From Aurantiochytrium sp. KH105 (taxonomy: Eukaryota > Sar > Bigyra > Thraustochytrida > Thraustochytriidae): DNA of 64,000 nt. How positions within the stretch are numbered: the first letter of the stretch is position 1; each line of letters opens with the position of its first letter. Of the stretch, positions 1 to 64,000 are shown piece by piece. The stretch lies in assembly GCA_003116975.1 (NCBI GenBank), contig BGKB01000114.1, forward strand, positions 62,001 to 126,000, read 5' to 3'. The notes under the pieces are model-generated. The model had not been told where the DNA came from. It ran no database searches and saw nothing but the letters and a program-made list of their open reading frames with translations. The translations under genes and the position numbers were made by a program.

Positions 1-930
1 ATCGTGCCTCTGAGCCTGCGCAGTGACCCGGACCTCTTTGCTAATATTTCCTTCACTACCTTTGTGCATTTTGGCGCCTTTCTCGTTCTCGTGTGCTACG
101 GAGCGTCCATTTACCACGTGAGTAACCTGAGTGATTCTGCTGTTTACACGGAAGACGAGGCTCTCGCGCTAGGATTACCGATTGCACCCAATTTGTACCC
201 GAGTCCAAGCGATGGGGCACCGGCGCCATTTATTTTTTCTGACCAAGCCGTCCTCGTGCTTGCCATCCTTGCTTTTGCTATGGAAGCTCACACGACTGGC
301 CTCGAGATTCTGTACGGAACCCGAATGCGGCCCGAGGACCAGCGGCCCGAAGAGTCGCCCGATGATCACAAAATTCGCGTCACCTCGCTTGTGGTTGCTG
401 GATCTTTTGCCGCGGTTTTTGTCTACTATTTGATCATTATGCTCGGAGCATACATGGCCTTTGGGCCCAAGGTCAAGGACAATGCTCTAAACTCTTTTCC
501 AAGCTCGGACATTTTTGCGCAAGTCATTCGATGCACCTATACGTTTGAGCTGGGCACTTCTGTCCCGATTTATGTTTATGCAATGCGTCGCGACCTGACG
601 GCTTCTCTCTTCAATATCGAAGGCGGCCAGGCCGACATAGACCGCGTGGAGAAGGAGAACCCAAAGCGCACCATTTTCATCACGCTTACGCTTCTTGTGC
701 TCTCTACGGTCTTGGGCGTCCTCGGTACTCTTTCCATCATTCTCGGTCTCACTGGCGCCATTGTAACTGCGCTTAATACGTATGTGTTCCCATCAATGCT
801 CTACTACACCTTTGCCAAGCAGCAGGGCAACGATGGCTGGGAGTTCAAGGTGTCTCTTCCACTTGCGATCTTTGGTGTTCTTGTGTCCATCATCGCACTT
901 TACTCGCAAATCAACCTCCTTGTCAACTAA
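1..930 (+). CDS. Amino-acid transporter (Aa_trans family), 5'-truncated
   Basis: The reading frame is open from base 1 and ends at TAA 928-930, so only the C-terminal ~309 residues are present and the start lies outside the window. The fragment has several strongly hydrophobic segments (about residues 20-37, 75-95, 130-150, 220-250, 255-272 and 285-305) separated by short charged loops. The stretch FGPKVKDNALNSFPSS followed by a helix and YVYAMRRDL resembles the region around TM7-TM9 of SLC36/SLC38-type proton- or sodium-coupled amino-acid transporters, where a conserved FG..V..N..LN.P motif occurs. The likely role is amino-acid movement across the plasma membrane, vacuole or a vesicle membrane. 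Substrate and direction cannot be read from the sequence. It converges on the kinesin-13 gene with a 189 bp gap. Confidence 0.75.
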   Translation: MVPLSLRSDPDLFANISFTTFVHFGAFLVLVCYGASIYHVSNLSDSAVYTEDEALALGLPIAPNLYPSPSDGAPAPFIFSDQAVLVLAILAFAMEAHTTGLEILYGTRMRPEDQRPEESPDDHKIRVTSLVVAGSFAAVFVYYLIIMLGAYMAFGPKVKDNALNSFPSSDIFAQVIRCTYTFELGTSVPIYVYAMRRDLTASLFNIEGGQADIDRVEKENPKRTIFITLTLLVLSTVLGVLGTLSIILGLTGAIVTALNTYVFPSMLYYTFAKQQGNDGWEFKVSLPLAIFGVLVSIIALYSQINLLVN

Positions 931-1119
931 ACCAAAAAAGTGGTATACGATGCTCTTTCTCTCTGACTTTCCCAACGACCCTGAAAAAGCGGAGTGCAGC
1001 ATCAAAACGGGATAGGCATTGCCGATGCTTCATCCCTCGCCTCGTTTTTAGAAATGGAGAAAAATATCTCGCTTCTGTTTTATATACTGAAATGGCATCT
1101 TTTCTTGACTAGTGTTGCA

Positions 1120-3435
1120 TCACTCGAGACCCCGAGGCGAAGATGTTGGCTCTGGTAAAGCATGAGCCTTCTTGCGCTGCCGTTCAAGTCGTAAGAGCGA
1201 TGCTTTGGTCCGGTTGTACTGTTGCTTGAGCGCAAATTTTGCAACCTGATCTGTCGTTTGCTGCAGCTGCGCATGGAGGCGGCCCACTTCTCCTCGAAGC
1301 TCGTCCATGTTGTTTCCGCCCTGCATGCTGCTATGCGATTCCATTTTCCGGTCGAGCTTGGCTTGTGCCTGTCGGTGCTCTTTTTCCAAGAGCTTCTGCC
1401 GTGCCTGCTGGGCCTTTTCGTGACGAGTCAACGGCTTTGGCTCCCGAATTTCAACCTGATGATCGACCCGAGCTGCATGCGCGGCCCGAGGCACAGGCTT
1501 GCTGTCCATCGGCTCTTGTTTACTCGCCCGTGCCCGAGCACGAGCCTTTTGTACGAGCATGACAATGTACTCCTCCTTTTGGTCATCTGGAACGTTGGGG
1601 TCTTGCCAAACACGTGTGCGGAGTGCGTCAAGGTCCACTTGCGGCCGGTCTTGCGTGGCCGGCTTTGTTTGTGAGGCGAGCGTCTTGTCTGCAATGCAAG
1701 TTTTACTTTTGGCTTTGCTTTGGGTTTGGTTTTGGCTTTTGAGTTGGGTCTGGCGTTGGCTTTGTAGCTCGGGTTCGATAGTCTTGGGCGGAGGTTTCAA
1801 TTTTCGTTCAGTCTTGGACTTTGGAGGCTCAGAACTTAGTGGTGGTGCTTTAGCCGCCGCGTCTGCCTCCTTGCGCGCACGCTCTTGAGCTTCAAATTGC
1901 AGACGATTCATTCGCTCACGCTGACGAGATCCAAGCTGCTGACGCGCCAAGTCCAGCTTGCGAAGAGCCCCAATCGAAAGTTTCTTTCGCGCCACGTTTT
2001 CAGCCTGACGACGCTTTTTGTCCTTTGCCGCAAGAGCTTTCTTTTGGCTCGCGGCGCGAGCAACATTGTCAAAGCTGCCATCGCGCGCATGGAAGCGCGA
2101 AGGAGCTGACCCCCATCCAGGTCCTTGTTCCGGAGGTTTCTGCTGCTGTTTCGCCTTGCGCTGGCGAGCAAGCATTGTCACATCAACAGGTGGCAAATTT
2201 TGTCGCGTGGTGACTCCACCCGAAACCCAGCGAGTTTCCGTCTCGGGTTGATCCTGACCATCCATGATGCACGAGTGACGAATGGTGTTGAGTGAATGCT
2301 CGGTGTCCTTGCTTGAAGGCGAAACTGTAGCGATGATCACTGTACGACTCTTTGTGTCGGCGTCTTCAACAAAGGATGGGCGCAGGAGATGCGTGAGCTT
2401 GCTTTGACGGTAGGGGATATAGTCTGCTTGTTTGGCACGCGCGCGAATGCACTCTTTAAGCTTCATGAGCGAACTGTTGATTTGAGCGCTTTCCTTTCGG
2501 CGCTGGGCATCATGCTCTGCCGAGTCGATGCGATGCTCGCTGCCAGCAAGATCCACCATAGTCAAGGCGTTTCCGTTTTCCATTTCAACGCGACAGATTG
2601 CATGCGAGCGCGAAGACTGATCGTGGACGCCAGTGGCCGCGGTGGCGCGTACGCTGCAGGCAAACTTGATGCAGTCGTGCAGTTCTTGTGGCGATGACAC
2701 TTCGACTTGCACCGCGGGAAAAGTCATGACGTCGCCATTGGGACACGTAAGAAGCTGCAACTTATGATTGTCATTGAGCGAATCGGCACAAGTATCTCCC
2801 GTGAGCTCCACAAATGAGATCCATGCGTGCTGCACGGCAGGTCCCTCCACATGATTGGCAGCCGCCTCGAAGAGACTCCATGCTGCGCGATAGTAAATGT
2901 GCGACATTGTGTACGTTTTGCCCGATCCCGTCTGCCCGTACATGAGTACCGTACCATTTCCACCTTGTCGCACAAGATTAACCAGGGGCTGGACCACCTC
3001 GGTGAAGACAAGATCACTTTCATCCTTCTCAGAGAAGACTTTGGTGAATTTGAAGCGATGATTATTCAGATACCGGCCTTTCATGTCGGCTTCCATGCGA
3101 GCATCGTGAATGTACAGGTCGCCGTTCACCTTGTCACACGAGATTACATCGAACTCCTTTTGTTCGAGCTCGTGCGCAAAGATGGGTCGCTTTCGAACAA
3201 AAACTCGAACAACCTGATCATCCGGGCCTTCGTGCACGTTACTCATCTCTGCGCCTTGCGACGTCAACTCTTCAGAAGCTGTCGCAAGACCATGCTTTTC
3301 CCGAAACTGCGCAATGCCTTCCTTGAACGCTGCGCGGTTCTCGCGCCGGGAGGTGCGCTTGTCCACGTTGCGAATAATCGACTCTGCTGCGCCCCTGTGC
3401 GTCGTAAAGCAACACGATGTTGTCCGTAAGCCCAT
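1120..3435 (-). CDS. Kinesin-13-type motor protein
   Basis: A 771-residue kinesin with an N-terminal neck of ~70 residues and the motor domain at about residues 74-390. Catalytic motifs are intact: P-loop GQTGSGKT (167-174), switch I SSRSH (274-278) and switch II DLAGSE (295-300). Features typical of kinesin-13 (KIF2/MCAK) are the opening VRVFVRKRP, the YLNNHRFKF segment and the SLMKLKECIRA helix. Kinesin-13 proteins depolymerise microtubule ends in spindles and at ciliary tips rather than walking. After the motor comes a ~380-residue basic, Q/K/R-rich tail with predicted coiled coil (LRGEVGRLHAQLQQTTDQV near the end). The start is ATG 3433-3435; a second in-frame ATG at residue 64 is a possible shorter start. 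The gene is divergent from the giant pseudo-kinesin gene across ~1.4 kb. Confidence 0.9.
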   Translation of the reverse strand: MGLRTTSCCFTTHRGAAESIIRNVDKRTSRRENRAAFKEGIAQFREKHGLATASEELTSQGAEMSNVHEGPDDQVVRVFVRKRPIFAHELEQKEFDVISCDKVNGDLYIHDARMEADMKGRYLNNHRFKFTKVFSEKDESDLVFTEVVQPLVNLVRQGGNGTVLMYGQTGSGKTYTMSHIYYRAAWSLFEAAANHVEGPAVQHAWISFVELTGDTCADSLNDNHKLQLLTCPNGDVMTFPAVQVEVSSPQELHDCIKFACSVRATAATGVHDQSSRSHAICRVEMENGNALTMVDLAGSEHRIDSAEHDAQRRKESAQINSSLMKLKECIRARAKQADYIPYRQSKLTHLLRPSFVEDADTKSRTVIIATVSPSSKDTEHSLNTIRHSCIMDGQDQPETETRWVSGGVTTRQNLPPVDVTMLARQRKAKQQQKPPEQGPGWGSAPSRFHARDGSFDNVARAASQKKALAAKDKKRRQAENVARKKLSIGALRKLDLARQQLGSRQRERMNRLQFEAQERARKEADAAAKAPPLSSEPPKSKTERKLKPPPKTIEPELQSQRQTQLKSQNQTQSKAKSKTCIADKTLASQTKPATQDRPQVDLDALRTRVWQDPNVPDDQKEEYIVMLVQKARARARASKQEPMDSKPVPRAAHAARVDHQVEIREPKPLTRHEKAQQARQKLLEKEHRQAQAKLDRKMESHSSMQGGNNMDELRGEVGRLHAQLQQTTDQVAKFALKQQYNRTKASLLRLERQRKKAHALPEPTSSPRGLE

Positions 3436-4881
3436 TCACTCCATCGTTTCTCGTGAGCCCATCGCTCCTCGTAGCTCGCGCGAGGTCTCAAGTCTGATAC
3501 GTACATGGTTTGAGATTCTCGGACGCGCGTGCGCGCGCGTACGAGAGCGTCTTTTGTCGGCCCCCGCTCACGCGGCAAGCAGCCCACGCCTGCCTGGACA
3601 GACTTTGGGCGAGGTTATCGCTGATAATGAATGAAACGGTTCTGTGCGAGCGATCTCGGGGGAAACAGAGAGCAAGTCGACCACTGCGCGTCTTTTCCGA
3701 GCTCTATGCGTGGTGATCATATATTTCGCTACGGCTGTTGCTGTTGCTGTTGCTGCTCCTCGAAAACACGTCTCGTGCAAGTCGATCGCCTGCGTTCGGT
3801 AGGCCACCTCATTTGGAGACAAGATCATTCCACATGTAAGCAACGTTATAACACAACGCGTGAATGCTGTTGGAAGGCCAACAGAGGTTCAAAAAGCTCT
3901 TTCTTTTTCCACAAGAGAGTAAACATGAATCACGAAAGCTATTTGTGCGAAACGGCCAACAAAGATTTATGAAGGTCTAAGGGGTAGAGGTGTCCGCTCC
4001 GTAGCCTCGATGTGAAAGTCTCGATCGTTGCTAGTGGATGCGCTCTAATTGACCATTTCTCGAGATTTGCTCAATGTCGAGAAATCTGAATTTTACAGAT
4101 CCACTGTCCGAAGCCCGAGGAGCTTTCGAAAGTTTGGTTGGAAGCTGAGAAATCGTATGGATCTCTGATAAGCGTGTCAATACATGCTTTTTGGCTCTTC
4201 ATCAGCTTGCGTGCTCGAATTCGAAGAACATTCCATTGAAGAGGCCTCTTCGAATCGCAATAGAGCGTGCGTGGAATTCAGAATCGCCCTTGACAGAGAA
4301 ATTGGGCTTGCTCATGTCTCGCATGCCAATGGACGTGCAGACATTTCGAACTATTCGGAGTTGCTGGAGGGGAAGCAAGCTGTTGCTGAAGTGAAGAGAG
4401 TGCCACGCAGGCAGGATCAGATTCTGCCGTCGATGGCAAGAATCAAAGAATGGCATCAGCTTGTTTGTAATGAATTATATAATCCTTTTAGTCGAAACTT
4501 GTTGAAGCAACACAAGAAAATCGGAGCCAAGAGAGGTAAAGCGACTGACGTGCGATCACGCTTTTGCCCTGGTCGTAGCAGCCGCATCCGCGATACTTTT
4601 TTTTTCCTCCAAGTTTTTCCCCTCATTGTTTTTCCCTTTTGTTGATTTTTTCCAAACAAATGCAAGTCGAAAACCCAATCGAAACCGCTGAGCGCCGACG
4701 TGTTGAGAACGCGGGCGAGGAGCACGGCGCGGACAGAGCGCTGCGCAGCGCGCAGGCTACGTCGCGCAGATCTGGAACACGCGAGAGCGGTGCTGCGCCT
4801 ATTGTCACGAGGTGAATCAAGAGCGAAGGCAGCGCTCGCTCAAAACGGTTGCCGATCAGACGCTGGCAGAGCCGAGTAGGA
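3436..4881. promoter_or_regulatory. Divergent intergenic region between kinesin-13 and the giant pseudo-kinesin gene
   Basis: About 1.45 kb separates the two divergent starts, so both promoters should lie here. It holds a CG/TG-rich patch (3521-3545), a short imperfect (TGCTGT) run at 3733-3758 and AT-richer sequence at 3830-4660. The largest ORF (4184-4645) has no recognisable domain and unremarkable composition, and I do not support it as a gene. No clear TATA box was picked out. Confidence 0.4.
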
Positions 4882-7800
4882 ATGGCTTCGACCGCGTCCG
4901 AGGATGTGGGCGCAGACGATCTGAGCGCAGAAGAGGTGGAGTCGGATGCTTCAAACCCGCAAGAAACGTTCTCTCCGCCTCCGCCAATGCCGAGCAGTCC
5001 GGTCTCGCCTCCACCAGGGAACCTATCCGCGACAAATGTCGAAGAGCAGGATCCCACGCTCGCAGATGCTGATGACGAGGAGGAGGAGGACGAAGACTAC
5101 GAACAAGATTTCGAAGATAGCGACCACTTCGATGGTGATGCGGAGAACGATACTATTGCGCTGAATGATGAGACTCTTGGCGAAACGCAGAGCAGTGAGC
5201 CTGAGAGTGGAAGCGCGGCAGACTCCGTCCACGAGGACTTGCTCGACGCATCAGAAGGTGAAGGTGAAGATATGCTTGAAGACTTACAAAGCCCTCCAGC
5301 GGTTGCCAGCAATGATGTGCATATCCTCTCTCCCCAGCCAACCGGTCCTCAAGGTCATGCGTCTAAAGAAGCCAACGCCGACGCGACCTTTTCAAACGTC
5401 ACTGGGATGGACGACGTGGACGAGCAGGATGACGCGGAGAGCTCATGGCCGATTGAGGGTTCCGAAATGATTGACTTGGAAGGTGATCAAGCTGCGACAA
5501 GCAATGGCATTCTCAGTGAGGAAAGTGGAAGAGTTCACATCGATGACCCTGAGGATTTATCAAGCAATCAAGGTCTCAATGACATAGCAATGGATCAAAC
5601 TGCTATCGGACACACCGAAGACTTGACAAGCGACCAGGCTACGGAGTCTTCAAAGGATTCGCCGAGTGCTGAAGCCGTCAATCTACAGGACAATTCTCTG
5701 TTCGATCAAGCCGACGAAGACACCAAGGACTCGCCTATGGGCCAAATCACTGATTCCTTTTTACATTCAGCGAGCAAGGATGCTTTGGAGGACGAGCAAG
5801 CAATCGAGGAGCTTGAAGATCTACCGAGCGACCAAGGTATGGAAGATTTCAAAAGTTCTTTGATGCATCAAGTGAATCTCGGCATCAACTCTGAAGAGTT
5901 GTCCACCGACCATGCTACGGAGTCCCCAAAGGACTCGCCGGGCGTCGAAGCCGTCGATCTTCTGGACGGCTCTCTGTTTGATGATCAAGCCAACGAAGAA
6001 CCCAAGGACTCGCCTCTGGGTCACATCACGGATTCTCTTTTACTTTCACCGAGTAAGGTAGCTTCGGAGGACGATCAAGCGATTGGGGAGCTCGAAGATC
6101 TTCCAAGCGACCGACACATGAATGACTCTAGAAGTTCTTTGATGGATCAAGCGAACCTCGGCAACAACACCGAAGAGTTGTCATCCGATCAGGCTACGGA
6201 AATCCCCAAGGGCTCGCCCAGTGCTGAAGCCGTCGATCTTCATGACGATTCTTCAATCGATCAAGCTGACGAAGACCCCAAGGACTCGCCCTCAGGCCAC
6301 GTCACTGATTACCTTCCAGCTTCACCAAGCAAGGAAGCTTCGGAGGACGATCAAGCGGTGAGGGAGCTCGAAGGTCTACCAAGCGACCAAGGCATGGCTG
6401 ACCCTGAAGGATCTTTGACGAATCAAGCGAACCTCAGCAACAACACCGAAGAGTTGTCATCCGATCATGCTACGGAAATCCCCAAGGGCTCGCCCAGTGC
6501 TGAAGCCGTCGATCTTCAGGACAGATTTCTGCTTGTTCAAGCTGACAAACCCCCCAAGGACTCGCCCATGGGCCAAGTGACTGATTCTCCTTTGAATGCA
6601 CCGAGCGGGCAAGCTTTGGATGGTCTTGATGAATCGCTGAATGATGAATCAAGTAGAGCAAGCAAAGAAATCAATTCTGGAGTCAATCTTGGGGACTCAA
6701 TGCGTGAGGAAGGTGCGAGGATGGACGCCGCATCCAGCATGGAAAAAATCGAAGATCTCGAGGTCGACAGCGAACGTGCGTCAGGTGAACAGACCGCAAT
6801 AATGGACGATGCAACAAGCGGCGGTGCGCTTTCAAGTGAAACAGCTACAGATGAAGCAAATGTGGGATTTACATCGATGCTTGACGCGTATGATGCCCAA
6901 CACGATGCGGACACAATGCGGAGTCGTTTGGCCGAGGACGAGACATCAGGGTCGAGCTCCGAAGTCCTATTGCCCGAACCAGATCAAGCGAAATTGCCGA
7001 TCGGGAATGGAGTTGAATCCCCATCCTCAGAATTCGGTAAAAGTCAATCAAGCCTTGAGATATCTCCGAGTAGGGACCACGCAAGTGCAAATGAACTCGC
7101 TGATACGACCAGTCTTCATTCGTCTGGGGCAAGGGCAGAGCTCTCGACATCTAAAATGGAGGTTGGAGAACTTGAAGCGTCGAGCCCTGGCGCCATGTCT
7201 GAGAATGGCAGATCGCCCAACATTATGTCCGCATCGTCTTCCTCAAGGTTATCAGATGCATTTGAAAGTGGAAATGACCCGCTGTTACCTCTCGATCTGG
7301 AACAGCTCCAGAGTGAAGCGAGATTTTCTGCTGGTGAGATGCGCTCGCCGTTTGAGTCTATGCTTGCAGCAGAGCATGTTGCGCGCGGAGACAGGCGAAA
7401 GAACAAGTCATTCACATCGCAAAGTCCAGAGTCGCAGTCATCGTCGCCACGCCGCACCAAAGGCCGATTCGGGCACAGTGGAAGTTTGGCTGGGAGCCGC
7501 ACCTCGAGCCCTTCGCGGAGACCATTCGCCTACTCTCCCGCGGGCAGATCACGCACTCGTGGGGACCCTCCAAGCAGCGCGGCCAGCTCACCATTGAGTG
7601 ACGTCTCGGATGCCCAAAAGAAAGAAATTATTGCAGCCGTCCGTGCTGCTGTCGAGCGAACACACTCAAAACTTTATGACGCGTTTCTCGTCATGGACCA
7701 CACGCAAAAGGGATGCTTGAATCGCGAAGAGTTATTGCGCGGGCTGCGGGCACTCGGTCTCGGTCTGGACGATGCCGTCATGCGCGAGTTTGCCAAGTCT

Positions 7801-10800
7801 GTCGATGTGAATGGGGATGGTGTGGTCACCTTTCAAGAGTTCTTCCGCACATTTGAAACCTCGCGCATCGACCCAAGCAAGCAGACGTGGACGCCACCAA
7901 GTCCCGTCAAGGGCTCATTTTTTGCTTCGGTACGAAGCGATGAGGTAGAAAGCGATGAAGGCGTCACGAAGAAAGAAGACGACGACGAAGAGGATGACGA
8001 TGAGGAGGCGCCGGAAAAGGAAGAAGATGGAGACGGAGAGGGGGATGGCGATGATGATTGGCTCGTGCGCAAGGAGGACGTGAAGCTGGCAAGTGCAATG
8101 CGCAGCCGTATCGCTCACGAGGATGATGACTTTGACCTGATCGAGTCTTGGACAAAGACGCCTCGGCGCAAGGCCAATCTACGATGCGCACCTTCGCGTG
8201 AAGTTGCATACATGAGTGTTCTTCGCGTGACAATCCACCAGGCGGACCTCGCCGCGAGCTCCGACGTCTGTGTGCGTTGCTCCGTGGGCGACGAAATGCA
8301 GCGCACCGAACTTGAAGAAGCAACTTCGCACCCCGTGTGGAACGAAGACTTCATTTTTGGCGCACACGAGGAAGGGCTCCCTCCGGAGGGCTCTCTCCAT
8401 GTGCGGCTGCAGTGCGACCCTGATGTAGGCCCGCAAGAGTGGGATCTTCCGTTTTGGGAACTCTTGTATTTCGACGAGACTGACGTGACCGTCCGCGACG
8501 ATGAAGTGTCTCTGCGCAAGTGGATTGACGGCCCGCGTCACAAGCTCGAAATTTCTCTTGTTCTTGGCACTGAAAAGATGGAAGACGTGAGGCGTCTTGC
8601 TGCACTCCAAGCTGGGCCTATCGACCGCGCAGCGCTCTGGCTTGACAAAGCAGCGATTGCCGAGCCCTTGTCCTTCGCGGACTCCAAGAGCGGCGCGCCT
8701 CTGTCTCCTGCGTCTACAAGCTCTGTTTCGAGACGACCTGCTTTGGGCCCCGGTAGCGAAAAGGACCAGCAGATGCTGGAAACCATTGAAGACCTTCGCG
8801 CGCAAATCTCCGAAATGCGTGAGTCGGTCACAGAGGAGGCGAGGCGGCGCCAGGAAGCAGAAGAGAGATCCGCAGTTTCGGCCAAACAGATGGAAGATCT
8901 CGAGAAGCAACGCCAACGTGACGCGGAACGCTTCCAGTATCAGATGCGCGAGCAACAAGCACGAGAAGACGAAATGCGCACAGAGATGCAGCTGCTGCAA
9001 ATGAAGCAGTCTTCAGGCGTGAAAGCAGATGAGCGCGTCGTCAAGCTTGAACAATCGATCCGCGAACTTTACGCCGATCTTGATCAGCGCAACAGCGAGA
9101 TTTCGAACGCAACAGAGGCCGCTGCTGCTGCTCGCATGGAGAGGGAGGATTGGAAAGCTCGCGTGGAAGAGCTGCAGGTCCAACTTCGGCAGACACAAGC
9201 GCGATACCGTGCCAAGAGTATGGACAGTACCGAGGACGCCCGCGCCGAAGACACGAAAAGCACGGGGCCAGCCACAGACGGCGCCGAAATTGACCGCCTC
9301 GTTGACACGATTGCCAAGCTAAATCGCGTCATTAGCGAACTTCGCGAGGCCGAGCGACGCGCTCAGGCACAACTTCGAGCCTCGGAAGACCGAATTCGTG
9401 AGCAAACTGCAGATCTGGGTCAACTGGCATCCGAGAATGAGATGCAGGCGCGTAAAATCGCTAGCTTCGAAATGGACAGTCGACGTCAGGTTGCCGAGCT
9501 TCGTCAAGCGGTTGCAGAGAAGGCGCGACTGGTGAAAAACTTGGAGGAAGCCGAGCAGCAGCTCGCGGCTTCCGATGAAGCCGTGGCCAAGGCTCGTCAG
9601 GAGCGAAAGGATGCAGAGGATCGCTGTGTTAGCATGGACGCTCGCGCCGAGCTGCTTCAAGCTCAGCTCAGCGAGGCCGCGAACAAGAATCTCGAGCTTT
9701 CGAGCGAGTTAGCCGAGGTTCGAAAGCTACGCGCGGCCCAACAACGGTCAACGTACCTGCGCCCCGACGCAGGTCTCGTGTGTCGGCACGCCAAAGCGCA
9801 GACGCGCATCTTGCGTGAGAGCGTCTATCGCATTCGCGCCGAGGTGGAGCAAATGAAGGACGCTGCCGCAGACGTTCTCGCCCAATGGGACTCGTATGTG
9901 CAGTTAAGACGCGCAAAACGTCAAGAGCTTGCTTCAAAGCCTTTAACAAATACGGCGGATCTGTCCCTCGTGCGCGCCAAGGGCATGTCTCAAGCTGAAG
10001 ATCCTAGCACAGTCAACAAGCGGCTTGGTCCCGTGCGTGCCCCCGTAGCGCCTGGACAGGTTTCGGGCCTGGCGCGAAGACTCCGCTTGGAACGCTTGCG
10101 CCGGCGAAATCTGCACAAGTCTCGCATGGGCTTTGGCGAAAAGCGGGTGCGACGTATCTGCTCAGTGTTCCACACGCCAGCTCACGTGGAAGATGCCTCG
10201 TCGCCTTCGCGATCTCTCGCCATGACTGGCGATGACGCACAAACAGACGACAGCCTTCGCGTGGAACCTATACTTGCGTCCGCAGAGGTCATGGTGCAGA
10301 GCGATAATTCGCGTCGTTACTTTGGATTCGATGAGGTTGTGTATGTCAAAGATATGGCTCCTAGCGACGCGGACGTGTTGGCGGCTGATCCTCGTCTTGG
10401 GAGCCAGAACGGTATTCGCGCGCAAGTCTCGCCGATTGTTGACGCTCTCTTTGACGGGGATCGGGCCGTGGTGGCATCTTCGGGCCCTGCCTCTGGAGCG
10501 ACCACAAATAGCATCATAAGTGCTATTTTTGACGTGATTGGCAGTTTGGCAGCCAATCTAAAGAGCGAAGAAAAAGTAGACGCGGCTGCCGTGCTTCCAC
10601 GCGTTAGCATTTCGTGTGTACATATACAGAACAGCAGGGTCTTTGATTTGCTCGCTTCAAATGAAATGGAGACACGATCGCCTCTGCGTCACTTTCCCGA
10701 GCTCTCGATCGACCGTGCCGCAGCGCGTGCCACAGGGCGCATCGACCTCGAGAGCGCTGGCCTGAGCGTCGTCGAGGTGAAGACACGGTATGAAGCCGCT

Positions 10801-12648
10801 CTCGTAGCATCCATGGGCTCTGGAAACCATCACAATATGCTCGGATCACTCCCCATGGCACGAAATACTCACACGACTGGCGTAGAAGGTAGCAGTAGCA
10901 GTGAGACTGCCTTTTTGCTGTTCACGGTGTGGGTCGAAATGGGCGACGATGCGTACGCTAACGAAGAAGAAGAAGGAGCGTTTTCAGCCGACCTGGTCAC
11001 GGGCAAGATGCACATATTGGAGGTTGCCTCGACAGGCCGCGCGGCTTTTGCAGACGAGACCATGGAAGGAATTGTCAAGGTTGTAAATGCCATGTCGCAT
11101 CGGCAAGATCTTGACGCAGAAGGGGGCTCGGGGGCCTCGCCAGGAACTTTGATGCGGACCTTTAGTTCGAATGTCGTGCTTGGCATACTGCGCGACTGCC
11201 TCGACGAAGAAAGTCTTGGCATTGCAACGCGCTCAGAGTGGCCGCAGAGACTCGAGAAGAGCAAGACGCATTATATGACTGGCGATGACGAGATGGGCAC
11301 TTATGAGCGCGACTCATGCATGTTTCACCTTCTTGTGCACCCATCGCTTACGGTGTGCAATCCTCGATCGAGTGAGCTCCTCACTGCGTTGCACTTCGCA
11401 CAGCGTATTCGCACAATGCCACTAAGCTCGCCGAACCTTGAAACTTCGTCATTCCCTGCTTCAGCCTCTCCCTCGTCGTCTTCACCGGGTCAGCTATCAC
11501 GACTGCAAGAAGCAGGTACAGCGGACAGACTTGCCGTCAGGTCTCCGGACCGAGGACCACCCCCGCACGTGCACAGTGTACCATTGGCGGTACTTGCGGC
11601 AAGTGAGGAAAGAGAGGTCCAGGATTATCGTCAGCAAGACACTTCGAACGAGTCTGTCGATAACGCCCGGAACAGACCGCGCACCTCGCACAAGCCACCA
11701 ATGTCGAAGCGTCGAGCTAAGCGGGCGTCGTACTCTGAGCAGGTCCGGCCGAGGTCAAGGCATCGTGTTCGTGAAGAAGACGAGGAAGAGGAAGACGAGG
11801 AAGGGAGCGAAGCCGAGATTAACGATCTCGTTGCGTCGCTGGTGGCGGGCCAAAACGTAAACTTGGATGCGCTCGACGCTCTCGAGCTCGAAGAGCACGC
11901 CAACCTTTCGAAGCAATTTGACGCGCTGCGAACCGAGGTGGCACGTAGTACACCCGGGGGTCGCAGCGCAAAGCGACGCCCCGCCAGCGTCAGCGCCAGC
12001 AACCGCAGACTCCGTACGCCCGGCTCAAGGAGTGTCACGAACAGGGCTCGAGAAGAAGGCTCGCGCTCTCATGCGGTCTCGAGTCGCAAGGAAACAGGCC
12101 GTCGAAAATCTCGCCGAGATCCGGCAGCAGGAACCCCTCGGGAAACCGAGCGGGCGCGGCATCGCGTTTTGGAGGCTCTGCTTGGGCAGACAGAGGGCAT
12201 GTTGCACGGTCTGTTTCTGTCAATGGACACTCGACGTTCTGGTGTGCTGTCGCGTGCTGATTTTCGGCGTGGTATGCATCGGGTTGACCCGTCTCTTTCC
12301 AAGCGGGACTTGGAGCTTTTCGTGGACAGCATGGACAGCAAGCGAGACGGATATATTGACTTTCAAGAGTTTTTCCGCGTGTTGGGCGACGCCAAAACCG
12401 GCAATCAACATTCGCTGTTTTTGCGCGATAAACGCGCCGAGAAGATTGCGATGCGCGAGCGGCGGCGCATTCGCGAGAGACTTTCGCCAGAAGCGGCGGC
12501 CAAGGCCGAGTGGTTCCCGCGTCAGGCACGTCAGCAGCCGAGTGGTCAACGTGCAAGCTCGTTCGACGCGGAACACACAGAGGAGGAATTGCGCAGGTTT
12601 CTCGGGTACCGTCCGCCTGTTCGTCTTGATAAGATTTTGCGGCAGTGA
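4882..12648 (+). CDS. Giant acidic-repeat / EF-hand / C2 / coiled-coil protein with a degenerate kinesin motor domain
   Basis: A single-exon ORF of 2588 residues from the first ATG (4882; the frame is open 11 codons further upstream from TTG 4849). Order of parts: acidic N-terminus with four ~93-residue repeats (about 247-573); an EF-hand pair near 939 and 975 (the second loop, DVNGDGVVTFQEF, is canonical); a D/E-rich stretch (1030-1060); a C2-like domain (about 1110-1232); a long coiled coil (about 1293-1620); a basic linker; a kinesin-motor-like domain (about 1790-2183); an acidic/basic linker; and a C-terminal EF-hand pair (DSKRDGYIDFQEF near 2485). In the motor-like part the P-loop position reads SGPASGATT, with alanine (1873) where catalytic lysine is expected, and switch I (NTHTTG) and switch II (LEVASTGR) are also altered, so ATPase activity is unlikely. 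A calcium-responsive microtubule or ciliary scaffold is a reasonable guess, not shown. Confidence 0.85.
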   Translation: MASTASEDVGADDLSAEEVESDASNPQETFSPPPPMPSSPVSPPPGNLSATNVEEQDPTLADADDEEEEDEDYEQDFEDSDHFDGDAENDTIALNDETLGETQSSEPESGSAADSVHEDLLDASEGEGEDMLEDLQSPPAVASNDVHILSPQPTGPQGHASKEANADATFSNVTGMDDVDEQDDAESSWPIEGSEMIDLEGDQAATSNGILSEESGRVHIDDPEDLSSNQGLNDIAMDQTAIGHTEDLTSDQATESSKDSPSAEAVNLQDNSLFDQADEDTKDSPMGQITDSFLHSASKDALEDEQAIEELEDLPSDQGMEDFKSSLMHQVNLGINSEELSTDHATESPKDSPGVEAVDLLDGSLFDDQANEEPKDSPLGHITDSLLLSPSKVASEDDQAIGELEDLPSDRHMNDSRSSLMDQANLGNNTEELSSDQATEIPKGSPSAEAVDLHDDSSIDQADEDPKDSPSGHVTDYLPASPSKEASEDDQAVRELEGLPSDQGMADPEGSLTNQANLSNNTEELSSDHATEIPKGSPSAEAVDLQDRFLLVQADKPPKDSPMGQVTDSPLNAPSGQALDGLDESLNDESSRASKEINSGVNLGDSMREEGARMDAASSMEKIEDLEVDSERASGEQTAIMDDATSGGALSSETATDEANVGFTSMLDAYDAQHDADTMRSRLAEDETSGSSSEVLLPEPDQAKLPIGNGVESPSSEFGKSQSSLEISPSRDHASANELADTTSLHSSGARAELSTSKMEVGELEASSPGAMSENGRSPNIMSASSSSRLSDAFESGNDPLLPLDLEQLQSEARFSAGEMRSPFESMLAAEHVARGDRRKNKSFTSQSPESQSSSPRRTKGRFGHSGSLAGSRTSSPSRRPFAYSPAGRSRTRGDPPSSAASSPLSDVSDAQKKEIIAAVRAAVERTHSKLYDAFLVMDHTQKGCLNREELLRGLRALGLGLDDAVMREFAKSVDVNGDGVVTFQEFFRTFETSRIDPSKQTWTPPSPVKGSFFASVRSDEVESDEGVTKKEDDDEEDDDEEAPEKEEDGDGEGDGDDDWLVRKEDVKLASAMRSRIAHEDDDFDLIESWTKTPRRKANLRCAPSREVAYMSVLRVTIHQADLAASSDVCVRCSVGDEMQRTELEEATSHPVWNEDFIFGAHEEGLPPEGSLHVRLQCDPDVGPQEWDLPFWELLYFDETDVTVRDDEVSLRKWIDGPRHKLEISLVLGTEKMEDVRRLAALQAGPIDRAALWLDKAAIAEPLSFADSKSGAPLSPASTSSVSRRPALGPGSEKDQQMLETIEDLRAQISEMRESVTEEARRRQEAEERSAVSAKQMEDLEKQRQRDAERFQYQMREQQAREDEMRTEMQLLQMKQSSGVKADERVVKLEQSIRELYADLDQRNSEISNATEAAAAARMEREDWKARVEELQVQLRQTQARYRAKSMDSTEDARAEDTKSTGPATDGAEIDRLVDTIAKLNRVISELREAERRAQAQLRASEDRIREQTADLGQLASENEMQARKIASFEMDSRRQVAELRQAVAEKARLVKNLEEAEQQLAASDEAVAKARQERKDAEDRCVSMDARAELLQAQLSEAANKNLELSSELAEVRKLRAAQQRSTYLRPDAGLVCRHAKAQTRILRESVYRIRAEVEQMKDAAADVLAQWDSYVQLRRAKRQELASKPLTNTADLSLVRAKGMSQAEDPSTVNKRLGPVRAPVAPGQVSGLARRLRLERLRRRNLHKSRMGFGEKRVRRICSVFHTPAHVEDASSPSRSLAMTGDDAQTDDSLRVEPILASAEVMVQSDNSRRYFGFDEVVYVKDMAPSDADVLAADPRLGSQNGIRAQVSPIVDALFDGDRAVVASSGPASGATTNSIISAIFDVIGSLAANLKSEEKVDAAAVLPRVSISCVHIQNSRVFDLLASNEMETRSPLRHFPELSIDRAAARATGRIDLESAGLSVVEVKTRYEAALVASMGSGNHHNMLGSLPMARNTHTTGVEGSSSSETAFLLFTVWVEMGDDAYANEEEEGAFSADLVTGKMHILEVASTGRAAFADETMEGIVKVVNAMSHRQDLDAEGGSGASPGTLMRTFSSNVVLGILRDCLDEESLGIATRSEWPQRLEKSKTHYMTGDDEMGTYERDSCMFHLLVHPSLTVCNPRSSELLTALHFAQRIRTMPLSSPNLETSSFPASASPSSSSPGQLSRLQEAGTADRLAVRSPDRGPPPHVHSVPLAVLAASEEREVQDYRQQDTSNESVDNARNRPRTSHKPPMSKRRAKRASYSEQVRPRSRHRVREEDEEEEDEEGSEAEINDLVASLVAGQNVNLDALDALELEEHANLSKQFDALRTEVARSTPGGRSAKRRPASVSASNRRLRTPGSRSVTNRAREEGSRSHAVSSRKETGRRKSRRDPAAGTPRETERARHRVLEALLGQTEGMLHGLFLSMDTRRSGVLSRADFRRGMHRVDPSLSKRDLELFVDSMDSKRDGYIDFQEFFRVLGDAKTGNQHSLFLRDKRAEKIAMRERRRIRERLSPEAAAKAEWFPRQARQQPSGQRASSFDAEHTEEELRRFLGYRPPVRLDKILRQ
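5620..6610 (+). repeat. Four ~93-codon tandem coding repeats
   Basis: Within the giant gene the nucleotide phrase GAAGCCGTC.ATCT recurs with its GCCGTC core at 5674, 5950, 6229 and 6505. The spacings are 276, 279 and 276 bp, all multiples of three. Each unit carries the protein signatures SDQATE, KDSPSAEAV, QAxExPKDSP, GxxTDS and ELExLPSDQ. The copies differ by substitutions and single-codon indels only, so the reading frame has been kept. Confidence 0.9.
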
Positions 12649-12722
12649 GCGCTTGCCGTGTCGTCAGCAGCAAAATATATTTGGCCTACCAACGCGTAAG
12701 GTAAATGAAGGAGTTGTATGGT

Positions 12723-13959
12723 TTATGGATCTGATTTGGGGATTGATCGTCGTGTTAAAGAGTCGACAAGCGAGCGTGCAGAGTCTGCACTAAAAACGCG
12801 TGCGACATATGAAGGCAGGTTGATAGGTTGGCCTGCTTTAGCTACTGATGCACGCGCTTCAGACAGGAATGAAGAGAGTCCCGATGGTTTTGCAACGACG
12901 ATGACGATACCGCCGGCGAGAGTTGCCAATGTGAGAGCAGCCCATGCAAAGGCTGCAGATCTGGGACGCAAGGCGGAACCTGCAAGACGTTGTTGCTTTT
13001 GTTGCTGCTGCTGTTCTTGTAGTATTTTTTTCAGCTTGGATTGTTTGGTGGCGAGCTTTTGAATGCAATGTGATTTGAGGGGCATGAGAAGACGCTGTTC
13101 GTCTTGGACGATGACTTGGTGAATTTTTCCTCTGAAGAAGTAGCGAACCCAGAGCAGCTTCTCTTCGCCTGGGGCGGCATCGTAGAGACCAGAGATGAGA
13201 TAATGCTTTGGCTCATTTCCGGGAATGACCAGTTTTGATTTTTCGACGGCGCACTGCAGTTGCCGAGTGACGTTTTGCACCCACTTGCAGGTGGCGAGGT
13301 CTTCAAGTCGGTTCGTCTCGATGATGTCGCGCGCCCCGTAGACGGCGTCGTCGATGACGAGACCGCCACGGCTCAGTTCGGTACGGCGCTTGATGTCAAA
13401 GGTAAGCTGTGTGACGCCCGTTAGTCTTGAGAAGGTCCATGCAGCAAGGATACCTCTTCATCAAAAGAAAAGAAGAGGAAGACATCGTGTAAATCACGTA
13501 CCCGCATGAGCTCAACTGCTTGCTCTGCATCTTTCTTTTTCATTTCTCCTAGTTCGGCATATTGCGCCTGGGTTTTCATCAGAATTGCGAAATGTACGTT
13601 AGTAGATCCGAGTGCGATATGAAGAATTGTGCGTCTGTGTTGGCGCAGCCAGCTCTAGCCATGAAATAAAGAGCTAGCCAAGTTCGTCGACAGAAATAGC
13701 ATCCAAAATAACGTACGTCCTGAGCATCAACATGCCCATTGAGCATATCATATGCTGCGCGCTGCGTGGGATCGATGAGAACCTCATAGGCACGGGCGAC
13801 GAGGGAAAACATGTCCTGAAAGTCTTCTCCTTGCGGATTGCTTGCGACGACATTCTTGTCTGGGTGATACCTGCGTGCGAGCGTTCGGTACGCCTTTCTG
13901 ATATCTGCACTCGAGGCCGCGACCTCGACGCCCAGCACGCCGTAAAGGCAGGGCGCCAT
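12723..13959 (-). CDS. DNAJC11-like J-domain protein with C-terminal membrane anchor (3 exons)
   Basis: Spliced model: exon 1 13959-13717, exon 2 13567-13502, exon 3 13406-12723. The introns (13716-13568 and 13501-13407) begin GTACGT and end CAG, all phase 0, giving 330 residues. Residues 1-75 form a J domain with the HPD triad at 32-34. Residues ~115-215, including GLYDAAPGEEK and RGKIHQVIVQDE, match the C-terminal DUF3395-type domain of DNAJC11, a mitochondrial outer-membrane/MICOS-associated J protein. A Q-rich patch and one hydrophobic segment (about 253-275) follow. The long beta-barrel-like middle of animal and plant DNAJC11 is missing, so this is a short version. It probably acts as a membrane-tethered Hsp70 co-chaperone; mitochondrial location is inferred. 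An in-frame upstream ATG exists near 14184, but the one at 13959 places the J domain at the N-terminus as usual. Confidence 0.8.
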
Positions 13960-14011
13960 TGTGTCGGTCTCCTGTCTTCTCCGTTTCCTTGCTCTCCCTC
14001 CTCCTGCCCTC

Positions 14012-14016
14012 TCTCG

Positions 14017-14051
<35 letters not shown>

Positions 14052-14052
14052 A
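14012..14052. repeat. (CGTG)n microsatellite in the 5' leader of the J-protein gene
   Basis: About nine tandem copies of the tetranucleotide GTGC lie some 60-90 bp upstream of the J-protein start codon. On the minus strand they read GCAC. They account for the ACTHARTHARTH-like artefact peptides in that strand. Confidence 0.9.
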
Positions 14053-14577
14053 CGAAGCGCTCGCAGTCGCCGTCCCGGGGCTCGTTCTCGTCGCGCTCTT
14101 CGCGCCTGCCGACGCCGAAAGGTCCCGCTCGTCAGGCCGCTCAGGCTGTGCGTCTGCGCACTGCCCGAGGGGCGCGGCAGGCAACCATCCCCAGCGAGTG
14201 CGCGCAGGCGTGCCCAGGCGAGCGGTCTCGCTGCTGCGCCGAGCACGCTCGCCGCGCGCTGGGGCATGAAACCGATTCTCTGTCCACGGGATACTATGCG
14301 CTCTCAGCGTCTTTCACCCAAAGGAAGAGAAGAGAAAAGCACGAAAACGAGCGTGCGCTAGGCGCTCCTACCCGTTGCTACGATTTACTCCGCCTCAACC
14401 CAGCCCGCTGCTGCCGCGCGCGAACCCTCTTCTCCGGCAGTTCTGGGACGCGGGGGTCGTCGTTCGCGCGCGCGCCATGCACGCGCTGGCCGCGCGCGCT
14501 CGTGCTCGGGGCGGCGGCTTCTCCGTCCTCGTGTCCTTCCCAGCCAGCTTCTGTCTCGCTATCTTGCGAGCAGCGCC

Positions 14578-14615
14578 GAGCAGAGCAGAGCAGAGCAGAG
14601 CAGAGCAGCAGAGCG
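14578..14615 (+). repeat. (GAGCA)n pentanucleotide tract upstream of the MIT-like gene
   Basis: Six near-perfect tandem GAGCA units followed by a GCAGAGC remnant lie in the presumed 5' leader or core promoter. Similar sense-orientation tracts precede other genes in this window. Confidence 0.9.
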
Positions 14616-14688
14616 CTTCTACAATTCCCTGCGTCGCGGCGCGGGCGGCGGCAGGGGCGCTTGCGCGGCACGCTGCGCGGGCGGCGGC

Positions 14689-15687
14689 ATGAGCTCCGCG
14701 GTGGACGCGGCGATCGAGCGCGCGGCGCGCGCGCAGGAGCTCGCGGACGGGGCGGCGTGGGCGGAGGCGTCGCGGCTGTACGCGCGCGCGGCGCAGGACC
14801 TGCGCGGGCTGCTGCGCTCGGGGCGCGTCAAGGACGAGCGCAGCCGCGCGTTCCTGGGCGAGCAGTGCGACGACTTCCAGCGGCAGGCCGACCTCACGGC
14901 GCGCAAGGCGCAGGCGCGCCGCGAGAAGGACCTCGTCGCGCGCGCGAGGCAGCTGCGCGGCCTGGACGCCAAGCCCAAGTCCGAGGCCGAGGTCTCGCGC
15001 GCAGAGGACGACCTCCGCGCGAGGCTCGCCAAGCTCCAGGCCCCGAGCGCGCCCGCGGCCTCACTCGGGGACCTGGAGGCCCGCCTGGCCAAGCTCGGGC
15101 CCTCGCAGTTTGCGCAGGAACATGCTGCTGCTGCTGCCGCGGAGCAAGAGGACCAGGATCCCCGCGTGAAGAAGGCGCTCGAAGACGCTGAAGCACGTGG
15201 CGCCGTCGACATTGCTGCAGACGACCCCGACCTGGAAATGCTGCTCCGCAAGCTAGACAGCGACGAGAACGTCACGGATGAAGCGCTGCAGGCACTTCTT
15301 GCGGGTGTCGATCACAGCGGGGTCGGTCCTGGGACCGAGGTCTCGGCGGCCGACGATGACGAGGTCGCTCTCCTTATGCGGCAGGCTCGCGACTTTGCGC
15401 GTGTCGGGGGCGTGCCACTAATCGAGGACGATGGCGAAGGGCCCAAAGACTCTGCAGTCGTCGCGAAGAAGGGCAAGAAGAAGACGAAGGCACGGAATGG
15501 CGCGGACAGCGACGAGGATGATGAGTCCAGCGACGAGTCCGACTCGTCAGACGATGATGACAGTAGTAGCGACGACAGTGATGCTTCGTATGATGTGTCG
15601 GGGCGAAGGGTGAAGGCGTCCAAGGCCAAGAAGGGAGCGAAGAAGAAGGTAAAGAAAAAAAGAGGGAGTCGTTGGGGTCTCTTTTAG
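14689..15687 (+). CDS. MIT-like domain protein with acidic/serine-rich tail
   Basis: A 332-residue single-exon protein from ATG 14689. Residues ~1-75 form an Ala-rich three-helix pattern (AIERAARAQELADG...ARAAQDLRGLL...RSRAFLGEQCDDFQRQADLTARK) that resembles MIT domains, which bind ESCRT-III tails and also occur in VPS4, spastin and related proteins. The middle has two short amphipathic repeats ending in LRARLAKL or LEARLAKL (about 110 and 133). The tail contains a DSDEDDESSDESDSSDDDD acidic block (about 275-300) and finishes with a basic KKxKKKVKKKRGSRWGLF end. A role in ESCRT-linked membrane remodelling or abscission is possible. The MIT assignment rests on pattern only, and no enzymatic domain is visible. 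An AATAAA signal follows the stop. Confidence 0.7.
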   Translation: MSSAVDAAIERAARAQELADGAAWAEASRLYARAAQDLRGLLRSGRVKDERSRAFLGEQCDDFQRQADLTARKAQARREKDLVARARQLRGLDAKPKSEAEVSRAEDDLRARLAKLQAPSAPAASLGDLEARLAKLGPSQFAQEHAAAAAAEQEDQDPRVKKALEDAEARGAVDIAADDPDLEMLLRKLDSDENVTDEALQALLAGVDHSGVGPGTEVSAADDDEVALLMRQARDFARVGGVPLIEDDGEGPKDSAVVAKKGKKKTKARNGADSDEDDESSDESDSSDDDDSSSDDSDASYDVSGRRVKASKAKKGAKKKVKKKRGSRWGLF

Positions 15688-15730
15688 TTTTTGCCCACAA
15701 TTGCAAGAAAAGGCGCGGAAACAGAACATC

Positions 15731-15736
15731 AATAAA
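15731..15736 (+). terminator. Probable poly(A) signal of the MIT-like gene
   Basis: A canonical AATAAA hexamer begins 43 bp after the stop codon of the MIT-like gene, in the convergent spacer. Confidence 0.5.
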
Positions 15737-16296
15737 AGAGTTGGGGGCAAAGAGGACGTGGAGATGGTGTCTTTCATATGTTTATGTGAAGACCCGTGCA
15801 CGATACGACAGGCCAATCAAGCCGAAGACTGCATGTGCTTGCTTGTTCACGATTTTACCGTTCTCGACCCTCAAGAACAGAGTTTACCTGCCCATTTGGT
15901 ATTTTTTTCTTTTCTAGGGAGGTGGGCCCGCGAGATGGTGCGATCAAATCTATTCCCGAAATGAGCCTTTTGAGTTGCAAGATTGAGAATGAATTTTGTT
16001 TGTGTTGATATTATTATGATGATCCTCTTTGCCGATTTCGAGCTGTGCGTTCGATCGCAGACAAGCTCTGCAGTGACATTTGCGTGCTGTAAAAAATCAA
16101 CTGTAAAGGAAAGGCGACGCACCTACACATTTTCTATGCCGTCAACAACTCGGAAGTCGTCTGTAAAGCAATCGAACTATTTCTTCATGGACCGCAGCTA
16201 CAGGTGCAAAAGGTGCTATGGAGACATGACATCTGCTACAAACTGCGCCTGGAGAGCTCACTCGTATAGGAAGCAAGCAGACAGGGAGCACTGGCA
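15737..16296. other. Convergent intergenic spacer
   Basis: This is AT-richer DNA between the 3' ends of the MIT-like gene (+) and the tudor-like gene (-). Small ORFs in it (such as 15983-16381 +) overlap the next gene antisense and show no domain. I see no RNA gene or notable repeat here. Confidence 0.4.
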
Positions 16297-17577
16297 TTAC
16301 ACGAGCCACACGGAGGTTTTCCCATTATCGCAGCGCAACATGACCCGGTTTTCCTCGTCGAGTGCAAGAAGGCGAGTATGAAACTCTGCAGGTGAAAAGC
16401 TGGCGTTTTCGCAGTTGCTCTCATTGACGAGCCGAAGGAGATCACAATCCTCCAACATTTCTGCTTGGCGCATGCGAAAGATTTTGGCAACGAGTTGGCG
16501 AAAGGTTTGTTGTCGCGCGCGTTCTGCGGGTGACTTGCAAGGCACCTGCGGATGGCTCGGTGGGGCAGCAGCGTTTTTGGCGGGCGCACTTGGGCGTGGA
16601 GCGTCATTGACGGCGGCTTGTGCGGCATCTGCGTGCGCAGGGAGCTTGGCGCGCTTGGGTTTGCGCGAGACAGCGGCGCTCGGAACATTGGTTGTATCAC
16701 GGGGCCTTCGCTTGCTGTGTTGTTGCATTGTCCTCGCGGGCAGCGGGTCCGTGTGGTGCGGACGGAGACCCTGGAGCTGACTGGCTTGGCGACTGATGAT
16801 ACTAAATGGGACGGCGCGATCGCTGCCGCCAAGAATGTACTTTACGTCGGCGGTTGCGGTTGCGTAATCGAGGCGCAGGATGCGCGCGGTTCCTCCAAGC
16901 TTGTTCTCGCCGGGTCCTGTTCGCGGCGCAATTGAGACGATGTCGTTGATCTGGAGGGAATGCGCGCTGTTGAGGTTGTCTCGGGTAGTGATTCGCGCCG
17001 GTTCGGCGGTTGCAGCGCCTGGGGCCTGTTCGGACTTGCGCATCCGATTTGGTGGCCTCGACAACAGTGACTGTGCCTTCGACTCTTGTTCCATGGCGTC
17101 GTCATCATCATGGTGTTGCTCTTGATCGTTTTCGTCGTCCACCATGAAGTCATCGCGCGTTTTTCTTGAGCTCGTGTGCTCGTCTTTGTCGTGGTCCATG
17201 GGCTGAGCGGACGGGCCAGCAAGTCTGATATTTCTGTTAAATGACGAGACGAGGATGTCCTCGTCTTCGTCCATGCGATCGATGTCTTGGCGCATTTGAG
17301 CCATGACAGCGGGCGGCGCGGACGCGCGTCTTCTTGATCTGCGCTCTTGCAGCGCCTCGTTGGTGCCGTCGTGATGGCGGCGTACCCACTTGAGCTCGAT
17401 ATTCTTCTCTTTACCACCAAGAACGTACTTTACGTCGATTACTTCGGTATCGCCACAGATGCGCGTGACGCGGCCCACGCCGCCGTGTTTGTTCATTCCC
17501 GGAAACGTACGGGCCGCAACATCGACAAGGTCGCCCACCTGGAGCGGTGCCTCGTCCTTGGACTCGACCGAGGCCAT
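16297..17577 (-). CDS. Double tudor-like (SH3-barrel) protein with C-terminal winged-helix-like domain
   Basis: A 426-residue protein from ATG 17577; the frame is open 17 codons further only to a GTG. Two related modules are clear. The first (about residues 12-68) reads VGDLVDVAARTFPGMNK then GGVGRVTRI and VKYVLGGKEK. The second (about 206-260) reads INDIVSIAPRTGPGENK then GGTARILRL and VKYILGGSDR. Each looks like a small beta-barrel of the tudor/chromo/SH3 type that reads modified histones or other methylated ligands. Between them lies an acidic, low-complexity region; after them is a K/R-rich, NLS-like stretch. The last ~60 residues (FRQLVAKIFRMRQAEM...FSPAEFHTRLLALDEENRVML) resemble a winged helix of the type at the C-terminus of MCM proteins. 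The likely role is a nuclear chromatin-binding factor. Exact function is unknown. Confidence 0.7.
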   Translation of the reverse strand: MASVESKDEAPLQVGDLVDVAARTFPGMNKHGGVGRVTRICGDTEVIDVKYVLGGKEKNIELKWVRRHHDGTNEALQERRSRRRASAPPAVMAQMRQDIDRMDEDEDILVSSFNRNIRLAGPSAQPMDHDKDEHTSSRKTRDDFMVDDENDQEQHHDDDDAMEQESKAQSLLSRPPNRMRKSEQAPGAATAEPARITTRDNLNSAHSLQINDIVSIAPRTGPGENKLGGTARILRLDYATATADVKYILGGSDRAVPFSIISRQASQLQGLRPHHTDPLPARTMQQHSKRRPRDTTNVPSAAVSRKPKRAKLPAHADAAQAAVNDAPRPSAPAKNAAAPPSHPQVPCKSPAERARQQTFRQLVAKIFRMRQAEMLEDCDLLRLVNESNCENASFSPAEFHTRLLALDEENRVMLRCDNGKTSVWLV

Positions 17578-19212
17578 CTTTATCCAACGGCGTGAACGCG
17601 ACCCGCGAGAAACGACCCGGAGAACCACGGGGGACAGGGGGGAGTGAGAGCGAGAGAGAGAATGCTCGGACGGCCTTGGGCTCGCTCGCCTCGCGCGCTT
17701 TGCTCGCTGGTGTTCGCAGGTCGCCGATGCTGCCGATGCCGCGGCTCGCGTCCGTCGTTCTCCGCGCGCGGGGGGAAGGGGGGGCGTAGACGCGCGCGCG
17801 TGGGGAGCGGGAGAGCGCGGCGCCGCGCGCGGGCAGGTCGTCGTCGTCCCGGCCGCCGCGGTCGCAGCGCGCGTCGGGGTCTGCTCGCTCGCCTCGCCTC
17901 GCCTCGCCTCGCTCAGCTCGCCAGCACAAACAGGCTCTGCGGCCGCAGCGTCTCCGAGCTCGCGCGCGGCCTCGTCTCCGCTCGCCGGGCCCGCGCTGCT
18001 CGCGAGGAGGAGACGGCCCGCCGCGAGGTCTGTGGCGCGCGCGCTGCGCGAAGGCGGATGGAAAATCAGTTTGCCGGGCGGGTAGAATGTGACGGTGGCC
18101 GAGACGCCCCTCGAGGGAAAAAAATGGACGATCGATCATGGACTTACAATGTTAGATAGATAGGCGCAGCAGCAGGCAGCTCGGCTCAACGTCGATTTTA
18201 GGAATGCAGGACGTGGAGATCGATCCATGATGCGGATTCGGCAAGAGCTCGCTGGGGCGTCGATGGGAGGGAGAGGCAATCGGAGGAGAGTCAAGCGCTT
18301 GCTTGACACTGAGGACCTGAGAAAGGGCGTAATGATTGGTATCGACAGTCATCTCGATGTAAGTATCTCGTTCTGCGGAAGGACTGGGATTGAGATGGAA
18401 GAAGAGCAACGAAACTGGACTCGACCAATACGCGTATACCAGCAGGAAATGATTTTCTGTCGCCTGCAAGCTTTGCTTCAGTAGAATATGAAGAATGAGT
18501 ACTGAACAAAGTAAAGTACGAAGGCGGTGTAGAGGAACAGGTAAAAATCGAAGCTTGTGCGTCGACGCCAGAGCATTCGATCGAACGAGTGCCACGGAGA
18601 TTCTAGTTCTTGCTCGCTGATACATCTTCTTCAGTGGTTCTTTCGTGTAACCCATGAGTCTTGCAGACTGTCCCGTCCACACGAAGAAAGAATAAAGTAT
18701 GGAGATAAACCATTTTTTACATTCATTTGGCTTACGGCTCTTTCGTCGCACTGGAACGAACAATGAGCACTCGATGGAGATGCAAAGCAAAAACAAGTAC
18801 ATGCTTGCTTTGTGGAAAGCTAATTAACATTGCCTACAATAAAGCGACTCCGCTCTAATGAGACACTCACGCACCAGTAATATTTGAGTCATCCTTGCAC
18901 CAGCCAATTTGAGGAGAACTCACAGGGTCCGTATCAAATATTTCCTTAACACTCTTTTCACAAGAACTCCGTGCATTTTCACTAGCTAGCATTCGATTTT
19001 AACACACAATCGCGAGCTAGCTATACTTTCTATACGCGATCATTCTTCTCTAGTCTGTAAGCAAAGAAGCGAGCTACGAATCAAGCACTGCAGACGAGAC
19101 GAATGTCTCGCTCAAATCCTGAGTTCGGCCTGCAACTTCTTTTCGCGGAGTCAAAGAACAATTCATCTCATTTGTTACTCCAGATCTGGAGCCTAGGCTT
19201 GAGCTGGAGGTA
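17578..19212. other. Gene-poor spacer with CTCGC pentamers
   Basis: The first ~500 bp, upstream of the tudor-like gene, are CG-rich and include a run of CTCGC pentamers (17885-17925), which is GCGAG in that gene's sense. The remainder is AT-richer. The minus strand at about 18480-18620 could encode a short aromatic-rich hydrophobic segment (SFDFYLFLYTAFVLYF) ahead of a stop, but no complete gene model is convincing. No RNA genes were recognised. Confidence 0.35.
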
Positions 19213-19701
19213 TTAGTGGCGAAACCGGAGAGGTCGGTGATATTGGCGAGTTGGCGCCCGAGTGCTGCTCAGAGCGAGAGCACCCAAAAGCATCATCATG
19301 AACGACTTATTATTGTCAGTTGGAGTGGCAACAGGAGTAGCGCCTTCCACAGCACCTTCTTGGACCGCAGCCGGTTGAACAGCTGGATTGGCTGTACCCG
19401 CGATAAGGTCTTGACCAGGCAGCTCTCCCTTTGACGCTCCTCGGGCCAAAAACCCTGACGAGACGCAGCAAGCAATGCAGCAGCAAAAAAGTAAGGCGCC
19501 AATGATGCTAGAACAAATGATCACGGCCAGCTTGGCTTTGTCCCAAGTACTTTGGAAATCACTAAAGACTTCAAGCTCAGTCGGCGCCGGCGTCGGGGCC
19601 GTCGTTGATGTCTGGAGAGATCTCAACGATGCTTGAGGCGAAGCACAGGCGCTCGCCATGACGGCGGCGGCGACGAAAAGCTGTAAGCGTACACGCTGCA
19701 T
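19213..19701 (-). CDS. Small single-pass membrane protein, unknown function
   Basis: A 162-residue ORF starting at ATG 19701. The first ~20 residues (MQRVRLQLFVAAAVMASACA) look like a cleavable signal peptide. A T/P-rich ectodomain stub (TSTTAPTPAPTELEVF) follows, then one transmembrane helix (about residues 57-80) rich in Ile, Leu and Cys (CCCIACC), then an A/P/V-rich cytosolic tail. The cysteines at the membrane exit could be palmitoylated. I do not recognise a family. The topology is coherent, which supports a real gene, but no homology evidence is available from the sequence alone. The spacer on either side is more than 1 kb. Confidence 0.5.
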   Translation of the reverse strand: MQRVRLQLFVAAAVMASACASPQASLRSLQTSTTAPTPAPTELEVFSDFQSTWDKAKLAVIICSSIIGALLFCCCIACCVSSGFLARGASKGELPGQDLIAGTANPAVQPAAVQEGAVEGATPVATPTDNNKSFMMMLLGALALSSTRAPTRQYHRPLRFRH

Positions 19702-19908
19702 GATGCTGCTCGATCGTTGGGATTGACGTGCACACAGCAGAGAGGAGTTAGCGTTCTGCCTTTGCCCGGGTCTTCTTGCTGGTCTGTAAGGGGGATTCTA
19801 CACACGTACACTTTTCTGATTTGGTTTTTATAATTACGGCTAAAGGGATTTAAACTCTACTTTTATGTTTACAAGTTTGTGTGCACAGTCAGTCATGACA
19901 GACAGAGC

Positions 19909-20110
19909 TACGCTTTTGTTTGCACAGCGCAGGCGCGTGCAGCTCGTGCACACCGCGGCCCGCGAAATACGGACACGCGAGCGCTACCCTTTTGCTTGCA
20001 CAGCGTGTCCAGCGTGTGCACGCGCACCGAGGCGCGCGCGAGCGCTACCTTTTTGCTTGCATTGCGCGTCCAGCGTGTGCACGCACGCGCAACTCGGACA
20101 CGCGATTGCT
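19909..20110. repeat. Degenerate tandem repeat, three copies of ~60-70 bp
   Basis: The phrase CTAC..TTTTGCTTGCA followed by CGTCCAGCGTGTGCACGC-like sequence begins near 19912, 19983 and 20043. Copies two and three are the most alike. Confidence 0.7.
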
Positions 20111-20384
20111 AGCATTTTAGCTCGTAAGACGGCTTGTCACGCATTCTTTTTAACGATGCGTCATTGCGTTCCGCACGAGCCAGCCGGACATTGGTTGGCC
20201 GCTGCGCAAGTGCGTCTCGAAGACTATACGCTTCCCTCGCTCGGCCACAAGACCGATTTGCCCCCCTCCGACTTCCGACAGTGACAGTGACAGTAAGTAA
20301 ATATTACGGTCGGAACGTACCGACCTCTAGTTATCGCGTCACGTGCACATGTGCCACCTATTGCTAACCTCGCTTAGCAGATGG

Positions 20385-20541
20385 CACTGAGCACGCTCGC
20401 TCGCTCACTCACTCTCGCACGAACCCAGAACTACTAGCTACAAAGTTGTGCAATTTTTGGCGAGGGGCGTCATGTTTGAAGCCAAGCACGCATGCGTGGC
20501 GCGCTGCGCTGCACAAGTGAAGTGGGTTCACCCGCCCACCG
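20385..20541. repeat. Dispersed repeat R3, copy A
   Basis: This segment begins ACTGAGCACGC, continues with GCTCGCTCGC and later GCGCGCTGCGCTGCAC. It is alignable along its length with 24812-24993 in the same orientation, with many substitutions and small indels. Confidence 0.6.
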
Positions 20542-20860
20542 TATTCCAGTGTCAGACTACTACAAATAGGCGACTCATATCAACTTGTCAACCTCTGTCT
20601 AGTCTGTGGCCCATATGTTCCTCGACAGATGTCTGCCAGTTCAGAGGAGAATAAAGGCGAATATGTGTGGGTTTATGCACACGGAAATGGGGAGCAAGTG
20701 CCTCAAGTAAAGAGATGAATGATGCTCGAAATCTTCGTGGAAACTTTCTCTTCCACTTTCATTTCTATTCTTTTCTTTTTTAGCCACGAAGCGGAAAGGT
20801 AGAATGTAACCTCTGCTACTCGGAAAAGAAAGTGTGCAAAGGTCAACTCGGGGGGAGGTG

Positions 20861-22153
20861 CTAGCACATGAGCACATTTTTATGACGCCTCCAGCGCTTT
20901 GGGTTTTCCCTGCTCGCTCTCACATGCTCTTGAAACACCCGCACCCGCTCCTTGAAGATCGCAACAAGTTTGGGAAACTCAGGCCCAAGCTTGCCAACAA
21001 AGGACTCAAATTTAGTCTTTGCATGCTCGTACACAACGTTCGCGTTTTTGGTGAGTCGCTTTATCTTCTCCAGGGCCCAGGCGTGCTCGCCCACAAGATC
21101 GCGAGAAGAAATCTTGGCCTCTCCTTCATCCTTGCACTTTTCGTAAATCATCGTGTCGATAGACCAACCGAATCGCAGCGCCAAGAGCACAAGAAACTCG
21201 TCAAGATGCTCTGTGGTGGTGTAGAGCGCGTACGAGTCTGTCAGCTGTTGTATGGCAACGGAGGGATCTCTCGAAGCAGGTTGCGTAATCCAGGAGCACG
21301 ACTCGTCGCATAGTAATTCTTTGCGCGACTCTCCTTCCAGCCGCGTGAGGAATCGACTCAACGTGGCGTTGTGGCGCACCGCGTCGTCGTGACACACAAA
21401 CTTCATTTCTCGTAGCAAAGGTGGCTTATCGCCAACTGCTTCGGAGTAGTCGCATGCCCTTAGCGGGTACTCCATAAAGTACTTGCGATTGAATATCCAA
21501 GTCATCTTGCTCAAATAGTGGCTCACGGGCTCGCGGAAAACTGTGACGAGAGCGGTCTCGGGAAAGACTTCGTCGATTACCGCCGCGTTTCTGCTGTGCT
21601 GGAAGAAGATCTCTTTGTGGTCATGGCGTTTGCACAACCTGCGATTGTCGCACTCGTTTAATTTGTAATGTACAGAAGCATTTTTTAGCGCCAAGGCAAC
21701 GCTTGTGCCACCCACTTTATGGAGCTTCAGGAAGTACAGACTCGGTGGTTTCTCGGTTTGCTTAAACATGGAAAATCCCGGGTCCTTGACATTAAAGAGT
21801 GCCTTGCGGCTGGCATTGCGAAGGCGACCCTCTTCTTCGTTCGAAAATAGGGGAGGAATTTGGAAATTTGCATTGGTACCCTGGCCCTCGTCCTTGAGAA
21901 GCTCACTGAAGTTGTTCAAGAGGCCTTCTTGATCGATTTCCTCCTGCTTGTCTGCATTGAATTCAGTATCGATGCTCCTGAGGCGCTCATTCGACTCCAG
22001 TTTCCCGATGAGGCTGTTGCACAGGATACAGATACCGAGCATGATGGCAATAAAACTGTGCATACTCCATTTCATGCTCGCTATCGCGAGCAAGCTGCCA
22101 TTTACGCCCCGTGTTTGGCGCTGTCTGGAAGTTGAGCTCTTGCCGCCCACCAT
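20861..22153 (-). CDS. Type II membrane sulfotransferase (carbohydrate sulfotransferase-like)
   Basis: A 430-residue protein from ATG 22153; upstream the frame continues only to a TTG at 22237. A short basic cytosolic tail is followed by one hydrophobic segment (about residues 31-48, MHSFIAIMLGICILCNSLI), giving the type II Golgi topology typical of these enzymes, then a stem. The catalytic domain shows the PAPS 5'-phosphosulfate loop (FLKLHKVGGTSVA) and the 3'-phosphate motif (VTVFREPVSHYLSKM). The spacing and the KxHKxGGTS form resemble galactose-3-O- and heparan-2-O-sulfotransferase-type families. Paired cysteines (CDNRRLCK, CDESCSW) may form disulfides. The likely role is sulfation of secreted or cell-surface polysaccharides in the Golgi; the exact acceptor is unknown. 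An isolated gene in a repeat-rich area. Confidence 0.85.
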   Translation of the reverse strand: MVGGKSSTSRQRQTRGVNGSLLAIASMKWSMHSFIAIMLGICILCNSLIGKLESNERLRSIDTEFNADKQEEIDQEGLLNNFSELLKDEGQGTNANFQIPPLFSNEEEGRLRNASRKALFNVKDPGFSMFKQTEKPPSLYFLKLHKVGGTSVALALKNASVHYKLNECDNRRLCKRHDHKEIFFQHSRNAAVIDEVFPETALVTVFREPVSHYLSKMTWIFNRKYFMEYPLRACDYSEAVGDKPPLLREMKFVCHDDAVRHNATLSRFLTRLEGESRKELLCDESCSWITQPASRDPSVAIQQLTDSYALYTTTEHLDEFLVLLALRFGWSIDTMIYEKCKDEGEAKISSRDLVGEHAWALEKIKRLTKNANVVYEHAKTKFESFVGKLGPEFPKLVAIFKERVRVFQEHVRASRENPKRWRRHKNVLMC

Positions 22154-22312
22154 TCTGAGCACTTGAAGAGAAGGTAGGAAATGGCTTTGGGTGTCAGCCT
22201 CCGAGCCCTCTTTATCGTTCGCGTCACGCGCTACCAAAGACCGACTGCCTGGACGTGTGTCTGCCTGTCGAGTTGGCGTCTGGTTGTCTGGATGGCTGGA
22301 CGTTTGTGGACC

Positions 22313-22784
22313 AGTCCAGTCTTGCCTGCGGTGGCAATGCCAGTGCTCACGCTAATGTCTCAGGTGGTCTGTCGCTTGCTATACGTGCTGCGCCACAAAA
22401 TCAACGCCGGTGGCGGAGCCACGGCGCCGCAGAGAGAGAGGAAGTTCTGTGCAGAGCTTCGCACCTGCTCGCTTCGCTTCCAGCGTTGCGTGACTGCTTG
22501 CTTGCTTGCTTTTGCATTTGGTGCTCGATGAATAAGTTTCCTCTGGGTGTTGGAGCGAGCATAAAAAGGAAGTCAATCATACTTGACCAAATGGAGAGCA
22601 TGACTTCCAGAGCAAACCAAGCACGTCGTGAGTATGGATAATTGAGGGGGGGTCTAATAAGTTTTTCTCACCCAATGTCGTCAGTCGTGACATCCACCAG
22701 CCGTTTGACTGAAATTTTCGAAAAGGAACGGATCCTCCTTACTTCGGTCAAAGGTGTGGGTAGGCGTTATAATGTTGTGGGTAA
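22313..22784. repeat. Repeat R1, copy A (left part of tandem unit A)
   Basis: It matches 23084-23564 almost base for base over ~450 bp, with scattered substitutions and small indels. The edges are AGTCCAGTCTTGCC on the left and GTGGGTAA on the right. ORFs crossing it are the same peptide twice (HKINAGGGATAPQRERKF), so they are repeat-derived. Confidence 0.9.
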
Positions 22785-22806
22785 CATATTTACTATGCCT
22801 TCTTTG

Positions 22807-23083
22807 ATGATTTTTGAACAAAAAAATTGTCGAAAATGCCGGTACGAAATTAAGGCCTATTCATTTGTTTTCTTTTCCAACCTTCAAGTGTTCATGTTCT
22901 ATTGCCCTCTATGGCGCAAGGGTTCATGTTTTGTTGCCCCCATGGCGAGACAATTTTCCCCAAAAAGGGAAGAAAGGAAATGAAGAAAGGGAGAGGGACG
23001 TCCAGGAATTATGGGGGATGCGACCCCATGGGCCGCCATTTGACCCTTTGACTGCGAAGAAGGCAGCACGTCAGGTGCAAGCG
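22807..23083. repeat. Repeat R2, copy A (right part of tandem unit A)
   Basis: It matches 24226-24510 in the same orientation. Shared landmarks are ATGATTTTTGAAC, TTCAAGTGTTCATGTTC, GCCCCCATGGCGAGAC and GACCCCATGGGCCGCC. It abuts R1 copy B directly. Confidence 0.9.
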
Positions 23084-23564
23084 AGTCCAGTCTTGCCTGC
23101 GGTGGCAACGCCAGTGCTCACGCCAATGTCTCAGGTGGTCTGTCGCTTGCTATACGTGCTGCGCCACAAAATCAACGCCGGTGGCGGAGCCACGGCGCCA
23201 CAGAGAGAGAGGAAGTTCTGAGCAGAGCTTCGCGCCCGCTCGCTTCGCTTCCGCCGTTGCATGACTGCTTGCTTGCTTGCTGTTGCTTGCTTTTGCATTT
23301 GGTGCTCGATGAATAAATTTCCTCTGGGTGTTGGAACGTAAGTCAATCATTCTTGACCAAAAGGAGAGCATGACTTGAAGAGCAAACCAAGCACGTCGTG
23401 AGTATTGATAATTGAGGGGGGGGGGGTCGAATAAGTTTTTCTCACCCAATTTCGTCAGTCGTGACATCCACCAGCCGTTTGACTGAAATTTTCGAACAGA
23501 AACGGGCCCTTCCTACTACGGTCAAAGGTGTGGACAGGTGTTAATGTTAAAATGGTGTGGGTAA
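23084..23564. repeat. Repeat R1, copy B (left part of tandem unit B)
   Basis: This is the second copy of R1, starting immediately where R2 copy A ends. That makes 22313-23083 and 23084-24510 a head-to-tail pair. Confidence 0.9.
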
Positions 23565-23735
23565 AGAGTAATTAGGGTAAAACCTCCGATTAGCACATCA
23601 CACCGATTTGCTACAGAATCGGCGCCCGAGAAATCGTATAGGAGTTAACTACTACTCACTAAGACCATGTTGCAAATCAATGGTATTTTTAAATAGGCCA
23701 TAAAATAAGCCAAATAAGCCGGCCAATACATTTGT

Positions 23736-24264
23736 ATGAGAAAACGTGTATCAATGGATTCCTGGCGGTCGAAGGACATGTACGATCTCGAGCGACTTAA
23801 AGGCATCGAGGCTCAAGACAAGTCCCGTGAGGCTGCAATCAAGGCGAAGAAACAGAAGACGGTCAAACAATTCGTTGAAGAAGCAGGTGTCCGCGCTTTC
23901 CTACTCCAATAAGGATTTCTCGTTCGAGTTTGCGCGAGACGACAAGATTACAAAAACAAAACTCATTGAGGTCCTACAACTCGCAGGGAAACGTGTTTCG
24001 ATTCAGCGGTCTCGGCAAGAGCTGCTGGAGCTTGTACGTTCCCTCTCTGCAAGCTCAGAGGAACATGTCTCAGAAGAGGCGAGCTCATCACGCGAACCAA
24101 ACCCTCCTCAGAACGCTGATGAAGTTCCAGCTGGAACGTCGGAGAGCGTTCCGGATACAATGGAAGAGGAGGATCTCGTGAAAGCGGCACTTTTTGCAAA
24201 CGCTGCTCTTTCTGGGTACNTACGCATGATTTTTGAACGATCAAAATTCCGAAATTGCCGTTAA
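23736..24264 (+). pseudogene. Frameshifted ORF inside repeat unit B, with SAP-like segment
   Basis: A first frame starts at ATG 23736 and runs 58 codons (MRKRVSMDSWRSKDMYDLER... basic and helical) to TAA 23910-23912. A second frame, offset by one base, continues the coding character from about 23885 (FSFEFARDDKITKTKLIEVL) through a SAP-like helix pair (TKLIEVLQLAGKRVS...ELLELVRSL) and an acidic S/E/P-rich tail. It then reaches the N at 24220 and enters repeat R2. The simplest reading is one protein interrupted by a single-base indel near 23880-23905. Whether that is decay or a sequencing error cannot be decided, and the N shows local uncertainty. SAP motifs bind DNA or RNA, which would suit a mobile-element or nuclear protein. 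No transposase motif is visible. Confidence 0.4.
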
Positions 24265-24510
24265 AATTAAGGCCTATTCGTTATTTTTTTTCCAACCTTC
24301 AAGTGTTCATGTTCTATTGCCCCCTATGGCGCAAGAGATCGTGTTTTGTTGCCCCCATGGCGAGACGATTTTCCTCAAAAAGGGAAGAAAGGAAGGGAAG
24401 AAAGGGAGAGGGACGTCCAGGAGTTATGGGGGAAAACGACCCCATGGGCCGCCATTTGACCCTTTGACTGCGAAGAAGGCAGCACGTCAATATTCGGCAG
24501 GTGCAAGCGA
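24226..24510. repeat. Repeat R2, copy B (right part of tandem unit B)
   Basis: This is the second copy of R2. It has a ~10 bp insertion near its right end relative to copy A and begins six bases after the N at 24220. Confidence 0.85.
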
Positions 24511-24776
24511 GGCACGCAATGCGCACGAGGTCGGGAGTGCAACGGAACGGGGCCCTTCCGAGCACAGCGAATATTGTTGTCTGCCAAACGAACAAGTTAA
24601 GGAAGAAAACAATCACCGCTCCAGTCATCCTCTCAAGCGTCCACCATGCCGCAACTCACAAGCATGGCCGAAGGCGGTTAGGGCTAGGGTGCCAAGGACC
24701 TTGGCTGACAGACATGACCGCGCAACAATCCAATCCCTCGACTACATCTCTCAAAGCTAGGCCTGCAATCATGTAG

Positions 24777-24801
24777 CAAGGACTCACAGACAGTCCTTGC
24801 G
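24777..24801. other. Short perfect hairpin
   Basis: CAAGGACT is followed by a short loop and AGTCCTTG, giving an 8 bp perfect stem. It lies just left of repeat R3 copy B. No function is assigned. Confidence 0.5.
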
Positions 24802-24811
24802 ATATCAACAA

Positions 24812-24993
24812 AACTGAGCACGCACACACGCTCGCTCGCTCTCGCACTCGCACGAGCCCAGAGCCTAGCGCGAGTTTGCTTCACTGTCAGTCGCAACGTT
24901 GTACATTTTCGGGCGAGAAGCGCAATGTTTTAAGCCAAACATGCATGCGTAGCGCGCTGCGCTGCACCAGTGAAGTGAATATGCCCGTCTACC
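24812..24993. repeat. Dispersed repeat R3, copy B
   Basis: This is the diverged direct copy of 20385-20541. It shares ACTGAGCACGC, CTCGCTCGC, GCATGCGTRGCGCGCTGCGCTGCAC and AGTGAAGTG. Confidence 0.6.
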
Positions 24994-26014
24994 GAAGTCT
25001 AAGCACGGGTGGTGGAGCTCGACGCGCACGCCACGAGCAGCAAGTTCACGATGGATCGGTCGACACGTGCACGCTGGCCCTCAGTCCGTGAGCTTGGCTC
25101 GGAGGAGGAAAGCAAAAATGATGCGGACATCTTCCTCGCTGCAGCATAGGCACGCGACCTGCCTCGTAGCTTCTCTCGCACTCGAAGGCAGACGAAAATC
25201 GCTTATGGGGGCAAAAAAAGTGAAAGAAGAAGAAGAAGCAAAACCTTTCGTCTGCAGAGAAGTTTTTCAATTTCGGAGAAGCTTCCCGACTGCTTGCTCG
25301 ATATTTATAACATCTACCATCGAATCAAACTCCATCTCGAGGGCGCGGAGAGGCTCGAGATCAATTCTCTTTCCATTTCTCGCCAAAGCGACTTCTGGAA
25401 TACCTTTTTGATCTCATGGTCGTCCAACTTCTACTTCATTACCGGTGAGCTGTATCACTTGTGTTCAAGACCGATCTGAGCGCCCCGTGTTCACCCCCCC
25501 GAATATAAGTACCAGGAACGAGGCGCTCTACATGTTTAACGAGCTAAGCGTCAAGATTGTCGAAATAACATCGTCGTGGAACTGCAGGTTTGCCATTGAC
25601 CCTGACCAGAACGGAAATCTGAGCGTCCCAGAGGGCGCGCCCCTTTAGAGACAGCGGAAGAGCCATGTCAGAGAAAGGAGCGCAGTTTGAATCAATAGCA
25701 ACGACATGAACGATGCACTTTACGAAAGGAGGCAAACACTTATGCCATCGTCGATCCGAATGCGGTTTCCCTCAAGCGTTCTGGCGTGGGGCGGCAGGCA
25801 CTCTTGTTCATTTTCGTTTCAGAAGTCGCTCGTTGCGCTCGGTGCACATTGATCAAATTTATTTGTTGAGGTAACCCATCGTGCAAGCGCGAGCAAGAAG
25901 AGTTAAAACAACAGGAGAAACACATTATTCCATTGTTCAGGACTTGGCGCTGCAAATTTTGAACGAGAGTTCCGCACACGCTTAAAGGAAGGCTTGCCGG
26001 GGTGCTGGCAGTTG
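24994..26014. other. Spacer with coding-like fragments on both strands, no gene model
   Basis: Plus-strand 25265-25445 has an uninterrupted frame (LLDIYNIYHRIKLHLEG and onward) ending at a GTGAGC donor-like site. The minus strand of the same area reads GIPEVALARNGKRIDLEP and onward. A further minus-strand frame at 25547-25735 (LVRVNGKPAVPRRCYFDNL, then stop) also looks protein-like. I could not join these into a single gene. They may be exons of a small spliced gene or remnants of one. Confidence 0.25.
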
Positions 26015-27511
26015 TTACGCATTGGCCTTGGCTTTTCTCGCTTGCATCTCCTGCAACTCGCGCTGCGAGGGTGGCGGGGGCGGCGTGCTCGGGATGCGCG
26101 GCTTTACGCTAACGCCTGATGGACTGGTGTTGGTGGGGCCTTGTGGATTCATGGCGGAAAAGTATGATCCCGGCGCGTCGGCAGGGAGCGCAGAGGCGCG
26201 GCGGCGGGGCAAGCATGGAAGAAAGACAAAGAAGGAGAGTAGAGCAGCGAAAGGTGGGAAATTTGCAGCCGGCGGCACCGAAATTGTCTCCAGAGGTGCA
26301 GAGGACAGAGATGCACGAGGCGAAGGAGAGAAAAGAGCTGCAGGAGCCACCGAGGCAGCAACTGTGGCGTTGCAGATGGCAAAGACGAATGTTTCTTGAA
26401 GCGAGGTCACAAGAGCGATCCCAGAGGAGCCGAGCACGAGAGCAGTCCCAAATCCAAGGCTTTCACTTTCGAGAGTTGCTTGCAAGGTCCATGCTGGTCG
26501 TGGCGTGAAAGACTCTCGCTCATAGACGAAGACTTTGCGACTTTTTGGGGCACTTACAAGAGCCTCGCCTCGCACAGAAAGCGAGACGGCGCTTCCAAAG
26601 TCTCGACCTATTCCTTTTGGTGGTCTGAGAATTGCTTCGAGAGACCAGGTTTCTTGGAACTCTGCAAAGACTTGGGCTTGGCTCGCCGATTGATGACCTA
26701 CCAAGAGCTTGTTGGCGGCGCCAAAGGAAATAGACGACCCAAAGGAGATGGAAGGTGAAAGAGAATCCCGTATTGGGTGCTGATTTGCGTCCCAAGCCAT
26801 AGGTTCAAGTTTCTGCTCGATCTTCCAGAAATCATGACTCGTTTTGCGATAAACAAAGACGGCCGCCGCTTCCGGTCCGGTGCTTTTGAGATTCGTGCCT
26901 TGACTGAATATACCCGGCGCGGCCACAGCAGCGACCTGACTGCGGATGTCTACCGCGGTTCCAAAGTTCTCTACGCCGTGAGGCGCATTCAATGTGGCCT
27001 CTGGGACCCAAATCTTGTGTTTTTGACGGTAAATGACGGCAAAGCTTTGCTCATTGCGATACGACGGGCTGCCAACGATGAGAACGTCTCCGGAGATCGC
27101 CACGGATGCGCCAAAGCGAGAGCCCTCAAACCCTTGCGGGGCTTTGAGGGTCTGATGCAAGGTATTGTTCGCAAAAACGTGCACCGAGGCGCTCTCGGGC
27201 TGGCCGGCGAGCAACCACTTGCCATCAACAGCGACGACTGTTCCTCTCACAGGATCTGACGTATGATACGCCGAGAGGTTGAGATCATGAATCGTGATTG
27301 TGGCCAGCTCGCTGGAAATGCCGCTCGCCGACTTGACGAGCGCGAGGTTGACGCCGTCGGCCGCAACGTCTTGCGCCACTATGGGGGCGTTATGGAGCAA
27401 GATGGGCGCGGCGCCGCAGTTCTCTGCGCAGGCGCACCTGACGAGCAGGGTGGCGGCGACGAAGACTGCGGCGAGCCAAGGGCGACGAGACGCGTCGCGG
27501 ACCATGGTCAT
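26015..27511 (-). CDS. FG-GAP-like beta-propeller, type I membrane protein
   Basis: A 498-residue protein from ATG 27511, with a second ATG two codons on. The frame is open 8 codons upstream to TTG only. Residues ~9-30 (RPWLAAVFVAATLLVRCACA) form a signal peptide. The ectodomain (about 35-400) contains repeated blades of the type FGASVAISGDVLIVGSP, FGTAVDIRSQVAAVAAP, FGSSISFGAANKLLVG and FGSAVSLSVRGEALVSAP, each spaced by a Y/W-rich strand. That is characteristic of FG-GAP/integrin-alpha-like propellers in surface proteins. A hydrophobic segment near 435-455 (FAALLSFFVFLPCLP) is the likely membrane anchor, followed by a P/S-rich cytosolic tail. The calcium-binding DxDxDG loops of integrins are not evident. 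A cell-surface adhesion or ligand-binding role is inferred. Confidence 0.75.
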   Translation of the reverse strand: MTMVRDASRRPWLAAVFVAATLLVRCACAENCGAAPILLHNAPIVAQDVAADGVNLALVKSASGISSELATITIHDLNLSAYHTSDPVRGTVVAVDGKWLLAGQPESASVHVFANNTLHQTLKAPQGFEGSRFGASVAISGDVLIVGSPSYRNEQSFAVIYRQKHKIWVPEATLNAPHGVENFGTAVDIRSQVAAVAAPGIFSQGTNLKSTGPEAAAVFVYRKTSHDFWKIEQKLEPMAWDANQHPIRDSLSPSISFGSSISFGAANKLLVGHQSASQAQVFAEFQETWSLEAILRPPKGIGRDFGSAVSLSVRGEALVSAPKSRKVFVYERESFTPRPAWTLQATLESESLGFGTALVLGSSGIALVTSLQETFVFAICNATVAASVAPAALFSPSPRASLSSAPLETISVPPAANFPPFAALLSFFVFLPCLPRRRASALPADAPGSYFSAMNPQGPTNTSPSGVSVKPRIPSTPPPPPSQRELQEMQARKAKANA

Positions 27512-27772
27512 CCCCCCGGTGCTTACGCGGCGCAAGCCGGTAAGGGCTCTGGCGTTTTCGGCTTATCGTCTCGTCTGAAAAAAAAATCCCTCGCTGGGCA
27601 CTTGTGGGCGTGGGCCAAGTTTTGTAGACATTCACTCATTCGATCGTTCCATCGATCACCACTGCGTGCAACCTTTACAGCGTGTGCGCGCGCGGGTGCG
27701 AGGAAAAGAGGGCCAAAGACCCATTCAAGCCAAGCCAGGCAAGTCGAGGGAGAAAGAGTGTTAACAACATAT

Positions 27773-28103
27773 ATTGTTGAGCGGCCAAGTGTCGCACGCA
27801 ATTTTTGTTGTTGTTTTCTCCTTTCGAATGCGATAATGCAAGAATTAGATTTCTGTCTGTGAAATTCCAAGTGCTGCGAATGGTGTGGCTTTATTGCCGC
27901 ATCACGACTGTCGAGTGGTCAAGTGTCGCACGCATTTCTATGTTGGCGCTAGAATTGATGAGTGTCAAAGGCGACCCAAGGCTAATCTACTTTCGAATGC
28001 AAGAGTGAGATGGTTTGGGAGAAATCAAATGCTACAGTATTCTTTCAAGAGACGCGTCTTCGTTGCTAGACCAAGATTGTTGAACGATGAAGTGTCGCGC
28101 GCA
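27773..28103. repeat. Three dispersed copies of a ~28 bp motif
   Basis: A TGTYGARYG..AAGTGTCGCRCGCA motif occurs at 27773-27800, 27906-27934 and 28075-28103 in the same orientation. The intervals are ~133 and ~169 bp. Confidence 0.7.
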
Positions 28104-31100
28104 TCTATGTTAGTGAGGAACTACATTGATGTATTGAAATGGACCTGATGTCAGGCGGGTAGTTGCTCTGAAAGAGACAACTTACTTACTAATGATGAAT
28201 ATCGAAGGGGCATGACGCGAGAACAACGCACCGACCCGCGCCGGGGGGAAAGGCGGAGTTGGGGACTAGCACAAGGCCGCGCCATAAGTCCGCGCCTAGC
28301 TTGGTCCGCACCCGAAATAGCTTGAGTACAATACTGGACCTACTTATTGTTAGTAAAGTCGGACCAGGGTCGCGACCTGAGACGAATGAGCCGAAAGACC
28401 TGTGGGCGACCAAAGTCGATGTCAGAAGCCGGCAGAATCGAAACCAATCCGACTACACCAAAACAGTGAAGCTAACTGCGAATAGCAGCGTGAGAAGCTT
28501 CCAATCAAGTTTCCCGTTTCGTGCCAACCACGAAGCGGAATTTCTTTTACTTGTTGATCTCTGAGGGATTCTACCGTCAACAATGATGAGCCCAATACTA
28601 TCTTTCCTATTTCATGTGAATGCGAAAGCAGATGGTTCAAGATAACGTCTTTCAACCAAAATTCGACAACGAAGACGACAACGCCACCAACGGGGATGAC
28701 TATAGTTTTTTGCAAAAGACATGACTTCGTTGCCACAACATCATACCTTCCGCACCATCATTTCTCGCGAAAAAGCTTGCTTTATGGCCAAGACCATGTG
28801 ATGTGTCCAATACTGGAGCCCACTTTCGATACGAAACAAGATGGTCCAAGGAAAGATGGTATGATTTTCGGAAGGGCAATCGGGTCTTCCAGGATCGCAA
28901 AGCAACTCGGAGACTTGCAAGCAAACAACTTGACAACTTGGAAACAACATAAGGGCTTGCAAAAAATGACTTGGCCAACCAAAATGAGGGACCTAGCCCT
29001 CATTCTCACAAGCCGCCCCCGCCGGAGATCTATCTCCGGGATTGGGATGGCGCCGAGGCTCCGGGTATGGGTGCAGTCTCCGCGTCTCTGCCATTGCGCC
29101 TCGACTCCCTCTCTGGTCCCTCCTTGAAGCCCTCTGGTCCCTTATCCTCTTTCGCACACAGGGGCACTTCGCGTCTCCCAAGTGCCGCTCGATCGCAGCG
29201 GCAGCGGCCCGGCCAGCACGTGCCGCGGGGGCGCGTGCAAGGCACCAGTACTTGCCATGAGTGGCCATTCAAACGGTCGCTGCGCGGCCCGCCACCGCTG
29301 GCGTTGCGACGTCTGCGCGGCCCGGCCGTACGCAGCGGATTCCGCGCGCCTACGCCTCGTGCCGGCACGCGCGGCTCGCCACGCCGCCTTTGACATCAAT
29401 GGTGTGGCAGGCGATCAGGATGAACGTGGCTGCAGGCCTCGCGTGGTAAAAGTTGCGTCAGGACTCTCCGGCCAGGCATCCATCCACCATGGCCAGCCAG
29501 CCAGCCAGCCAGGTCCCGGGGCCGGGAGCGGCCGCACGTCAGCGTGCCGACTGCGGGCCCCATTTCTCCCGCAGTGCGCGGATGCGGAAGATCGCGTGGC
29601 GGTTCGCGCGCGTTCTCCTTCTAGGGCGGGAACAGGGCCGCTCGGAGCGTCTTGGCAAGGAGGTCTACTCTACCGCCCAGAAGGGGCTCGGGATCAGGGT
29701 CAGGTAGGAGGACTCGGATGCGGAGGGGGCGAGCGCGAACGTCACGCCTCGAATCGGCTCGCGACCCCCCTCTGGCTCCTCGCCTTCGCAATTACAGTCG
29801 CTGTCGACGGCGCACACGGAGGCACCTTGCGGGGCCGGCTCCGGAGGGGCGGCGGTCTTATGCCTCATGCCCCCCTGCAGGACCCTCGTATCCCGTCGCT
29901 GCGAATCTGTGGCGTCCGGTAAAGGGGTACTTGCGGAGTCTGCCTTCCGGCGGGTTCTACGCCAACAGCCAGGCCGGCGATCTTTCAGCTCCTCCCACAG
30001 TGCGGCGGCCTCGGCTCGGCGACCGGCCGCTGTGGGCTCGCTCGTCAGCGCAGTTCAGCTCGGCTCTGCTCTGCACTGCTGCTACTGCTCTGCTCAGCGC
30101 AGCACAGCCCCCTTCGTTGTCTGGGGAGAGGCTGGAACACGCCGCGACGGTTAGACCTACGGGCCCGCTGCGGGTTCGTTGTGAGACGGGCAGTCACGGC
30201 GGCCGATCCGATCCGTCCCGGCTCAGGGCGCCACAGCGCTTCGCTCTCTGTCTGTCTGTCTGGGCTGTCACGGCCCGGCCGTCCCCATTTCGTCGCTTGG
30301 GCTGTTCGCCTTTCTTGGCATCGCAGCGTCCCTCTGCTGCTGCTGCTGCTGCCCTGCACTGACGGTCAGCGCGTGTCTTTCCCTCTGTCTGGCTCCAGGA
30401 GGACTCCGGCGCCTCCTTGCTTGTCGTTATTGCTCTTGCTCTTGCTTGCGTGACTCGCCCTTGTTCGCCTTTTCCCGCGCCGCGCGTGCTGCAGCTGCAG
30501 CTGGTGCTGCTTCTGACAGTGATCAGAGTGCAAGATCGCTCGACCCTTCCTTGGTTCGTTGGTTCGTTCGTTCGTTCGTATGTTTGGTTGTTCGGATCGA
30601 GTGCGCTCGTGCGTGCGCTCGTGCACGGGATGCACGGCCGTGCCTCGACGCGTCTGGTTCACATCAATCCGCCGCAGCAGCCATGGCAGCGCAGCAACGA
30701 AGCGACCCAAGCGAGCCCACCCCCGCCCTCACCTCACCTTATGAAGCAGAAGAGCCCGAACAACCGGCCAGCCGACCAACGAAGTCGAGCACCCGTGCGG
30801 ACAAAAACGCGAACGAGGCCCGGCCAGTCTCATCACTGCCGCCGCTGCCGGCGCGTGCCGCTCGCACCGCCCGCCCCTGCACTGCGCGAGGGAGGCCCCG
30901 CCCGTCACGCTCGCCCCGCGCCTGCCGGCCACCATGGCCAGCCCCGCGCCAACCGCGAGCCAAGCCAACCTGCGCGTCCGGACCGCGCGTGCCGCCCTCC
31001 GCTCCCTCGCTCTCTCCCCTCCGCCCCACCGCCTCGCATCGCATCGCATCGCAGCCGCATTTGGGTGGTCGCCAGGCAGGGCAGACAAGACAGCGCGGCC

Positions 31101-33817
31101 GCAGCCCTACGGACGGTGAAAGACAGCGCCAAGGCAAGGAAAGGAGTGGAAAGGAAAGCAGCAGCAGCGGCCGCCCTTGCTTGCGAGCGCGACTTGCCCT
31201 CGCTACCTTCTCCTTCTCCGCTCACAGTGTGTGAGTGCGTGCGTGCGTGCGTGAGGGCCTCAGCAGCAGCAGCAGCTAGCAGCTGCATGGTTGTCCGCGT
31301 TGCGAGGATAACTTGCTCGCTCCGCCGCGCGATGCCGAACGCCTCGCTGGCCCTGCCGCTCGCTCGCTGGCTCCGCGCCGCCGCCGCCGTTGCGGCTGGC
31401 TAGGTAGGTACGCGGCCGGCGAGATCTTCGGCGCGCCTCGCAGCAGCCGGCGAGCTGCTTGCATTCTAGCGTGAACTCTCGATTCCTCGCCAATAAAAAT
31501 AAACAAGAGCAGGCCGCCGTTCGACTCGACTCGACTCGCCTCGGCTCGGCCCGACTCGACCCGGCCTCTGACTGACTGACACGGACAGCACGCACGCATG
31601 GTTGAAGAACGAGAGAGAGCAGGGAGCGCGAGTCGGTCGGCCATGGCGGCCGGCCGGTGCGGACGGTCAGCCTTTCTTTCCTTCGTTGGCCTGCCGGCGG
31701 TTCGATCGTCCCAGGATCCAAGGATCGGCCGGCCAGTGGACCGACGCGGCCCGGCCCGAACGGTCGCCCGCCGCCCTGGGCCGACGCGGGTCCGGGCCCG
31801 ACGCAGCCGCAGCAGCCCCGCGCAGACACGGCAGCAGCGGCAGCCTGCTGCAGCCGGCGGGCGGGCGGGCGGGGCGTGCAGGCAGGGTTTCCTGCAGCGA
31901 GGCGGAAGGCGGCGAGGGGCAGAGGTGCAGCAGGAAGCAGGCGAGCGAGCGGAGGGAGGAGGGGAAGGAAGAAGGGGAGACGGGAAGGAAGGGAGCCACG
32001 GGGAGAACCGCCAGCGCCTTGCTCAGCTGGCTGCGGCAGGTGGCTGGCTGGAAGGCGAGGGAAAGGACAGCGAGAGCGCTTGGCTGATTTCGTTATAACT
32101 TATAATAGGTATAGTATAGTAGTGTAGTAGTATAGTCCTCTCTTGTGTGCAACGGCAGGGCTGGACCTTCGACTGCGAGTTGTGTTGCCAGTTGGTCGCC
32201 GAGTCGACTCATGTGAGTCACAGTCATTACCCGTCCCTCTCTCCCCAGGAGTCCCGCTCCAAGTCCCTCGCCTCGGTTCTTCCTCTCTGACTCCCTCGCT
32301 CCCGGTCCGGAGTGGAGCGGTCTGCGGAGTCCATTTCGTCCATTCTCGCGTGCGTCTGTCAACTCGCCGCCACACCTCCAGCCGCGTGTCCAGCGCAGCC
32401 GCCGCCGCGTGTCGACTGCCGGGGCGAGCTCTTGTTGGGGCGAGAGCGCGTGAGCCGCAGCCTCCGCTCTGCTGCTGCTCTGCTCTGCTCTGCCCTGCCA
32501 GGCAGGCGCAGCAACGCTTCGCGCGCCCTGCATCGCATCGCATCGCATCGCATTGCACGCACCGCATCGCTCGCAGGCCCTCTCCCAGCCCAGCACGCAG
32601 GGCAGCCCGAGCCAGCCCAGGCCGGCCCAGACGCCGCCCGCAGTGCGCCCGCCCCGCACCACCCCGCAGCTCACGCAGTCTTGTGGGTCGGCGAGTGCGG
32701 CGCGCCTCGCGCCGAGCCAGGGCTCGCAATGCAAAGGCAAGATGAATGGAATACGAGTCCGTGCCGCAGCCGGGTACCCGCCGCGTTCGCGCTCCAGGCT
32801 GCGTGCCGTGAGCCTGCTCTGCTCTACTCTGCTCTGCGCTGCGCTGCTCTGCTCTGCCAGCGCCTGGACCGGCGATGAATCCCGCGACGCGACCGGTAGA
32901 TCGATCGATCGACCAGCGAACGAGCGCTAGACCGATCGATCAATCGATCGGTCCAAGTCTGCCAGGCCTCATGCACTTTTGCAGTGTTGCTTAGAGTCTT
33001 ACTAATTCGTTGTAAAAGGAAATGTAGGCAGCGGAATGTGGACTCGCAATGGATCACTCACTGTCAATGCTTGCGTTTGCCAGTTGGTTGTAAATGTCTG
33101 CAGCTTGTAAGGGAAAATAGGAGGGAGACAGAGCCGGAGAGGAAGACTCAGAAGGTCAGCGTCAGAAGCAGACCCGCGCGGTGTGCGAACAGCTCCCGCA
33201 GAGAGCGCTGCGGGGCGTTCTTGTCCCCCGAGCGCCACTGTTATTCGGCATGGCGATAGATGACTGCCGCGCGGCGCGCTCAGCGCGCTCGGAAACCTCT
33301 TTTCGCGCCTTGCAAATGCAGAATGCGGTCGTGGGCTGCGCGTAGTTCCCACAGCGTTCGTGCGGCCCCAACCCTTGCCGGGCCAGAGTTTTCCTCAGGC
33401 GCCGGATGCACAGTGGGGGTAAGAGGAGCGCTGCGGGACGCGACCGCTTCCGGTTCGCGTCCGTGCAGGTTCCAGCGAACAGGCCCAAAAAGCCAGATCG
33501 TCTGCGGGCTCAACTCGCGTTGTGCCCCCTCCATCTTCACCTCGTGTCCCTCCTGCAGCCGTGCCACGCGCGCGCTGCCCCCCTCTCCGCCGCCGGCCCT
33601 TCCCGCATCGTCTCCCGTGTCTACCCGCAGCCTACGCCGTGTGCGGGGTATTTCGGAAGGCAGGCGAGGAGGAAGTAGCCGCAAGCGGCCGGTCTCCCTT
33701 CCTTCCCTTCTCCCCCTCTTCCCCTGGCCGCTGCTTCCCAGCCAGCCTCCTCGCCCGCCTCTGCAACCAGGCCTCTGTCCCCCCAACCTACCTACTCGCC
33801 TTCTACTCTGTCTCTCT

Positions 33818-33846
33818 CTCTGTCTGTCTGTCTGTCTGTCTGTCTG
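33818..33846. repeat. (CTGT)n microsatellite
   Basis: About seven tandem TCTG units lie inside the GC-rich gene-free region. They cause the QTDRQTDRQ and CLSVCLSV artefact peptides. Confidence 0.9.
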
Positions 33847-34806
33847 ACTCTCTCTCCGAGGCGGCGAGTCCATCCCTCCCGGCACGAGCGGCGCAAGATT
33901 GACTCGCTCGCTCGCCTGGCTGCCTCGGATCCGCCCCCGCCTCGCCTCGCCGCTCGCCACGCGCCGCTCCGGCTCTGGTAGCCTGCCTGGCCGCCAGGCC
34001 GCTGGCATCATCTGCGCGCGCCAGCGTCAGCGCCACGCCGCGCGCGAGCAAGCCCAGACCGGCTTGGCAAGTCCATCTCTGCATACACTGCATACATACA
34101 AACCTATACGTAGTACAAATACACGGCGAAGCAGGCAAGCCGGCCTGCTCTGCTCTGCTCTGCTGCGCTCTGCCTCCTTTTTCCCCCTCACCCTCTCGGC
34201 TTCCCCCCCGCCCCTCCCTCTGCAGCCACTGCGCCCCGCAGTCCCCTGGCTCCACTGGCGCGGCTAGGCTACCTCCTCCCAGCGCGCTCCGAGGGAAAAA
34301 TGAAAGGGAAAAAAGGAGGAGGAGGAGGCCGAGGGAGGGAGGGAGGGCGCCGGCGGAGTCCATTTCCGGATTCCATTTCGCAAACGAACGAGACCGGCCC
34401 GGCGAAGTGGAGTCGCGTGGATTCGAGGAAGGCAGGCAGGCAAGCAAGCAGCGAAAGCAGGCAGCCAAAGCAGCAGTCGCGTGCACGAGCCCAGATAGGC
34501 AGCCAGCCAGACAGGCAGGCAGGGAGGGAGGGAGTCAAGTTGTCGGCGAGCGGGCGAGCCTGGCCGCAAGGACTTGACCGAGAAGCTGGACTCAAGCAAG
34601 GAAGGGCCTAGCCAGGCGAGCAAGCAGCCGCGGCAAAAGTGGAAAAACAGGACTCGCAGCCAGCAGGGTTGATTTTATATATATATTCATAGGCTAGCGA
34701 GCACGAGACAGCAGGCAAGCAGCGCAGCAGGCGGGCTGGACCGCCGCAGCGCAGCAAAACTAGAAACAACATCGCAGACGCCGCCGGGAAACGCGCGCAG
34801 AGGTGG

Positions 34807-35868
34807 ATGCGACGCGTGGCGTCCAAGGCTAACAACCTCGCAAGACAAGCAGGCGCAGGCGCGAGGAGCAGCAGCAGCAGCAGCGCGAACGCGAACGTGA
34901 ACGCGAACGCGAAACAACCCTCGCACGCACAAGCGGCCATGATCCGTCCGGGAGCCCACCCGACCACGATCGAGACCGGCGCCACGCGCAGCTACTCCCA
35001 CAACGCGAGCGCGAGGGCCGGCGCGCAGGACAGCTCCCTGCCCCCCGTTAATGGACACCGCAACGTCTCGACAGACGCCAAGTCCGCCGCTGCAGCCAAC
35101 GCCGCCAACGGGCCCAATCGCCGCAGGCGCCAGCCCCATGGTCCCGGCGTAGCCACAGGCATCAACGCAAACGGCGCCGAGAAACCTTACACCAGCGCCA
35201 GACTCAACGCCGTGCGCAATAGCACCCTCTCCAACCGACCGGCCATCCCGCCCCAGACCCCCCAGGATAAGGGAAAGCTCACGGTTGTCCTCGATGTCGA
35301 CGAAACACTCATTCACAGCCGCCTCTCCGCCCACCAGGAGCAGTTCCGTCAGGCCGAAGAGCGAAAAGAGGCAACCGTAGCCGTCGAAGAGTTCACAATC
35401 ACGCTCGCCGACGGGGAAATCGTCCGCGTCAACAAGCGTCCCGGACTCGACAAGTTCCTCGCATACGCCTCGGAGCACTACGAGCTCTTTGCCTACACCG
35501 CAGGACTCGAAGAGTACGCCCGCCCTCTGCTCGACTGGCTCGACCCCAAGGGCACCATCTTCCGGGGAAGATTGTACCGCGACTCCTGCCTCTTCATGCG
35601 CGGATACTACCTCAAGGATCTCCAAAAGTTCGAGCGCCCGCTCTCGCGCGTGCTCCTCGTCGACAACAACGCCTTTTGCTTTTTGCCGCAGCTCTCCAAT
35701 GGCGTACCCATCTCGAGCTGGTACGACGACCCCAACGACACTGCGCTCAGTGTACTTGCCACCTTCCTCGAGCGCATTCGTGATGAGAAGGACGTCCGCC
35801 CATTCCTCCGTAAGAGCTTCAACCTCGAGACTCTCTTGCGCGAGCACCGTGAACAAATCGTTGGCTAA
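34807..35868 (+). CDS. SCP/Dullard-like HAD phosphatase (FCP1-homology domain)
   Basis: A 353-residue protein from ATG 34807. Residues ~1-155 are low-complexity (S/N/A-rich) and begin with an arginine-rich, poorly acidic stretch that could be a targeting sequence or simply disordered. The catalytic NIF/FCPH domain spans about 157-345. The nucleophile motif is LDVDETLIHS, with Asp163 and Asp165 forming the DxDx(T/V) signature. KRPGLDKFLAY and FAYTAGLEEYARPLLDWLDP follow, then RLYRDSCLFMRGYYLKDL and the acidic motif LLVDNN, ending with PISSWYDDPNDTAL. This pattern matches CTD small phosphatases and Dullard/Nem1, which dephosphorylate the RNA polymerase II CTD or lipin. Which substrate applies is not readable. 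The (CTG)50 tract lies ~310 bp past the stop. Confidence 0.9.
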   Translation: MRRVASKANNLARQAGAGARSSSSSSANANVNANAKQPSHAQAAMIRPGAHPTTIETGATRSYSHNASARAGAQDSSLPPVNGHRNVSTDAKSAAAANAANGPNRRRRQPHGPGVATGINANGAEKPYTSARLNAVRNSTLSNRPAIPPQTPQDKGKLTVVLDVDETLIHSRLSAHQEQFRQAEERKEATVAVEEFTITLADGEIVRVNKRPGLDKFLAYASEHYELFAYTAGLEEYARPLLDWLDPKGTIFRGRLYRDSCLFMRGYYLKDLQKFERPLSRVLLVDNNAFCFLPQLSNGVPISSWYDDPNDTALSVLATFLERIRDEKDVRPFLRKSFNLETLLREHREQIVG

Positions 35869-35990
35869 ACCGACGTCTTCTCTATAGCGCGCGCAGCGCC
35901 GCCACCTCTTTGCTCTCCCAGCCCCAGCCGTATGCGTTCGAAATGAACCGGTCGGGTCGAGAGGCCAAAGAGTGTCAACAAAAAAAAAAA

Positions 35991-36100
35991 AACAGGGCCG
36001 CTGCCTGCGCAATGATGTTCAGGTCTTCTTCGAAAGACCCCTTTTCTGTATTTTAGAGGCCGCCCGAGCTTTCCACAATTCATGTACCAGTCTCGGCCCG
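35991..36100. repeat. Left copy of a ~110 bp duplication flanking the CTG tract
   Basis: It is alignable with 36354-36461. Shared blocks are ATGATG..CAGTCTTCTTC, TTTTAGAG/TTTCAGAG, TTTCCACAA and CAGTCTC(G/A)GCC. It contains a perfect GGTCTT/AAGACC stem around the CTTCGA loop. Confidence 0.6.
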
Positions 36101-36174
36101 CACCTAACTAACCATCATACATATTTTTTTGCTTACTTCTCTTTTTGGTTTGTTTGTTTTCGCCATGGTTGCTG

Positions 36175-36326
<152 letters not shown>

Positions 36327-36353
36327 ATTTGCCTGTCATTCACAAAAGAGGAC

Positions 36354-36461
36354 AACAAGCCCCGTTGCCCTTGTCATGATGCTCCAGTCTTCTTCAGAAG
36401 ATCAATTTTTATTTCAGAGTGGCTGCTTGAATTTTCCACAAGCCACTGCCAGTCTCAGCCT
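36354..36461. repeat. Right copy of the duplication flanking the CTG tract
   Basis: This is a diverged direct copy of 35991-36100. The hairpin is preserved with compensating and wobble changes (GTCTTC/GAAGAT). Confidence 0.6.
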
Positions 36462-37026
36462 ATGTGTGCTTTCTTTTACATTTTGTTTCACAACGCTGCC
36501 ATGTTTGTTTGGTTCATTGTTACGACGGACGGATTTTTTCGATTTCTCCCCCTTTAGTGGTCAACCATAACCCCCCCCCCCCCTTAAAAAATAAGCAAGC
36601 TCGACTCTGGCTGGTCTTCAGGCTGATTCATGTCCCCAACGATCCGCAATTTGTCGCCTGGCTTGCACTCATAGAGATAAGTTGATCCATGTCCCCTACG
36701 GCGGAAAACTTCTCCCACGATCTCGTCCGGGTCGCGCTCGCTCTCTCTCACTCACTCCCTCTCTCTCTCTCTCTCTCTCTCCTTGACCGCGGTCTGCGCA
36801 ACCCAATATGGAAGCCAATCGCTGATGCAGACAGAGGCTGCTACTTTTGCTATGGCTGTGGCTGTCGTAGAACGTAGAGTTGCCCTCCTCGCACCCACGC
36901 ACGCGCAAACACCGCATTGGAGCTGCTGTTTGTGCGACTGGTTCAGGAACACGCGCAAGGCACGAAGCTTTGGTCAAGACGCCCGGAAAGAAACGTGCAA
37001 GACGCCCTCTACACGCTTAGCGAAAA
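36462..37026. promoter_or_regulatory. Upstream region of DPH2
   Basis: It contains a 13-base C run (36571-36583), a (CT)12 tract at 36757-36781 and, ~110 bp before the DPH2 ATG, an AT/GC-mixed leader. The CT tract may act as an initiator-type pyrimidine element. No TATA box was found. Confidence 0.4.
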
Positions 37027-38613
37027 ATGGCAATTGACGACAGTGGCGAGCGCGCTGTCACTCGCGAGCTCGACGCCGCACTCGATGAAGCTGCACTCGA
37101 TGACGCGACGCGGCTACTCGCGGCGGACTCCGAAGCTTTTGACCATGAACTGCGCGTCCAAGAGTCAGTTGACATTGTTCGCGAACACGGCTTCCGTCGC
37201 GTCGCGCTGCAAATCCCAGACGAACTCTTCCCCATCGCACTACGCCTCGCACAAACTCTTCGCGATCGCATCAATGACCCAGAAGTACATCTCTTTGTGC
37301 TTGGAGATACCTCCTTTGGAAGCTGCTGTGTTGATGAGGTCGCCGCAGAACACAACACTGCCGACTTTGTCATTCATTACGGCCATTCTTGTCTCTCCCG
37401 CACAAGCCGTCTCCCTGTCCAGCTCGTCTTTGGCGACAGGCCACTTGCTGTAGATCAGGTTGCCTCAGCAATTGCTACAGCCCTAGAGAACAACAAGGGC
37501 CAAGACGAAGCAACAGCACTGCCCTCTCGCGTTGTCATCATTCGCGACGTTCGATATGAGCATGCCATCCCCGACCTCGCCAGCGCACTCACAAACAATC
37601 ATGGCCTCGAAGCCGTTGTCCCTGTCGTTAACCAAGGATTTCGACCCGTCGAGGCCTTTGCGCCCAAGACAGCCGAAAACGAAGACCTTTCTCAGGACGA
37701 AAAGAAAGACGTTGTTGCCGTCGCCCTCGGTCAAGAGGTGCGCGAGTCCCGAGACTTTGTCGCCATTTACCTTGGCGCAAACGATGACCACTTTGCGCAA
37801 ATCGCCCTCACTCTTGGCATTGAGCCCTGCAAGTGTCTTCTCGCTTGCGATCCGGCCACTGGATCGTGCGCGCCCCCGACCCGAAGGGTCACCAATCTTA
37901 TCGCCAAGCGTTTTCTCAAAGTCCAGCAAACGCGCGACGCGCCCATGATTGGCTTGCTCGTTGGTACCATGGGTGTTCAGGGCTACGCCACCGTCATCCA
38001 AAGCCTTTCGCGCCTTGCGCAGAGCGCAGGGAAAAAAACCTATACCTTTCTCATGGGCAAAATCAATCCCCAAAAGCTCGCAAACTTTGCCCACATTGAC
38101 GCCTACGTCCTCGTCGCATGCCCTCTAAACAGTCTGCTTGACTCCAAAGACTTTTTCAAACCCGTCGTCACGCCCTTTGAGCTCGAAGTCGCTCTCAATG
38201 CGCGCTCTTGGTCCACACGCTTCGAGCTCGCCTTTTCCAACCTCGCATCCATTCAGCCTTCTTCCACAGACCAAAATGCTGCACAGCATGAAGCAGATAA
38301 TGACGATGATGCGGACGCACCGCACTTCTCGCTTGCCACAGGAAGTTTTGTTCGCGCCGCCGTCGCCCAGCCTCTTCCCGCCCACGCTGCAGCCCCAGTC
38401 GCTGCATCAGCTCCCGACGCTCTCGTGGAACACGGCAACGACCGGCACATTACCATCCGCTACGCAAGTCCCGCAGCCGATGCGCTCGCAAGTCAGACGT
38501 TCCGTGGACTTGATCCCGCCAAAGGCGACAAGGCCCCACAAGCGGCGCAAAAAGGGCAATCCGGAACGGCCTCTGGACTTCATGCGCTCGACGATCCGCA
38601 CAAAAAGGTTTGA
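37027..38613 (+). CDS. DPH2: Diphthamide biosynthesis protein 2 (Dph2)
   Basis: A 528-residue single-exon protein from ATG 37027. Dph2 pairs with Dph1 to form the [4Fe-4S] radical enzyme that transfers the 3-amino-3-carboxypropyl group of SAM to the target histidine of elongation factor 2, the first step of diphthamide synthesis in the cytosol. Family landmarks are clear: ALQIPDELFPIA (~60), VLGDTSFGSCCVDEVAAEH (91-109, with Cys100/Cys101), YGHSCLS (Cys122) and VACPLNS (Cys365) followed by FFKPVVTPFELEVAL. Three spaced cysteines fit the cluster-binding pattern of the family. The C-terminal ~80 residues are low-complexity and polar. It converges on the RPA43 gene with a ~350 bp gap. Confidence 0.93.
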   Translation: MAIDDSGERAVTRELDAALDEAALDDATRLLAADSEAFDHELRVQESVDIVREHGFRRVALQIPDELFPIALRLAQTLRDRINDPEVHLFVLGDTSFGSCCVDEVAAEHNTADFVIHYGHSCLSRTSRLPVQLVFGDRPLAVDQVASAIATALENNKGQDEATALPSRVVIIRDVRYEHAIPDLASALTNNHGLEAVVPVVNQGFRPVEAFAPKTAENEDLSQDEKKDVVAVALGQEVRESRDFVAIYLGANDDHFAQIALTLGIEPCKCLLACDPATGSCAPPTRRVTNLIAKRFLKVQQTRDAPMIGLLVGTMGVQGYATVIQSLSRLAQSAGKKTYTFLMGKINPQKLANFAHIDAYVLVACPLNSLLDSKDFFKPVVTPFELEVALNARSWSTRFELAFSNLASIQPSSTDQNAAQHEADNDDDADAPHFSLATGSFVRAAVAQPLPAHAAAPVAASAPDALVEHGNDRHITIRYASPAADALASQTFRGLDPAKGDKAPQAAQKGQSGTASGLHALDDPHKKV

Positions 38614-38967
38614 TTGATCCTGTCAGTCAAACATCGTAAATATTTGAGTCCAGTCCAGCACACAACACAACGAGACAAAAGGTAGACAAGTAAAAAAGTG
38701 AGCACAACATGTTCGTTGGTTGTCACAGATCATTCTCTTTTTCAGCACCGATGTTTGTAGTCCCTTTCCCCTTCGAGCGGGGACAGAGTTAGCATTTTTG
38801 GCGTTGGACGGAACAAATTTGTCACGGCAGCATTTTTCCCACGAATAACCAGGAGAAACGAGTAAGAACATCAGAAATATTGTGGATAATTTACAGGAGT
38901 TGGGGGGGGGCTATTGACACGGGGTATTACAGAAAAAAGGAAATCAGCGAAAAGGAACTGTTTCCAT
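38614..38967. other. Convergent spacer between DPH2 and RPA43
   Basis: This is 354 bp of ordinary AT-richer sequence with a G9 run near 38902. Both 3' UTRs should lie here. No gene is seen. Confidence 0.4.
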
Positions 38968-39744
38968 TCAGTGCTTCTCCTTCTTCGCCTTCTTTTCCTT
39001 CTTGGCTTTCTTTTCTTTCTTGGCCTTCTTCTCTTTCTTGACTTTCTTCTCCTTCTTGACCTTCTTTGCAGAAGGCTCGGCCTCGTCCGCATCCGCAAAA
39101 CGAGAGGCCAGATCACTCTCGCGGACAGGGCCCAAGTCGGCATCTGCCATGGTACCTTCAATGAACCAGTCCGTAGGACTCGTTGTATCGACGGCATGTA
39201 CTCGGAACGAGACACTTACGTCCGGAGCAAGAATATCTTCACTGTCTGACGAAGATACATAGTTGCCTGTTGCGCCCGAGAATTGATACTTGGACTGCAG
39301 CCGCTCTCGGATAATCGACACAGGAAAGGCGCCAAACACAAGCAAGCCAATGTGTCCTGCCGACACTTGATTGATCCGGCCAGTCAAGCGAGACCCCTTT
39401 GAAGCCATGAAAAGCAGTGCACGATACTTGATACGGTATCGAATCTCGGGACAGTCCTCGAACACCGCTCCATGACTGCCTTCCACACGGAGGCTCGAAT
39501 AGGAAAGCATCACGCCACCAAAACGAGCGTCATACTTGAGAAGTCGATCGTTCAAAAGCTCAGTCGCACCTAGGTGCGCGCGACCCAGATAAGCCGGCGG
39601 CAAGCTCACAGTCGACTCAAGCTTGGCGATACGAAAGGGTGAATCGGTTGCAGGCACGCTGCTCACAGAATCGGAACGTGCGCGCTTCCGCCCTGCAGTC
39701 ACAGGCCCGGAAGAAATCACATCTGCTACAGCACTAGAGAGCAT
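38968..39744 (-). CDS. RPA43: RNA polymerase I subunit RPA43 (POLR1F-like)
   Basis: A 258-residue protein from ATG 39744. RPA43 forms the stalk of RNA polymerase I with its partner RPA14 and contacts the initiation factor Rrn3 in the nucleolus. Diagnostic segments are LPPAYLGRAHLGATELLNDRLLKYDARFGGVMLSY (about residues 48-82), which matches the N-terminal RNAP-stalk domain, and LTGRINQVSAGHIGLLVFGAFPVSI (about 119-143), the OB-fold part. Residues ~150-220 are acidic and variable. The last ~35 residues are a repeated KKEKKAKKEKK tail, probably nucleolar-targeting and RNA-binding, as also found in other nucleolar proteins. The nucleotide repeat behind it (CTTCTTGGC.TTCTTTTC on plus) is a coding microsatellite. 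Confidence 0.88.
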   Translation of the reverse strand: MLSSAVADVISSGPVTAGRKRARSDSVSSVPATDSPFRIAKLESTVSLPPAYLGRAHLGATELLNDRLLKYDARFGGVMLSYSSLRVEGSHGAVFEDCPEIRYRIKYRALLFMASKGSRLTGRINQVSAGHIGLLVFGAFPVSIIRERLQSKYQFSGATGNYVSSSDSEDILAPDVSVSFRVHAVDTTSPTDWFIEGTMADADLGPVRESDLASRFADADEAEPSAKKVKKEKKVKKEKKAKKEKKAKKEKKAKKEKH

Positions 39745-40486
39745 CTGTGCATTGTGTTGTAAACATTGTCAGTCGATCGCATTCCTTCTTTTGAAACATA
39801 ACGAACACAAACGTCGAGCGGAACAATTCATCTCTCTCTCCCTCCCTCTTGCCTCTCGCTTCCTCGCACCGTGCACACGCAGGTAGATCGGCTGTCAGGG
39901 GTCATAGGACCGCGCCGCTACCGGCAGACGTGAGCCTGCCAGCGACACGGCCAGACAATATGGACGCATCCTCGTTCCTGTGGCCCAATTTTGACGCTGT
40001 GCACATCGATGGGTAGGGTTCGAGAGGCACAGATAACACGGTTGGGCGGCCCTTGCTCTTGCTCCTCTCTCTCTCTCTTTCTTTTGCGCGTGCCATGTTG
40101 TGCACTTGCATCATCACGGTCAGCCCATGATCTATATCTTTCGGAATCGACAGGTCGTCAGCGTGACGTAGGATTATTGTCACACGGACGGTTTATGACT
40201 CCGGACTTCGATCTTAGCTGAAAGACGACATAATCGATGGCCATCGTCCGCGCATCGTCCTGTTTGACAAAAGCCAAACAAGCCGTACCGCAAACCGCGC
40301 ACAGACCAGTTCATCAGCTGTCCACCACTTTATACTTCTCTTGCCCCTCCGTGCATGCTCTTGCCATCTCTCTATCCATCATACAAATGCCTCGAAGTAT
40401 TCTCAATGGTCGTGAACGAGAGGCATAACGCTCCCCGCCCACGTTCAATCTCGTCATCTATTTTTTGTAATCAGCTGGACAGCGCG
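39745..40486. other. Spacer upstream of RPA43
   Basis: This is 742 bp with a short (CT)n tract (40065-40081). The ORFs are small and featureless. It should contain the RPA43 promoter and possibly that of the next, uncertain ORF. Confidence 0.35.
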
Positions 40487-41167
40487 ATGTTTTCGCTCGC
40501 TTCGTTCGCTGCTGCACGGCCTGCCCTTTCTTTGCAAACACGCCTCGCGGGTCTGCTCACCCGAACAGAACGTTGCCTATCGCGTCCACCCTCGTCCAAG
40601 TCCTGCCGCCAACCAATTTTTTCCCTCGCCATCCAGTCCCAGCCAACCAAACAGCCAGTCGGCAAAGCTTTCGACCTTGTGCACGGCGGCGACGATAGCC
40701 GCCATACTCTATTCGACTCTTCAGAGCAACGGGGCGACCAAGCCAGCTCTCGCTCGCTCGCTCCCCGCGTCCGCGCTCACAAAGAAGTCCTCCGCGCCTC
40801 TGGAGCTACGCCACTTGGCGCGCGTTCACAAACACCTACCGTCATGCTCCCTGCCTCGAATCAGGATTTGCTGATTGTCTCCAGCTTTGCCGGCCGCCTC
40901 GCCTGCCTCGCGACCAACAAATCCTCACAACCAACAAATCCGGGCGGCCTCCAACTTGCGCTTTTGCGTGCCCTCCTCGCCATTGATCTTCTGCGCCCTG
41001 CTCTCGGCCACCCATCTCTTTTGAGTCCCTTTGTAAGTTACGCGCCATCCCATTTAGGTCTCTTTTGGATTTCGAGCCCGCGCGCAGAACACTTGCAGAT
41101 CCAACATGGAACCAGGTTGCTCCTTAATCTTCCCTCGTGTGAGCCTCCTGTTGAACGCATCGAATAA
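40487..41167 (+). CDS. Uncertain ORF, possible mitochondrial-targeted protein
   Basis: A 226-residue open frame from ATG 40487. The first ~40 residues (MFSLASFAAARPALSLQTRLAGLLTRT) are rich in Ala, Leu, Arg and Ser and lack acids, as in mitochondrial presequences. The rest is polar with a Leu-rich patch (GGLQLALLRALLAIDLLRPAL). A consensus GTAAGT at 41033 and CAG ending at 41098 would define a 66 bp in-frame intron; removing it leaves the frame intact and ends in SPFIQHGTRLLLNL. In parallel, another plus frame (about 40630-40874) also reads as plausible protein, so the true exon structure may differ. No family is recognised. Confidence 0.3.
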   Translation: MFSLASFAAARPALSLQTRLAGLLTRTERCLSRPPSSKSCRQPIFSLAIQSQPTKQPVGKAFDLVHGGDDSRHTLFDSSEQRGDQASSRSLAPRVRAHKEVLRASGATPLGARSQTPTVMLPASNQDLLIVSSFAGRLACLATNKSSQPTNPGGLQLALLRALLAIDLLRPALGHPSLLSPFVSYAPSHLGLFWISSPRAEHLQIQHGTRLLLNLPSCEPPVERIE

Positions 41168-41643
41168 GGTGGAACGCGTCGCGAGGAGACCGAAAAGCTT
41201 GACAACGCGAGAGCTCGGCGAGAGCGTACGTGCGAGCGAGCGAGCAAACGAGCAAGGCAGGCAGGCCAGCAAGCAAGCGAGCAGGAGCGGCGCGACTCGT
41301 AGACTCCTTGGCGTATCTCTGTTCTGCCGCGTCTGCTCGTTTTGCAACTCTGCTCGCCCCGGAAGGGCCTTTCCATCCAGAGCGAGCGGGGCCTAACCAT
41401 CAGCAGCGGCATCGTGACGTTCTGACGGGCAGCTGTATCAGAATCCAAAGCGAGCAGAGGTCGACATTGCGCACGTTCAGGCGTGTTGACCACAAGGACG
41501 TTGAAGCTTCGGCATGAAAAGGACGCGGGTACGTTTCACGTGAGGAAGGACTTGCTCTCCGAAACCCGATTGGCACCAAACCTGAATTTCTCACAACGAC
41601 GAATCCTTCGCAGCGCCAAGCATCGACTTCGTCAAAAGACAAT
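41168..41643. promoter_or_regulatory. Upstream region of NSE3
   Basis: 476 bp ahead of the NSE3 start. It includes GAGCGAGC/AGGCAGGC short repeats near 41230-41285. Antisense and sense ORFs through it are Arg/Ser-rich and rejected. Confidence 0.35.
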
Positions 41644-42636
41644 ATGGGTCGTCGGGTTCGCGCGTCACGTCGGTCAAAGGACGTCGGCCACGCCGAGGAT
41701 CATGAGGAAGACGAAGAAGAAGAACATCAAGAAGATGATGCTCACGAGGGCAGTGAGGGAGACGATAATGAGAACGACGAGGACGAGGACGATGAGCTTG
41801 GCAGAGGCCAAAAGCGAAAGGCACTCGGTCTCGGTGATTGGGACGGCGGCGAATGGGAGGTGGAGGCCATCGTCAAGGGCGCTGCTGCGAAACAGCAAAA
41901 AATTCTCCGCGAGACGGTCCCGGATACGGTCCCGGATAAAATCAAGGATCTAGAGGACGCAGACAGCCGAAAACTCATCAGCGAAGTCATGCGCTTTATC
42001 CTCTTTAGAAATCTGGCGCGCAAGCAATGCCGGACGTCCCACATTATCGAGCACGTCATCAAGCCCAGCAACATTGATGTCACTGCCAACCAGCGCAAAA
42101 TCCTCCTCGCCATCATCCAGCATCGCTTCGCCGACGTATTTGGTTACCATCTCGTGAGTACATCGGACGCGCCAGCGGAAAAAATCCAAGATGAAAACTG
42201 GATGCTTCTCAGCCTCAACGAGTCGCCTGACTTGCGAAAGGACAAAGGTAAAGAAAACGAAGCCAACCCCGTTCGCGGCATGGCCATGGTCATCCTTTCG
42301 CTCATCATGCTCAACGATGGGGCCATCTCTGAGAAGAAGCTCACACAAGAGCTTGGTAAGCTCGGAGTTCCGGCGACATCGGAAAAGACTGGGAAAAACA
42401 AACTCGTCTTTCCCGATGTAGCCAAGGCCACGAAGCAGGTCCGAGAACTCGGCTTCATTTCCAGAAGAAAATCTGATCGCGTCAACGATGACAACAGCAC
42501 TATCTTCGAATACGTTTTTGGGCCGAACGCAAAGCTGGAAATCGGCCTGCCCAATATCATTCGCTTCATGGAGACTATGACCAACACCAAACTCAAGCAA
42601 AAGGATGTGGATAGGTTCCTTAAGCCTGAAACCTGA
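41644..42636 (+). CDS. NSE3: MAGE-domain protein, SMC5/6 complex subunit Nse3
   Basis: A 330-residue protein from ATG 41644. After an acidic, disordered N-terminus (about residues 1-100, with EEDEEEEH and DEDEDDE runs), a MAGE homology domain spans about 115-310: ISEVMRFILFRNLARKQCRT, IIQHRFADVFGYHL, GMAMVILSLIMLNDGAISEKKLTQELGKLGV and YVFGPNAKLEIG. Single-copy MAGE proteins of protists and fungi are Nse3. Nse3 binds the RING protein Nse1 and the kleisin Nse4 in the SMC5/6 complex, which acts in recombination repair and chromosome segregation. The conserved SL.ML..G.ISE winged-helix core is intact. Single exon; the downstream neighbour (USP) is convergent. Confidence 0.9.
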   Translation: MGRRVRASRRSKDVGHAEDHEEDEEEEHQEDDAHEGSEGDDNENDEDEDDELGRGQKRKALGLGDWDGGEWEVEAIVKGAAAKQQKILRETVPDTVPDKIKDLEDADSRKLISEVMRFILFRNLARKQCRTSHIIEHVIKPSNIDVTANQRKILLAIIQHRFADVFGYHLVSTSDAPAEKIQDENWMLLSLNESPDLRKDKGKENEANPVRGMAMVILSLIMLNDGAISEKKLTQELGKLGVPATSEKTGKNKLVFPDVAKATKQVRELGFISRRKSDRVNDDNSTIFEYVFGPNAKLEIGLPNIIRFMETMTNTKLKQKDVDRFLKPET

Positions 42637-42958
42637 CTCTGCTCGCTGACAACAGAAACGGGTTTCGCTCACGAAACGGAGAACCCTATCGTTTGTGAGC
42701 GACCAACAGACTGGCGTATCTGCGCAGCTTTTCCGATCTCTACAACTGTCCAAACCAACATTAATCTCATTTTCTTTTACCTCATTTGCTTTGCTGCTCA
42801 CGAAACCAAAGGAAACAAAAGAGATTCAAAAGGAAACAAACAAATGAAACAATTTTTTTGAAATGATTGACAAACGATCTCCAAGCATCCTAACCTTTTG
42901 CCATCATCCGACATCTAGCTGGCAGATCCATACTTGTCTCCCCGCCTTGTAGTATACA
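42637..42958. other. Convergent spacer between NSE3 and USP
   Basis: 322 bp of AT-rich sequence with A-rich runs (AAAGGAAACAAA repeated around 42810-42842). Nothing else is seen. Confidence 0.4.
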
Positions 42959-44665
42959 TTATGCTCTTGTCGAGTCTTCGAACGAGGCATCTGTTGTGCA
43001 AGCACCGCTCGAACTTGCTGCAGCATCGCCTACGATTATCTCGAGCTCGTTCGCAGGGAGCTTGTGCGGCCAATTGGAAGGGTTGCTCACAGACTGCCGC
43101 CGGTAACCAACGTCGGCCATCGCTCTACGCTGGAAAAACAAGAGATACGCGTTGCGGTCTTGCACGTTGGACTCACTCGCCGTTGACCGTCTCGCATCGT
43201 CAAAGAGAGTCCACTGGTGCGCCGACCGGCCGCGCACAATGGCATTATAGTGCCCGCTCCCAGCACCCCCCATGTGGCGGGAAACTGCGTATAGGTCGTA
43301 CGTAGGATGGTCGCGTTGTGCTGCAAAGGTGTGACCTTCGAGATCCCAATTTTGCAGAGGAAACCGCACGAGCGTGTTGAGTTTTTGCGTGCGAATACCC
43401 AGGCGACTGTACTTGAACCGCTTCAAGTGAATAATCAACACGGGCGGAAGCTTCCACAAATCGAACTTCTTCACTGCGTCGACGTGCTTTTTACATTTGC
43501 TGCAAAACCATTGCTCGTCACCCGTCAGCTCCTCGGGTTCGAGGAAGGCCTCGAGCAGAGCGTCCAAGTCCACCTCCGCTGCGTCACCACCGGTCTTCTC
43601 CGTCGATGTCGCTGCCGCCGACACCGGTAAAGAGAGATACATGAATGGATCGAATTTGACCGATACGAATCCACACGTCTGGCACGTCAGGGTCGACTTG
43701 AGCTGGCCTTGCATAATGTCCACAATAATGCTGCGATTCCGCAAAAGATGTAACTTCCACTGCTCGGCAGCAACAACTTCGTCGGGACGGCCGTTCGCGT
43801 CCGGGATCTCATTGTACGGTTTTTTCGAGACGCGATTCAGGTCCTCGTGCAAGCCATCCAGGAGATAAGACATGAATTCTTGGCAATCGTGCTGTCTCGT
43901 GCCCGAGAACTGGGGCGCAAAGCGGCTTACCGTGTTCTTAAAGGCGCGAGGGTTGATGGCCTGCTTGTTGGACGATTCGGCGAAAAGGTCGCTCAGCAAC
44001 GCCGCGAACGCCTCGGCAAGCTTGCCTCCCGTGCCATTCGGGTTCTCTCGGTGCACGTCCTTTTGCCACAAGAGCGTTCCCACAAAAAAGTCCGTCAGCG
44101 GAGCCGTATGTGAAAGGCATTGCAGCGCTGCGTTCATGAAGCACGTGTTGCCCAAATTCCGCAGGCCCGCTCCAAGTTCGTTTCCAGGCGTCCACAGGCT
44201 TTCTTTGCGCAGACGAATGAACTCTTTGGTCAGCCCTGGCTGGAATTGGTTTTCCCAGGACGACGACCGGTGCCTCAGGGTCGGAGCCAGATTTTTGGGG
44301 GACGAGGCCTCCCCGCCATTCTTCTTCTTCTCCTCCTTCTCCTCCTCCTCCTCCTCCTCCTCCTCCTCGCCCTCTGCGCGCTCGCACTGGCCCTCTTCCT
44401 CGTCCAAGCCGGCCTTGAAGGTGCGGTACCGCCGCTTCTCGCCCGCGCGTCGAGGCTCTCCTCTGCGGAATCTCGCCGCCGCTTGGGCCACCGCGCGGTG
44501 CCTGCGAGCGAGCTCCTTCTCCTCCCGGGCCTCCTTTCGCGCCTCGAGCTCCTCGGGCTCCAGGTCCTTCTCCTCGTCGTCGTCGTCGTCGTCCGAGGTC
44601 TGCGAGGGCGCGCGCAGCAGCGTCGACATCGGCCGCGCCGCCAGCGCCGACGAGACCACCCCCAT
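42959..44665 (-). CDS. Ubiquitin-specific protease (peptidase C19)
   Basis: A 568-residue protein from ATG 44665; the frame is open 142 codons further but only from a TTG. The N-terminal ~130 residues are charged, with a D6 run and a long Glu/Lys run. The catalytic USP domain covers about 165-515: Cys box GLRNLGNTCFMN (Cys175), QQ/HDCQEFMSYLLDGLHEDL, zinc-ribbon pairs CQTC (328/331) and CSKC (388/391), LIIHLKRFKYSR and the His box GSGHYNAIV (His472) followed by WTLFDD. All catalytic residues are present, so it should be an active deubiquitinase. The start MGVVSS fits an N-myristoylation signal, suggesting membrane association. The overall plan is closest to the USP4/15/UBP12 type but without DUSP/UBL domains. 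Confidence 0.9.
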   Translation of the reverse strand: MGVVSSALAARPMSTLLRAPSQTSDDDDDDEEKDLEPEELEARKEAREEKELARRHRAVAQAAARFRRGEPRRAGEKRRYRTFKAGLDEEEGQCERAEGEEEEEEEEEEKEEKKKNGGEASSPKNLAPTLRHRSSSWENQFQPGLTKEFIRLRKESLWTPGNELGAGLRNLGNTCFMNAALQCLSHTAPLTDFFVGTLLWQKDVHRENPNGTGGKLAEAFAALLSDLFAESSNKQAINPRAFKNTVSRFAPQFSGTRQHDCQEFMSYLLDGLHEDLNRVSKKPYNEIPDANGRPDEVVAAEQWKLHLLRNRSIIVDIMQGQLKSTLTCQTCGFVSVKFDPFMYLSLPVSAAATSTEKTGGDAAEVDLDALLEAFLEPEELTGDEQWFCSKCKKHVDAVKKFDLWKLPPVLIIHLKRFKYSRLGIRTQKLNTLVRFPLQNWDLEGHTFAAQRDHPTYDLYAVSRHMGGAGSGHYNAIVRGRSAHQWTLFDDARRSTASESNVQDRNAYLLFFQRRAMADVGYRRQSVSNPSNWPHKLPANELEIIVGDAAASSSGACTTDASFEDSTRA

Positions 44666-45357
44666 GTCCGCGCGCGGGTCCGCCGCGAGCCCTCCGTCCT
44701 GCGCGCGGCGCGCGGGCGGGCGGGCGGGCGTCCTCGGCGCGCGCGACCCGAGCTTGCGCGCTCGCGCGAGCTTGTCGGAATGGACTTTGCTGTCTTGCTC
44801 CCCTCGTCCGCCTCGACCAGTGCCGGGGAGGGAGGAGAACTTGGTACAGAACGCAAGGCAAGGCGCCGCGAAGCGCCTCGCTGCGCGTGGACTCAGACGC
44901 GGACGCGAGCGCGCTCGTCGTCTTTCGGCGCGGGCGGACGCGTGCGAGCGAGCGCGAAGCTCGTCGAGCGCGAAGCTCCAGCGGGTGCAAGCGAGAGCGG
45001 CACCCCGGGTCGCCAGAATGGATGCCGCCGCATCTTGGACGGGAATGGGAACGTAATGACGATGAAGGTTGCTTGTGCAGTGAATGCACAACTAACTACG
45101 CACACACGCCCAGACGTGAACTTGTGGGTGGTGCTGGCCGCAGCGCGCAAGTCGGGAATGGGCCCGCGCTCAGTGGCCGAAAGCCGCGGGACTTGAGTGG
45201 ACCTCGGCCGCGGTCGCGCGCAGTTCTTGCTTTCCTGCTTTCATTTCTCTCTTTCTCGCTCTTGCTGCTATCGGCGACTATCGGCCAGGGAGAGAGAGAG
45301 CAGTGGTCGCGGCGCTGCGGCAGCAGCCAGAGCGCAAGACGAGCTTGCAAGCTCGGA
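44666..45357. promoter_or_regulatory. Bidirectional promoter region of USP and BMT2-like genes
   Basis: 692 bp between divergent starts, GC-rich near the USP side (CGCGCGGGCGGGCGGGCG around 44715). Long ORFs on both strands (such as 43872-45056 and 44120-45196) are antisense shadows of USP or composition-driven and are rejected. Confidence 0.4.
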
Positions 45358-46395
45358 ATGGAGGAGATGCGCGCGGTCGAGGCCGCGGAGACCATGGGCG
45401 GGAAAAGGCAAAGACCCCAGCAGCAAGAGCAAGAGCAAGAGCTAGAGCAAGAGCTAGAGCAAGAGCTAGAGCAAGAGCAAGAGCAAGCGGAAAGGACAGC
45501 AACAACGCGAGAACCAGACCAACCGCGCAAGAAGAAGCGCAAGAGGCCCAAAAAGACCGCGGCCGGTGCAAGCGTCCCGCTGCAAGGATGGAGACCGCTC
45601 ACTTCGCAAAAGGAGGCACGCAAGGTGACGTCCAAGTTTCACGACCTCACGCGCCAACTTGAGCAACTCGACGAGGGACCTGCCAATGCGCAGACCAAGG
45701 CTGAACGTGCAAAGGTCCAAGCGCAGCTCGACAATCTTGGCGGCAGAAAGAGATACCAAGAGGCATCGATGCTGCTAACTTCACTCAACAAGAGCTCATC
45801 CAAATGGGTCTTCCAAAACATTACCAGACTTGGTATGCGACCGGCCCGAGGCGAACCTCTGCTCCGCGTACTCGAGGTCGGCGCCATTAATACACAGCTA
45901 TTGTCATGTCCTTGGCTTGATGTCATGGCCATTGATCTCAAATCCCGGAATCCTGCCATCAAGGAGCTCGATTTCTTTGACGTCTCCGTAAAGGAACCCG
46001 CGCGATTTGACGTCATCTGCAATGCCATGGTTGTCAACTGCGTTCCAACAGAGACGGCAAGGGGCGACATGCTCGTGCGGTGTGCAAGGTTGCTCAAAGT
46101 GGACGGCCTTTTCTGTCTTGTTCTTCCTTTACGTTGTGTCGGTGCCCCTTCGAAGAGCGCCATGTCGCGTATGCTCGAGTGTCTTGGGCTTAGCGTTGTG
46201 CACACAAGTGAGAGCCCCAAGATTGCCTTTTTTGCAGCGCGAAAAACACGTCCGTGCTGGCACCTCTCCTCTGGTGATGATGCTTGTCCATCGACTCGCC
46301 TCAATGCCATCAAGCTTCGCGCGCAAGATGCCTCCTTTACGGTGCGCTTTTCGCCCCAAACATTATCTGACCTATGCTGCTGTGAAAAAGACTAA
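45358..46395 (+). CDS. BMT2: 25S rRNA adenine-N1 methyltransferase, Bmt2-like
   Basis: 345 residues from ATG 45358. The N-terminus carries a Q/E repeat (EQEQELEQELEQELEQEQEQ, encoded by GAGCAAGAGCTA units) and a basic KKKRKRPKK nucleolar-type signal. From about residue 75 the sequence follows the Bmt2 family: KFHDLTRQL, GGRKRYQEASMLLTSLNKSSSKWVF, SAM-binding motif I LRVLEVGAIN, AIDLKSRNPAI, LDFFDV, and the diagnostic VICNAMVVNCVPTETARGDMLVRCARLL. In yeast this enzyme makes m1A2142 in 25S rRNA. The rRNA position in this organism is inferred only. The frame is open upstream from a GTG at 44887, but the leader is low-complexity. Confidence 0.88.
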   Translation: MEEMRAVEAAETMGGKRQRPQQQEQEQELEQELEQELEQEQEQAERTATTREPDQPRKKKRKRPKKTAAGASVPLQGWRPLTSQKEARKVTSKFHDLTRQLEQLDEGPANAQTKAERAKVQAQLDNLGGRKRYQEASMLLTSLNKSSSKWVFQNITRLGMRPARGEPLLRVLEVGAINTQLLSCPWLDVMAIDLKSRNPAIKELDFFDVSVKEPARFDVICNAMVVNCVPTETARGDMLVRCARLLKVDGLFCLVLPLRCVGAPSKSAMSRMLECLGLSVVHTSESPKIAFFAARKTRPCWHLSSGDDACPSTRLNAIKLRAQDASFTVRFSPQTLSDLCCCEKD

Positions 46396-46699
46396 AACTG
46401 CTTGAAAAGTGGAAACACTTGCAATTCTCAAAAACTGACCTACAGACAGACCGTCATAGGCCTGAGCTGAGCAAGAAGCCTTCATAGAACTGTGCTAGAG
46501 ACCTCCATAGGCCTGAGCCAGAGAGACCTGTGCTAGAGAGACCTCCATAACTTTTTCCTTTTCACATGAATAACGTAATGAGTGATAGAGTGCTCAGCAG
46601 ACGTTCATAGAAGATCTCATTTTCCTCCTAAAAAAAATTTGCAAGTGCAAATATACGAAAATTACATGCATGAGCCTGAATAGGTCAGATTCTACCATT
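46396..46699. repeat. Spacer with short imperfect repeats
   Basis: Between convergent BMT2 and CEP131. At 46447-46553 the phrases TCATAGGCCTGAGC/CCATAGGCCTGAGC and TGTGCTAGAGA recur in alternation with ACCTCCATA, giving a degenerate ~50 bp tandem pattern. Confidence 0.6.
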
Positions 46700-49024
46700 T
46701 TATGAATTGATGTCGGAACCACCCACAAAGTCCTGGCGCTGCTTCTCAAGGAGTTCGTCATACGTGGCAAAACGTGCCTCCATGTCCTCGATCTGCGCGC
46801 GCATAGCCCGAATCGTCTCGTCCTTGCGCGCCAACGTCGCGCGCACTCTGCGGTGGATTTCAGCGGTTTCCTCCTCAAAGTTCGCCTGCAGCTCAGTTTC
46901 TGATTTTTTACGCGCTGCGCGCTCTCGAGCAAGCTCCTCGTGGGCTGCCTCCACTCTGTCCTGTAGCTCCGCCTGTCTTCGAATCTGGTTCGCATTCCTC
47001 TCGGCATACTCGGCACGAATCTGCTGCTCCCGCTCGGCAAGCAAGTCGTTCGTGGACGCCGTCTTTGCACTCAGCTCGACGATACGTCGCTCGCGGGCCT
47101 CCGCTTGGCGCTCCAGATCGCGAACACGCGCCTCGGCAGAGGAAAATGTCTGCTTCTCCGCTTGGCGCGTGTCTCGCAGCCGCTCGAACTTGGCGCGCCA
47201 CTCGGCCGCTTCCGCCTCCGCCTCACGCGCAGCCGCCTCGGCGCGTGCTTCAGCGGCGCGAATCGATTCCCGCAGCTCAGAGTCCTTTTCCGCGGCCTTG
47301 GACTCCTGTTCCGCGTACAGCTTGTCAATGACGGCGTCGATTTGCTTGTCGCGCTGAGCAGTCAGCTTCTCGCGGAGCTTCCTCTCTTCTGTGGCAGCCT
47401 TTTCCTCGAGCTTGCGCACCACGCGAGCTTGCCACTGTTCCTTCTCCAAGGCCCACTTTTGCTCGAGGCCCTCGAGCTGCGCTTCGAGTCGACGCTTTTC
47501 GACTTCGAGCTCGGACTCCCGCTGCCGCGCGGCGTCTGCTACGCGTTGCTTCAGAGCGTCTTGCGCCTCGCGCAGTTCCTCGCGATGTCTTTTGCGAAGG
47601 TCTTCGAATTCGCCCTCGAGACGCGCTCGCTGTGCCTGCAAGTCTTCTTGGTGTCGCTCTTCCATTTGCCGCAATTTGCCTAGCATGGAGGTTCGCTCGC
47701 CATTTCGAACCTCCTCGAGGTCACTCAGGTGTCGGGCACGCAATTCCGCCAGTGCTCGCTCCTTTTCGCGCTCCTGGGCGTCTCGTATGGCCCGAGCCTC
47801 GTCCTTGAAGCGATCTTCAATAACGCGCAAATCATCCTTGTGCTTGGCCAAAATGCTCTGTACCTCGGGCTCGAGGCCTTTAATAGTGAGCTCCTTGAGC
47901 TCTTTAGTCTTTTCTTTTTGCCATCGCTGCCGTTTGGCTGCGTCCGCAGCAGCCATAGTGTCCTTGACACGCGATAACTCGCGCGCATGTTTCTCCTCGG
48001 TGTCGCGCATCTTGCGTGCCATGTCTTCCTCGCCACGCTTGATACGACTCGCGAGTTCCTCGACTTTTGCAGCAAGTTGCTTTTTGTCCGCGAGGAGCTT
48101 GTCTATGAAACCGAGATGCCGCGAGACTGCTTGCTCGTGCTCGGCACGCTGTCGTTCCATGCCCTCCTTCGTCGCTGCTGCTGCTTTGTGAGCGGCTTCA
48201 GCTTTTTCTCGTCGAGTCCTTTCAAGAGCCTGTTTGAGGGCCTCAATCGTCTTGCGTTTGTCCTCGAGCTCGAGCTTGAGCGAGCTGTGCCTTGCCGACG
48301 TTGACGAGGTCCCCATCGAAGATGCTGACGCAGACCGCATGCCTCCCGTGGCCAAGGTCGCTCGCGACATGGGCGAGTCCGCCGCAAAATGCGAACGTGT
48401 TTCGTCGTCCTCGTCAAGCTGAGCAGGGATGCGTCGAACGCCTTCGCGCATTTTTCGCGATCGAGATGGCCCGTGTGATCCATGATTTCTGTTGCTGGAC
48501 TGCGCTCGCATGTGCTTCGAGATTGGATGACTCTCAATGGACGGCGTGAGCCCCCTGGAGACCTCGGCGATGTCGTCTGCGGCCTCAACGCTATCGTCAT
48601 TTCCAGACATGTCCAAAGCATGCTCATCTTCCTCGTTCTCTTCGTCAACTTCCCAGTCGTACCGTTTGGCGCCTTCCTTGTACCCTAGTCTTGAGATTGT
48701 GGCGTCACGTTCGCCTGCGGCGGAGGCAGCGGCCTCGTCCAAGAACGAGAAGAGCTCGTCTTTGATGCCCGTTTCCGTGGCACGAACCACCTTGGGTGGC
48801 TTTTCTGCAAAAGCAATGCGCGGTTTGGAGTGATTTTCGCGAGAACCAAGATTCTCTGCGTCGTCCTCGTACTTGCTCTCGCGCATGCTATTTTCGTTCT
48901 TGCTTCGCGCCGACATCGTCTTGACGCGGTCTACATCATCATGACGCGGCGTGCTCGCGAGTCGCTCGCGGTTCAACTTGAGCGAGTCCGTGAGGTTCTC
49001 CTTACGTAGTTTTCGCGACACCAT
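46700..49024 (-). CDS. CEP131: CEP131/AZI1-like centriolar coiled-coil protein
   Basis: A 774-residue protein from ATG 49024; upstream the frame is open only to a TTG. The first ~240 residues are polar and disordered. From about 250 to the end the protein is almost continuous coiled coil. The stretch KTKELKELTIKGLEPEVQSILAKHKDDLR (about residues 375-403) is the hallmark conserved segment of CEP131/AZI1/Dilatory, and the C-terminal RKDETIRAMRAQIEDMEARFATYDELLEKQRQDF also fits. In animals this protein sits at centriolar satellites and the transition zone and is required for cilium formation. Its presence supports a ciliated life stage. General coiled-coil similarity can mislead, but the GLEPE motif is specific. 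Confidence 0.83.
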   Translation of the reverse strand: MVSRKLRKENLTDSLKLNRERLASTPRHDDVDRVKTMSARSKNENSMRESKYEDDAENLGSRENHSKPRIAFAEKPPKVVRATETGIKDELFSFLDEAAASAAGERDATISRLGYKEGAKRYDWEVDEENEEDEHALDMSGNDDSVEAADDIAEVSRGLTPSIESHPISKHMRAQSSNRNHGSHGPSRSRKMREGVRRIPAQLDEDDETRSHFAADSPMSRATLATGGMRSASASSMGTSSTSARHSSLKLELEDKRKTIEALKQALERTRREKAEAAHKAAAATKEGMERQRAEHEQAVSRHLGFIDKLLADKKQLAAKVEELASRIKRGEEDMARKMRDTEEKHARELSRVKDTMAAADAAKRQRWQKEKTKELKELTIKGLEPEVQSILAKHKDDLRVIEDRFKDEARAIRDAQEREKERALAELRARHLSDLEEVRNGERTSMLGKLRQMEERHQEDLQAQRARLEGEFEDLRKRHREELREAQDALKQRVADAARQRESELEVEKRRLEAQLEGLEQKWALEKEQWQARVVRKLEEKAATEERKLREKLTAQRDKQIDAVIDKLYAEQESKAAEKDSELRESIRAAEARAEAAAREAEAEAAEWRAKFERLRDTRQAEKQTFSSAEARVRDLERQAEARERRIVELSAKTASTNDLLAEREQQIRAEYAERNANQIRRQAELQDRVEAAHEELARERAARKKSETELQANFEEETAEIHRRVRATLARKDETIRAMRAQIEDMEARFATYDELLEKQRQDFVGGSDINS

Positions 49025-49291
49025 CTCAGCGCAGCGTGCCTCACGCGCAAGCTTGCACGACCTTGTCGACACGCAAACACGCGCGCGTACGCACGCAGAC
49101 GATGCAAGCAAAGAGGTCTCAGCGTGGACGTATGTATGCTTCTCCGTAGACAGTCAGTCCGTCAGACAGACAGACACGCACCTTACTAAATCACGTGCAG
49201 CGAAAAGGCTTGAGCACCAAGCGCCCCAATTCCAATGTAGCAGAATAATTTTGGGCTTCAACGGTCATATTTTCTTTTTCTGAACATGCGG

Positions 49292-49332
<41 letters not shown>

Positions 49333-49881
49333 GATCCAGTCCTTCTTGTTAACGAGCCCGAGGGATGGATGTTTATTCATTCGTTCCTTTATTCGACGTC
49401 TTTAGGGGCTAGTACATGTGCAGCGTGTCGATCACTTGCAATCTCTTTCTCGCTCTCTCTTACGTCATTATCGACGAGAGGGAGAGAGAGAAATCCTATG
49501 CTTCTTCAGAAGATCTGAGGAAGAAAATATCAAAACAGCCATTCCTGTTTCGCCAGCGAGCTTGCTCACCATAAGAGTATCGAGTTCATTCCAGACCTAC
49601 GAGAGTCTCCATTTCCCCAAAACATGGAATTGCACGAAGTGGAGTTCAACATGCATCATTCAGTTGGGTGCCCGAACTGGCACTAAAATAAAAACAAAAG
49701 TTGACCTAACCGTAGCCGCCATCAAAACGAGCTCATTTCGCCAATCCAATCGAAGGCGGAGTCCCGGCGCGAGGAAAAGGAGCAGAGAGGGGGCATTACG
49801 GCGCGGGCAGCGTCCATCGAGCAAAGACGCTGTAGCGACAGACATTACGTCAGGCGACGCGGAGAAAAGCTTAAAAACGCC
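49025..49881. other. Divergent spacer with (CT)16 tract
   Basis: 857 bp between CEP131 (-) and the next gene (+). It holds a (CT)16 tract at about 49296-49328 and a CTTCTTCAGAAGATC hairpin-like string near 49500 that also occurs beside the CTG tract at 36.4 kb. ORF 49418-49885 has no domain and is rejected. Confidence 0.45.
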
Positions 49882-52128
49882 ATGAAGCGCGGCAGGCCTC
49901 GCGTGTACCATGGGGCTAGCGACAACAGCGACACCGGAGACAGCGCAGGTGGCAGCGACGGAGAATACGAAGCAGATGCGCGGGGTTGGGCCCCAAGCGA
50001 AGACGAAAGCGCCCAACTCTTGTATTGGTTGAGTAATCTCGCCGAATTTATCCCCCCGAAAGAGTGGAACATCGATGGCCTCGCACGCCATCTGGCCGTG
50101 CGCATCGTTGACATGCACACGCGAAAGGATGACTACCGACCGCGCCAAGGAAGACTTTCCAGTCTATTCCGAGACCTGGTTAATCTTGAGGAAGCCCCAA
50201 GAGCACTCGTCATTCGGCCATGGCTCATCAAAACTTTGCGTATCGATAAGATCGAGCCAAGGAATGAGCTTTGGGCTGCGCCAGATCCTGAGCGCCATTA
50301 CACGTATTTAAATATCGCTGCGACGCCAGAGGAACGAATCAATCAACTCGAAATGGTGCTTACTTCCGTGCCCGCAGGCGCCCAAAAGGCATTTTGTAGG
50401 ACGCAGGAATGGTTTGATCTGCTCGAAGCTTTTATTGCAACGTCCGACGTCAGACTTTTGGACTTTATCATCGTGCAGCATCCCCCGTTGTGGGTGGAAT
50501 TTGACATCATATTTGGAGCGAAGCGGTGCAGCGCGGACGTCAAACCGGACTCGTCCAACGCCAAGCTGCCCGAAGTAGCCAGCGTTCCATCGAAAGACAA
50601 AGTGAAGAATGAAGCGCAAATCCCACATGACGCCTCGAAAGACAACGCGCCCGACACGTCCAAGAATGCTGACAAAGATCACGACAAAGAGACCAGCCAA
50701 AACGAGGCTCCCTCCATGGCGTCAAAGGACGAAAAAGAGATTGCAAAGACTGATTCGAAGGCCACGGATACGATCAAGGTAGAAAAGTCGCTGCAAGAAA
50801 TTCTTGATACCTGCCATCAGCGTGCGCGTCCTGGGCAAGGCATCATTCCGCCCGACGCAAGAGAGCTGCACGCGCAAGGCCTTTGGCCCGCGCTGGCTCG
50901 CGATGTTGAGTCTGTCTCGCAGTTCATGTCAGAGCTAGACAAAGCAAAAGCCGACGGTTCTCTCGTCAGCGAGCTCCATGCGCGTACTCTTCAGGTTACG
51001 GATGGAAACTTTGATTATCTGACCAAAGAATGGGCGATTCTCGATGAAATTGCAGCGAAAGCAGACTTGCCTCAAGTTGTGCATTGGCAGCGCCTCTCGA
51101 ATGGATTTGTGCCGCTGCAAGACTGGTGGGCACGCAAATTGCGTCAAGTGAGTGCGGGCCTTCGCCAGATGGATGCGCTCGATGCGGGCCAGCAGAATAC
51201 TGTGCTACTTCGCAGCGACCGCATATCGTGGATTCGGCGCACTCTTTTTGAAGACCCGGCTCCTTCCGCAGAAGACCTTGCCAAGGATTACAAGACTCGC
51301 GCCATCAACGCGTACCATGCGCACATTTTGGCATCACTCCTCGACCCCATTGAGGCTGATCCCGTTCTGCTTGGCGCCCTGCGTCACAGCGTGCCGCTTT
51401 CGCAAATTGTACCTGCCTCCAAGAAGCACCGGGCGCTTGGCATTCTTTTTGCTCTTGCAAAAGGTCTTACTTCCAAGCTACAATCTCGAAAGGAGACACT
51501 CCGGCAATCACTATCCTCACGAGCTCTTGTACCAGTCATTGCACGACTGCTCGACAAAGGAGAGCCCGTGACAGAGACAGCCTTAGAAGCGGCCTCGGTG
51601 CGCGTGAATCGCCTAATCCGTAACAGGGTACGCAAGCTCCGCGATAATGCTTTCGTGGAACAAGCTGAGGAAAGTGTGGCGCGAAAAAAGGGAGCTTGGG
51701 CCGAGCAACGTGATCAGGTTGCCATGGTGTACAGATGTGCTGACCAGGGAATGTTGGATGAGGACGTCTTGCTCGCATTCTTGGCGCAAGATGCGCGCGA
51801 AATGTCCGTCATAAGCAAGGAGTCGCCTGAATTGACGATTGCTACGGAAAAGGCTTCAACTGTTGATGTACTGCCTTCAATTTGGGCCAATCTCGAGGCG
51901 ATAGAACCGAGCACGAGTTCTACTGTCCCAGACGATGACGAGCCAATTTTGAGCGCGCAAAATCTTGCAAGTGTCGCTCTCACGGCCCAGACGCGCGTAG
52001 TCAGGACGTACGAGATTGGAAAAGGCGTGCGTTGTATTCTTCGCAAATACCCGGCGTCGATTCGTTGGCGCGAGTGCCTTATCCTAGAGGAGCTCGCGTA
52101 TTTAGAAGCCATGTTGAAAAGTGAATGA
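49882..52128 (+). CDS. Conserved-looking protein of unknown function
   Basis: 748 residues in one exon from ATG 49882. An acidic start (GSDGEYEADARGWAPSEDESAQ) is followed by a W/L-rich, mostly helical region (about 42-215, LLYWLSNLAEFIPPKEW...RTQEWFDLLEAFIATSDVRLLDFIIVQHPPLW), then a K/D/S/E low-complexity linker (about 220-300) and a second helical region (about 305-740). The even hydrophobic spacing suggests alpha-solenoid or HEAT-like packing, but no named repeat is apparent. There is no signal peptide or membrane segment, so it is probably nuclear or cytosolic. I do not recognise the family. Gene reality is well supported by length and codon-level composition. Confidence 0.7.
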   Translation: MKRGRPRVYHGASDNSDTGDSAGGSDGEYEADARGWAPSEDESAQLLYWLSNLAEFIPPKEWNIDGLARHLAVRIVDMHTRKDDYRPRQGRLSSLFRDLVNLEEAPRALVIRPWLIKTLRIDKIEPRNELWAAPDPERHYTYLNIAATPEERINQLEMVLTSVPAGAQKAFCRTQEWFDLLEAFIATSDVRLLDFIIVQHPPLWVEFDIIFGAKRCSADVKPDSSNAKLPEVASVPSKDKVKNEAQIPHDASKDNAPDTSKNADKDHDKETSQNEAPSMASKDEKEIAKTDSKATDTIKVEKSLQEILDTCHQRARPGQGIIPPDARELHAQGLWPALARDVESVSQFMSELDKAKADGSLVSELHARTLQVTDGNFDYLTKEWAILDEIAAKADLPQVVHWQRLSNGFVPLQDWWARKLRQVSAGLRQMDALDAGQQNTVLLRSDRISWIRRTLFEDPAPSAEDLAKDYKTRAINAYHAHILASLLDPIEADPVLLGALRHSVPLSQIVPASKKHRALGILFALAKGLTSKLQSRKETLRQSLSSRALVPVIARLLDKGEPVTETALEAASVRVNRLIRNRVRKLRDNAFVEQAEESVARKKGAWAEQRDQVAMVYRCADQGMLDEDVLLAFLAQDAREMSVISKESPELTIATEKASTVDVLPSIWANLEAIEPSTSSTVPDDDEPILSAQNLASVALTAQTRVVRTYEIGKGVRCILRKYPASIRWRECLILEELAYLEAMLKSE

Positions 52129-52185
52129 AATGACACAAAGAGAAAACGAAGTCAAGTTGATTGTTATACTCTTCTCTTGGTATGA

Positions 52186-53733
52186 TTAGACGAAAAAGGA
52201 TGCGGCATAGAGGGACGGGCCGAGAGACTCTTGGGAAAAGGGGGCGCGCCAGAGCCCTGCGTGGACGCCGTAGGAGGCGAAAATATCCAAGGGGTTGCGC
52301 AAGGCAACCTCCGGGTTAGCCGGGCTCTTCTTGTCCACAAGATCGTGCACGAGCAAAAGAGCCATCATGCTGCGCGCTGTGGCCGGGTCGAACGAGGTGA
52401 GTGGCGGGAAGGCCTCAAATCCACGCACACCGCGTGCCACGGCTGGCACATGCATGACCGAGTCTGTGCGACTGGAGGGCGCCATGTTGACCGAGACAAG
52501 AGCCTTGTTCACCTCACGCGCGACCATGGCGCGCCAATTTTGCAGCGTCTTGGCAAGAAGATAGTTGGGTCCCTGCATGTTGACGATGCCGTTGAACATG
52601 TAAATCTCCTTTGAGGTGTCAGCTGCGTCGGTGTTGACGCTCTCGGCAACGACAGGGTCTTCATTGTTCGGCGCATAAGACCGGAGAAAGAGGCCAAGCG
52701 CGTTTTGCCAAAAGGTGGGGCCCTTTTTAAAGTTTGACATGGAAACTTCCCAGGAGGCTTGCGGGATCGGGTATGCGACGGCAGGCGACCCGAGGTATGC
52801 CAATGCGGTATCGGGCCGCTTTTCGAGCACGCGCTGGAGCACAGCGTCCATGGCTACCGAGGCACGGACGTGGTTGGCTCCATCGAGGTAGATGTAGGAG
52901 CCAATGACGAGACGCTTGCCTGGGTAGAGACTCACGAGCCAGTTGGCCACTTCCGGCATATTTTCGACAATATCAACGCCGACGATATCTGCGGCCTTGG
53001 ACGGGTCGGTGAGATCCGCCGGATCGTCAACTGCACCCATGACCGGAAAGCTGAGCGAGGCGCCTTCGGGTGCGTTTTGGGCGAGCGCGACAAGCTTGGC
53101 TTGACGCGCAGGGCTTGGGCGCGATACAGCCACGACATTGAGGCCCATTTCCAGCAGAGGCTCGAGCGGACACAGCTCCGAGGTGGCGCCGAGAATGACA
53201 AAGTAGGTGTCCGCAAGCGCGGAAAAACAGTCCTCACCGGAGGCATTGATTTCCTTGATGGCCTCGAGCACGTCGGGTTCGACATGATCGTTCGCAACGA
53301 GCTCCTCCACGCGCTTTTCGAGCGCATCGCCCGAGGCGATCTCACCCTTGGAAAAGGGAACGCTGAGTGCTGCAGCCTCGACAACGGGGCGTTTGGCCTC
53401 GGACTTGACGACCGCCGTCTTGGGCACGTTCGTAAAGGTATCAAGAGCTTCGGGAATGGAGTATGACTTTCCGTCGCGCACAAACTCAAAGGTGTCCTGC
53501 ACGGCCTCAAGACCCTGCTGCGCGACCTTGAGCGTGAGCTCCGGCGTGCGCGCGCTCTTGCGTGTCAGCTCATAGACGTGGCCGGCGTAGGCCTTGCGCC
53601 AGTTCTTCTCGGCGACGAGCGCTTTCACGCCGTCGTCATCGACGCCGGCGAAGGCGCGCTCCCAGATCTTCTTGGCGGGCGCTGTCGTGCTGCGTCGCCC
53701 CTCGGCGTCCGCGGGAAACTGCACGCCAGACAT
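52186..53733 (-). CDS. Rossmann-fold-containing protein, function unknown
   Basis: 515 residues from ATG 53733, which has A at -3 (CAACATGTC). An in-frame ATG at 53814 would add 27 residues but has a weaker context. A nucleotide-binding-like strand-loop-helix is visible at about residues 172-200: YFVILGATSELCPLEPLLEMGLNVVAVSRP. It resembles the GxTSxxG start of dehydrogenase/reductase folds but with a changed third glycine. Further segments (LVIGSYIYLDGANHVRASVAMDAVL, RPDTALAYLGSPAVAYPIP, MQGPNYLLAKTLQNWRAMVAREV) look like the conserved core of a protist/algal protein family I know only as uncharacterised. No catalytic Tyr-Lys pair of classical SDRs is evident. Soluble; reaction unknown. Confidence 0.65.
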   Translation of the reverse strand: MSGVQFPADAEGRRSTTAPAKKIWERAFAGVDDDGVKALVAEKNWRKAYAGHVYELTRKSARTPELTLKVAQQGLEAVQDTFEFVRDGKSYSIPEALDTFTNVPKTAVVKSEAKRPVVEAAALSVPFSKGEIASGDALEKRVEELVANDHVEPDVLEAIKEINASGEDCFSALADTYFVILGATSELCPLEPLLEMGLNVVAVSRPSPARQAKLVALAQNAPEGASLSFPVMGAVDDPADLTDPSKAADIVGVDIVENMPEVANWLVSLYPGKRLVIGSYIYLDGANHVRASVAMDAVLQRVLEKRPDTALAYLGSPAVAYPIPQASWEVSMSNFKKGPTFWQNALGLFLRSYAPNNEDPVVAESVNTDAADTSKEIYMFNGIVNMQGPNYLLAKTLQNWRAMVAREVNKALVSVNMAPSSRTDSVMHVPAVARGVRGFEAFPPLTSFDPATARSMMALLLVHDLVDKKSPANPEVALRNPLDIFASYGVHAGLWRAPFSQESLGPSLYAASFFV

Positions 53734-54285
53734 GTTGCGCGCGCTGGGTCCTCTCTTGCGGCTCTTCGTCCGTCCGCAGCAAATTCTTGGACTGGATTCG
53801 GATATCTCTATCATTTGAGCTTCTTCGCCGCGTCTGTGCCTGACGACTGAGCCTACTACTTTATCATAAGGCGGGCTTCTTTTCCACGCACGCACTCACA
53901 GTCACTCTGGTCGCTGTCACAAGTGAGCGCAAGCCAACTAACTAGCCTAGGCCTTGCCAGAGTTCCACGTATAAGCAACGAACGCAGCACGAACGAACGA
54001 ACGAACGCACGCACGAGGGCACGCCACGCCAGCCAGATCACGTCGTTAGCTGCAGGAGAGAGAGGGTTGCGGGTCTGCTGCTGGCTGCGCGAGACAGGGG
54101 ACACGGACCGTCGCTCTTTCTGTGTGAATATGAATACCATGAGACAAGCCTTGTTCGTCGCTCCTAATTATTATGAGAATGACAAAGCTTGGCTTGACTG
54201 TGAAGGGAAGTACAGTGGGATGCGCTCTCAAGGTTGGCGTAAAAAGTCGGTTCATCATAGAAGACGTAGTACGTAGTAGTAAGTG
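53734..54285. other. Spacer with (AACG)n microsatellite
   Basis: 552 bp between the start of the Rossmann-like gene (-) and the 3' end of the SM gene (-), so it holds the first gene's promoter. An (ACGA)n/(ACGC)n run lies at 53980-54016. No gene is supported. Confidence 0.4.
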
Positions 54286-56679
54286 TTAATTGCCAAAACA
54301 GCCGCAGCCAAAAATGCCGCCAGAAGACTTGGGGCGCTTGCGGGGCGAGATGGGCCTGGGCCCTCCGTCCGAAGCAGCATCCGGATCTTCGTCTTCGACG
54401 TCGCGTGCGGCCTCCTTCTTGAGACGTGCCTCGATAGCCTCCTTCTTGGCGCGCTCAAAATCGGCGAGCTCGGTAAAGTAAGCCATATCGCGGTTATGCT
54501 CGAGAAATTTGAGACTATGCAGGAAGCTCTCTGGGTTGAGCAAATGCGTAGAGCCAACGACGACGTCCCTGTTGAACGTACGCATGACCTTGTGAATGGC
54601 AGCGAGCTCGGCGTGAGTGGCGCCACCGGCAACAAAGACAATCACGCGCGACCCGCGAGGATTGCGTTTTTCTGTGACGGCCTTGCGAAGGCCCGCGCTC
54701 TCGGCCTCCTCCTTTTTACGCGCAGTGGCAGCTCCGCCATTCTTAGGTCGTGTGCGGGCCGAAAGTGGAGCGCCTTCGGGCGGCGTGGGCGGTGAGGGCG
54801 GTGAAGGCGTCGACGACGGCTCGTCAGTCTTGCGCGTGGCACGAAACGCCTTGACAAAGGCTGAGCCAAAAGAGGATTTGGGCTCCTCCATGCCGGCGGT
54901 CATTGACCCGCTACTCGAGGGCGCAATGATGCCGTCATCCACAGAGACGGGCGGGTCCATGACGTACGGATAGTCTTCGCGAGGAAGCTGTTTGTTGCAC
55001 AGCTTGGCGAGAATCTCGGCAAGGAGAGGCGTGTGTCGGCTGCGTGCGTCCGTCGTGGTCTCGGCGAGCTGCTTGGCAGCCTTGATGCGCTCCTTGCGCG
55101 CCGCATCCTTGACCTTGCGCGAGCTCGTGCTGGTGCTAAGCTGCACGCCTAGGTACGAGAGATTGAGCAGCATGGTTTGCACCGCGAGCGGAAGCGGGGG
55201 GTTGGCCGATTCAAGAATGTGCCTGCGGTCATCCTCGCGAATGCCCGCCTGGGTAATCATGTAGATTCCAACCAATCGCGCAGTCTCCATGTGGCCCACC
55301 GTAGGATCGCGCACGAGCGTCATAATTTCCGTGGCCAATGCAGATCCGGAGAGCTCTCGGGCGTTCTCTGTGACGCCTGTGAGCATGGTTTGCTCCAAAA
55401 GAGCAAGATCAAGAATGCGGCGCATGGTAATCTTGTGCATACATAGCCGCACGAGTTGCAAGTGCGTGCCGTGACGCGCAATGAGCTCTTTGTATTCAGG
55501 AAGCTCACGTACAGCGCGTTGGAGGTCCTCGACGCTGAGCTCTCCGCTGGGCTCTGCGCCCGAGCGATTCATCTTGTGCACCGAGGTGCCCATGTAAGTT
55601 TGAAGGTCAGCGTTGAGGTTTTCAATGACTTGGCGAATGTGCAGGTGGCGAAAGTCGACCCAAAGTGGATCGTCTTCGTTGAGCAGGCACGCTCCAATTT
55701 CTGAATCCTTGTCTGGGATGGGTTCGACCACGAGGCGCGGGTCCTCATCCTGGCCATTGTACCTGTCGACGGGGCCCTTAAAGTACCGACAAAGACCATC
55801 ATGCACATTGAGCACGTCATTCGCCAAGGCCTGGTACACGAAAGAATGGAGCAGGGGCGTGGCAGGGTCAGCGGCGCGATCGAGTACAATGAGGGTGGCG
55901 CGCATGGACTGGTTGCCGTTGGCCCCGCTGCCGCGCCAGGTAAAATCGCTGTTGGAGTTGATAAAGGTCTTGAAGCGCTGATCAAAGGTGTTGGCCAACT
56001 CAACGCTGAGCGGACTGTCGGCATCGTATCTAACAAAGGGGTACTCGTTGAGCGTGGCGCAAAGTGTCACCAAATTCTCGGCCATGGACGAAATGCAGGC
56101 AGAGCGATAGGTGCGGCCCTCATTGTACAGCTCGACGAGCGCAGCTGGACGGTCAAAGTGAAAGACGTTTTCTTCGACGGCCATGTAGTTGAGATTGACC
56201 TCGCTGAGCGTGGCGAGACGACGCGTTAGCGCAGGCGTAGATTTGATCTTGGCCAGTTCTTCATCCCCGACGGTGCGAAGAAAGAACACGTGCACGCGAC
56301 CATAGCGAGCCTTTTGCGCGTCCTCAAAGTCGCTACAGAGATGATCGACGGAGACCGCCGTGGGGTCGATGACGTAGACGGCCTCGAGTTCTGGGAAAGG
56401 TTGGCGCTTTTTTTCAAGCGACTCCACAAGGGCAATACCAGCGTCGGTAATGTCAAAGACGCGGACAGCCGCGCCCAGGACACGCGTGGCGCGCTGGTCT
56501 AGCACGAGCACTCTGTAGGCCGCCTCTTTGGCCCCGCGGTTGAGCGACCGCAGCATATCGTCCAGAATGGCGCGCCTCGTGATCTCGCGCATACTCTGCC
56601 ACTCGCCGCCCTGGCTCAGCTCTGACCCGGAGAAGGCCATCATGGACGCCGACGAGGCCGGCGCCGCAGAGTACGCCAT
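54286..56679 (-). CDS. Sec1/Munc18 (SM) family vesicle-fusion regulator
   Basis: 797 residues from ATG 56679. SM proteins clasp syntaxin-type SNAREs to chaperone membrane fusion. Family landmarks are present: RVLVLDQRATRVLGAAVRVFDITDAGIALVESLEKKRQPFPELEAVYVIDPT near the start (domain 1), VFHFDRP, FVRYDADSPLSVELA, ATLIVLDRAADPATPLLHSFVYQALANDVL (domain 2) and, near the end, SRVIVFVAGGATHAELAAIHKV with DVVVGSTHLLNPESFLHSL (domain 3b). The arrangement favours the Sec1/Munc18-1 exocytic branch over Vps45/Sly1/Vps33. It is longer than the usual ~600 residues, with a Ser/Pro/basic insert (about residues 610-690) and a C-terminal extension ending GGIFGCGCFGN, whose cysteines could be lipidated. Confidence 0.9.
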   Translation of the reverse strand: MAYSAAPASSASMMAFSGSELSQGGEWQSMREITRRAILDDMLRSLNRGAKEAAYRVLVLDQRATRVLGAAVRVFDITDAGIALVESLEKKRQPFPELEAVYVIDPTAVSVDHLCSDFEDAQKARYGRVHVFFLRTVGDEELAKIKSTPALTRRLATLSEVNLNYMAVEENVFHFDRPAALVELYNEGRTYRSACISSMAENLVTLCATLNEYPFVRYDADSPLSVELANTFDQRFKTFINSNSDFTWRGSGANGNQSMRATLIVLDRAADPATPLLHSFVYQALANDVLNVHDGLCRYFKGPVDRYNGQDEDPRLVVEPIPDKDSEIGACLLNEDDPLWVDFRHLHIRQVIENLNADLQTYMGTSVHKMNRSGAEPSGELSVEDLQRAVRELPEYKELIARHGTHLQLVRLCMHKITMRRILDLALLEQTMLTGVTENARELSGSALATEIMTLVRDPTVGHMETARLVGIYMITQAGIREDDRRHILESANPPLPLAVQTMLLNLSYLGVQLSTSTSSRKVKDAARKERIKAAKQLAETTTDARSRHTPLLAEILAKLCNKQLPREDYPYVMDPPVSVDDGIIAPSSSGSMTAGMEEPKSSFGSAFVKAFRATRKTDEPSSTPSPPSPPTPPEGAPLSARTRPKNGGAATARKKEEAESAGLRKAVTEKRNPRGSRVIVFVAGGATHAELAAIHKVMRTFNRDVVVGSTHLLNPESFLHSLKFLEHNRDMAYFTELADFERAKKEAIEARLKKEAARDVEDEDPDAASDGGPRPISPRKRPKSSGGIFGCGCFGN

Positions 56680-57189
56680 CGCGCCCGCTCGCGAATCGTT
56701 CGCGCCGCGTCGAGCAGCAGAGCGAGCGAAGCGCCTTTGTTTTCCTTCCTTCGTGCCGAGCCGGTGCCGCTGAAGCTCGCTCGAAGGACGGTCGATCAAT
56801 CAAGCAGCCTACTCGACTCTGCCCGTCGTCCTCGCTCCGCGTCGCTTCGTACGCGCGCCTCGAGGCCCGGGCTGCACGCAACGAGCGAGCGAGCGAGCGA
56901 ACGAGCTTTGCCCTGCTCTGCTTTGCTGCGAGGCGTCGGATGAATGAGGATGATGTCTATGCGGTGTGACCGGAAATCTTTTTGCCACTCCTTCATCCAT
57001 CGACACAACGACAACAAAAACGAGGAGGAAGCAAGGAGGGATGAGTCGAAAAAGGAGAAAATGCGAATATGTGCAGAAGGCAGGCAGAACCAGCAAGCTC
57101 TCTGCGACATGGCCGGACCCGGAGAGATTTTTGCAAGTGGTCGAAACGAGGAGAGCGAGTGGACGGAGAAGAAAGGAAGAGAAAAGAAA
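56680..57189. promoter_or_regulatory. Upstream region of the SM gene
   Basis: 510 bp with GAGC tetramers (56881-56906) and a CTGCTCTGCT tract (56912-56921), which is AGCAGAGCAG in the sense of the SM gene. The left part also includes the 3' flank of the DXO gene. Confidence 0.4.
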
Positions 57190-58431
57190 TTACAAATAGA
57201 TGTTGAGATCGTCAAAGACCTCCTCGGGGAGGCGGTAGTCCTGGAAAAGCTCGAGATCGCCGTCCAGCGTGGTCTTGAGAAGGTAGATGGGACTGGCGTT
57301 GATCGAAGAGCGGGGAATGTTGGGAATGAGACGAATGAGCCAGGCGAGAACGTGATCGAGGAATTTGATACACAAAACAGAATCCCAGTGCGGCTCCTTG
57401 AGACCATTGGGAATGTCAAGCGTCTTGAGGAATTGCGTCTTGCGCAAGCTGCCATCATCATCCCGGAAGCCAACGAGAATATAAGGAACTCCGGAAAGAA
57501 AACTTTGGCAGTACCACTTGAGCAGCTTGAAGCGCTCAAAAGATCGCACGTTGGACGGCGTCTCGAGCAAGCGCGTGACCTTGAGCTCCACGTCGCTGCC
57601 ACGTGGGTCGCGGCAGTCCATTTCCGCCGCAGCAACGACGAGTTTATCGGCGACGCGTGTCTTGAAGACGCGGCAATAGCACTCGCTGGGATCAACAGCG
57701 CGTGCTTCGGTTTCCTTGCCCTGAGGCCGCGTCATGACCTCCTCGAACTTGTAGCCATAGTACATGAAGCGTTTGAGCTTGGAGGACATGTTCTTGTCAT
57801 CTTCGACCTTGGACGGCGGTTCACGATTTGACAGGTAAAGAACCCCGTCGCATTTCCACACAGCCATCTCAAAGGTGTCGCGCCGTAGGAAAGGGGCACA
57901 CATGAGCTTGGTGAGAATACCGCGCCATGCCACGACTGCGGGTTTGCGCTCAAAGCCAGCCTTTTGGAGCGACCGCAAAATGTGGTCGAGGGAGTCGGGC
58001 ACGGGTGGCGTCCACGCACGCTCAAAGTCATCAAAGCCTTCGTTGAGGTCGCGACCGAATTTGCCTCCGAGCATATTGAGCAATCCATACCCTGAATTGT
58101 CTCCGTATTGCCATTCGCGTTGGGCGTTTCGCGTCATGCACCCAACCTCGACCGGCTGCTGAAGGCCAACTTGGATCTGCGACCTGCGCAGGGCTTTCAG
58201 GCACTCTGCGACATCGAGCGTCTCCTTGTGCGCCGCCAGGGCTGGGCGTTTGGGCGTCTTGGGCGTCTTGGCTCGCTGCTGCTCGTCGTCGTCGCCATCT
58301 CTTTCGCTTGTCGTCGCCGCCGCCGTCGGCTGGGACCTGCTGCTCTTTGCGGCTGCGGCCGCGCCAGCTGCAGACGAGGCCGACGGGGCCGCGCGCGGCC
58401 GTTTGTTGGGCCGCGGCCGGCCCGCCTCCAT
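57190..58431 (-). CDS. DXO: DXO/RAI1-family decapping exonuclease
   Basis: 413 residues from ATG 58431; the frame is open 40 more codons to a TTG. The N-terminal ~70 residues are a disordered A/S/P/K-rich leader with KRPR-type basic clusters (nuclear signal). The catalytic fold follows from about 80: the Arg of VVAWRGILTKLMCAP (motif I, Arg170), FEMAVWKCDGVLYL (motif II, Glu189), EMD at 270-272 and ELK at 282-284. Those acidic residues bind two metal ions in DXO/Rai1. The family removes incompletely capped or NAD-capped 5' ends and degrades the RNA, acting in RNA quality control with Xrn2/Rat1 in some lineages. All key residues appear conserved, so it should be active. Confidence 0.92.
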   Translation of the reverse strand: MEAGRPRPNKRPRAAPSASSAAGAAAAAKSSRSQPTAAATTSERDGDDDEQQRAKTPKTPKRPALAAHKETLDVAECLKALRRSQIQVGLQQPVEVGCMTRNAQREWQYGDNSGYGLLNMLGGKFGRDLNEGFDDFERAWTPPVPDSLDHILRSLQKAGFERKPAVVAWRGILTKLMCAPFLRRDTFEMAVWKCDGVLYLSNREPPSKVEDDKNMSSKLKRFMYYGYKFEEVMTRPQGKETEARAVDPSECYCRVFKTRVADKLVVAAAEMDCRDPRGSDVELKVTRLLETPSNVRSFERFKLLKWYCQSFLSGVPYILVGFRDDDGSLRKTQFLKTLDIPNGLKEPHWDSVLCIKFLDHVLAWLIRLIPNIPRSSINASPIYLLKTTLDGDLELFQDYRLPEEVFDDLNIYL

Positions 58432-58953
58432 GGCGCCGCGGCGCGCGTGGGCTCTGCGCGGAAAACGGGGGCCTGCCTCGTTGTGTTTTTCCCCTCTCTT
58501 TTGTCGCTGTGCTGTCGTTGTTGTTGCTGTCGTCAAATCAAAACTATCCAAAAGATCCGTTCAATTTTTTTGTCGCCCTGGCACTGCGCTGCACTGTCTG
58601 CACTGCGCTGCACTGCTGGCACTGCCCGCCGGCTGGCCGAGGCGATAGGTAACCTGCGGACCGTGAGAAAGAACAGCAGAGAAGAGCGCTTGTTGTGTTT
58701 CGCCTCGCCTCGCCTATCTGAGGAGCTACCGATGGTCACGCTGCTCCCGTATCGCAAAAGGTGCAACTCGAGCTCGATCGATTTTTAATTTTTTGGAGTA
58801 GAACTATGCTATTGCTGCTTGTATACATACATACATACATGTCTGGTGTTGCGAGGAAGCTGGGTACTAGTTCTTGATCACATACAACTTGACGAAGTCC
58901 TCCGTCTCGGCCTTTCGCGCAAAACCTCGTTTACTCAAGGCAAGGTTAGCACC
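58432..58953. promoter_or_regulatory. Bidirectional promoter region of DXO and the next gene
   Basis: 522 bp between divergent starts. It includes TGCAC/TGCGC pentamers (58577-58622), a CTCGC pair near 58700 and a (CATA)n run at 58823-58838. The plus frame from TTG 58819 is open into the next gene but is not a credible coding leader. Confidence 0.4.
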
Positions 58954-59979
58954 ATGAGCGACGCGCAAGTCCAGCGGACGTACTGGGAGACCTCGAGAGT
59001 CGAGAAGCGGCGCAGCACGCTTGGAAGAGGTGTGTCTGCACCTGTGGCGCAACGTAAGGGGGCACGCAAGAAGCCTTTTCAAAACGCGCAAAGCGAAGAC
59101 GCACAACATCACCGACAAGAGCAGCAGCAGCAGCGGAAGCCTGCACAGCAGGATGCGCTCAAACTCGTTCCAGAAAACACGTATTCACAACAAGCGCCAT
59201 GGGAAAACGGCAGTCGAAACGTGACGGGTTCGCGAATGAAGAGTGCACCACGCATGGCGCCTCTGCTGGGTCCAATACATGCTTCGGCACGTCTGCAAGA
59301 CGAAAGTGAAGGCGATTTGCCCTGTTATCGCTTGGGTACGGTCCTTCCTAAATTTGGACGAGCGCAAAGTCCGCCAAGACGTCACCCAGAAGCGAGTGCG
59401 CGAGCTACAGCTTCGCTGCGTTGCGTCACGCCGGATCCTTTCCGAGACTCCGAGTCTCGCTCGACATTGAGGTCGCCCTCGCCCATGCCTTTAGCCGGCA
59501 ACGATCATGCCGCCGCCCGGCAAAACAAGGGCCCTGCACAGCCTCAGCAACGTCGACCGTGGACCGCGGTGCGCGAGAGCGAGGGCTTGACGCTGGAGCA
59601 GGAAGTTCGCGTTCGCTCTCGCACAGTGAATTCAATCTGCAGAGACATTGAGCGTCGACGGCACGCCGCTCGCCAGCAGCTAAAGATCCGTGACCTGACG
59701 GAACGCGTCCAGACGCAGGCCAAGGCCTCAATGGATCGCGAAATCGAGATGCGCGAGCGCCTTGCGCGCGAATTCCCGAATTTCCCCATTCCCCTGCAAA
59801 AGAGCTGGGAGCTCGCGCTGGAACGCCGTAGTCAGGGTCCTTTGGGGTTCAAAGACCCAAGCGGCATGGAAGAAGCGGAAGGCGGGATGCCTCCCGCTCC
59901 CCGTTTTCACGATGAGTCGAGCAATACCACCGAAGAGCCTTTGTATTTGCGCTATTTGCGTGCGAAAAAGTATCATTGA
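58954..59979 (+). CDS. Unknown basic protein with C-terminal helix
   Basis: 341 residues from ATG 58954, which has a good context (ACCATGAG). The protein is basic, Q/R/S/P-rich and largely disordered to about residue 195. It is then helical around 205-275 (LEQEVRVRSRTVNSICRDIERRRHAARQQLKIRDLTERVQTQAKASMDREIEMRERL). The C-terminus holds a short conserved-looking stretch, PLYLRYLRAKKYH. No catalytic domain, signal peptide or membrane segment. Composition resembles microtubule- or axoneme-associated proteins, which is only a guess. Gene reality is supported by ORF length, Kozak fit and placement divergent from DXO. Confidence 0.55.
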   Translation: MSDAQVQRTYWETSRVEKRRSTLGRGVSAPVAQRKGARKKPFQNAQSEDAQHHRQEQQQQRKPAQQDALKLVPENTYSQQAPWENGSRNVTGSRMKSAPRMAPLLGPIHASARLQDESEGDLPCYRLGTVLPKFGRAQSPPRRHPEASARATASLRCVTPDPFRDSESRSTLRSPSPMPLAGNDHAAARQNKGPAQPQQRRPWTAVRESEGLTLEQEVRVRSRTVNSICRDIERRRHAARQQLKIRDLTERVQTQAKASMDREIEMRERLAREFPNFPIPLQKSWELALERRSQGPLGFKDPSGMEEAEGGMPPAPRFHDESSNTTEEPLYLRYLRAKKYH

Positions 59980-60297
59980 GTCCTAATTGGACTCTCGAGT
60001 GGAAGAGTCGAAAATTGGAGGGCGGACGGTGACTGTTTGTCTGTCTATCTGTGTGGCCATCGATCGGTAAAGCATTCTGTGGTGTGTTGTAGTCTAGATA
60101 ATTCATGTTATTATGTGTTCATATGTTGCAGCGTCTCCCAGCGTGGTGCGGGTCTTCACGAAGCGTGCAGAGCGAGCGCCCTTTACTTTTATTCACTGAT
60201 GATCAGTCGTACAATATTTGAGGAAGAATCTTGTCGGCCATGAGTTCCTGATTGACCGTGAGGCGCGCCAAAGGAAAAAGTAGTGGAGTGTATGTGC
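59980..60297. other. Convergent spacer
   Basis: 318 bp of AT-richer DNA with a (CTGT/CTAT) snippet near 60033-60050. Nothing else is seen. Confidence 0.4.
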
Positions 60298-61200
60298 TCA
60301 CGAGTATTCGTTGACAATCTTTGTCCACGGGATAAAGAGCGTCTTGGAGAGCCTGTTCATCTTCCAGTTATTTTGCATAATGACTTTGTCGTGCGCGGAC
60401 TCGGGGCCGTCGCGAATAGGTTGCAGTATGTAGTCAGAGTTCATTTGCGAGCGCAAGGCCTCGCGGACGGCTTCGAGACCTGGGGATACAAAGACAATCC
60501 GCGTGCCGTCGGGAAGGACCTCGTCAAAGTGAGGCGCTTTAGATTCCACGACCTCGGGAACGCAGAGGCGCTCAGAGTGCAGCGCCTCGCGGAACTGCGA
60601 GAGGTGGCCGCTCTCCCAAATGAACTTTGCGAGACGGTCGAGGTCGGCGTATACCTCTCGATGGTGGTCCTCGAGCGCGACGACCTCTTGCGCGCGCAGC
60701 GAGAAAAGGAGGAAGAGCTCGACCCAGTTTCTCGGGTTCCGTCGCACCGTCCTGGTCACGCTGTCAAAGACGAGGCGGATGCAGGCGTCGTTTTGCGCCT
60801 GGTAGCGGAGGTCCGCCTCGCTCGCCTGGACGCCCATGGCCGCGCAGCGGTCCAGGAAGAGCTCCGTGTGCGACGCGAAGGCGAAGACCTCATCCTTGGG
60901 GAAGTTCTCGCGCTCGGTCTCCAGCGCCAGGGGGTTCGCGGGCCGGCATCGTCGTCGTTCCGCCTTGGGCACGTCTGGAAGAGGCGTGAAGGCCGCCGCT
61001 GCGGCGACAGCGGCGGCCGTGGCCGGGATCTCCTTGGTCCTGCTGCTGAGGGCCGCTGCGCGGGACTGGGCCTCGAGGTAGTATCTGCCGCGGCTGAGGC
61101 GCTGCTCGCGTTGCGGATGGCCGAGCTGCGGCTTCGCCTCGGCCCATCCCGCCTGGCCCTGCGAGCGGCCCGACCCCGCGTCCGACTGCGCCGCGCCCAT
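60298..61200 (-). CDS. Unknown protein with probable N-myristoylation signal
   Basis: 300 residues from ATG 61200. The long open frame upstream (to 61830) is repeat-rich GC DNA and is not included. The N-terminus MGAAQSDAGSG fits the N-myristoylation consensus (Gly2, Ser6), pointing to membrane anchoring. An Ala-rich linker (AATAAAVAAAAAF) leads to a well-folded-looking domain (about 95-300): FPKDEVFAFASHTELFLDRCAAMGV, LRYQAQNDACIRLVFDSVTRTVRR, NWVELFLLFSLRAQEVVALEDHHREVYADLDRLAKFIWESG and DEVLPDGTRIVFVSPGLEAVREAL. I do not recognise the family. Codon and amino-acid balance strongly support coding. Confidence 0.7.
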   Translation of the reverse strand: MGAAQSDAGSGRSQGQAGWAEAKPQLGHPQREQRLSRGRYYLEAQSRAAALSSRTKEIPATAAAVAAAAAFTPLPDVPKAERRRCRPANPLALETERENFPKDEVFAFASHTELFLDRCAAMGVQASEADLRYQAQNDACIRLVFDSVTRTVRRNPRNWVELFLLFSLRAQEVVALEDHHREVYADLDRLAKFIWESGHLSQFREALHSERLCVPEVVESKAPHFDEVLPDGTRIVFVSPGLEAVREALRSQMNSDYILQPIRDGPESAHDKVIMQNNWKMNRLSKTLFIPWTKIVNEYS

Positions 61201-61481
61201 GCGTCCTCCGCGCCAGCGCTCACGAACGCGAACCAGAAGACGCAGAAGACGCAGAAGAAGCAGCAGAAGAAGCGAGCTTCGCGCGCGAGGATCGCTTTCC
61301 CAAGCAAGCAGGCAGGCAAGCGATCGCGCCGGGGATCGCTCGCTCGATCGCCGAGCGCCTCCGCCCTCGCCGCCGCCGCCCTCGCCGCGCCCGCCCTCGC
61401 CGCGCGCTCCGCCGGCCTCCTCCTCCCGCGCCGCGCCTGCCGCGCCTGCCGCTCCTCCGCCGGCGGCCTCGCGCGATCCGG

Positions 61482-61500
61482 GTCTGCTCTGCTCTGCTCG
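61482..61500 (-). repeat. (GAGCA)n tract upstream of the myristoylated-protein gene
   Basis: CTGCTCTGCTCTGCTC on plus, so GAGCAGAGCAGAGCAG in the sense of the minus-strand gene, ~285 bp before its ATG. Confidence 0.85.
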
Positions 61501-61517
61501 CCGCGTCGCCACGGGCG

Positions 61518-61562
61518 GCATGCATGCAGCATGCATGCATGCATGCAGCACGCATGCATGCA
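61518..61562. repeat. (ATGC)n self-complementary repeat
   Basis: Interrupted runs of GCATGCATGC. The unit is palindromic, so single strands can fold on themselves. Confidence 0.9.
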
Positions 61563-61751
61563 CGCTCTCCCTGCGCTGCCAGCAGCGAGCGACCAAGCTC
61601 GCCGCCTCGATCAGAGAGCGCGATGGCGCCCGCACGGCTGCTTGCTTGCGCCCGGCGCACGCTCGGAGCGCGCTGCGCCCGCTCGCCCGCGCGTCCCGGC
61701 GGCCTGCGCTGCGGCGCGAAGGAGGCGCGGCGACGAGATGGGATGAGATGG

Positions 61752-61778
61752 GATGAGACGAGACGAGACGAGACGAGA
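61752..61778. repeat. (GAGAC)n pentanucleotide repeat
   Basis: Five GAGAC units between GATGG/GATGA repeats. Confidence 0.9.
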
Positions 61779-61932
61779 TGAGAAAAGATGAGATGAGGTC
61801 GGGTGCGGAGGGAGGCGTGTGCCGCGGCACGTGGCCAGCGCGGGCGGGGCCACGCTCCGCCCGGCGCGACGCCCGCGGAGGGCGAGGGAGGGAGGGGGCG
61901 AGGGAGGGAGGGGAGGAGGCAGGCGAGGCGAG

Positions 61933-61992
61933 GCGAGGGTCTTGGCGAGGGTCTTGGCGAGGGTCTTGGCGAGGGTCTTGGCGAGGGTCTTG
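61933..61992. repeat. 12-bp minisatellite, five perfect units
   Basis: GCGAGGGTCTTG repeated five times without change. It is preceded by AGGCG pentamers. Confidence 0.95.
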
Positions 61993-62147
61993 GCGCGGCT
62001 GGCTGGCTTGGGAGCGAGGGGCGAGGCGATGTGTGGCGAGGGAGAATGAGCAGCACGTGGCCCACCCACCGCAGATAGCAGGGAGGGAGAAGAGAAGAGA
62101 AGAGCGGCAGAGCGCGCCAGGCTCCGGGGAAGGGAGGCCCGGCCGGA

Positions 62148-62190
<43 letters not shown>
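62148..62190. repeat. (GGCT)n microsatellite
   Basis: About ten tandem GGCT units. On the minus strand they give the QPASQPAS artefact peptides. Confidence 0.95.
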
Positions 62191-63082
62191 GCGAGAGGCG
62201 AGAGGCGAGAGGAGAGAGGAGAGGCGCCGAAGACCGGCCAGCGCGCGGCGCGAGCTGCGCTGCGCCCAAGTTGCTCACTCACCCACTCACTCACTCACTC
62301 CACGCAGGCAGTCACTCATTCGCTCAAACGACGTGTGCACTTTTTCGAGCTAACCAACCCAGAGGGGAAAGCTTTTTTACACAAGAGCGACTGGTGGCTG
62401 ACGAACTGCCCGCCGAGCGACCATCCGCCCGTTCAAGAACAGAAGTCGAGCGGACGACGACCGTCCGCAAGAGCAGCCCCGGGCGAGCGACCGGCGATGG
62501 ATCACGAGCACGAGGCCTGGGAGGGAGTGTGCGATTGCGGCTCTTTACTCGTGTTGACTGATGATGGGCTCGAGCTCTCGATCGACGGTGACGTGACGTC
62601 AAGCACGTCCGCTCAAGAGAAACGAGTTGGAACTCGCTGGCCGAGAGGCGTGATGAGCGGCTGTGAGAGGCATCGCAGTCTAGCTTGCCGAGCTGCAGCG
62701 GCCATCGGTGCCCTCCAATCGGCGGCGACCACAACTGCCATCGCTGCTGCGGCTGCTGCTGCTGCTGCTACTACTACGTTCGAAGACTCTTTGTCGATGC
62801 GGCCTGTGTTGCTTGCCTCTGGCTCGTCGTGGTGGGCTCGCTCGCTGCTGCTGGCATGGCTGCGCGCGCCCTTGACGCTGCCGCCCTACAAACGCCTCGC
62901 GGTCCGGTACTAGCCGCAGCCCCGCAACGCGCCTCGCGCGCACCAGACCCGGCGGCATTCGCGTCGAGCGCGGAGAGCGAGCACGTGCCGGGCGCGCTCA
63001 GCGGCAACGAGCCGACTGTGCAGATGCCGATCGATGTGCGGGCCTCGCGGGGGACGCGGCGCGGCCAGGAGACGCTAAAGTT

Positions 63083-63088
63083 TATAAA
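63083..63088 (+). promoter_or_regulatory. TATA-box-like element before the M23 gene
   Basis: TATAAA within TTTATAAAATAG, 95 bp upstream of the proposed start codon at 63183 in otherwise GC-rich DNA. Confidence 0.45.
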
Positions 63089-63182
63089 ATAGCCCGACGC
63101 CCCTGAAGGGACGGACTCGACGGCGAGAACGAGAAACAGGGCACGCCTGGGCGGTCCTCGCCTGCGCGAGACCGTCGACAGC

Positions 63183-64000
63183 ATGGCGGTCTGCGACAGG
63201 TGCGGGTGCACCAGGTACGTGAGAGAGCGCGCGCGCGCGCGCGCGCGCGCAAAAGGCAGAGGGGAGATAGCAGGGCAACAGGAAATGGAGGCTTGACAGA
63301 CTGACGGATTGATTGATTGGCCGGCGAAACTCGGCTTGCGGCGACTCCAGTCTGGGTGACGACTTCCCGTACGCCAAACCGTGGCGAGACAGGACCGTAA
63401 CAGCCGCGACGTGTTGCTCCCCATTCAGCAAAAACGCCATGCGAATGCAAGAGGAAAAGGAGATTTGTGTTCAGGGTAACCATGAAGACTTTTCGCATAA
63501 TGAAACTCTGGCACACGCCTATGACTTCGACATACCGGTTGGCACGGACGTCTTGGCAGCTCGAGAAGGTGTTGTTGTCGACGCGGCCTCATTCTTTCGA
63601 CGCGGAGGACTTCAGCCAAAGTATAAATCCCGAGCCAACTTTGTCGTCGTTCGCCACGACGACGGCACGTATGGTCGCTACTTTCATTTACAAGCACGCA
63701 GCATCGTCGTTGAGAAGGGCCAGTATGTTGCGCTAGGCGACATCCTGGCCAAGTCGGGTGCCACGGGCTATGTTGGTGGACCACATCTTCACTTTGACGT
63801 AACCGATTTGTACATAAAGGAAACCTCGCGACTGTGCTGTTTCTTACGCCATGAATCCTCACGCGCGCTTGCACGACGTCTCGTGCAACGCTGCGAATCA
63901 GCATACTTCGCATCGCCATCGCCACCTCAGAATGATACAGTAACAAGGACCGATGACAGCGAGGCAAAGAATGACCAGGATTCCGACTCTGCGCAAAACC
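63183..64000 (+). CDS. Metallopeptidase M23 (LytM-like) domain protein, 3'-truncated by window edge
   Basis: Model: exon 1 63183-63214 (MAVCDRCGCT), intron 63215-63350 (GTACGT...CCAG, containing a long GC dinucleotide run), exon 2 from 63351 to beyond 64000. The splice keeps the frame (ACC-AG|T). If unspliced, the gene could start at ATG 63439 instead. The domain has the M23 layout: VQGNHEDFSHNET with the first Zn ligand His (63496), AYDFD with Asp (63523), IPVGTDVLAAREGVVV, NFVVVRHDDGTYGRYFHL, and SGATGYVGGPHLHFDV with the HxH ligands (63784, 63790). M23 enzymes are zinc endopeptidases that in bacteria cut peptidoglycan cross-links. All metal ligands seem intact. No signal peptide is visible in this model. 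After ~64.0 kb an acidic tail continues off the window. Confidence 0.82.

Follow-up and report, generated by a model that had tools for sequence, protein, structure and literature searches.

The C-terminal half of a 2588-residue protein from the thraustochytrid Aurantiochytrium sp. KH105 carries a segment derived from a kinesin head in which the nucleotide-binding motifs have been replaced. Homology to kinesin is shown for the N-terminal half to two thirds of this head. The explanation that probably fits best, on the sequence evidence laid out below, is a pseudokinesin, i.e., a kinesin head that has lost its nucleotide motifs, is kept by selection, and would serve as a nucleotide-independent docking module.

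Layout of the protein and its genomic setting

The window analyzed here is a 64,000-nt stretch (C114:62001-126000) of a 76-Mb assembly. In a six-frame search of this assembly with the Pfam kinesin model, the matches mostly occur as near-identical pairs, the pattern expected of an unphased diploid. The features discussed in the text are listed below by their positions in the window.

1120..3435, minus strand: neighboring intact kinesin (Pfam Kinesin, 220 bits), divergently transcribed and separate from the 2588-residue protein
4882..12648 including the stop (coding 4882-12645), plus strand: whole ORF by translation; 2588 aa, ATG start, single uninterrupted frame, no intron needed
5612..6620, plus strand: tandem repeat in the acidic N-terminal region (Tandem Repeats Finder); 276-base (92-codon) unit, in frame, 3.6 copies
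7666..7848, plus strand: first EF-hand pair (Pfam EF-hand_7, 69.9 bits for the whole protein)
8221..8403, plus strand: C2 domain (Pfam C2, a marginal 24.6 bits against a cut-off of 22)
8869..9729, plus strand: proline-poor stretch, probable coiled coil, from composition and a modest 3.5-residue periodicity
10249..11445, plus strand: kinesin-head-derived domain, residues 1790-2188 (own-genome kinesin HMM and hhalign; the C-terminal third by position only)
10261..10827, plus strand: best-supported part of the head, residues 1794-1982, with FGFDEVV, the P-loop equivalent and VSISCVHIQNSRVFDLLA (own-genome profile and sub-profiles)
10483..10506, plus strand: P-loop equivalent GPASGATT, residues 1868-1875, replacing GxxxxGK[ST] (alignment to the comparison heads)
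10882..10911, plus strand: switch I equivalent VEGSSSSETA, replacing NxxSSRSH, in a part of modest significance by sub-profile
11020..11040, plus strand: switch II equivalent EVASTGR, replacing DLAGSER (alignment to the comparison heads)
12193..12396, plus strand: second EF-hand pair (Pfam EF-hand)

From the N- to the C-terminus, the protein thus consists of an acidic part with the repeat, an EF-hand pair, a C2 domain, a probable coil, the kinesin-like segment, and another EF-hand pair. Both EF-hand pairs and the C2 domain, as named in a preliminary description of this DNA, score above their Pfam cut-offs. The liganding loops of the first pair are DHTQKGCLNREE at residue 939, judged by eye to be non-canonical, and DVNGDGVVTFQE at residue 975, which is canonical; those of the second are DTRRSGVLSRAD at residue 2449 and the near-canonical DSKRDGYIDFQE at residue 2485. 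Paired EF-hands with liganding loops are therefore present, two of the four loops being judged canonical or close to it, and since each pair has one such loop, calcium binding is plausible. The usual calcium-binding aspartates are not evident by eye in the first loop of the C2 domain. The long coiled coil of the same description is probable, from composition and a modest, uneven heptad signal only.

Parts of the protein have relatives elsewhere in the genome. Residues 2438-2499, which hold the second EF-hand pair, match another EF-hand protein, and the C2 domain has weak C2 matches. Two further loci, L078 and L072, encode large multi-C2 proteins, the former also with EF-hands. In the parts read of the large C2/EF-hand proteins L072, L076, and L078, no kinesin head was found, and the kinesin profile gave no frame more than 3.5 bits.

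The neighboring kinesin has an intact P-loop, and its best relatives in the PDB are the kinesin-13s Klp10A and KIF2C. This gene and the dead-head gene are arranged head-to-head with about 1.4 kb between them, and the two also occur together on C16, which carries the second haplotype. Another divergent kinesin of the genome (L061:1081-3600) has the P-loop GLSGSGKT and the switch I sequence NHQSTRGH. By eye, its F-x-F strand is followed by a long insert, at a place similar to that of the insert in the dead head, and further along there is an apparent FHA-like stretch. Viral contigs were also searched for kinesins, and none was confirmed. Among the matches listed for genome contigs was a fragmented, apparently intron-bearing kinesin (L079) on a 3.3-kb contig of a Verrucomicrobiaceae-labelled MAG, which is probably eukaryotic contamination of that MAG.

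Kinesin ancestry of the segment

The motifs that had been read as a kinesin head are present in the order claimed, namely YFGFDEVV at residue 1813, SSGPASGATT at 1866, LGSLPMARN at 1987, HILEVASTGR at 2044, and LHFAQRIR at 2170. Standard searches do not recognize them. Neither the protein nor the segment has a match to the Pfam kinesin model (PF00225) at E up to 10, a phmmer search of PDB sequences with the segment found none at the same limit, and the segment is absent from the 126 kinesin matches that the six-frame Pfam search found in the genome. A profile was built from 58 further kinesin heads encoded in this genome. The 126 matches are mostly allele pairs, and 64 places were taken, usually one per pair, leaving some pairs outside the set (e.g., C143:186328, C18:447041, and C20:592594 with their partners). 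Five copies (L002, L004, L006, L008, and L062) and one head split over frames (L066) were then dropped.

Against residues 1760-2219, the own-genome profile scores 18.5 bits (E=3.9e-8 for one target), with a best domain of 17.3 bits at residues 1794-1982, and the best of 1000 shuffles of the segment reaches 11.2 bits. When all six-frame stretches of the window that span 80 aa or more, 404 in number, are ranked, the ORF comes second at 15.4 bits, behind the neighboring kinesin at 302 bits and ahead of the next stretch at 6.5 bits. A profile-profile comparison to kinesin heads with hhalign likewise supports the assignment, with a probability of 95.6% (E=1.2e-8) and with the P-loop, DLL region, switch I, and switch II aligned in order. 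For seven stretches of the same protein, hhalign gives 93.9% to the stretch from residue 1601, which contains most of the core, and at most 1.3% to the other six; for 30 shuffles it gives at most 7.2%.

The signal is unevenly distributed along the head. With sub-profiles, the scores of the N-terminal part with the P-loop, of the middle part, and of everything after the P-loop part were each reached by 0 of 2000 shuffles, while those of the switch I-II part and of loop12-alpha6 were reached by 20 and 45 of 2000, respectively. The sub-profile of alpha4-alpha6, the C-terminal third that includes the microtubule-binding face, was equaled by 267 of 2000 shuffles and is not significant. With the whole-head profile, residues 1900-2060 score 12.6 bits (best shuffle, 4.5), residues 1776-1900 alone score 5.1 bits (best of 1000 shuffles, 5.2), and residues 1985-2060 and 2060-2200 fall below their best shuffles. 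As these part scores do not rise above shuffles, the last third, about residues 2060-2190, is assigned to kinesin by position only. In a MAFFT alignment, Pro2121, Arg2123, and Lys2126 stand opposite the PYRxSK motif of loop 12/alpha5, which we take to be a microtubule-contact element, although that part is not significant. A kinesin origin is thus well supported for residues 1794-1982 taken together; the sequence signal is strongest after the P-loop, fair in the switch region, and positional in the remainder.

Two other approaches did not separate the segment from background. A free MAFFT alignment kept 22 of 57 conserved kinesin positions, compared with 18.2 on average and 24 at most in 60 shuffles, and among four other stretches of this protein one likewise reached 22; because this count failed to set the segment apart from shuffles, gap-penalized profile scores were used instead. 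A single-sequence AlphaFold2 model of residues 1776-2200 had a mean pLDDT of 29.9 and was uninformative.

Loss of the nucleotide motifs and constraint on the protein sequence

The motif GxxxxGK[ST] occurs in 58 of the 58 comparison heads, a set chosen by Pfam match that favors intact heads and does not hold all kinesins of the genome, so that cryptic dead heads could not enter it. The segment has GPASGATT in its place, and residues 1849-1893 contain no lysine at all. The preliminary description had the P-loop lysine replaced by Ala1873. The loss of the lysine stands, and the assignment to Ala1873 requires a one-residue gap; in an ungapped alignment, the lysine position is taken by Thr1874 and the preceding invariant glycine by Ala1873. 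Both switch motifs are degraded, as had been stated, and aligned to the 58 heads the segment keeps neither NxxSSRSH nor DLAGxE. In the comparison-head alignment, EGSSETAF stands for the former and EVASTGR for DLAGSER, so that the replaced residues include the Gly-Lys of the P-loop, the Arg and His of switch I, and the Asp, Gly, and Glu of switch II. A P-loop NTPase that has lost the P-loop lysine along with both switches is very unlikely to hydrolyze ATP, and the same is expected of this segment, in which both ATP binding and hydrolysis have presumably been lost. With the P-loop and both switches examined and none of them matching, the protein is not to be classed among the kinesin motors.

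The gene shows no sign of decay. The allele of the second haplotype, on C16, encodes 2586 aa in an intact frame, and within the head (residues 1791-2190) the haplotypes differ by 16 silent and 5 replacing changes (pN/pS 0.10). The acidic N-terminal part (residues 1-920), with a pN/pS of 0.48, is the least constrained of the parts measured, and the linkers on either side of the head (0.23), the C2 domain (0.06), and coil residues 1301-1625 (0.07) are all lower. The EF-hand pairs have no replacing differences, against six silent ones in residues 921-1005 and two in residues 2446-2520. An intact frame on both haplotypes and a pN/pS of 0.10 in the head argue that this is not a pseudogene, and the head appears to be kept under selection, constraint having been measured on one allele pair only.

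Hondaea fermentalgiana alone supplied a homologue of the head in the searches made; identity is 98% over the region used as query and 100% over residues 1800-2190. Protein searches with residues 1640-2220 and 1800-2190 (E up to 10) returned Hondaea alone, and a search with residues 921-1300 added two short matches (15-19% of the query) to proteins with Pfam EF-hands. Each search scored about 8000 candidates of 0.55-1.75 times the query length, and as such, shorter or strongly diverged orthologues may have been missed. Within that range, and with the structure model uninformative, neither of the findings that the preliminary description would have taken as refuting it, a fold other than kinesin or an orthologue with an intact P-loop, turned up. 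The deposited Hondaea model, FCC1311_039942 (P0002), is without an equivalent of residues 567-962, which include the first loop of the first EF-hand pair. Its long match to the 2588-residue protein stops at residue 2188; judged by eye, the similarity picks up again over part of the C-terminal linker and is lost ahead of the second EF-hand pair, after which the model runs on in downstream frames corresponding to positions 13260-15874 of the window. Consequently, the deposited protein is without the second EF-hand pair, and the model looks mis-spliced and fused. The public annotation names the protein by its EF-hand domain only.

Possible roles and relation to known non-motor kinesins

In the proposed mechanism, a kinesin head would have lost its nucleotide-binding motifs while retaining enough sequence for selection to maintain it. 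As such a head has no nucleotide chemistry with which to step, the simplest remaining use is as a docking surface, and the head may dock without nucleotide on microtubules or tubulin, or on a partner that recognizes a kinesin head. The coil may oligomerize the protein, and the two EF-hand pairs and the C2 domain could couple the head to calcium or membranes. Pro2121, Arg2123, and Lys2126 would favor microtubules as the target, and the non-significant score of the C-terminal third speaks against it. Of the preliminary description, the kinesin-derived head, the lost nucleotide motifs, the two EF-hand pairs, and the C2 domain are supported, while its calcium-tuned, microtubule-binding scaffold is, like the docking role and oligomerization, an inference.

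It is tempting to suggest that the head instead resembles those of Vik1 and Cik1, so that its upstream coil would join it to one of the cell's active kinesins and it would supply the second head of the heterodimer, and the coil-then-head order, as in C-terminal-motor kinesins, would suit such an arrangement. There is a precedent in yeast (PMC4338441). Possible partners exist, as a pattern match finds a kinesin-14-type neck in 7 of the 58 comparison heads, and residues 1731-1745, just upstream of the head, weakly resemble such a neck (15 of 2000 shuffles were as good). However, when the whole protein is scanned, the neck match does not reach significance (E 0.065 for a single target, with the best domain at -4.6 bits), and about 115 residues with prolines separate it from the probable coil. 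The kinesin-14 head profile scores 8.9 bits against 17.3-18.5 for the all-kinesin profile, and although profiles made from 7 and 58 heads are not strictly comparable, the lower score leaves membership of kinesin-14 unsupported. A further 400 residues also follow the head, unlike Vik1 as it is generally understood. Such a heterodimer is therefore considered unlikely.

Equally unlikely is that a degenerate kinesin fold has been reused as an ordinary protein-protein interaction module off microtubules, after the manner of KIF26A in signaling. The C-terminal, microtubule-facing third is unrecognizable by profile while the parts before it are recognizable, which would fit such reuse, and KIF26A is described as acting in signaling without motor activity (PMC10585591). 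Against this, the loop-12 Pro, Arg, and Lys are in place on the MAFFT alignment, for what a non-significant part can say. Finally, the likeness to kinesin could be due to chance or be very remote, reflecting another P-loop or an unrelated fold, and the failure of the Pfam and PDB searches at E up to 10, the uninformative AlphaFold2 model, and a conserved-position count within the shuffle range could all be taken in that way. This is nonetheless highly improbable, since none of 1000 and none of 2000 shuffles attained the observed profile scores, two separate parts reach significance individually and follow the expected order, and hhalign agrees. Taken as a whole, the pseudokinesin kept as a docking module is the preferred explanation.

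Several known proteins can be set beside this pseudokinesin. Vik1 and Cik1 are far shorter than 2588 residues and have neither EF-hands nor a C2 domain, while Costal-2 and KIF26A/VAB-8 (the kinesin-11 group) are animal proteins with other tails. KIC is reportedly an EF-hand partner of the kinesin KCBP. The motor homology domains of Vik1 and Cik1 are described as non-catalytic, kinesin-head-like, and a “foothold” for Kar3 (PMC4338441), whereas PMC3544905, which differs on microtubule contact, states that Vik1 “remains tethered” while the microtubule is held by Kar3. A non-catalytic, kinesin-head-like domain is also what is proposed for the 2588-residue protein; Vik1 and Cik1 pair with the yeast kinesin-14 Kar3, and a comparable pairing would be conjectural for the 2588-residue protein. 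Cos2, according to one account, may have no motor activity and apparently binds microtubules without ATP (PMC2867816), and KIF26A is said in its source to be a kinesin that “lacks motor activity” (PMC10585591). These two resemble, by description only, what is proposed for the present protein; kinesin-11 reportedly does not occur in plants or in many further lineages (PMC1434745). Likewise, pseudoKinesin-21 is a named orphan group of kinesin-like heads, reported so far to be unique to fungi (PMC5076506), and it too is compared by description only, a fungal head with a stramenopile one. EF-hands have also been coupled to a kinesin in TbKINX1B with the EF-hand protein BILBO1, where the kinesin’s motifs are intact and its ATPase has been measured (PMC8906236). 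In both this pair and KCBP-KIC, the EF-hands are on a separate partner, whereas the 2588-residue protein has EF-hands and a dead head in one chain.

The preliminary description knew of no named family with this plan, and that holds for a single protein combining EF-hands, a C2 domain, a coil, and a dead head, a plan not encountered in the open-access literature searched. It does not hold for dead kinesin heads as a kind, given Vik1/Cik1, Costal-2, KIF26A, and pseudoKinesin-21. A more elaborate proposal, offered tentatively and with considerable doubt, is that the protein is a lineage-specific, calcium-responsive pseudokinesin that, with its dead head placed between EF-hand/C2 modules, would act as a fixed anchor on microtubules, the basal body, or the zoospore cytoskeleton, switched on and off by calcium with no motor step, and that would mark an independent origin of non-motor kinesins outside fungi and animals.

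The case indicates that, in a stramenopile, selection can hold on to a kinesin head whose nucleotide chemistry is gone. Since the Pfam kinesin model misses this head, pseudokinesins may be undercounted. Comparable to the pseudokinases, the protein would represent a motor converted to a static adaptor, possibly under calcium regulation.
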